From assembly GCA_950059285.1 (NCBI GenBank), contig CATLTV010000041.1, positions 1-33,164 on the forward strand: 33,164 nt of DNA. The letters are read 5' to 3'. A program made the position numbers and the translations under genes. Positions within the stretch are counted from its first letter, which is position 1, and the number at the start of each line of letters is the position of its first letter. The notes under the pieces were generated by a model that was not told the origin of the DNA, searched no databases, and saw only the letters and a list, made by a program, of their open reading frames with translations. Source of the stretch: an uncultured Pseudomonadota bacterium (GTDB taxonomy: Bacteria; Myxococcota_A; Bradymonadia; Bradymonadales; Bradymonadaceae). This document shows positions 1-33,164 of the stretch, piece by piece.

Positions 1-336
<336 letters not shown>

Positions 337-487
337 AATAGCACGTCCTTCGAATACTTACATAATCGAGCTGGCCCAAGGTTTTGGTGGCTTGTTATCC
401 GCTTCAAAAAGAAAACATTCAAAAGATATTACGATATCGAACCGAAAACGTGAGAGTTTCTAGATTCACCCAAGGTTCAAAGAGCTT
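337..487 (+). other. 23S-5S internal transcribed spacer
   Basis: This spacer of about 150 nt lies between the two rRNAs. I see no tRNA in it. Just before 5S, CCCAAG (469-474) can pair with CTTGGG (485-490). That short hairpin overlaps the 5S 5' end and could be part of an rRNA processing site. Confidence 0.6.
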
Positions 488-607
488 GGGTTGGTGGTTA
501 AAGCGAAGGGGGTCCACCCGATCCCATCCCGCACTCGGAAGTTAAGCCCTTCAGCGTCGATGGTACTGCGTGGGAGACCGCGTGGGAGAGTAGATCGCCG
601 CCAACCC
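488..607 (+). rRNA. rrf: 5S ribosomal RNA
   Basis: The feature is 120 nt long. Its two ends are complementary: GGGTTGGTGG at the 5' end pairs with CCGCCAACCC at the 3' end, forming helix I. The middle holds the typical segments CCCGATCCCATCCCG and GAAGTTAAGC. The order 23S-5S-terminator fits the end of an rRNA operon. Confidence 0.95.
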
Positions 608-618
608 ATTTTTATCAA

Positions 619-660
619 GAGAAGCCGCGACATGATTCAACATCATGTCGCGGCTTTTCT
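619..660 (+). terminator. Rho-independent terminator of the rRNA operon
   Basis: A perfect stem is formed by 620-636 (AGAAGCCGCGACATGAT) and 642 onward, with a five-base loop. The right arm runs into TTTTCT. It lies 12 nt after 5S and is a strong intrinsic terminator. Confidence 0.9.
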
Positions 661-805
661 CGTTTCTTGCCTGTTGCACAACCTGTCTGCACATCATCGT
701 TTACAGTCTTATCCACACATGTGGTTTTTGAGTCTTGCGACTGAGGTGAAAACACGATTAACTGCGTTTTGTTTACTGGCTTACTTCTTATTCAAGGATT
801 TGATT

Positions 806-2374
806 ATGGCTTCTCGTCTTGGTCTGAACTCGCAATTTATTGATCGTGCTCGTGCTGCTGCTTCTGATATTGCACAGAACATGGACTCTTTTATTCGAAA
901 GAGGACCACGGCATCGATGGAGCGCACCACGTTGCGTCTTTTTGGTGTTGATGGAGCTGATGATGAAGGGGTGCCTTATCCAAACAGATTTGTGGATCAA
1001 TTGGTAGAACACAAAATGCTCCAGGAAGGTGCGAGTCGTTCTCTGTTAAAAGCGATGATTCACACTGGGGCGGATGTTCAGGATGTGGTGGAAGCTGTGA
1101 CTGCTGGAGAGATCGACTTGTCGAAACTTCCAGAGATTGATGAGGCTACTATTCATGAGCTGGGGGATAGGCTTGCAAAAGAAGCTGCTGATCGCATTCA
1201 GATGCGCGTGGATGAGAGGAATAGCGCGCTTGCAAGTTCGGAGATGCGAGATGGCCCGTTACATTATGTGATTGTGGCTACGGGAAACATTTATGAGGAT
1301 GTTGTCCAGGCGCAGGTTGCTGCCCGTCAGGGCGCAGATATTATTGCTGTGATTCGTACCACAGGGCAGAGCTTGCTTGACTACGTGCCTTATGGTGCAA
1401 CCACGGAAGGGTATGGTGGGACGTATGCGACGCAAGAAAACTTTCGAATTATGCGCCAGGGTTTGGATGAAGTGGGTGAGGAGTTAGGTCGTTATATTCG
1501 CCTGTGCAATTATTGTAGTGGGCTTTGCATGCCCGAGATTGCTGCCATGGGTGCGTTGGAGCGCCTGGACGTGATGCTTAATGATGCTCTCTATGGTATT
1601 TTGTTCCGCGATATTAACCCTGAAAGAACATTCATTGATCAGTACTTTAGCAGAATGATTAATGCCTACGCGGGTGTGATTATTAACACAGGGGAGGATA
1701 ATTACCTCACGACGGCGGATGCTGTGGAGGCGGCTCATACTGTGCTGGCAAGTCAGTTTATCAATGAGCAGTTTGCGTTGCGTTCAGGGTTACCTGCAGA
1801 GCAGATGGGGCTTGGGCATGCGATGGAAATGAATCCGTCACTGGAAGGGGGCTTTTTGTTGGAGCTTGCGCAAGCAGAGCTTGCGCGCGAGGTCTTTCCT
1901 GATGCGCCGTTAAAGTATATGCCTCCCACGAAGTATATGACGGGTAATATATTCAAGGGTCATATTCAGGATGCGTTGTTTAATTTGATTGGGGGGTGGA
2001 CCAATCAAGGTATTCAGCTTCTGGGGATGATGACAGAAGCAATGCACACACCTCATATGGGTGATCGTTATCTTGCGCTGGAGAATGCACGTTATGTGAT
2101 GAATAACATTCGTGGTCTTGGCGATGAGATCAGTTACAAGGAGGGTGGTGTGATCCAGAAGCGTGCGCAGCAGGTGTTGGAAGAAGGTATGGAGTTGTTG
2201 GAGCGTGTACGCGAGAAGGGCTTATTTGATGAGCTTGCTGATGGCACATTTGCGGATGTGTTCCGCCCAAGAGAGGGTGGAAAGGGTCGTAGTGGTGTGG
2301 TCGAGCGCTCTGTGGATTACTATAATCCTATGGAGCATGAGTTAAGAATGCGTTTGAATCTGGGGAATGCATAA
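806..2374 (+). CDS. kamD: Lysine 5,6-aminomutase, alpha subunit (KamD)
   Basis: The protein has 522 aa, close to the usual length of the large subunit. KamD forms the TIM-barrel part of the adenosylcobalamin- and PLP-dependent 5,6-aminomutase, which moves the terminal amino group of D-lysine or L-beta-lysine in lysine fermentation. The family signature RTTGQSLLDYVPYGATTEGY is at about residues 184-203, followed by GGTYATQENFR. I chose ATG 806 because AAGGA lies seven bases upstream; an in-frame extension back to 491 would run into 5S rRNA. In characterised systems the partner KamE carries the cobalamin domain and the PLP lysine, and kamE normally sits next to kamD. Here no kamE follows, and the next gene is unrelated. 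The subunit assignment is firm, but activity depends on a kamE elsewhere. Confidence 0.9.
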   Translation: MASRLGLNSQFIDRARAAASDIAQNMDSFIRKRTTASMERTTLRLFGVDGADDEGVPYPNRFVDQLVEHKMLQEGASRSLLKAMIHTGADVQDVVEAVTAGEIDLSKLPEIDEATIHELGDRLAKEAADRIQMRVDERNSALASSEMRDGPLHYVIVATGNIYEDVVQAQVAARQGADIIAVIRTTGQSLLDYVPYGATTEGYGGTYATQENFRIMRQGLDEVGEELGRYIRLCNYCSGLCMPEIAAMGALERLDVMLNDALYGILFRDINPERTFIDQYFSRMINAYAGVIINTGEDNYLTTADAVEAAHTVLASQFINEQFALRSGLPAEQMGLGHAMEMNPSLEGGFLLELAQAELAREVFPDAPLKYMPPTKYMTGNIFKGHIQDALFNLIGGWTNQGIQLLGMMTEAMHTPHMGDRYLALENARYVMNNIRGLGDEISYKEGGVIQKRAQQVLEEGMELLERVREKGLFDELADGTFADVFRPREGGKGRSGVVERSVDYYNPMEHELRMRLNLGNA

Positions 2375-2412
2375 GTTTCGAGGATAACACCTCATGCATC
2401 TTGCGAGGGTAT

Positions 2413-2427
2413 AGTGTATAATACACT
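2413..2427 (+). promoter_or_regulatory. Promoter -10 box inside a small palindrome
   Basis: A perfect TATAAT lies at 2417-2422, 37 bases before the Tat/GMC unit. It sits inside AGTGTAT-A-ATACACT, a palindrome with 7-bp arms, so a bound repressor would cover the -10 box. I see no good -35 box. Just upstream, GAGG (2380-2383) and CCTC (2390-2393), flanked by two ATGCAT copies, could form a weak hairpin after kamD. Confidence 0.45.
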
Positions 2428-2458
2428 TGGTTTTACTCGGGTGTATTGAGGTGATCGT

Positions 2459-3031
2459 GTGTTTGGAGCAAATAAGCAGTCAGTCATGGGGAAGTTAAAT
2501 CGCCGCAAGTTCTTGAAAGGGCTTGGTGTGGCGAGTGGACTTGCTGTGGTGTCAGGTGGGGTGAGGGCATCGATGTGGTGGGATCAGGCAGCTTCGCAGG
2601 GGTTTCAGATCCTGAGTGCGGAGGAGGTCTTGATCAGTGATGCCATTGCGGAGGCGTTGTTTCCAGGTGAGCCAGGTGTGATGCATTCCATTCCAGGGGC
2701 GGTGGAGCTGGGGGTGACGCGTTTTCTTGATCAGTTATTGGTCGAGATGTTGGATGAGGTGACGGGGAATGCGATCCGTATGTTGTTGCATACGATTGAT
2801 GAGGCTGCGTTGTTGTCAGGTGGTAGTGTAGCACGTTTTCGTGTTCGCTCTCTTGCAGAGAGAGTTGAGATATTGGAGGCGTGGGATCAGTCGTTGCTGT
2901 CTGTCAGGAGGAGTGTTTTTTCTGCGCTCAAGTTGTTTTATGCCATGGGTTATTGTGAGCACCCAGCGTTATTGAGCGCCATGCGCATTGAGTATAGTTG
3001 TATGGGTGTGGAAGAGGCGAGTCAGGCATGA
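2459..3031 (+). CDS. Tat-exported small subunit of a GMC dehydrogenase (gluconate 2-dehydrogenase subunit 3 family)
   Basis: The protein has 190 aa. A twin-arginine signal is clear: RRKFLKG at residues 15-21, followed by a small hydrophobic stretch ending near VSGG. The rest resembles the small gamma subunit of periplasmic FAD-dependent glucose/gluconate dehydrogenases, including a phrase like LSAEEVLISDAIAEALFPGEP. In that family the small subunit carries the Tat signal and escorts the folded flavoprotein across the membrane. GTG 2459 is preferred because GAGGTGA lies just upstream; the in-frame ATG at 2486 lacks a Shine-Dalgarno sequence. The stop overlaps the next ATG by four bases (ATGA), so the two proteins are translationally coupled and very likely form a complex. 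The substrate is unknown. Confidence 0.75.
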   Translation: MFGANKQSVMGKLNRRKFLKGLGVASGLAVVSGGVRASMWWDQAASQGFQILSAEEVLISDAIAEALFPGEPGVMHSIPGAVELGVTRFLDQLLVEMLDEVTGNAIRMLLHTIDEAALLSGGSVARFRVRSLAERVEILEAWDQSLLSVRRSVFSALKLFYAMGYCEHPALLSAMRIEYSCMGVEEASQA

Positions 3032-4593
3032 GTGTGATTGACGCAAGCGCAGTGGAGTATTTAGGTCATCAGCTTCACACAGCGAAGACACTGGCAAAAC
3101 AGGGGGTGACTGGCGATCAGAAGCGCAAGGCTGATGTTGTGATCGTGGGTGCAGGTCCAGGAGGATTGACGACAGCGACGATTCTTGCAGAAGCCGGTCT
3201 TGATGTGTTGGTTGTGGAGGGGGGAGGTTTTTGGCCCAAGGGTACGTTTGAGCGCAAGCAGTCCTGGGCGTTGAAGAATATTTACCAGGATCGTGGCCAG
3301 CGAGTCATGATGGGCAATGCGTTTATCTCGTTGCAGAGTGGTCGAGGTGTGGGTGGAGGGACGCTTGTGAACTCGGCGATTTCATTCAGAGCGCCCGATC
3401 ATATTCTTGATGAGTGGGGAGCTGATTTTGGTGTGGATATATGGGGGAATCGGGATCAGCGTTATGAAGAAGTAGAGCGCATGATCGGTGTTGCTCCGAC
3501 GGCTGCGAGCATTGCGGGTGTGAACTCTGAGGTTGCGCGTCGAGGTTTTCGTAAGCTTGGTGTGAAGGCGGATTATATGCCAAGGAGTGCGCCAGGTTGT
3601 GTGGGATGTGGGACCTGTCAGACGGGGTGTCCTTCAGGAGGTAAGGCGAGCGCGGATTTGACGTGGTTGCCTCGATTTTTGAGGGCAGGCGGGAGGTTGT
3701 TGGCCGATACACGGGTGGAGGAGATCAGGGTTTCATCAGGAGGAAAGGCCGAGGGGGTGAGGGGTGTGACGCGCGGTGAGGATGGTGAGCTTGCGAGGTT
3801 TGACATTGAAGCAGAGCGTGTGGTGTTGGCTGCGGGGGCTGTGAATACACCCTTGTTGTTGTTGCGTCAGGGGTTAGCCAATTCAAGTGGTGAAGTGGGG
3901 AGGAATTTGCGAGCACATCCGAGCGTGGGAAGTCTTGCGTTGTTTGATGAGGATGTATTGCTGTGGTGGGGGGCGACACAGGGGTATTATGCGCACCATC
4001 CAGAGCATCCCGAGGTGTTATTGGAGACGTTCAGTGTCAGTCCTGATATTGCGGTGAGTCAGGCGGGTGGCGTGGGTGCAGATGCGATGGACTTCTTGAA
4101 GAAGTTCAGGAAGATAGCTGCTTGTGGTTTGTTGATTCGAGATCATTCCAGAGGTTATATTGCGTATCATAAGGGGAGGGCTCCGACGTATCATTATCAT
4201 TTGTGCGATGATGACCGCAGGAAGATGACGTTGGGGTTGATTGCGGTGGCCGAGATGTTTTTTGCAGCGGGGGCCAGGGGGGTCAGGCCGTTGCTTGCTG
4301 GGGGGCGTTTTATTGGGAGTTTTGCGGAGGCCAAAGATTTCATTGATGGCGTGCGTGATCCTGCGGCGATGCAGTTGTATGCATCGCATCCGATGGGGAC
4401 GTGCCGCATGAGTGCAGATCGAGAAAGGGGGGTGGTGCGTCCAGGTGATGGGAGGACGCATGATGTGGAGGGGTTGTATATTACGGACTCCAGTTTATTT
4501 AGCAGTGCGTTAGGGGTGAATCCGCAGATGACGATCATGGCGCAGAGTCTGGAGTTGTCGGAGAGAATGTTAAAGGCGTGGGGAGTGGAGTGA
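3028..4593 (+). CDS. FAD-dependent GMC oxidoreductase (catalytic dehydrogenase subunit)
   Basis: The protein has 521 aa. The Rossmann motif GAGPGG is at residues 41-46 with the acidic end VVEGGG near 63-67. The C-terminal GMC part has HPMGTCRM (454-461) and GVNPQMT (496-502); H454 and N498 are the likely catalytic pair. Cysteines 191, 194, 197 and 201 form C-x2-C-x2-C-x3-CP. That spacing suits an iron-sulfur cluster and recalls the Fe-S-carrying GMC subunit of bacterial FAD-glucose dehydrogenase. The protein has no signal peptide of its own, so it is probably carried out by the Tat signal of the coupled upstream subunit. I chose ATG 3028 because it overlaps the upstream stop and follows GAGGCGAG. 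No cytochrome c subunit gene is adjacent. The substrate could be a sugar, an alcohol or a sterol; sequence alone does not decide. Confidence 0.85.
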   Translation: MSVIDASAVEYLGHQLHTAKTLAKQGVTGDQKRKADVVIVGAGPGGLTTATILAEAGLDVLVVEGGGFWPKGTFERKQSWALKNIYQDRGQRVMMGNAFISLQSGRGVGGGTLVNSAISFRAPDHILDEWGADFGVDIWGNRDQRYEEVERMIGVAPTAASIAGVNSEVARRGFRKLGVKADYMPRSAPGCVGCGTCQTGCPSGGKASADLTWLPRFLRAGGRLLADTRVEEIRVSSGGKAEGVRGVTRGEDGELARFDIEAERVVLAAGAVNTPLLLLRQGLANSSGEVGRNLRAHPSVGSLALFDEDVLLWWGATQGYYAHHPEHPEVLLETFSVSPDIAVSQAGGVGADAMDFLKKFRKIAACGLLIRDHSRGYIAYHKGRAPTYHYHLCDDDRRKMTLGLIAVAEMFFAAGARGVRPLLAGGRFIGSFAEAKDFIDGVRDPAAMQLYASHPMGTCRMSADRERGVVRPGDGRTHDVEGLYITDSSLFSSALGVNPQMTIMAQSLELSERMLKAWGVE

Positions 4594-4612
4594 TGTTTTT
4601 GGTAGGTATTTT

Positions 4613-4642
4613 GAACACAATGTAGGTTGGGTACGTCTATGA
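4613..4642 (+). promoter_or_regulatory. Candidate ECF-type promoter of the sigma factor gene
   Basis: TTGAAC (GAAC at 4613-4616) is followed after 17 bases by CGTCTATGA (4634-4642). GAAC-N16/17-CGTC is the classic ECF sigma promoter form. The same pair, with GAAT for GAAC, lies before the anti-sigma-like gene. This suggests that the sigma factor drives its own gene. The implied 5' leader is long, about 180 nt. Confidence 0.6.
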
Positions 4643-4823
4643 GGGGAGGTCTGGATTGATTTCTCGAGGAGACCCAAGTAAGGTTCGATGCGTGTCAATG
4701 TATGAGCGGTGTTTTGACGTGGTTGATACCGTCTTGTTATGCAAGAGTTATTCATGGTCCGAGTAGCATTCCGTGGAGTGGGAGGGGTGCATGTGAGGGA
4801 CCAGGAGATCAAAGAGAGCGTTC

Positions 4824-5429
4824 GTGGAAGAGAATGATGACATACAGCTCGTAGAACGAGCTCAGGCAGGAGATCGAGAGGCGTTCAAGGAGCTTGTGGA
4901 GCGATACCAGCGCAAGGTTTACGGAATCTGCTATGGTATGCTCAAGGAGCAGGAAGCGAGCCTTGATGTGAGCCAGGAGGTCTTCCTGAAGGTGTACAGG
5001 TATCTGGAGAAGTTCAACAAGCAGTCGAGCTTTTACACCTGGATTTACCGAATCACAGTGAACATGTGTATTGATCATATACGCAAGCATCGTCGTGTGC
5101 AGAAGGTGGAGTATGATGATCACCTGTCGCATGATGGTGGGGAATCCGAGGGCAACGAGCACATTCAAGCCTCTCAGCTTGGTATACACCCTGACCGTGT
5201 GTACGGGCGTAAAGAGTTGAGGAAGAAGATGTTGGAGGCACTGGAGACCTTGAACGAGAAGCATCGCACGATCCTGATCATGAGGGAGGTCGATGGTTTG
5301 AGTTACGAGGAGATCGCGGAGGTCCTTGATATATCCAAGGGGACGGTGATGAGCCGTTTGTTTCATGCTCGCCGTTATTTTCAGGATGCGTTGCAAGACT
5401 ATTTGGATGGAGAGCTGCACGTCTCTTGA
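4824..5429 (+). CDS. ECF-family RNA polymerase sigma factor (RpoE-like)
   Basis: The protein has 201 aa. Region 2 spans about residues 7-90 (LVERAQAGDREAFKELVERY, then DVSQEVFLKVYRYLEKF and FYTWIYRITVNMCIDHIRK), covering core binding and -10 recognition. Region 4 spans about 133-195 (LETLNEKHRTILIMREVDG, SYEEIAEVLDISKGTVMSRL) and contains the -35-binding helix-turn-helix. The intervening linker is His/Asp-rich. The start is GTG 4824 after AAAGAGAG. The gene precedes an anti-sigma-like membrane protein, the usual pairing for an envelope-responsive ECF factor. A candidate autoregulatory promoter is at 4613-4642. The exact ECF group is not assigned. Confidence 0.9.
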   Translation: MEENDDIQLVERAQAGDREAFKELVERYQRKVYGICYGMLKEQEASLDVSQEVFLKVYRYLEKFNKQSSFYTWIYRITVNMCIDHIRKHRRVQKVEYDDHLSHDGGESEGNEHIQASQLGIHPDRVYGRKELRKKMLEALETLNEKHRTILIMREVDGLSYEEIAEVLDISKGTVMSRLFHARRYFQDALQDYLDGELHVS

Positions 5430-5479
5430 GGATCGTGTTTCGATCGTTGTCGCATTGTGAGTAAATTTGAAAATAAATT

Positions 5480-5509
5480 GAATAGTTGAGAGAGGTGGTG
5501 CGTCTATGA
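5480..5509 (+). promoter_or_regulatory. Candidate ECF-type promoter of the anti-sigma-like gene
   Basis: TTGAAT (GAAT at 5480-5483) is followed after exactly 17 bases by CGTCTATGA (5501-5509). The spacing and the nine-base downstream element are identical to those at 4613-4642. A transcript from here would have a leader of about 100 nt and could start with a small hairpin, GTGGA/TCCAC, at 5514-5529. Confidence 0.6.
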
Positions 5510-5617
5510 CAAGTGGAGAGGAATCCACACAAAGACAAGACAGATTGTTTTGGTTTGAGCATAGATTGTAGGTTGATGCCTGTAGAGGTGTGAGCCGACT
5601 GCCAAAAGAGAAAAGTC

Positions 5618-6850
5618 ATGAGTGAGTCAAGGTTGACACAATCCGAAAAGCAGTTGCTGGAGCGTTATTATGATGATGCTTTGAGCAAAGATGCACGTCA
5701 GCGCGCAGAGGTTTTGCTCGCTGGGAGTGAGGTCGCACGTGAGTATGTGAGTTCGCTCAAGGAGTTGACTTATGCGGCAGGTCAGGCCGAGGAGCAGCTG
5801 TGGGAGGATGCCAGGGCGCAGGGGCTATGGAGCGCAGACGCGGTGATTTTGGAGACTGATCCAGGTCAGGCGTCGCTCTTCGAACTTGAGTCCATGTTGT
5901 TGAGATACCACGATGATGAGGTGACAGAGGAAGAGGCAGCAGAGGTGGAGCAACTTCGTGCTGCACGTGAGGATGTTGCTGATTATCTGGGAGGACTCTC
6001 TGAGCTTGGGCTTGGTGTGAGTGCTGCGACTGCCGAAGTGACTGACGCAGTGGACTTTGGTGCGTTTTGGTCGGGTCTTGAGGGAAGGTTAGACGAACTT
6101 GATGGTGATGGTGGTGCGGAGGTCGTTGAGTTTCCTCGTGCGACGAAAGAGCGCCCGGCATTTGATCTGGGTGACCATCAAGTGTTGTTGTACCGTTACC
6201 ATGATGATGAGGTGACCGAGGAGGAGCGAGCACAGGTTGAGGCGTGGGCCGAGATTGATGACAGCGTGGCCAGCACTCTGGCGGCGTTGAGTGAGCTCAG
6301 GTTTGCGACACAGGCGAGCATGGAGCTGGCCGAGGAACATATCGAACCTGGCCTGTTGTGGTCTCGAATTAGCGAGCATCTGGGAGAGGAAGAGAGCAGT
6401 AATGTGCGGGACTTTGCGCATTACAAGGAGAGCAAGGAGCAGGCAAGTGAGCATGTGGAGGTAGTGACCTCACATGGGCATCGTCGTGAGATTTTCATCG
6501 CTCTGGCAGCCATGTTGTGTACAGTATTTGGCGTGGCGCTCTTCAAGGACAGTTTGTTCCCTGGTGAGAAGGTCATCGTGGAGAAGACTGTGGTGATCGT
6601 GGACAGCCTTGAGTATGGGGATGGGACGTCGGTGATGGTGACAGGGCCGATGCAGTCTGCGAGCATGGAGGTTGTTACCGACAGTAATGCTCCAGCAGTG
6701 GAGAAAGGTGACGATGTTCAGAGTGAGGATGAAGAAGCCACTCCCACAGTGATCTGGCTTATTGATCCAGAGCAGGATGTGGAGCCAGCGCAAGAGCCAG
6801 TGAACGAGGACGAGGTCAAGGACGTGGAGCCAAAGGGGCAACCTATTTAA
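5618..6850 (+). CDS. Anti-sigma-factor-like membrane protein with three repeated cytoplasmic domains
   Basis: The protein has 410 aa. Three related segments lie at about residues 12-50, 93-131 and 190-228. Each begins like LL.RY(H/Y)DD(E/A), continues with an acidic helix such as VTEEEAAEVE, and ends with a phrase like LGGLSEL. This is the helix pattern of anti-sigma factor N-terminal domains (compare 'YLDGELSEEEAAEVE' types), but the HxxxCxxC zinc ligands are absent. One membrane helix at about 292-309 (IFIALAAMLCTVFGVALF) separates the 290-residue cytoplasmic part from an acidic C-terminus of about 100 residues. The position after the ECF gene supports an anti-sigma role. With three domains it could bind more than one sigma molecule, or the copies may have diverged. 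The function is inferred, not proven. Confidence 0.65.
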   Translation: MSESRLTQSEKQLLERYYDDALSKDARQRAEVLLAGSEVAREYVSSLKELTYAAGQAEEQLWEDARAQGLWSADAVILETDPGQASLFELESMLLRYHDDEVTEEEAAEVEQLRAAREDVADYLGGLSELGLGVSAATAEVTDAVDFGAFWSGLEGRLDELDGDGGAEVVEFPRATKERPAFDLGDHQVLLYRYHDDEVTEEERAQVEAWAEIDDSVASTLAALSELRFATQASMELAEEHIEPGLLWSRISEHLGEEESSNVRDFAHYKESKEQASEHVEVVTSHGHRREIFIALAAMLCTVFGVALFKDSLFPGEKVIVEKTVVIVDSLEYGDGTSVMVTGPMQSASMEVVTDSNAPAVEKGDDVQSEDEEATPTVIWLIDPEQDVEPAQEPVNEDEVKDVEPKGQPI

Positions 6851-6998
6851 TGGGTTGTGATGGGTTCATGAGAGGATATAAAGTATTGGTGAAGAATAAA
6901 GAGGAGAACCTGAACGTCAAACTGAGTAGGGTGGGGAGAGAGTTTGAAGGAAGGTTATCATGGATAGAGACGCAACAAGAGTGCAGGAGAGGTGAGCG

Positions 6999-7445
6999 AT
7001 GAGAGTCAATATGCTCATCCAGATGATATTAGTCTGGACAGTGGCCATGGTGGGCCTCGTAGGTTTTGTGTCCACAGCACAGGCTCAGGACCTCAAGGTT
7101 GAGGTGAGGACGATCGCAGCCTCCAAGGGTGGGGATAAGGTCGATTCATCTCTGTCAGATATTCAGAGCACCTTGAACGTGACTTTTGCGGGATACACGA
7201 GCTTTCGTCAGCTTTCCGTGGACAATGTGGTGTTAACACAGGGGAAGTCCAAGGATGTGACGTTGCCAAACGGTGCAGAGGTGACGCTGACGTTTAATGG
7301 TCATGCAGGCAAGCTCGTCAAGCTTGGTTTAAGCATCGCAGGGAAGATGAGTACGACGTTGAGGGTGTCCTCGGGGAGTACGTTCTTCCAGGCGGGTATG
7401 CGGCACAAGGACGGGATATTGATTCTGGCGATCAAGGTTGAGTGA
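6999..7445 (+). CDS. Small secreted protein of unknown function
   Basis: The protein has 148 aa. A Sec signal peptide is visible: a hydrophobic stretch at about residues 5-26 ending STAQAQD, with cleavage predicted after Ala29 or so. The mature part of about 118 aa is rich in Val, Thr and Ser with alternating hydrophobic residues, which suggests a beta-sandwich. I do not recognise the family. GGAGAGG lies just before ATG 6999. It lies between the anti-sigma-like gene and the kinase genes on the same strand, and a very strong terminator follows directly. It may be an envelope component controlled by the upstream sigma factor, though I saw no copy of the ECF promoter motif in front of it. Confidence 0.7.
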   Translation: MRVNMLIQMILVWTVAMVGLVGFVSTAQAQDLKVEVRTIAASKGGDKVDSSLSDIQSTLNVTFAGYTSFRQLSVDNVVLTQGKSKDVTLPNGAEVTLTFNGHAGKLVKLGLSIAGKMSTTLRVSSGSTFFQAGMRHKDGILILAIKVE

Positions 7446-7457
7446 ATCGACACACCC

Positions 7458-7511
7458 AAGAAAAACAAGAGCGCGGATTTTTGTACAAAAATCCGCGCTC
7501 TTGTTTTTCTT
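7458..7511. terminator. Long perfect palindrome acting as a terminator
   Basis: Arms 7458-7482 and 7487-7511 are perfectly complementary (25 bp) around GTAC, giving a 54-bp palindrome. The arms carry A-rich outer ends and a GC-rich core (GAGCGCGG). The right arm ends in a T-rich run on either strand, so it can terminate transcription both ways. It begins 12 bases after the secreted protein's stop codon. Confidence 0.85.
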
Positions 7512-7583
7512 GTATATATCCAACCTCACGCAAATACGGTATTGTAGAGTAGAGCATTTGATTTAGCAGAACAGAGGGCAGAT

Positions 7584-9299
7584 GTGGGTACAGAAGAGCT
7601 TGTTGGGCAAGTCATAGCAGGTAAGTATCGTCTGGATAAGGTGATTGGTCGCGGGGGATTTGGTGAGGTGTACAGGGGTGAGCATTTGGCGATGCAGAGG
7701 CCTGTGGCGATCAAGGTTATTCCGTTAAGTCATGGTGAGCTGGGTTCGGAAGCGGGGCAAGAGAGGTTCTCGCAAGAGGCGAGGTTGGTGAGCCAGCTCA
7801 AGGCATCCTCGACGGTTGCAGTGTTTGATTATGGGGTAAGTCAGCGCGTGATTTATCTGGTGATGGAGCATATCAAGGGGGTGACATTAAAGCGTTATAT
7901 CAAGGGGATGAAGAGAGTGCCTGTGGCGCAGGCGATTACGTTTGCCATGGATATTCTCGAGAGTTTGGAGGAGGCGCATCATCTGGGGATATTGCACCGA
8001 GATCTGAAGCCCGCGAATGTGATGGTGTATGAGGATTTTCGTGGTGAGCGAAAGGTCAAGGTGTTGGACTTTGGCATCGCCAAGATGATGAACAGCAAGG
8101 ATAGCAAGATAGAAGCGCCTGGGGATTTGACCTCACAGCAAGGTTTTGTGGGGACGCCAAGGTATGCAGCGCCCGAGCAGTTGTTTAATCAGGGGCTTGG
8201 TCCTGTGACGGATATTTACGCGGTGGGTTTATTGTTGTGGGAGATGGTCGTTGGTGAGCCTGCGATTCCATTAAAAGAGTGGGGAGATTGTAGTCGATTC
8301 CACATCAAGAATGAGGCTACGCCCATGAGAATCCCCGAGGAGGCGGGTGTACCTGAGGGGTTACGGCGTGTGATTGAGAAGTCGGTGATGCGGTTTGTTT
8401 CGCAGCGTTATCAATCGGCAGGGGAGATGCGAGCGGCGTTAACGGCGGTGCAACGTGGTGAGCCTGTTGAGCAGGTGGGGGGCGTTGATCCGAGCGGTGT
8501 ATTTTTTGGACGAGGAGCGTTGTTAGATCCCAACCTGTCGCAGGGTGGTGATGTGATGGAGAGTGGTTTTCTGGACAACTTTGAAGGTGGTGAGGATGTG
8601 GAGAGGGCTCCTGTGCGAGAGCGTCGCCCTTCGAGGCAACCAAAGAACTCGTCATTGCTTGGCCGAGAGGGCTGGGGAGAGCTTGATCAGGGGGCGGTGT
8701 CAGCAGATGTGGCTCCATCATACAGGGAGCCTGTGGCGCCTACGCCAGTGAGTCCAACGGTAGAACGTGTACCAATGGGTGAGAAGAAGAAGCCGCCAGT
8801 GCTTATGCTTGTCGGGGGGGGAGTGCTCGTATTGGTGCTTGTTGTGGGCTATGTGATGTCCACATCTGGAGGAGAGCAAGAGGGGGAAGTTGAGACCTCG
8901 GTGGTGGATAATCTGCCCGAGGAGGAGGTGTTTGAAGTTCCAGAGGGGCGCTTTAACAAGGCTGGTATCTGGCTTGCGGTGCAGAGTTTGGGGTGGAAGA
9001 GAGTGTCAGGTGTGGAGCAGATCAATCTGGGTAACATGAGACAATCGACAGCGTTTTATGAGAAGCAGGGAGCGACCTGTGAGTTGACGCTTGTGGAGGC
9101 CAAGAGTGAGCCTGCATTGCATGAGCTTGTCAGAGAGGTCAAGGAGCCCACTGAAGTGGTGAGGTTTGATTATCGTGCGTTGAAGATCCACCCGGTCAAG
9201 GGGGCGCATGTGCAGGACCATGTGCGGGAGCTCAAGACATCGTTACGAGAGTACAGGAAAGATGTGATTCAGCTGGGGAATCAGGCTGGAGACAGATGA
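7584..9299 (+). CDS. Membrane-anchored Ser/Thr protein kinase (PknB-type), copy 1
   Basis: The protein has 571 aa. The N-terminal kinase domain (about residues 14-290) has the glycine loop GRGGFGEV (22-29), ATP lysine K44, HRDLKPAN with catalytic D140, DFG at 162-164 and the APE motif at 196-198, so it looks active. A linker of about 110 residues follows. One membrane helix lies at about 405-425 (VLMLVGGGVLVLVLVVGYVM). The C-terminal domain of about 115 residues should be outside the cytoplasm and contains SLGW, INLGNMRQST and VKEPTEVVRF. It resembles the C-terminal end of the next kinase and may be a sensor domain. The start is GTG 7584 after AGAGGG. Phosphorylation targets are unknown; the neighbouring sigma/anti-sigma pair is a plausible guess only. 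Confidence 0.9.
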   Translation: MGTEELVGQVIAGKYRLDKVIGRGGFGEVYRGEHLAMQRPVAIKVIPLSHGELGSEAGQERFSQEARLVSQLKASSTVAVFDYGVSQRVIYLVMEHIKGVTLKRYIKGMKRVPVAQAITFAMDILESLEEAHHLGILHRDLKPANVMVYEDFRGERKVKVLDFGIAKMMNSKDSKIEAPGDLTSQQGFVGTPRYAAPEQLFNQGLGPVTDIYAVGLLLWEMVVGEPAIPLKEWGDCSRFHIKNEATPMRIPEEAGVPEGLRRVIEKSVMRFVSQRYQSAGEMRAALTAVQRGEPVEQVGGVDPSGVFFGRGALLDPNLSQGGDVMESGFLDNFEGGEDVERAPVRERRPSRQPKNSSLLGREGWGELDQGAVSADVAPSYREPVAPTPVSPTVERVPMGEKKKPPVLMLVGGGVLVLVLVVGYVMSTSGGEQEGEVETSVVDNLPEEEVFEVPEGRFNKAGIWLAVQSLGWKRVSGVEQINLGNMRQSTAFYEKQGATCELTLVEAKSEPALHELVREVKEPTEVVRFDYRALKIHPVKGAHVQDHVRELKTSLREYRKDVIQLGNQAGDR

Positions 9300-9307
9300 A
9301 CCCAATT

Positions 9308-9339
9308 TTAAAGTAGTATCAAACGCCTAACTACTTTAA
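9308..9339. repeat. Intergenic inverted repeat between the two kinase genes
   Basis: TTAAAGTAGT (9308-9317) and ACTACTTTAA (9330-9339) are perfectly complementary, with a 12-base loop. The stem is AT-rich and has no T-run after it, so it is a weak terminator, a transcript-stability hairpin or an operator. It begins nine bases after the first kinase gene. Confidence 0.5.
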
Positions 9340-9438
9340 GGTGCGGAGCTGAAGTGGATAGAGTATGTTATTGGTTCTGGGAGAAATGAGCAGGAGTGAG
9401 CACAGATCCTCAGGGAGACGTCATAGGAGAGTTGGACC

Positions 9439-11154
9439 ATGAAACAGCCAGTGTACGCACCAGGTACGGTCATTGCGGACAAGTATCGAATCGATAAAGC
9501 GATCGCCCGTGGTGGATGCAGTATAGTGTACCGAGGCACACACATTGATATGCAGCGCCCGGTGGCGTTGAAGATCATGACGCCTGACGCGGCTGGTGAT
9601 GATGTGGCATGGACACAGCGATTTCAGCGCGAAGCCAAGCTGGCAAGTCAGCTCCGGCATCCCAACACGATCACGACCTATGATCATGGTAACGATCATG
9701 GTCTGTGGTACATCATCATGGAGTGGGTGGAGGGAGCATCGTTACGCAATGTGATCAAGGATCATGGCCCGATCGAGCCCGAGAGGTGTGCGAGGCTTAC
9801 TATCCAGATGTTGAAGAGTCTGGAGGAGGCGCATCGTTCAAAGATTTTGCACCGTGACATGAAGCCCTCCAATATTATGATTACCACGGACATGGATGGC
9901 GAGGAGCAGGTCAAGGTGTTGGACTTTGGTCTTGCCAAGTCTGATCCAACACAGATGGGTGGTGATTTTCTCAAGCTTACACGAGACGGCGACTTTGTAG
10001 GGACGCCACGTTACGCCTCGCCCGAGCAGCTCAAGGGGCGCCCCCTGACCAATGCGTCTGACATCTATGGTGTGGGCATGATCATGTGGGAGATGTTGAC
10101 AGGTCAGCCCGCTGTACCGCAGGTTGATTATGCGGTCTGTGTGGAGCATCACCTTGGTCCAAGGCCATGGACCTTGCCTCCTGGTCAGTATCCTCCAGGG
10201 TTGAGTATGATCGTGGAGAAGGCGCTGAGTAAGAATCCTGATGAGCGTTATGAGTCATGTCAGGAGATGCGTCAGGCGTTGCGCAGCTGGTTGGATTTGT
10301 CCTCAGGTATGGTGGGACAAGATTTTGACTTATTTGATGAAATAGACAGTCTTGGGGCTGGCTTTGAGAGTGATTCCATGGGGGCCGCACTCAGTGATGC
10401 GGTGTCGCTTGAGGATGAGCTCTTTGAGGAAGAGGTGCTTGCGCCGACCAAGAAAAACCCTTCACGCACTACATTGACGCAGATGAGCGTGGATGCGTTG
10501 AATGATGTGCAACTTGATGATGCTGCGGCCTCTTCAGAGGTTGAGGACGATGATGACTCCTTGTTACGCGCAGGCATGGGTCAGGAGGAGGAGAGCACCA
10601 AGAGCTTCACTGATATGTCGCGCAGAGATATTGAGCTTGATGCACAAGTGATGGGTCGCAAGCCAGCAGGGAGCACCATCGATCAGCAGCAAGCGCGCAT
10701 GACATCCTCATCAGAGCCAGAGAATAACAAGGCGCGCGTGTTTGGCGCTGTGGTGTTGGCGGTGATTTTGCTTGTCGTGGGTGCGGCGGGTTGGAAGGTC
10801 TTTATTGCGGCGGATGATTCGGGTGTGGCCAGCGTGAATAACGAGGCGCAGGCCAGCAGCATGATAGCATACCTCAAGGGTGCAGGTTGGACGCTTGAGC
10901 GAGAGCCTGCTCGTGTAGATATCGGGGCGTTGTCCCAGACAACGGTGCGCGTCAAGCAGGGGTTAATGGAGGCTGATCTGATCTTGTATGAGACTCCAGA
11001 GACGTCTTCTGCGCAGGAGCTTGAGGCGCAAGCCAAGGAGCCCACGCGCTCCTATCGTGTGGGGCAGTTGGTCGTGTGGATTACGCCTGTGGGGGATAGG
11101 GGCGAGTCTGCAGTGCAGAAGCTTCATCTGGTGTTACAGGGATATTCTCAATAA
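9439..11154 (+). CDS. Membrane-anchored Ser/Thr protein kinase (PknB-type), copy 2
   Basis: The protein has 571 aa, the same length as the previous kinase and clearly its paralogue. The glycine loop ARGGCSIV (23-30) is slightly altered, with Cys and Ser where Phe and Gly are usual. K45, HRDMKPSN with D140, DFG at 162-164 and SPE near 194 are kept, so activity is likely. An acidic linker of about 140 residues follows, then one membrane helix at about 433-453 (RVFGAVVLAVILLVVGAAGW). The C-terminal domain shares GAGW, DIGALSQTTVRVKQG and KEPTRSYRV with copy 1. ATG 9439 follows AGGAGAG. A tandem duplication with diverged linkers is the simplest origin. The role is unknown. Confidence 0.9.
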   Translation: MKQPVYAPGTVIADKYRIDKAIARGGCSIVYRGTHIDMQRPVALKIMTPDAAGDDVAWTQRFQREAKLASQLRHPNTITTYDHGNDHGLWYIIMEWVEGASLRNVIKDHGPIEPERCARLTIQMLKSLEEAHRSKILHRDMKPSNIMITTDMDGEEQVKVLDFGLAKSDPTQMGGDFLKLTRDGDFVGTPRYASPEQLKGRPLTNASDIYGVGMIMWEMLTGQPAVPQVDYAVCVEHHLGPRPWTLPPGQYPPGLSMIVEKALSKNPDERYESCQEMRQALRSWLDLSSGMVGQDFDLFDEIDSLGAGFESDSMGAALSDAVSLEDELFEEEVLAPTKKNPSRTTLTQMSVDALNDVQLDDAAASSEVEDDDDSLLRAGMGQEEESTKSFTDMSRRDIELDAQVMGRKPAGSTIDQQQARMTSSSEPENNKARVFGAVVLAVILLVVGAAGWKVFIAADDSGVASVNNEAQASSMIAYLKGAGWTLEREPARVDIGALSQTTVRVKQGLMEADLILYETPETSSAQELEAQAKEPTRSYRVGQLVVWITPVGDRGESAVQKLHLVLQGYSQ

Positions 11155-11249
11155 ATAAGCTTTGCAATTGGTCTAAATCGCAGTATGTGGATCGCGTGGC
11201 GTATGTTTCTGAGAAGGCGTGTGCCATGTGCACGTAGATACCACTTGAG

Positions 11250-11495
11250 ATGCGATTTATGGATTCTGGAGAAGAGTTAGAAGCAAGGGAGCTTGAGACC
11301 ATACGTGATGTATGTGTTGCTCATGGGCTTGAGTTACGTACAGCATACCGTCGTGGTGTGTTGTTGATACTCGTTCCCAGAAGTCTGGATGAGGTGCCTG
11401 ATTCTGGCGTGTTGCGTCAGATTGCAGAGGCTCTGGCTCAGGATAACGTCAGATATGTGGCGTTGTCGCTTGATGAAGATGGGGATGAGGCATGA
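11250..11495 (+). CDS. Small hypothetical protein coupled to larE
   Basis: The protein has 81 aa with an acidic C-terminus; I do not recognise the family. Hydrophobic segments VLLILVP and VRYVALSLD could be beta strands around the helix SGVLRQIAEALAQ, suggesting a small alpha/beta fold. The stop overlaps the larE ATG by four bases (ATGA), which points to translational coupling and makes a real gene likely. The start is ATG 11250 or ATG 11259; neither has a good Shine-Dalgarno sequence. A role with LarE is inferred from coupling alone. Confidence 0.65.
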   Translation: MRFMDSGEELEARELETIRDVCVAHGLELRTAYRRGVLLILVPRSLDEVPDSGVLRQIAEALAQDNVRYVALSLDEDGDEA

Positions 11496-12295
11496 GTATC
11501 AATAAGAAGATCGACCAGATTGTGGCCCAGATGCGTGAGCTTGATCAGGATGTCCTGGTGGCCTTTAGTGGTGGTGTGGACTCTGCCGTTGTCGCTGCGC
11601 TTGCGTATCGCGCGCTTGGTGATCGCAGTCTTGCCGTGACCGCAGTCAGTGAGACACTGGCTAGCCGCGAGCTTGATGAGGCCGTGAGCATCGCGCAAGA
11701 GATCGGGATCACACACAAGACGATCGCATTCAGTGAACTTGATGATAAGCGCTTTGTTGAGAACACCTCGGCAAGGTGCTTTTTTTGTCAGAGCATGCGA
11801 TTTTCTCAGCTTCAGGCGATGGGTGAGAAGCTTGGCTACGAGGTTGTCGCCTCGGGGAGCAATGCATCCGATCTTGGAGATCACCGCCCTGGCTTGAAGG
11901 CGATGGCGCAATTGCACGTGTATCAGCCGCTTCTGGAGCATGATGTTGACAAGGAGACGGTGCGTCAGATGGCCAAGGAGATGGGTTTGTCTGTGTGGGA
12001 TAAGCCTGCGGCGGCGTGTTTATCGTCCAGAATTCCGTATGGTACGAGCGTGACGACGGCCCGTTTGCAGCGTGTTGAGGATGCTGAAAACGTATTGTAT
12101 TCTCATGGGTTCAAGCACTTCAGGGTACGCGATCATGGCGGAGTGGCTCGCGTGGAGATCTCCACGATCGAGTTGGATGATGCGTTGTCTCCCACGATGT
12201 TGAGGAAGATATCAAAGGGGGTTTTGAGGGCTGGCTTTGATCATGTGACACTGGATCTTGTGGGGTATCGCACAGGGAGTTTGAACCCCACGTAA
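11492..12295 (+). CDS. larE: ATP-dependent sacrificial sulfur transferase LarE
   Basis: The protein has 267 aa. The PP-loop SGGVDS at residues 26-31 binds ATP. The signature PAAACLSSRIPYGTSVT contains Cys176, the position of the sacrificial cysteine that Lactobacillus plantarum LarE converts to dehydroalanine when it donates sulfur to the nickel-pincer cofactor. The pair C96-x2-C99 (RCFFCQ) is also present. By analogy this is a cysteine-type, single-turnover enzyme acting after LarB and before the nickel insertase LarC. Neither larB, larC nor larA is in the window, so the cofactor user is unknown. A good Shine-Dalgarno (GATGAGG) precedes ATG 11492 within the end of the upstream small gene. 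Confidence 0.88.
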   Translation: MSINKKIDQIVAQMRELDQDVLVAFSGGVDSAVVAALAYRALGDRSLAVTAVSETLASRELDEAVSIAQEIGITHKTIAFSELDDKRFVENTSARCFFCQSMRFSQLQAMGEKLGYEVVASGSNASDLGDHRPGLKAMAQLHVYQPLLEHDVDKETVRQMAKEMGLSVWDKPAAACLSSRIPYGTSVTTARLQRVEDAENVLYSHGFKHFRVRDHGGVARVEISTIELDDALSPTMLRKISKGVLRAGFDHVTLDLVGYRTGSLNPT

Positions 12296-12330
12296 CGCAC
12301 ATTACGTCGACCACACATGTGTGGTTGGTG

Positions 12331-12396
12331 AAGAAAAAAGAGAGAGGGGGCGGCCTATTGCTGACGCAATAGGCCGCCCCCTCTCTCTTTTTTCTT
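12331..12396. terminator. Very long perfect hairpin after larE
   Basis: Arms 12331-12361 and 12366-12396 are perfectly complementary over 31 bp with a TGAC loop. The outer ends are AAGAAAAAAG and its complement, and the core is GGGGGCGGCC-rich. It can terminate on both strands. Just before it (12310-12325) is a separate 16-bp perfect palindrome, ACCACACATGTGTGGT. Confidence 0.85.
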
Positions 12397-12397
12397 G

Positions 12398-12419
12398 TTT
12401 TTGGTTGACTGACCAAAAA
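12398..12419. promoter_or_regulatory. Operator-like palindrome 1 before the TetR gene
   Basis: TTTTTGGT and ACCAAAAA flank the centre TGACTG, giving 8-bp perfect arms. A near copy lies 52 bp downstream. Both sit in front of a tetR-family gene, so autorepression is likely. Confidence 0.6.
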
Positions 12420-12451
12420 CAGAACCTATCATCAAGTTCGTCAGGTTTTTT

Positions 12452-12469
12452 TTTGGTTGTATGACCAAA
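12452..12469. promoter_or_regulatory. Operator-like palindrome 2 before the TetR gene
   Basis: TTTGGT and ACCAAA flank TGTATG. Compared with the first site, the 16-base core TTGGTTGNNTGACCAA is shared. The centre-to-centre distance of 52 bp is about five helical turns, putting both sites on the same DNA face. It lies about 40 bases before the start codon. Confidence 0.6.
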
Positions 12470-12507
12470 TTAATGGCTTAAGATGTTGCTTTGATTGAGA
12501 GGTTGTT

Positions 12508-13122
12508 GTGAGTAAAAAGAGGGCTGCACGCAGAGCACAGATTATTTCAGGGGCGATCAGCGCGATCGCCGACCATGGTTACGAGCGCGCGACCATTCAG
12601 CGCATCGCCACACAGTGTGATATCACTCCTGGTCTGATTCACTATCACTTCAAGAACAAGCAAGAGATCCTTGTGGCTGTGCTGGAGGAGTTATCAGCTC
12701 GCCTGCTGGCTCGCTATGAAGCTTCGCTTCCAACTCAAGATGACACCTCCACCGTAGCAAATCAGGCCAGTAGCAGGATTGATGCATTTATCAGCGCGTT
12801 GTTGTCCAGGGAACTTGGCGAGGATCAGCATGCCCTTGCGTGTTGGGTGACGATCGCTGCGGAGTCGGTGCATTCCTCTGAAGTTCAAGTGCATTTTGAT
12901 GGTGTCATGCTTCAGCAGCATGCGTTGCTGTGTGAGGCGCTTGAGCAGGAGCATCGCTGCCAGCCTGCGCTTGCGCAGGAGATCGCCACGGCGATTTTGG
13001 CGCAGATCCAGGGTGTGTTTCTGCTCTCACAGGCTTCTCCTGCGTTGATGCGTGAGGGCTTTGCCTTGCGTCAGGTGCGTGCCTCGATTCGCGGCATGTT
13101 GATTCTTGCCATGGGCGTTTAA
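12508..13122 (+). CDS. TetR/AcrR-family transcriptional regulator
   Basis: The protein has 204 aa. The N-terminal DNA-binding domain spans about residues 8-56 (IISGAISAIADHGYERATIQ, then RIATQCDITPGLIHYHFKNK), a standard TetR helix-turn-helix, with the YHFKNKQEIL end closest to BetI-like members. The C-terminal ligand domain is all-helical and not assignable to a ligand. The start is GTG 12508 after GAGAGG. Two TTGGT/ACCAA palindromes upstream suggest autorepression. The downstream transporter on the same strand is the nearest candidate target, but I found no full copy of the palindrome in front of it. Confidence 0.88.
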   Translation: MSKKRAARRAQIISGAISAIADHGYERATIQRIATQCDITPGLIHYHFKNKQEILVAVLEELSARLLARYEASLPTQDDTSTVANQASSRIDAFISALLSRELGEDQHALACWVTIAAESVHSSEVQVHFDGVMLQQHALLCEALEQEHRCQPALAQEIATAILAQIQGVFLLSQASPALMREGFALRQVRASIRGMLILAMGV

Positions 13123-13261
13123 TACCTGTGGGTATGAGTTTTTCTTGTGGGTTGTAAGTTGTTTAAATGTTTTTGTTTTTGCTTCTTTGGTTTCATGCGT
13201 TCTTGTGTGTTTTCTTTGATGCTTCCTTCTTCATCACGCTCTGGAATCAAAAGGAGTGACT

Positions 13262-14557
13262 ATGCGTATGACAGGACAGGATGAGTTAAGCGCGGTCAAA
13301 AAGTTTGGTCTGTTGACGGCATTGTATATGGCGCAGGGTTTGCCGTTTGGTTTCTTTGTGCAGGCGTTGCCCGTGTTGTTGAGGGAGCAGGGTTTGTCCT
13401 TGCCTGCCATTGGGTTGACGAGTTTGTTGGCGTTGCCGTGGGCGTTGAAGTTTTTGTGGGCGCCGTGGGCGGACAGGGATGGTGCAAGGAGGAGGGTGAT
13501 TCTTGGGCTTCAGGCAAGTAGCGCGGTGTTGATGGTGGCGGTGTCTGCGCTGGACCCCTCCACGATGATGTGGTGGTTGCTTGGCGCGGTGTTGTTGACC
13601 AATTTTTTGGCGGCGACACAGGACATTGCGACGGATGGTCTTGCTGTGAAGTTGCTGAGCTTTGACCAGCGAGGCATTGGTAATGGCATTCAGGTTGGGG
13701 CATATCGTGTGGGGATGATTCTTGGCGGCGGCGTGCTGCTGGTGTTGTTTGATGCGCTGGGTTGGATGGCGACCTTTATCATGTTGGCGTTGATGATTGC
13801 GTTGACGATGGTGCCGTTGTTGATGTGCGCGCGTGTGGAAGAAGAGGTTGGTGGGCGTGATGTGGATGAGTCGGATGAGCATGCTTCGTTTGGTCAGCGT
13901 ATGGGGCAGATCGTCAGCTTTTTGAGGCGTCCACGGATGATGTGGTGGTTGTTGGTGTTGTTTTTGTACAAGTTTGGGGAGTCGCTTGCTGGGGGGATGT
14001 TGAGACCGTATCTGGTGGATTTGGAGTGGGGCAAGGATGACATTGGTTGGTTGTTAGGCGGCGCTGGGTTTACGGCGGGCTTGTTGGGGGCGTTGGCTGG
14101 AGGACTTGGTGCAAAGCATCTTGAGCGATGGCGCGCGTTGATTGGTTTTGGTGTGCTTCAAGTGATTGGTAATGCTTGTTATTTTGCGCTTTCGATGAGT
14201 GATGGTTTTACAGGTTATGTGTTGATGTCCGTGTTGGTTGAGCACTTTACAGGTGGGATGGCGACGGCCATTTTGTTCACGATGATGATGGATATGTGTG
14301 AGGAGAGGACGGCAGGCACGGATTACACGATTATGGCCAGCGTGGTGGTTTTGACGGTGGGGTTAGGGCAGGGCGTGAGTGGTTTTATTGCGAGCGAGGT
14401 GGGTTATGCGGGGGTGTTTGGCCTGGCTGTGGTGTTGGGTGGTGTGGGCGTGTTGATGATCTGGTTGTGGTTACGAGGGGTGGTGTTTGACGTATGGCAA
14501 GAAAAAACAAGCGAGTCCACCTCCGGGGTGGACTCGCTTGAGACGATCTTTCAGTGA
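13262..14557 (+). CDS. MFS transporter of the AmpG/PAT type
   Basis: The protein has 431 aa with about twelve membrane helices. The start region LYMAQGLPFGFFVQALPVLL, then LTSLLALPWALKFLWAPWAD and the later ATQDIATDGLAV, matches the peptidoglycan-fragment/acetyl-CoA transporter branch of the major facilitator superfamily. E. coli AmpG, which imports anhydromuropeptides, is larger (about 490 aa), so the substrate is uncertain. ATG 13262 is chosen because AAGGAG ends five bases before it; a GTG two codons earlier overlaps that Shine-Dalgarno. The last codons, after the final helix, lie in a terminator-like hairpin (14508-14540). That makes the C-terminal tail QEKTSESTSGVDSLETIFQ look like a by-product of DNA structure. 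Confidence 0.8.
   Translation: MRMTGQDELSAVKKFGLLTALYMAQGLPFGFFVQALPVLLREQGLSLPAIGLTSLLALPWALKFLWAPWADRDGARRRVILGLQASSAVLMVAVSALDPSTMMWWLLGAVLLTNFLAATQDIATDGLAVKLLSFDQRGIGNGIQVGAYRVGMILGGGVLLVLFDALGWMATFIMLALMIALTMVPLLMCARVEEEVGGRDVDESDEHASFGQRMGQIVSFLRRPRMMWWLLVLFLYKFGESLAGGMLRPYLVDLEWGKDDIGWLLGGAGFTAGLLGALAGGLGAKHLERWRALIGFGVLQVIGNACYFALSMSDGFTGYVLMSVLVEHFTGGMATAILFTMMMDMCEERTAGTDYTIMASVVVLTVGLGQGVSGFIASEVGYAGVFGLAVVLGGVGVLMIWLWLRGVVFDVWQEKTSESTSGVDSLETIFQ
14508..14540 (-). terminator. Hairpin terminator on the minus strand, inside the 3' end of the MFS gene
   Basis: CAAGCGAGTCCACC (14508-14521) pairs perfectly with 14527-14540. Read on the minus strand, the stem is followed by TGTTTTTTCTTG, a typical T-run; on the plus strand there is no T-run. 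It would serve leftward transcripts such as that of the lipoprotein gene. Confidence 0.6.
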
Positions 14558-14572
14558 ACCTGGAGTGTAATA

Positions 14573-14697
14573 AAGAACTGGTCGGAAATGCTTGTATGAA
14601 GCGCGTAGTTTGGTGTCGAAAAACAGAATGTAACAAGAGCTACTATTCTTGTTTTTCGTTTCTTGGACTACACGCTTTCTTCGACCAGCTCCTTCTC
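14573..14697. repeat. 125-bp imperfect inverted repeat between convergent genes
   Basis: The left half (AGAACTGGTCG, GAAGCGCGTAGT, CGAAAAACAGAATGTA) matches the complement of the right half (GAGCTGGTCG, GAAAGCGTGTAGT, CGAAAAACAAGAATAGTA) with a few indels. CAAGA (14634-14638) and TCTTG form a small hairpin at the apex. It fills the gap between the MFS stop (14557) and the lipoprotein stop (14707). It may be a two-way terminator or a MITE-like element; I saw no clear target-site duplication. Confidence 0.6.
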
Positions 14698-14706
14698 CAT
14701 CACGTT

Positions 14707-15186
14707 CTAGTTATCTGTGGTGATTGCTTTTTCGCAGTCGACCTGGAAGGAGTTTCCGGTGCCATTGAGTTTGGTGACACCAAAGTCGTTGCCGTTGTGG
14801 TCCTGTTTGAAGCTCAGGGAGAAGAGGCGGCAGTAGGATTTGCCTTCAAGGTGAGTGACGACATCGGTGGGGATGACACGATGTGTGATGACGCCGCTGA
14901 CGGGGTGGTATTTGATGTCCCAATCTGCTGCGGTGATGGTGATGGCGCGGACGTCTTCTTTCCAGCCTGCATCGGCGAGCGCGGCGACCATGGATTCCTC
15001 GAGAGCAGGGTCATCCATTTTTGCGGGGGTCATGGTGCGTGCGACGCTCTCGCCTGTTTCAGGGTCGGTGGTTGTTTGTTTGGTTGAACCAGGATTAACA
15101 AACTCGGCCTGAGCTTTTTGTAACTGTGCACATCCAGTGATGCCTGTAAGTGTAAGTGCTGCAAGGATAAGCGCGAGCTTTTTCAT
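14707..15186 (-). CDS. Putative outer-membrane lipoprotein of unknown function
   Basis: The protein has 159 aa. The signal peptide MKKLALILAALTLTGITGC ends in the lipobox I-T-G-C, so Cys19 is the lipidated residue. Alanine at +2 argues against inner-membrane retention. The mature part contains DDPALEESMVAALADAGW and ends in an acidic tail; two more cysteines (in SYCRLF and VDCEKA) could form a disulfide. The family is not recognised. I chose the ATG whose first base is 15186 because AAGGTGAG lies seven bases upstream; a GTG four codons earlier overlaps this site. It is convergent with the MFS gene. Confidence 0.75.
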   Translation of the reverse strand: MKKLALILAALTLTGITGCAQLQKAQAEFVNPGSTKQTTTDPETGESVARTMTPAKMDDPALEESMVAALADAGWKEDVRAITITAADWDIKYHPVSGVITHRVIPTDVVTHLEGKSYCRLFSLSFKQDHNGNDFGVTKLNGTGNSFQVDCEKAITTDN

Positions 15187-15340
15187 GATTTTTCTCACCT
15201 TGTGGAAATATGATGTTGATTTTGACGTGCGGTACGGGACGTTGATTGTACAAAAGACACATGTAACTGCAATCTTTAAATGTTGTAAAACATCTATGGT
15301 TTCATATGATTTTAATTGTTATTAGTTATTGTTGTTTTGA

Positions 15341-15408
15341 TGTATGATGTGTTGGTAGAAAAAAACGGCTTGAAAAAAGTCAGCAAAACAGGCTAGTTAT
15401 CAACTACA
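15341..15408 (+). promoter_or_regulatory. CRISPR1 leader (conserved part)
   Basis: These 68 bases directly precede the first repeat and match 31858-31925, in front of CRISPR2, with only two mismatches. Further upstream the two sequences diverge. TATGAT at 15343-15348, conserved in both leaders, could be a -10 box. The end TTATCAACTACA at the repeat junction is where Cas1-Cas2 would insert. The rest of the gap back to the lipoprotein start (15187-15340) is AT-rich and shows no gene. Confidence 0.8.
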
Positions 15409-18400
15409 GTGTTCCCCGCATGCGCGGGGATGAACCGTCCTTCATGCAATCTCTCACATGAGAACTTAAGTGTTCCCCGCATGCGCGGGGATGAACCGAG
15501 GGTCGCGACGGTGTGAACGCTGTGCTTTTCGTGTTCCCCGCATGCGCGGGGATGAACCGTTGAAACGGCGTCCGATGCCTACTTGTACGCCGTGTTCCCC
15601 GCATGCGCGGGGATGAACCGGCAAGGTGTGAGGGTGAAGGAGTTGGAGGAGCGTGTTCCCCGCATGCGCGGGGATGAACCTCCAATGTAATCAGCGGCGG
15701 GGTGTAATATGGCGTGTTCCCCGCATGCGCGGGGATGAACCGACAGGCAGCCAAAGACCTCCCCCTGGAATTTTGTGTTCCCCGCATGCGCGGGGATGAA
15801 CCGCACTGCGTCGGCATCGAATCAGCGCTTTGATCGTGTTCCCCGCATGCGCGGGGATGAACCGTAATGCCTACCATTCAGCCCCTTCAAAACAAAGTGT
15901 TCCCCGCATGCGCGGGGATGAACCGATATTCTGCGTTAGTCTCTTCCGAGACTAACGGTGTTCCCCGCATGCGCGGGGATGAACCGCCCAGACAGGCCAC
16001 GGGCGAACACGCCCCGCCGTGTTCCCCGCATGCGCGGGGATGAACCGTTCCTTGACCCGTTAGAGCGGGTGACAATAATGTGTTCCCCGCATGCGCGGGG
16101 ATGAACCGAGGATCAGTCGGGTCAACTCAAGAGGGACCTGGTGTTCCCCGCATGCGCGGGGATGAACCGTCATCAAACATGTAACCTCCTCATTTTCAAC
16201 CGTGTTCCCCGCATGCGCGGGGATGAACCGTTGAATGCAAGTCACCGTTGTCGGCAAATGAGGTGTTCCCCGCATGCGCGGGGATGAACCGTGCCCGCAC
16301 AGTACGCCAAGTCCAGCAGGTAGGTGTTCCCCGCATGCGCGGGGATGAACCGGATGCCCTCGCACAGGAGCAGCAGATCCTCGAGTGTTCCCCGCATGCG
16401 CGGGGATGAACCGAACAGTCAACATACTATTTCCTTTTGTTTTGTGTGTTCCCCGCATGCGCGGGGATGAACCGTCTATGAGTTAGAGCTATATCTGATT
16501 GATAGTGTGTTCCCCGCATGCGCGGGGATGAACCGTTATGGCTCTAGTTACAACACCCGCAACAGTAGTGTTCCCCGCATGCGCGGGGATGAACCGCGCT
16601 AAAAGTATTCTTGACAGTCTCTACTACAGTGTTCCCCGCATGCGCGGGGATGAACCGCGCTAGTCATCAGTGAAGGTGTGATGATTGGTGTGTTCCCCGC
16701 ATGCGCGGGGATGAACCGCGCTTAGAAAGCCTGCTAGACCCCTTCTCGCAGTGTTCCCCGCATGCGCGGGGATGAACCGAGTGTTGTGTGGATTTTCCTC
16801 TTCTTATCACTGTGTTCCCCGCATGCGCGGGGATGAACCGTCGTTTGGACGCTTATAAAAAGGGTTCATAATGTGTTCCCCGCATGCGCGGGGATGAACC
16901 GTTAATTGGAATGAAACTTCTCTTCTCTTTTGAGTGTTCCCCGCATGCGCGGGGATGAACCGGGGTTGGTGAGGTCGGTGACTCCAGATAGAGAGTGTTC
17001 CCCGCATGCGCGGGGATGAACCGTTCGGCTGTAGGTTTCCTTGTAGTGCTACTGAGTGTTCCCCGCATGCGCGGGGATGAACCGAGGCGGTGCTATTTGA
17101 GCTTGCGCACCAGTTGGTGTTCCCCGCATGCGCGGGGATGAACCGCTTGGTCGACGGTAAACTTGTTCTTTGTCTCGGTGTTCCCCGCATGCGCGGGGAT
17201 GAACCGGCATACCTCACCTCCTCCCACTCGTTGCGCTCGTGTTCCCCGCATGCGCGGGGATGAACCGAGCTATCCAGTCTGCGATCTGGCTTTCGTCAGG
17301 TGTTCCCCGCATGCGCGGGGATGAACCGCTTCCTTCCTCTACTCCAAGCGCTTGGACAGGGTGTTCCCCGCATGCGCGGGGATGAACCGCAAAAACAGGG
17401 ATGAAAATGATCTTGGTTAAGGTGTTCCCCGCATGCGCGGGGATGAACCGGCCCCCGTGGGGGCGGGGGGCTAGAGCGTCTCGTGTTCCCCGCATGCGCG
17501 GGGATGAACCGTTGACCCAGTCACCGTTAAATCCATCCACGCGGTGTTCCCCGCATGCGCGGGGATGAACCGTTTTACAAAATAGCGATTGACAAATGGA
17601 CATGGTGTTCCCCGCATGCGCGGGGATGAACCGAGATCATTTCTTTCACTGCTTTAATCCCACTTGTGTTCCCCGCATGCGCGGGGATGAACCGAAGTTT
17701 TCGACGGTTGCGACGGTAAAAGCGTTGTGTTCCCCGCATGCGCGGGGATGAATCGCAAAGCGCGCTGCACCTGATTCTTTTTACCGAGTGTTCCCCGCAT
17801 GCGCGGGGATGAACCGCTCCTGTATCCATTTTTGAAGCTGTATGACAAGTGTTCCCCGCATGCGCGGGGATGAACCGCTTGTGAGGTCAAGATTCTCTGG
17901 CACATCCACGTGTTCCCCGCATGCGCGGGGATGAACCGCGGCTGGTCCTGCTTTTGACTGGATGAAGGATGTGTTCCCCGCATGCGCGGGGATGAACCGC
18001 AATTTCACCCTCACTATCTCAGAAGTATTTGGTGTTCCCCGCATGCGCGGGGATGAACCGAAAAAACACCTTGACAACACTGCAACGGTGAGGTGTTCCC
18101 CGCATGCGCGGGGATGAACCGCGGACTACGATGACGATTAAAGCACAATGGGAGTGTTCCCCGCATGCGCGGGGATGAACCGCGCTTTGAATAATTGCTT
18201 GCTCACAAAATTACGTGTTCCCCGCATGCGCGGGGATGAACCGGCTATGGGTAGCCTCCCAAAAAGTCTACGTGAGTGTTCCCCGCATGCGCGGGGATGA
18301 ACCAGGGTGGCGCTGCCGCTGACTGTCTCGGTGGCGGTGTTCCCCGCATGCGCGGGGATGAACCTCTTGTACAGTCTACCTTACTAAGAAATACACAGTG

Positions 18401-21400
18401 TTCCCCGCATGCGCGGGGATGAACCGGTCCAAGGGGAGTTGGTTGTTTAACTAATAACGTGTTCCCCGCATGCGCGGGGATGAACCGGTATCCCATGGCA
18501 CTTAGTTGAAGCCATATGAGTGTTCCCCGCATGCGCGGGGATGAACCGAAAACGATCTGCGTGAGGATGATCTTATTGAAGTGTTCCCCGCATGCGCGGG
18601 GATGAACCGCATGGCTTGTTGAAACCACGGAGTGATAAGAGGTGTTCCCCGCATGCGCGGGGATGAACCGCGTTACGAGATCATCATCATGAGACTCCTC
18701 AAGTGTTCCCCGCATGCGCGGGGATGAACCTTGTGTCATTTGATGGCAAGACCAGAAAAGCGCGTGTTCCCCGCATGCGCGGGGATGAACCGAGACAATC
18801 CAACCTCTTAAACAGTGTACTGAAGTGTTCCCCGCATGCGCGGGGATGAACCGCTTGCGGGCATTTATTCACCTGTGGATTACAAGTGTTCCCCGCATGC
18901 GCGGGGATGAACCGCTTCGAGGTCTGTTCCTCTTGGTCTTCAAATAGTGTTCCCCGCATGCGCGGGGATGAACCAGATGAACTGGTTATCCAACGTCCCT
19001 GAACAACGTGTTCCCCGCATGCGCGGGGATGAACCCGGCATCGTGAATCTCGATGTGCGTCAGACCATGTGTTCCCCGCATGCGCGGGGATGAACCGCAG
19101 CCTCAGAAACTCACAGGTGTGCTCGGCAAGTGTTCCCCGCATGCGCGGGGATGAACCGTCTTCGGTTACTTGTCCGCGGCCCGCGTCGAGGTGTTCCCCG
19201 CATGCGCGGGGATGAACCGCATCACGTCATCTGCGACCTGAGCACGGTTTAGTGTTCCCCGCATGCGCGGGGATGAACCGACCTGCGCCGCAACTCACTT
19301 GCATGGGAGCGTGTGTTCCCCGCATGCGCGGGGATGAACCGTTGTCATTTGGTTTTACTGAAAAGGAACAACTGTGTTCCCCGCATGCGCGGGGATGAAC
19401 CGCGGGTGGTACGGTTGCACCAGAAACGCACTACGTGTTCCCCGCATGCGCGGGGATGAACCGCATCAATCCAGGCTGGACAATGCTCTTCCAGGGTGTT
19501 CCCCGCATGCGCGGGGATGAACCGGTGGAGCTGAGCCCGAGATCGAACAAAAAGTAGTGTTCCCCGCATGCGCGGGGATGAACCGTGTTTCCTCGTGCGA
19601 TAGCGTGTCATCCTGTGGTGTTCCCCGCATGCGCGGGGATGAACCGCGGCCGCTAACCCGAGCGCCACAAGTAGTCCCGTGTTCCCCGCATGCGCGGGGA
19701 TGAACCGCTTCGGGACCAAAATGCGGATGCTCCTGGAGCGTGTTCCCCGCATGCGCGGGGATGAACCGGCGCTGCTCGTGGCTCTCAACCTCCTGGCTGG
19801 GTGTTCCCCGCATGCGCGGGGATGAACCTCGCGCAGCCAATCGCTTGGCGCCGCCTTATGAGTGTTCCCCGCATGCGCGGGGATGAACCGAGCCAACACG
19901 AGCGCGATCGTGATGTCTCCATGTGTTCCCCGCATGCGCGGGGATGAACCGCGCCGCCGATGCCGCCAGGCAGTTTAAACAACGTGTTCCCCGCATGCGC
20001 GGGGATGAACCGCAACTCGATCAACTTCCATTTGTATGCATCAAGTGTTCCCCGCATGCGCGGGGATGAACCGTTCATGGCTCTGTAAAATCCTGCGTGA
20101 GCGTAGTGTTCCCCGCATGCGCGGGGATGAACCGCCAGTGAGTGACGACACTAAAACAGTCAGGGAGTGTTCCCCGCATGCGCGGGGATGAACCGCATCG
20201 CATGTGTATCGACACAGGGCGCTTGACGTGTTCCCCGCATGCGCGGGGATGAACCGCGGCAGGCCAAACAACGCCAAAATAATAAATGGTGTTCCCCGCA
20301 TGCGCGGGGATGAACCGGCAAAAATCATTCAGAACGAAGTGACTGTTGAGTGTTCCCCGCATGCGCGGGGATGAACCGGGGGTAGTTGTTGTTTAACTTA
20401 CAACAACTACGTGTTCCCCGCATGCGCGGGGATGAACCGGGGCTCTTGCGCCTGCTTAATCACCCTGTGGTGTGTTCCCCGCATGCGCGGGGATGAACCG
20501 CTGTTCCTTGAGGTCATCCACCCCAATCGATCGTGTTCCCCGCATGCGCGGGGATGAACCTTCTCCATGGTTGTAGGCGCCCCTTGCTCAATTGTGTTCC
20601 CCGCATGCGCGGGGATGAACCAGGGACCAATGCGGACGTGTGCGTACAATTAACAGTGTTCCCCGCATGCGCGGGGATGAACCACTTTCTGCCATCGTTT
20701 TTCCGGTTTCGGGGGCGTGTTCCCCGCATGCGCGGGGATGAACCGTGTTGGCCCCGTGGTGCGAAAAGTATCGTGTGGTGTTCCCCGCATGCGCGGGGAT
20801 GAACCGTCATACGTCTTGCCGCTCTGATCCTTCCGCGTGTGTTCCCCGCATGCGCGGGGATGAACCGCCCATCTTAACTTTACTGGCCCTTCATCCCTGG
20901 TGTTCCCCGCATGCGCGGGGATGAACCGCGAATTGCCTGTATCCTACCAGCGCATCGGCGGTGTTCCCCGCATGCGCGGGGATGAACCGTTTATTCTGTT
21001 GGCCTTGTTCGTTACGGCCGTGTGTTCCCCGCATGCGCGGGGATGAACCGCTCTTCTTCTTTCCAGACAGCTTCCAGGGGTAGTGTTCCCCGCATGCGCG
21101 GGGATGAACCGACGCTTTAAAACAAAACCTGATTGTGTATACCGTGTTCCCCGCATGCGCGGGGATGAACCGCTGTTGTAGGCCGCGCTCACCACCCACG
21201 CTTGGTGTTCCCCGCATGCGCGGGGATGAACCGTCCAGCGGGTCTTGTGGAGTAGAAGTTACTGCGTGTTCCCCGCATGCGCGGGGATGAACCGCTCGAG
21301 TTCACAATCAGCTTTAATGGGGACCAGTGTTCCCCGCATGCGCGGGGATGAACCGTCATTTGAATACATTGGCCCTGTGGCAGCTATGTGTTCCCCGCAT

Positions 21401-22453
21401 GCGCGGGGATGAACCGTTCTATTTGAGCAATGGTTTCAATGCTCGTCAGTGTTCCCCGCATGCGCGGGGATGAACCGGCCAGGTTCGATTAGGACTGGAG
21501 TTCAACCAGGTGTTCCCCGCATGCGTGGGGATGAACCGGCGGATATTAAGGGCACTGCTGAGGCGTTTGAGTGTTCCCCGCATGCGCGGGGATGAACCGG
21601 CATCAGGCTATGTGCAGGACGATAGCGTGCAGTGTTCCCCGCATGCGCGGGGATGAACCGCTCACAGCAAGGCGACGAAGATAAGCGCTCACGTGTTCCC
21701 CGCATGCGCGGGGATGAACCGGGCCATCGTTATTCACCGTCGTATGCGTCGTCGTGTTCCCCGCATGCGCGGGGATGAACCGTCTAGCTGGACGTCGAAG
21801 GGAAGGAAGGGAACGTGTTCCCTGCATGCGCGGGGATGAACCGCGCTCGGCCTGAGCACTGAGGTCGTGGAGGCAGTGTTCCCCGCATGCGCGGGGATGA
21901 ACCGGGGGCGTTATCGGCCTAAAATCAAATCGACAACTGTTCCCCGCATGCGCGGGGATGAACCGATAGGAAACACAAAAGAGTAAGTCTCGGTGTCGTG
22001 TTCCCCGCATGCGCGGGGATGAACCGCTTCGATTTGATCGCCAGTTTGTTCGGTCAGAGTGTTCCCCGCATGTGCGGGGATGAACCGTATATAAGCGCAT
22101 CATGTTGTGTGCTGAACTGGTGTTCCCCGCATGAGCGGGGATGAACCGCGTGGGCACAGGATTTGGGGACCGTGGAACACGTGTTCCCCGCATGAGCGGG
22201 GATGAACCGCAGGACGATCTCGCCGAGGATTTTGAGTCTCTGTGTTCCCCGCATGCGCGGGGATGAACCGTTGCAAAGGCACGCACAGCGGACCCGAAGG
22301 CAGTGTTCCCCGCATGCGCGGGGATGAACCGCGTTGGCAATCTGGAACAAATTTGGGGACATGGTGTTCCCCGCATGCGCGGGGATGAACCGGACCGAGT
22401 CCATGTTCATGTTGTTGGGGAGGAGTGTTCCCCGCATGTGCGGGGATGAGGTG
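15409..22453 (+). CRISPR. CRISPR1 array, type I-E, 116 repeats and 115 spacers
   Basis: The 29-nt repeat starts GTGTTCCCCGC, has ATGC as loop and ends GCGGGGATGAACCG. Positions 6-11 pair with 16-21, forming the hairpin that Cas6e cuts. It resembles the E. coli I-E repeat. Starts recur every 61 nt (32-nt spacers) from 15409; one spacer after the repeat at 20594 is 33 nt. The last repeat (22425) is degenerate (base 15 changed and a different end), and variants gather at the right end, so the leader is on the left and transcription is rightward. I found no duplicated spacer by eye and no spacer matching a gene in this window, but I could not search properly. Long open frames encoding FIPAHAGNT / VHPRACGEH / GSSPRMRGT-type repeats on the minus strand are artefacts of the repeat. 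Confidence 0.98.
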
Positions 22454-22502
22454 TCGTTAGTATTATGGTGATCTTGGTAAATGTGGGGATGGAAAGTAGT
22501 AG

Positions 22503-22538
22503 AAGAGCCTCAACATACGAGTATGTTGAGGCTCTTTT
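22503..22538. terminator. Bidirectional terminator between CRISPR1 and cas6e
   Basis: AAGAGCCTCAACATA (22503-22517) pairs with TATGTTGAGGCTCTT (22522-22536) around a CGAG loop. On the plus strand the stem runs into CTCTTTTGA, ending the CRISPR1 transcript. On the minus strand the stem ends in CTCTTCT, after cas6e. This would keep the two converging transcripts from reading into each other. Confidence 0.85.
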
Positions 22539-22566
22539 GATTTGAAGTCTTGAATGTTGTGGGGTG

Positions 22567-23250
22567 TCAAGACATTTTTCGGATGAGCATGAGGCCATTG
22601 CCGTAGGCTTTGGTTCTGCCAAGTCCATGTTGGAGTGAGGTTAAAAACTTCTCAGGATCGGTGACGGTGAGAACGCCATCAAAATCAATGGTGTGGAAGT
22701 TAACTTCCTGTTTTGAGTTGAGGTGTTTTCTGAAACGGTGTCCCTGGTATCCATCGGCAATGGTTTGCTGTTCGTGGACAGTGAACCCATTTCTAATACC
22801 CTGATTTTTCAACCAGTTTATACCAGCCTGCTGGACCAGAACCGATTGTGGTGGAATCGGTTTTGACTCCTCCTTGAGCATGTGTTTCTGGTGCATGACA
22901 ACATCATGTCTCTTGCCTCGTTTCCCCTTGCTTGCCGTCACGGCAATGGTGGCATTTGCGCGTAATTTAAACGCAAGTGTGGTGCCTGATTGCAATGCAG
23001 GTGCGTAGGGTTTGCTGGCTACTTTGAGGTAACCGCCCCAGTCAGAGGGTTTTTCGGATGAAAGCGTCCATAACACCATGTCATCACGTGTGTGTTCTTC
23101 ACGAAAGATGAAGTTTCGTGTTTTGTTGGCGTCTCCTCCAAAGGCTTGCCAGGCGAGGATGTGGCCTGGATGGCCATGCTTGAAGAGGCGAGCGAGCTCT
23201 TCCAGTGGAACCTTCTGTTTGTTGAGTTGGATTTTGCTCAGATAGGTCAT
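22567..23250 (-). CDS. cas6e: Cas6e (Cse3/CasE), crRNA-processing endoribonuclease
   Basis: The protein has 227 aa. Cas6e cuts the repeat RNA 3' of its hairpin and stays on the crRNA end as the Cascade head. The start MTYLSKIQL is typical. His30 in GHPGHILAWQAF aligns with the catalytic His20 of E. coli CasE and His26 of Thermus Cse3. The glycine-rich RNA-binding loop GLGRTKAYGNGLMLIRK is at 209-225. ATG 23250 is chosen because AAGGAGGAG precedes it; an upstream in-frame start would extend into cas5e. The start overlaps the cas5e stop by four bases (ATGA). It is the last gene of the leftward interference operon. Confidence 0.93.
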   Translation of the reverse strand: MTYLSKIQLNKQKVPLEELARLFKHGHPGHILAWQAFGGDANKTRNFIFREEHTRDDMVLWTLSSEKPSDWGGYLKVASKPYAPALQSGTTLAFKLRANATIAVTASKGKRGKRHDVVMHQKHMLKEESKPIPPQSVLVQQAGINWLKNQGIRNGFTVHEQQTIADGYQGHRFRKHLNSKQEVNFHTIDFDGVLTVTDPEKFLTSLQHGLGRTKAYGNGLMLIRKMS

Positions 23251-23978
23251 GATTTTTCTCCTCCTTGTGAGGTCCATCGTGCGCTGGACTCATGTCTATC
23301 CTGAAATGTCCAGTGTTTACGGCTCAATACGTCATCTCGGCGGGTGGCGTGGAACTCTGCATCAAGTCCAATGTGTGACCTGGGTGCTGTGGTGTCCCAG
23401 TAGAGACGAGGCTCCTTGGATGGGAATGCCAACGGCATTGTAAAGTCATTTTTTTCAATGGCTTGCTTTAGATCTTGAGCCTCAATACAGCGCGCGTCTG
23501 GTGGTGTGAGCAATGGGCAACTTTTGCGCCCAAGGCTCAGCGTCCACTTTGGTGCATTGAGCGCGCTGGCGATGGTTGCCAACGTAAACGTAGGGTTGTC
23601 CGAGGTGTGCCAGACCGCGACGGTCATGCTCTGGTCGCAAAAATATGTGCGTCGAGAGAGGATCGTGGCGATCGATTTGTAGTTCAGCTCTTCTGTACGA
23701 TTGGCAAGCTCGCGACCCTTGTTGCCATCAGGCGTCTGGGTCGTGTGGAAATCTTCCAGTGGGACACCTGTATGGTGCATCAATGTCGCAATATACAGGT
23801 CCCTGGAGAGGCTCTGATGACGTGCATCATCACCTCGTTCAATGCCAAGTGCAGCGCCAATCAACCCCAGCAAGGCTGAGCGTGTGGGGTGATTGTCACT
23901 GGTACGAAGTTCACCTGCTACCACCTCACCCCAACTTGCCAGTACGCCCTGGAGTTGAAATAAAAGGTAGTTACGCAT
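23247..23978 (-). CDS. cas5e: Cas5e (CasD), Cascade subunit
   Basis: The protein has 243 aa, usual for Cas5e. The start MRNYLLFQLQGVLASWGEVV is the family hallmark (hydrophobic strand, then G-x-x-x-S-W-G), and TRSALLGLIGAALGIERGD follows as the helix after it. Cas5e binds the 5' handle of the crRNA in Cascade and contacts Cas8e. AGGAGGGA lies just before the start. The gene overlaps cas7e by eight bases and cas6e by four, so the three are translationally coupled. Confidence 0.93.
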   Translation of the reverse strand: MRNYLLFQLQGVLASWGEVVAGELRTSDNHPTRSALLGLIGAALGIERGDDARHQSLSRDLYIATLMHHTGVPLEDFHTTQTPDGNKGRELANRTEELNYKSIATILSRRTYFCDQSMTVAVWHTSDNPTFTLATIASALNAPKWTLSLGRKSCPLLTPPDARCIEAQDLKQAIEKNDFTMPLAFPSKEPRLYWDTTAPRSHIGLDAEFHATRRDDVLSRKHWTFQDRHESSARWTSQGGEKS

Positions 23979-25035
23979 TGAATCCCTCCTGAATGAACTT
24001 CACGATGTCATCCATGCTGCCTTCTCCACTCAAGACGTTGAGAGACTGGCTGCCACTTGCCCACTGTCCGTAAGCGCGATCCATTTTGTCTCGCATCTCC
24101 AACAAGGTGTTGACGCTCTTGTCAAGCTGGCCATTTTCCTGGTTGCCGTTCAAGAAGGCCATGGAAAGTTGACGAGGTGTCTTCTGTCCACGCTCTGCCA
24201 GCATGTAGTGTGCGTAGGCGTGCGCTGCAAATGAGTTTTGCTTGCCCGATGGTGCGACCTGTGCACAGGATTTGGCGAGTGCGATGATGGTTTGTGCAGC
24301 CAACTCCTTGTCACCACTGAGGTTTTCAATAAGCTGATCCTGGTTGATGTTCACATAAAGATAGAACACACCAGAGGCGAAGTTGGCCTCACCAATGTGG
24401 CCAGCGCCTCCATCTTCGGTGTTCAAATCATCCACCGCAGAGAAGTAGTCATCTTCCACATCAACCTCATGAATGGTGATGGCATGCGCGACTTGAACGG
24501 CAGCGTCCACGTTGAACTTGGGGTTGTCTGCGAGCATGCGTCCAAACATGGCGATGTCAGCAGCCTTGCTTTCACTTTGCAGAAGTTGTTTGTTCCAGTT
24601 TTTATCCCAGTCCTCTGCGTTGACCATCTCATTTTGAATCAACTCACGAATGGCAGCGCGCTCGGTTGGGCTGACATGGACAAGCTGCTCTGTTTCAAGC
24701 TCTGTCATGTCATTGTCTTTCTTTGCTTTCTTGGTCTTTGCAAAAGTCTTTGCGATTTCCTGGCTAAACTTTTTGGCGGTCTCCTCCGAGATACCAGCTT
24801 CGATCATCTCCTTGTAGACCTCGACGCCAAGCTTCTTGGTGCGTTGTCCCATGAACTCTGAGCGCATGTCGTCGAACATGGGGCCAGTGCGCCAGGCGCG
24901 TTTGAGTGCTTGCGAAGAGACACGCAGACGCTGCTTTCCTCCAAAGATTGCGGTCTTGGGGCGGCCAAGATCATCGCGGTTGAGGTTTGCTGGAGGATAA
25001 GAGATAAGAAGGTGAAGTTGCAAAAATGTAGACAT
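23971..25035 (-). CDS. cas7e: Cas7e (CasC/Cse4), Cascade backbone subunit
   Basis: The protein has 354 aa, typical length. The N-terminus LQLHLLISYPPANLNRDDLGRPK, followed by FGGKQRLRVSSQALKRAWRT, is the Cas7e signature; six copies normally line the crRNA. A charged segment FAKTKKAKKDNDMTELETEQ near residue 105 is probably the variable thumb/finger region. GGGAGHIGEANFASGVFYLYVNI is also family-typical. AAGGAG lies before the ATG at 25035. The gene starts 38 bases after cse2 ends. Confidence 0.95.
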   Translation of the reverse strand: MSTFLQLHLLISYPPANLNRDDLGRPKTAIFGGKQRLRVSSQALKRAWRTGPMFDDMRSEFMGQRTKKLGVEVYKEMIEAGISEETAKKFSQEIAKTFAKTKKAKKDNDMTELETEQLVHVSPTERAAIRELIQNEMVNAEDWDKNWNKQLLQSESKAADIAMFGRMLADNPKFNVDAAVQVAHAITIHEVDVEDDYFSAVDDLNTEDGGAGHIGEANFASGVFYLYVNINQDQLIENLSGDKELAAQTIIALAKSCAQVAPSGKQNSFAAHAYAHYMLAERGQKTPRQLSMAFLNGNQENGQLDKSVNTLLEMRDKMDRAYGQWASGSQSLNVLSGEGSMDDIVKFIQEGFNA

Positions 25036-25073
25036 GTAAATCTCCTTTTTTTATAGTGTGTTATACGTTTTGT

Positions 25074-25619
25074 TTACGAAAGAACTGTGCAGTCATAATA
25101 GGTTTCAGCCCATTGTTGTCGTATGCGTGCATCCCAGTGCAAGACATCATAAATGAGCTTTTTGACAGGGAGTTTCTTGCCTGTCAGCGGGATGGTTCGG
25201 CGCAGCTGCGTTGTCAGCGCATCATGGGACTCACAACGAAGAAGCTTCAAGAACCTCAACTCACTTACAGCAGGGCGCTCGCTCTCGGAGATACGTCCCA
25301 TCGCATGACCCACGCTGCGTGATTCGCGGTCATCATGGCGAATATGCGGGCAAATCATGGCGAGGCTGATGAGTTGCTCGGTTTGCTTGCTTCGATCGAC
25401 GTCAATATCTTCCTGCAAAAGCAGCAATCTGAGGTTGTGATAAGCCGGCAACAGCAGGACCTGCTCCTTTGTCGTTGCTCGCCTCAGTTCGGCAGCATCC
25501 TTGCGTCGAACAGGATAGGTATCTCCTGCAAGTTGTGTCTCCTCATGAAGACGCGTCCACCAGAGGTAGACAATATCCTCAAAGGATTTTCGTGATGTGG
25601 ATTCAGAGGTGTCAGACAT
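25074..25619 (-). CDS. cse2: Cse2 (CasB/Cas11), Cascade small subunit
   Basis: The protein has 181 aa and is mostly helical. Family features are WWTRLHE near residue 20, DAAELRRATTKEQVLLLPAY and the C-terminal phrase KLIYDVLHWDARIRQQWAETYY. Two copies stabilise the target and displaced DNA strands in Cascade. The start is ATG 25619 after AAGGATT. The gene sits between cas8e and cas7e as in the standard I-E order. Confidence 0.93.
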   Translation of the reverse strand: MSDTSESTSRKSFEDIVYLWWTRLHEETQLAGDTYPVRRKDAAELRRATTKEQVLLLPAYHNLRLLLLQEDIDVDRSKQTEQLISLAMICPHIRHDDRESRSVGHAMGRISESERPAVSELRFLKLLRCESHDALTTQLRRTIPLTGKKLPVKKLIYDVLHWDARIRQQWAETYYDCTVLS

Positions 25620-25666
25620 AAATCATAATCCTTGTTCTGATGTGATGGTGAATAAAATAGTGCATG

Positions 25667-27346
25667 TTAAACAGTGGTGTATTTCCCCCAGGATTTACCT
25701 CTGGGGTTGCTTTGGCGTTGTAATTCCTTGCGTGCAAAGGTCGCGGCACGCACATCCTGAGCGTGTGCAAGATCACTTGGGGCCAGCGCGTCGAAGTAGC
25801 TGGTGATGATGTCTCGTAGATATGTTCTCCAGGTGAGATAGATCTCCAGAATAGTCTCCTGAGAGGGGTCTTCATCTGCATCAAGGAGCGCCTTTAATGT
25901 GCTCAGTGTGTCGTAGTATCTGCTCTCAGTATCATCCCAGAGTGCTTGCATGGGGCCTTGCACGATTGAGGAGCTTCTATCAGGGACATTATCCCCCTTG
26001 AGATCCCAGGTGGCGTTCCCCTTGGCGTCTTTTCCAGTGACCTTTCCACCGAGTAGTTTGCGTGCCGAGTGATAGAAGATATCTTCATAGCGTGCGGCTG
26101 TATCGATGAGACTCTGGGCGTGATTGATAAAGAGTTCGTGGGCCTCTTTATCATCAAAGATCCAGATGGGGACCTTGCCTTGATTCCACTGGAGGGTTTT
26201 TGCATTGTCCATTTCGTAGCCAAAGACAAACATCTGAAATGGTTTTCTTTCTCCGTGAGATAGCTCACTTTGTCGGAGATAAAAGTGGCCCACATTGGCT
26301 GCAATGACCTCACCCTTGGCCTCTTCTTCATTGTGCTTTGACTGCCTACAACTTAGCGATGGCCAGTTGGAGTATCGCAGACTGCGTGATGAGCCTTTCT
26401 GTGAGATAAACTCAAGTTGTTTTGACTTGGTTTGGTAGCGATAGGGCGTAAGTGGATGTTTCCATCGGCCAATATAATTGGTGCCATAGTTGCTCTTTTC
26501 AAACGTTTGGTAACGTGCCAAATGCGTTGTGTAGAGGCCACACTGTCCAAGGTCTGTGTATGGGTTTTCTTGTAGTTTGATGAGCCAGGGCATGGACCAG
26601 TAAACCTGAAGCAAGTGCACGTCTTCCGGGCGAGTGTCCACACCTCCTTTTTTGGCGTTGCTTTGGCGAGTGGGGCCACACCATGGGAAGATTGCAGCAT
26701 CGACACCGGATGCTTTGCCGCCAACTTCCTCGGCAAGGAGCACATTGTTCCAGAGCGTATCCCAGAGTGTGTCGCCCAGTACGAGTGTCGTGAGAGGACC
26801 GCCCCCACGCACGGATGTGCGGTATCCTGGACCTCCGCCATAAGCGTTGGTTTGCATGGAGAACAGTGAGAGCGCTGCTGCTGCCGGGCTCATGGGTTCT
26901 TCTGTGCGCTTGATAAAGAAGTCTGAGTTTTTCTTGCGTGTATTGTCTCCTGGCGAGTTGATCCAGAGGTCTGTAATGGGGCAGACCGAGCCACCGATGT
27001 CTTCCATGGGCTGCATGAATCGAGGACCATCACCATTGAGGTTGAACGCGCCAATGATCGTTTCAAATGCAGCATGAAGGGTTGCAGGTGAAGGAGGGGT
27101 TTCATGCAAGTCATGCCATTGATCTCCATCCTCGGGTGCGATTGTGGTTTGCAGGAGTGCAATCAAGAATTGCAGCGCAGCCGCGTCCAGATCTGGTCTT
27201 GGCGTGCGGATAGTGATGATGGGGTCGTCCTCAAGTTGAGATGTGATCTCATGAGGTGCGATGAACTCCTCCTTGCCGCTTTTGCGTTGGACGGGAAGCC
27301 ATTGCTCACGCAATAGATTGTATGGTTTTTGTGTGTGTTCAGGCAC
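25667..27346 (-). CDS. cas8e: Cas8e (Cse1/CasA), Cascade large subunit
   Basis: The protein has 559 aa. Cas8e recognises the PAM, opens the target DNA and recruits Cas3. The start YNLLREQWLPVQRKSGKEEF and the later FNLNGDGPRFMQPMEDIGG are typical, as is NAYGGGPGYRTSVRGGGPL. The start is GTG 27346 after GGAGAG, only 15 bases after the cas3 stop, so the two are co-transcribed. Length and domain order look complete. Confidence 0.94.
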   Translation of the reverse strand: MPEHTQKPYNLLREQWLPVQRKSGKEEFIAPHEITSQLEDDPIITIRTPRPDLDAAALQFLIALLQTTIAPEDGDQWHDLHETPPSPATLHAAFETIIGAFNLNGDGPRFMQPMEDIGGSVCPITDLWINSPGDNTRKKNSDFFIKRTEEPMSPAAAALSLFSMQTNAYGGGPGYRTSVRGGGPLTTLVLGDTLWDTLWNNVLLAEEVGGKASGVDAAIFPWCGPTRQSNAKKGGVDTRPEDVHLLQVYWSMPWLIKLQENPYTDLGQCGLYTTHLARYQTFEKSNYGTNYIGRWKHPLTPYRYQTKSKQLEFISQKGSSRSLRYSNWPSLSCRQSKHNEEEAKGEVIAANVGHFYLRQSELSHGERKPFQMFVFGYEMDNAKTLQWNQGKVPIWIFDDKEAHELFINHAQSLIDTAARYEDIFYHSARKLLGGKVTGKDAKGNATWDLKGDNVPDRSSSIVQGPMQALWDDTESRYYDTLSTLKALLDADEDPSQETILEIYLTWRTYLRDIITSYFDALAPSDLAHAQDVRAATFARKELQRQSNPRGKSWGKYTTV

Positions 27347-27361
27347 GTATCTCTCCGTATG

Positions 27362-30280
27362 TTAAACGTTTTCAGCTATTTCAAGGCCATAGGTTTCGCT
27401 GTAGTGGAGTGTGGTGGTTTCCTTGTGTGGATTCAGGACCTGTCCGACCCAAAGGTCTGGTGTGGTGGGATGGGGTTCAAGAATGACGCACAGTGTGTAG
27501 CGACATTTGTCGCTCATGTTGTTGTTTTTCAAGCGAGTGAGCGCCTTTTTGTGCGCGCTGTTGATGTCTTCTTCTGCGGCATATTTTGTCAGGATACGCA
27601 CATCGCTACGTGGCCATGGATGAGGTTGTTTTCTGCTTGCCCAGGGCTCAAGGCCAGTGGATGTCTTCTTGAGGAGACGCAAGGTTGAGCTGGGCTCGCC
27701 CAGGCGAGTGGGGGTTTGCGTTTCTGGCAACCAGACCTTGAAGGTGTCAGGTTTGACACCGTATCCATCTTCAAGTTTGAGGCTGTTGCGCAGGGCCTGA
27801 CCGTACTCAACATCTTCTTCAATGATTGCCTCATAGCTTGTGTTTTCGAGACCTTCGGGAATGTCGCCATCTTCTGCAAAGACCTCCTCGACGAGGTTTC
27901 TACTCTCTGTGGGGAGCTCAATGACGCGGCCATGTTGATGGTCATCAGACAGGAGGCAGCGCATGGTTCTCCAGAGCTGGTCATGGCGAGGGTAGACGTA
28001 GGCCGCTCTGGAGAAGAGGTCTGCGTACCAGTTTTCTTGTGGCTCATCGCTCCAGGTGGGGGCAAGCACATGAAAGATGCGTTCACCGCGTAGATCGGCG
28101 TTAAGATCCTGTTGTGATTCGAGCAAGTTACCGTGAATGTCGCGTGCATGTCTGCGGTAGCGTCCCAGGCGTTGAATCAACAGATCCATGGTGGTCAGGT
28201 CAGAGACCATCTCATCAAAGTCGACATCCAGGGACTGTTCAATGACCTGTGTGGAGATGACAAGTTTGCCTTTGCGATCTGACGCCGTGCTGTGTTTCCC
28301 GAACAGGTTAAGTACCTGTTCTTCCACACGAAGTCTGTCCTCCATGGTCATGCGAGCATGGAAGAGTAGTACGTCATCGGTGTTGATATCAGGATCGTTT
28401 TTGAGTTCTCGTGCCATGGCGACTGCGTCGGCGACTGTGTTACGAATCCAGCATACACATCTGCCTTCACGAAGTTGTGCTTTGATCCAGCCCAGCGTGT
28501 CTTCATCGGAGTGGAAGAATGCACAGCGTGTTTGCCGAGGTTGAGATGACAGCTTGACAGGGTAGTTGTCTGTATGTGTGGGCGTAATGTGGGAGAGTAA
28601 GGGGTAGTCTGTGGGTGGGTTTTGGTGTTCTAAGGTGTTGTTTGTAAGGGGTTTTTGTGATGTGTATAGCGCTCCTTCTTGGAAGGCTTCTGTGAGTTTT
28701 TGGCGTGTGGTTGATGGGAGTGTGGCAGAGAGCAAAATGGCGCTACCACCCTGTGCGGCGTGGTGTTTAAGCAGGTTGCACACCAGCGTGTTTGTGTAGG
28801 CATCGTAGGCATGAACCTCATCGATGATGAGGATTTTTTGACCCAATGCAAAGAGCCTTAATGATTGATGTTTTGAGGGAAGTACAGCGAGGAGTGCTTG
28901 ATCCACGGTGCCCACACCGACATCCGCAAAGAGAGCGAGGTGGCGATGGTGTGCAAAGAACTCTGCGCATACTGCTTCAGCGGTGGAGTCTGGTGTGGAT
29001 GCACCTTGTGATGTGTAAGTGGTGTGACCTGGCGAGGTTTTGGCACGCATGGCCTCCTCAAAGAGATTAAGTGCTTTTTGATATGTGGATGAGAGGAGGC
29101 GTTGGCCGTGAGCAAGGATAAGTGATGGTGTTTCTTCCGGGGCAAAGAAGTTCTGATAGGTTGTGGCAAGGCGCTCGTACATGGCGTTTGATGTGGCCAT
29201 GGTGGGGAGCGCGATATAGATGCCCTGTCCAAGTTCTGCTTCCTGGAGTTTCTTGGCGAGCATGAGGGCGGCTTCTGTTTTGCCGCTACCTGTTTCATCT
29301 TCAAGGATGAAGAGTTGAGGCACATCTGGCGTGATGTGTGTGGCGATGGCTTGCTGTTGTAGGGGGCGGGGGGTGTACGATGCAAGATGAGGAAAGAGGT
29401 CTTCAAACGCGGTATGTGCGGCGTGTTTTGGCGTGACAAGGGTGCGTTTTTCTACTGATTTTTTCGCCGTGGGCAGGGCATGGTTGTGCCAGTAATCTTC
29501 AATCGAATGAATGTGTTTGTGGAAGGTGAACGCGCTGGAGTCTGAGCCTGTCCAGTCGCACAGGACGTAGAGTCCTGCGAGGGTCCAGGAGATGGCCTTG
29601 ATATGTTGTAGGACGAGGGTGCTTTCTTGAGGGGAAGTAAAGTGGAAGAGTTCTGTATGCGAAGGTTGTTGAGATGGTGGGTACAGCAGTGCGATCATGT
29701 CATGCCAGAAGGAGAGGACATCACGTTTGGTTTGCTTGTTCCTGAAGTAAGGGGCTTGATCTACCGAGTTAAGTACATCAACAGGTTTGCCATGGTGACC
29801 AAAGATGCCGTGGAGCAGGGCGGCAAACCAGGGTGAGCGCTTGCGGTGGGATGATGGCAGGCTGTTGATAAATGCAAAGAGTTCGGGGGAGTTTTCATAC
29901 GCGTTGGCAAGGACTTTATCCCAGGCCACAAAACCCATGGCATCATGGCGGACATTGTATGGTTTTGAGCTTTTCTTGCCTTGCAGCAGTTCAAAGAGTT
30001 CAGGGACAAGGTTTTGAAAGGACTCCTCAAACTTTCCAATGTCGTGGAGTGCAATAAGGAAGACCAGGAGTCGTTTGAGCGCCTGCGGTGTGCTGTTGAC
30101 TCTGGGGGCAAGCCGTTCAAGGATGTGAGGGTTTTTATCAAGAAAAACTTGAGCCATTGCAGCGACATCCATGCAGTGGCACACCAGCAAGTGGTAGCTC
30201 TCTAATGGCGTTTTTCGATCGGCTTTCCCCCAATACTTTTGCCAGTATGGTGGTGCCGCGAGTGTGTCTTCTGTAGACAT
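27362..30280 (-). CDS. cas3: Cas3, HD nuclease-helicase of the type I-E system
   Basis: The protein has 972 aa with no fusion or truncation. The HD nuclease domain covers about residues 20-280: H35, the H79-D80 pair (ALHDIGKFE) and FGHHGKP near 161-167 are metal ligands. The SF2 helicase domain has Walker A ETGSGKT (329-335), DEVH (487-490), SATLP (518-522) and the C-terminal motif QRLGRYRRH (703-711). All key residues are present, so it should be active. ATG 30280 follows AGAGGT. This is the first gene of the leftward operon, divergent from cas1 across a 328-bp gap. Confidence 0.96.
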   Translation of the reverse strand: MSTEDTLAAPPYWQKYWGKADRKTPLESYHLLVCHCMDVAAMAQVFLDKNPHILERLAPRVNSTPQALKRLLVFLIALHDIGKFEESFQNLVPELFELLQGKKSSKPYNVRHDAMGFVAWDKVLANAYENSPELFAFINSLPSSHRKRSPWFAALLHGIFGHHGKPVDVLNSVDQAPYFRNKQTKRDVLSFWHDMIALLYPPSQQPSHTELFHFTSPQESTLVLQHIKAISWTLAGLYVLCDWTGSDSSAFTFHKHIHSIEDYWHNHALPTAKKSVEKRTLVTPKHAAHTAFEDLFPHLASYTPRPLQQQAIATHITPDVPQLFILEDETGSGKTEAALMLAKKLQEAELGQGIYIALPTMATSNAMYERLATTYQNFFAPEETPSLILAHGQRLLSSTYQKALNLFEEAMRAKTSPGHTTYTSQGASTPDSTAEAVCAEFFAHHRHLALFADVGVGTVDQALLAVLPSKHQSLRLFALGQKILIIDEVHAYDAYTNTLVCNLLKHHAAQGGSAILLSATLPSTTRQKLTEAFQEGALYTSQKPLTNNTLEHQNPPTDYPLLSHITPTHTDNYPVKLSSQPRQTRCAFFHSDEDTLGWIKAQLREGRCVCWIRNTVADAVAMARELKNDPDINTDDVLLFHARMTMEDRLRVEEQVLNLFGKHSTASDRKGKLVISTQVIEQSLDVDFDEMVSDLTTMDLLIQRLGRYRRHARDIHGNLLESQQDLNADLRGERIFHVLAPTWSDEPQENWYADLFSRAAYVYPRHDQLWRTMRCLLSDDHQHGRVIELPTESRNLVEEVFAEDGDIPEGLENTSYEAIIEEDVEYGQALRNSLKLEDGYGVKPDTFKVWLPETQTPTRLGEPSSTLRLLKKTSTGLEPWASRKQPHPWPRSDVRILTKYAAEEDINSAHKKALTRLKNNNMSDKCRYTLCVILEPHPTTPDLWVGQVLNPHKETTTLHYSETYGLEIAENV

Positions 30281-30608
30281 TGTGACCTCTGGGTATATTT
30301 ATTGATTAATTTTCTAAATGATATTGTTCAGGAGCACAAGCCCCATTTTGTTGCTTCATGGTGTAGAGTCTTGTTGGGGGGGTGTTCTGACATTTTTTCG
30401 AAAATAAATTTAAATTATTTGTTTTATTTAAGCTTAAGTGTTTGATTTTTATTGTGTTTATGGGGTGTGTTTTTATGGTGGTATGGGTGGATGCCTAAAA
30501 ACTGTCAGTTTTTATGGTGGAGGGGGCTCTTTACTCGTGAGGCCTGCATATATGTGTGGGTTTATTAACGGATGTAATTGATATCACAAGAGTAAAGAGA
30601 GGTTAAAA
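30281..30608. promoter_or_regulatory. Divergent regulatory gap between cas3 and cas1
   Basis: This AT-rich gap must hold promoters for both cas transcription units. I see no gene. Three structures stand out. AAAAACTG-T-CAGTTTTT (30497-30513) is a perfect operator-like palindrome. GTTTTTATGGTGG occurs twice (30469-30481 and 30508-30520). CTCTTTACTCGTG (30527-30539) is repeated inverted as CACAAGAGTAAAGAG (30585-30599), the latter covering the cas1 ribosome-binding region. I could not fix the promoters. Confidence 0.6.
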
Positions 30609-31550
30609 ATGGCAGAGCAAGAGCTTGAAAAGCTCAACCCAATTCCTATCAAGCACAGGTTTTCGGTGTTGTTTTTGGAGAAGGGCCATCTCAACATGGA
30701 GGATGGTTCTTTTTTATGGATTGATCACGAGGGTGTCAGGGTACACATCCCCATTGGAAGCGTGGCGTGCATTATGCTGGAGCCAGGTACGCGCATCTCC
30801 CATGCTGCGGTTGATCTGGCCGCGACGACAGGAACTCTGATTATCTGGGTGGGAGAGCAGGGCGTGCGCGTGTACTCTGCAGGCCAGCCTGGAGGTGCAC
30901 GTTCAGACAAGCTTCTTTATCAGGCCAAGCTTGCGTTGGACGATTCCTTGCGTTTGAAAGTGGTCAAGGCCATGTTTGCGTATCGCTTTGGATCTGCACC
31001 ATCAAAGCGAAGTGTCAAGCAGCTGCGTGGCATGGAGGGAGTGCGTGTGCGAAAGTTATACAAGACCATTGCACAGCAATATGGTTTGAGATGGGAAGGG
31101 CGAAAGTACGACCCCAAAAAGTGGAAAGATGGGACTCTGATCAATCGCTGCATCAGTGTGGCTACATCATGTCTGTACGGTGTGACTGAAGCCGCTGTTT
31201 TGGCAGCAGGTTATGCTCCTGCAATTGGATTTCTTCATACAGGTAAGCCGCGTTCTTTTGTGTATGACATTGCCGACCTGTTCAAGTTTGAGACGGTGGT
31301 TCCCGTGGCGTTTAGATGTGCGGCGATCATCAAGAGAGGTGGTTTACCCGCAGGTGTCTCCAGTGAACAGCTGGTGCGTTATGGCTGTCGTGACGTGTTT
31401 CGACAGGAACGCATCCTCGCCAAAATTATCCCCACCATTGAAGATATTCTTGCTGCTGGTGACATTGAACCACCAGGACCATTTGAAGATCAAATCCTTC
31501 CCGCAATTCCAAATCCGGAGGTGTCAGGTGATGACGGTCATCGTAACTGA
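30609..31550 (+). CDS. cas1: Cas1e, CRISPR integrase
   Basis: The protein has 313 aa. The catalytic residues match E. coli Cas1 (E141, H208, D218, D221): here E143 in GMEGVRVRKLYK, H210 in GFLHTGK, and D220/D223 in VYDIADLFKFE. The integrase should therefore be active. It works with Cas2 to insert new spacers beside the leader. ATG 30609 follows AAGAGAGG. Its end overlaps cas2 by 20 bases. Unusually for type I-E, the gene is not at the end of the interference operon but on the opposite strand, upstream of cas3. Confidence 0.96.
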   Translation: MAEQELEKLNPIPIKHRFSVLFLEKGHLNMEDGSFLWIDHEGVRVHIPIGSVACIMLEPGTRISHAAVDLAATTGTLIIWVGEQGVRVYSAGQPGGARSDKLLYQAKLALDDSLRLKVVKAMFAYRFGSAPSKRSVKQLRGMEGVRVRKLYKTIAQQYGLRWEGRKYDPKKWKDGTLINRCISVATSCLYGVTEAAVLAAGYAPAIGFLHTGKPRSFVYDIADLFKFETVVPVAFRCAAIIKRGGLPAGVSSEQLVRYGCRDVFRQERILAKIIPTIEDILAAGDIEPPGPFEDQILPAIPNPEVSGDDGHRN

Positions 31551-31824
31551 AAATGTACCCGCTCGTTTAAATGGACGCATTGCGGTGTGGTTGCTCGAAA
31601 TTCGTGCAGGCGTTTTTGTGGGCAATATCTCCAAAAAACTCAGAGACCAGCTGTGGCAAACGATCTGTCAACAGGTTGAAAATCATCATGGTAACGTTGC
31701 CATGGCCTGGGCCTCTTCATCCAACGAGGTTGGTTTTGAGTTCGACACTATCGGTGAAAACAGGCGTATTCCTCGCCGCATGGATGGCGTTACACTCATT
31801 TCATTTTTACCTCAAAAGAAGTGA
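31531..31824 (+). CDS. cas2: Cas2e, structural subunit of the spacer integrase
   Basis: The protein has 97 aa and begins MTVIVTENVPARLNGRIAVW, the standard Cas2e start (compare MxVLVVVTENVPPRLRGRL types), followed by LLEIRAGVFVGNISKKLRD. It bridges two Cas1 dimers. ATG 31531 is chosen by homology and by GGAGG nine bases upstream; longer in-frame extensions into cas1 are not real. The stop is 33 bases before the conserved leader of CRISPR2, so cas1-cas2 transcripts may continue into the array. Confidence 0.94.
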   Translation: MTVIVTENVPARLNGRIAVWLLEIRAGVFVGNISKKLRDQLWQTICQQVENHHGNVAMAWASSSNEVGFEFDTIGENRRIPRRMDGVTLISFLPQKK

Positions 31825-31857
31825 TTTTTTAGGTCTTAAAATAATAGGTTTTAAAGT

Positions 31858-31925
31858 TGTATGATTTGTCGGTAGAAAAAAACGGCTTGAAAAAAGTCAG
31901 CAAAACAGGCTAGTTATCAACTACA
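31858..31925 (+). promoter_or_regulatory. CRISPR2 leader (conserved part)
   Basis: These 68 bases match the CRISPR1 leader with two mismatches and end directly at the first repeat. The divergent part between the cas2 stop and this block is only 33 bases. TATGAT (31860-31865) is conserved. The leader is complete enough to guess that this 68-bp block is the functional minimum for adaptation. Confidence 0.8.
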
Positions 31926-33164
31926 GTGTTCCCCGCATGCGCGGGGATGAACCGATCTCGCTGCTGTTGGCTGCGACCTCGAAACCGTGTTCCCCGCATG
32001 CGCGGGGATGAACCGGGACGTGCTATTTGCGTACGTGACCCCCGAAGGTGTTCCCCGCATGCGCGGGGATGAACCGACTACAAGACATCAAAGATAAGCG
32101 ACGCGCGTGTGTTCCCCGCATGCGCGGGGATGAACCGCTCGTCTGACTCCCATCAATCTGAGTGTTGTAGTGTTCCCCGCATGCGCGGGGATGAACCGCC
32201 ATTGAGATTAATCATTGATCCATGAGGTTGGTGTTCCCCGCATGCGCGGGGATGAACCGTCCGGGCGACTGGAGACTATCAGAGAATACACGTGTTCCCC
32301 GCATGCGCGGGGATGAACCGGGGCGAGGCGCAGCCGAAACAGCCTCCTCAATGTGTTCCCCGCATGCGCGGGGATGAACCGCGTACTTTCAGCGCAGATA
32401 GCGTTGTTTCTATGTGTTCCCCGCATGCGCGGGGATGAACCGGTAGACGTGTAGAAAACCCCCGAGGTGTCTACGTGTTCCCCGCATGCGCGGGGATGAA
32501 CCGACGAAGAACTGGCGAGTGTCAGAGATCGCACTGTGTTCCCCGCATGCGCGGGGATGAACCTTCACTCTCCCGTATGGGATGGCCTTTGCAAACGTGT
32601 TCCCCGCATGCGCGGGGATGAACCGTACAGAAAAGGGAGCAAGGATGTTGACTATGGGTGTTCCCCGCATGCGCGGGGATGAACCGCCACGCTTGATGTG
32701 CTCTGCCGCAACGTGTTCGTGTTCCCCGCATGCGCGGGGATGAACCGTCATCATTAGGAAGGTCTTGCCACACCTCACCGTGTTCCCCGCATGCGCGGGG
32801 ATGAACCGAGGCTGTGGGCGTAAACAACAGGGGCGAGTTTGTGTTCCCCGCATGCGCGGGGATGAACCGGATCTCGTTTGCGTCACGCTCAAGTTTTGGC
32901 AGTGTTCCCCGCATGCGCGGGGATGAACCGATCGCGCCCCTCGTGTGTGCGCGCGTCTACCGGTGTTCCCCGCATGCGCGGGGATGAACCGCGTTTGCGC
33001 CGAATTACATCCCAAAGGGGCCGGTGTTCCCCGCATGCGCGGGGATGAACCGGCGCTCCTGCTCCTCTCGCCACGAGTCAAGCAGTGTTCCCCGCATGCG
33101 CGGGGATGAACCGATCAACCTTGAACCCGGCGTAGGGATTCATTAGTGTTCCCCGCATGCGCGG
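31926..33164 (+). CRISPR. CRISPR2 array, type I-E, at least 21 repeats (truncated by the window)
   Basis: Repeats are identical to the CRISPR1 consensus and start every 61 nt from 31926 to 33146; the last is cut at the window edge after 19 bases. Twenty full 32-nt spacers are visible and none repeats one that I noticed in CRISPR1. All visible repeats are regular, as expected near the leader. Only the repeat at 32536 ends in T instead of G. The array has the same orientation as CRISPR1 and directly follows cas1-cas2. Confidence 0.98.

Follow-up and report, generated by a model that had tools for sequence, protein, structure and literature searches.

Ten of the 115 repeats that precede a spacer in CRISPR1, a type I-E array of an uncultured bacterium of the family Bradymonadaceae, end in T, A or C in place of G. 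These atypical last bases date from acquisition, and they are probably fossils of imprecise capture by the type I-E Cas1-Cas2 integrase. Error signatures are present at the spacer ends, and the atypical bases are in excess in the middle of the array; this mid-array excess is the robust claim, and the runs of neighbouring atypical repeats partly follow from it. The errors seen here are of known kinds and the feature is real; for the clustering itself, the evidence is suggestive and falls short of proof.

The window, i.e., the whole stretch of 33,164 nucleotides that was analysed, contains a complete type I-E CRISPR-Cas system with two arrays of one repeat:

15341-15408, forward strand: leader segment of CRISPR1, sharing 98% identity with that of CRISPR2 (31858-31925)
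15409-22453, forward strand: CRISPR1 array, 115 spacers, leader at the left end (array parsing)
22567-30280, reverse strand: type I-E interference operon cas3-cse1-cse2-cas7e-cas5e-cas6e
30609-31550, forward strand: cas1, type I-E Cas1e (TIGR03638, 351 bits, cut-off 215.6)
31531-31824, forward strand: cas2, type I-E Cas2e, 97 aa (TIGR01873)
31926-33164, forward strand: CRISPR2, same repeat as CRISPR1, 19 complete spacers, runs off the contig end

Genes of the window matched the casE, casD, casC, casB, casA, cas1_ECOLI and cas_CT1978 models above cut-off, as did both the core and the HD domain of Cas3, and the 97-aa cas2 product has no fused exonuclease domain. The CRISPR1 repeat is GTGTTCCCCGCATGCGCGGGGATGAACC followed by G. 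Its repeats span 15409-22392, with a degenerate terminal repeat additionally at 22425, and 114 of the 115 spacers are 32 nt long, spacer 86 being the sole 33-nt one. The format is that of type I-E, with a 28+1 nt repeat, 32-nt spacers and the leader at the newest end, which was recognized by the decayed repeats at the opposite end and by the leader sequence common to both arrays. CRISPR2 seemingly continues at the start of contig C44 of the same genome (L060:1-430; window side 33085-33164), where the last CRISPR2 spacer recurs, altered at a few bases, and is followed by six more spacers, all after G. The body variant GATGAATC in place of GATGAACC occurs once in CRISPR1, in repeat 39 (17727), and once in this presumed continuation (L060:280).

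In the type I-E system of E. coli, the last G of the repeat is contributed by the AAG PAM of the DNA that is taken up (PMC10011333), and Vink 2021 (PMC8482600) likewise describes a last base of PAM origin in type I-E repeats. The same origin is assumed here for the last repeat G. In CRISPR1 this base is variable, which supports that origin indirectly; no protospacer was located that would show an AAG-like PAM. Based on our proposed mechanism, each captured fragment would begin with what becomes the last repeat base, as a rule the PAM G, so that this base would travel with the spacer that follows it. Three kinds of error would then leave different end bases. In error (a), the cut at the PAM end would fall one base outside (-1 slip), giving A-G or T-G, where the hyphen marks the repeat-spacer junction, and sometimes a 33-nt spacer. 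In error (b), the fragment would be inserted backwards (flip), and the PAM G would appear as C at the far spacer end. Error (c) would be a +1 slip, or the capture of DNA that lacked the usual PAM.

Array parsing confirmed the ten atypical CRISPR1 repeats of the original prediction (10/115), its 33-nt spacer after repeat 86 as the only one of that length, and its placement of repeats 48-87 at 18276-20684. These repeats and the one from CRISPR2 are as follows, with dots leading to the last spacer base:

15653-15713, forward strand: repeat 5, last base T (15681); 32-nt spacer ends in C, flip-compatible
18276-18336, forward strand: repeat 48, last base A (18304); spacer begins with G and does not end in C, -1 slip signature A-G
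18337-18397, forward strand: repeat 49, last base T (18365); T-C...A, neither flip nor -1 slip
18703-18763, forward strand: repeat 55, last base T (18731); spacer ends in C, flip-compatible
18947-19007, forward strand: repeat 59, last base A (18975); A-G...C, ambiguous, slip or flip
19008-19068, forward strand: repeat 60, last base C (19036); C-GG...T, no flip, possibly a -1 slip with a different PAM base
19801-19861, forward strand: repeat 73, last base T (19829); T-C...A, neither flip nor -1 slip
20533-20593, forward strand: repeat 85, last base T (20561); T-T...T, neither flip nor -1 slip
20594-20655, forward strand: repeat 86, last base A (20622); 33-nt spacer 20623-20655, i.e., A-G plus 32 nt
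20656-20716, forward strand: repeat 87, last base A (20684); A-C...C, flip-compatible
31926-33164 (CRISPR2), forward strand: repeat 11, last base T (32536); spacer ends in C, flip-compatible

The PAM, offset and orientation of the atypical spacers were read from their end bases alone, and the error class of each single spacer is accordingly putative. Error (a) would account for 48, 86 and perhaps 59 and 60; error (b) for 5, 55, 87, perhaps 59, and CRISPR2 repeat 11, the single atypical case among the 19 complete spacers of that array; and error (c) for 49, 73 and 85, with repeat 49 reflecting either off-PAM capture or a +1 slip. Six of the nine atypical repeats between 48 and 87 cannot be simple flips: 48 and 86 are clear -1 slips, 60 is a possible one, and 49, 73 and 85 fit neither pattern.

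That the atypical bases are marks made at acquisition agrees with the contrast between the last base and the repeat body. In repeats 1-100, one substitution was found in 2,800 body bases, as against ten changed last bases in 100, so that last-base changes are approximately 280 times denser. Most body changes are found among old repeats close to the trailer (101-112), which is the pattern expected of decay; the last-base changes are not concentrated there. Based on these counts, mutation and repeat decay were rejected. A sequencing or assembly error might be considered because the genome is a draft of 441 contigs; nevertheless, it would meet the same disparity, and in other arrays non-G bases are accompanied by signatures at the spacer ends that mutation would not yield. 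We thus regard mutation or sequencing error of the last repeat base as strongly disfavoured and very improbable. Among the old repeats (22059-22209, 22425), 111 and 112 share one loop variant, 110 and 116 share another, and 113-115 are canonical, an order that is hard to explain by simple copying of the leader-proximal repeat.

The comparison set comprised about 1,440 spacers from other type I-E arrays, taken from 35 identical-repeat stretches of GTDB genomes, from plasmid arrays found by similarity and from the 304-spacer type I-E array of a same-family genome, G031 (C3:60523-79030, L091/L092 region). The near-palindromic repeat also gave rise to reverse-strand pseudo-arrays (e.g., L116-, L120-), and these were left out by hand. 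Non-G last bases make up about 2.5-2.9% outside the family and 5.9% in G031, and CRISPR1, with 8.7%, differs from the arrays of other taxa. Among 379 genomes of the phylum, atypical repeats were found solely in the window genome, G031 and G012. In the G031 array, spacers 49-53 are exactly duplicated as 199-203, implying that distant repeats of this array have recombined.

A reversed insertion would put the PAM G at the far end as C. In the non-window arrays, 32 of 47 atypical spacers end in C, compared with 433 of 1394 (31%) normal ones (Fisher p=3e-7); this excess persists when stratified by array (p=5e-5), and C at position -1 was the sole clear signal among 24 base-by-position tests. In the window by itself, 5 of 11 atypical spacers end in C against a background of 24% (p=0.12), and in a later, small set of further plasmids, with reverse-strand artefacts removed by hand, 1 of 7 did so. 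The end bases suggest that most atypical cases in other type I-E arrays are the mark of fragments taken from a normal PAM and inserted in reverse. Off-PAM acquisition, proposed originally as the meaning of the atypical bases, does not hold as their usual meaning, given the flip signature in most cases elsewhere. For CRISPR1 the term is too narrow, as four of the ten are flip-compatible (5, 55, 87 and, ambiguously, 59) and two or three more resemble 1-nt slips around a normal PAM.

The slip signature shows in the 33-nt spacers, of which the window and G031 together have four, each preceded by a non-G repeat (p=1.6e-5). With one from a Deinococcus plasmid (spacer 13), the 33-nt spacers after a non-G repeat number five (window 86; G031 90, 182 and 212), and all five have G as their first base after a repeat ending in A or T, indicating that capture overshot the PAM G by one base. 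The spacer 86 of the window thus belongs to the atypical-base phenomenon, as originally proposed, the same pattern being present in the four others; its end bases (A-G, 33 nt), like those of spacer 48 (A-G), carry the -1 slip signature, and its PAM-end cut appears to have fallen one base too far out. In other taxa, 25 of 26 33-nt spacers follow G and presumably carry the additional base at the opposite end. The three G031 spacers are all T-G and that of the window is A-G, which may mean that their PAMs differ in the second base, ATG-like as opposed to AAG-like.

These signatures have counterparts in the laboratory. "Slipped" and "flipped" spacers are known from naive and primed adaptation in the type I-E system of E. 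coli and the type I-F system of Pectobacterium (Shmakov 2014, the original flip paper, as cited in PMC4117759 and PMC6568314; Richter 2014, PMC4117759; Staals 2016, PMC5059440). In type I-F, six of seven off-PAM 33-nt spacers lay 32 nt from the correct PAM (PMC4117759), and -1 slips go with wrong spacer lengths (PMC5059440). The 1-nt PAM offset, the 33-nt length with -1 slips and the occasional reversed insertion are common to those systems and CRISPR1. In E. coli and Pectobacterium, however, new spacers were mapped to a known plasmid, whereas CRISPR1 is a natural array whose marks are read without recourse to protospacers and whose non-flip errors, unlike in those cases, gather in a single stretch.

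The distribution along CRISPR1 was analysed with 200,000 shuffles over its 115 positions. The permutation test of runs gave four adjacent pairs where 0.78 would be expected (p=0.003), in agreement with the original claim that the atypical bases cluster more than chance, although the test is post hoc. Seven atypical repeats lie inside runs (p=0.002), the longest run is three (p=0.051), and nine fall within 40 consecutive positions (p=0.005). The block 48-87 was picked after the data had been seen and the runs were noticed before they were tested, so these clustering p-values, which range from 0.003 to 0.07 by statistic, are optimistic. Inside the block 9 of 40 repeats are atypical, and outside it 1 of 75. 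Given nine in the block, a weak further excess is left in pairs (p=0.058) and in members of runs (p=0.032).

That errors in this lineage occur at a constant rate, roughly 6-9%, and that the clustering is due to chance and hindsight, is a serious possibility, even if we lean against it. A best-segment scan of free width gives p=0.066, the within-block values are 0.03-0.06, and the arrays outside the family show no adjacent atypical repeats, with 0.71 expected. In G031, the overall rate is similar (18/304) and the clustering is mild, with two adjacent pairs against 1.0. The adjacency value and the contrast between block and flanks argue against chance, as does the behaviour of the error classes. 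Clustering is seen for non-flip events, both in the window (p=0.048) and again in G031 (p=0.045), and is not seen for flip-compatible ones (p=0.43 and p=0.49, respectively). Non-flip cases amount to 6 of 40 in the block and 15 of 1441 in the other arrays (p=1e-5); elsewhere in CRISPR1 there are 0 of 75, all six clear cases lying within repeats 48-86. The shift in spacer GC content between blocks is small (0.48, 0.51, 0.52).

No protospacer was found for any spacer of the array in the phage and plasmid collections, where the matches were other CRISPR arrays or marginal, and 21 same-family genomes gave only arrays and marginal matches. Searched against their own genome, the atypical spacers matched nothing beyond the arrays and one weak 23-nt match, and the 52 atypical spacers of all arrays matched nothing in phages and plasmids but arrays themselves. 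The 20-22-nt cores of spacers 48, 49, 59, 60, 85, 86 and 87 had no match in IMG/VR. Several spacers are near-perfect inverted repeats, namely CRISPR1 9 (15926-15957) and 82 (20379-20410) and CRISPR2 9 (32443-32474), and look as if captured from hairpins, e.g., terminators.

On the acquisition-error reading, non-flip errors were much commoner in the era of repeats 48-87 than before or after it. Tentatively, the most likely reason, unproven, may be a phase of naive-like, less PAM-guided acquisition. In E. coli, naive adaptation yields <50% AAG and 14% non-functional PAMs, and primed adaptation >90% AAG and <1% non-functional PAMs (PMC6568314). About 22% non-G in the block versus 1.3% outside fits these figures qualitatively; the match is not quantitative because the commonest non-AAG naive PAMs likewise end in G.

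The same figures speak against the suggestion that the bursts arose during primed adaptation. With each run as one infection, in which fragments supplied by Cas3 were badly processed during priming against a single element, the excess of runs over chance would be accounted for, and slipped spacers are good primers in the account of Jackson 2019 given in PMC6568314, so that errors and priming could be linked. Priming is nevertheless a poor cause of errors, since it is the PAM-faithful mode in E. coli, accurate where naive adaptation is inaccurate, and in type I-F naive and primed PAM fidelity are equal (PMC5059440). Additionally, the runs mix error classes, and no two spacers of the window share a stretch of at least 12 nt. 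We consider primed bursts quite unlikely and the primed reading of the clusters probably wrong.

A temporary change in the integration machinery during repeats 48-87, be it in Cas1-Cas2, a trimming nuclease or a leader-binding host factor, also seems unlikely, if a little less so. The block excess consists of cut-position errors and not of flips, a pattern that suggests a fault in trimming or PAM sensing more than in DNA selection, and a temporary change of that kind would look the same as a naive-like phase. Against it, a second cas1 was not traced in the genome, which gave one Cas1 match, and the present sequence holds nothing to date such a change.

Taking the naive-like phase together with the end-base signatures, the order of last bases in a natural type I-E array could be a time record of acquisition mode, a joint reading that we hold as rather doubtful. 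If it is true, stretches with about 20% atypical, mostly non-flip bases would correspond to naive-like adaptation to new elements and clean stretches to priming, and the end bases alone would separate slips from flips, both already known from laboratory acquisition experiments. Read by two end-base rules, the natural arrays of uncultured bacteria would give the fidelity of Cas1-Cas2 and its errors of orientation without protospacers, and changes in fidelity could be followed across the history of an array.
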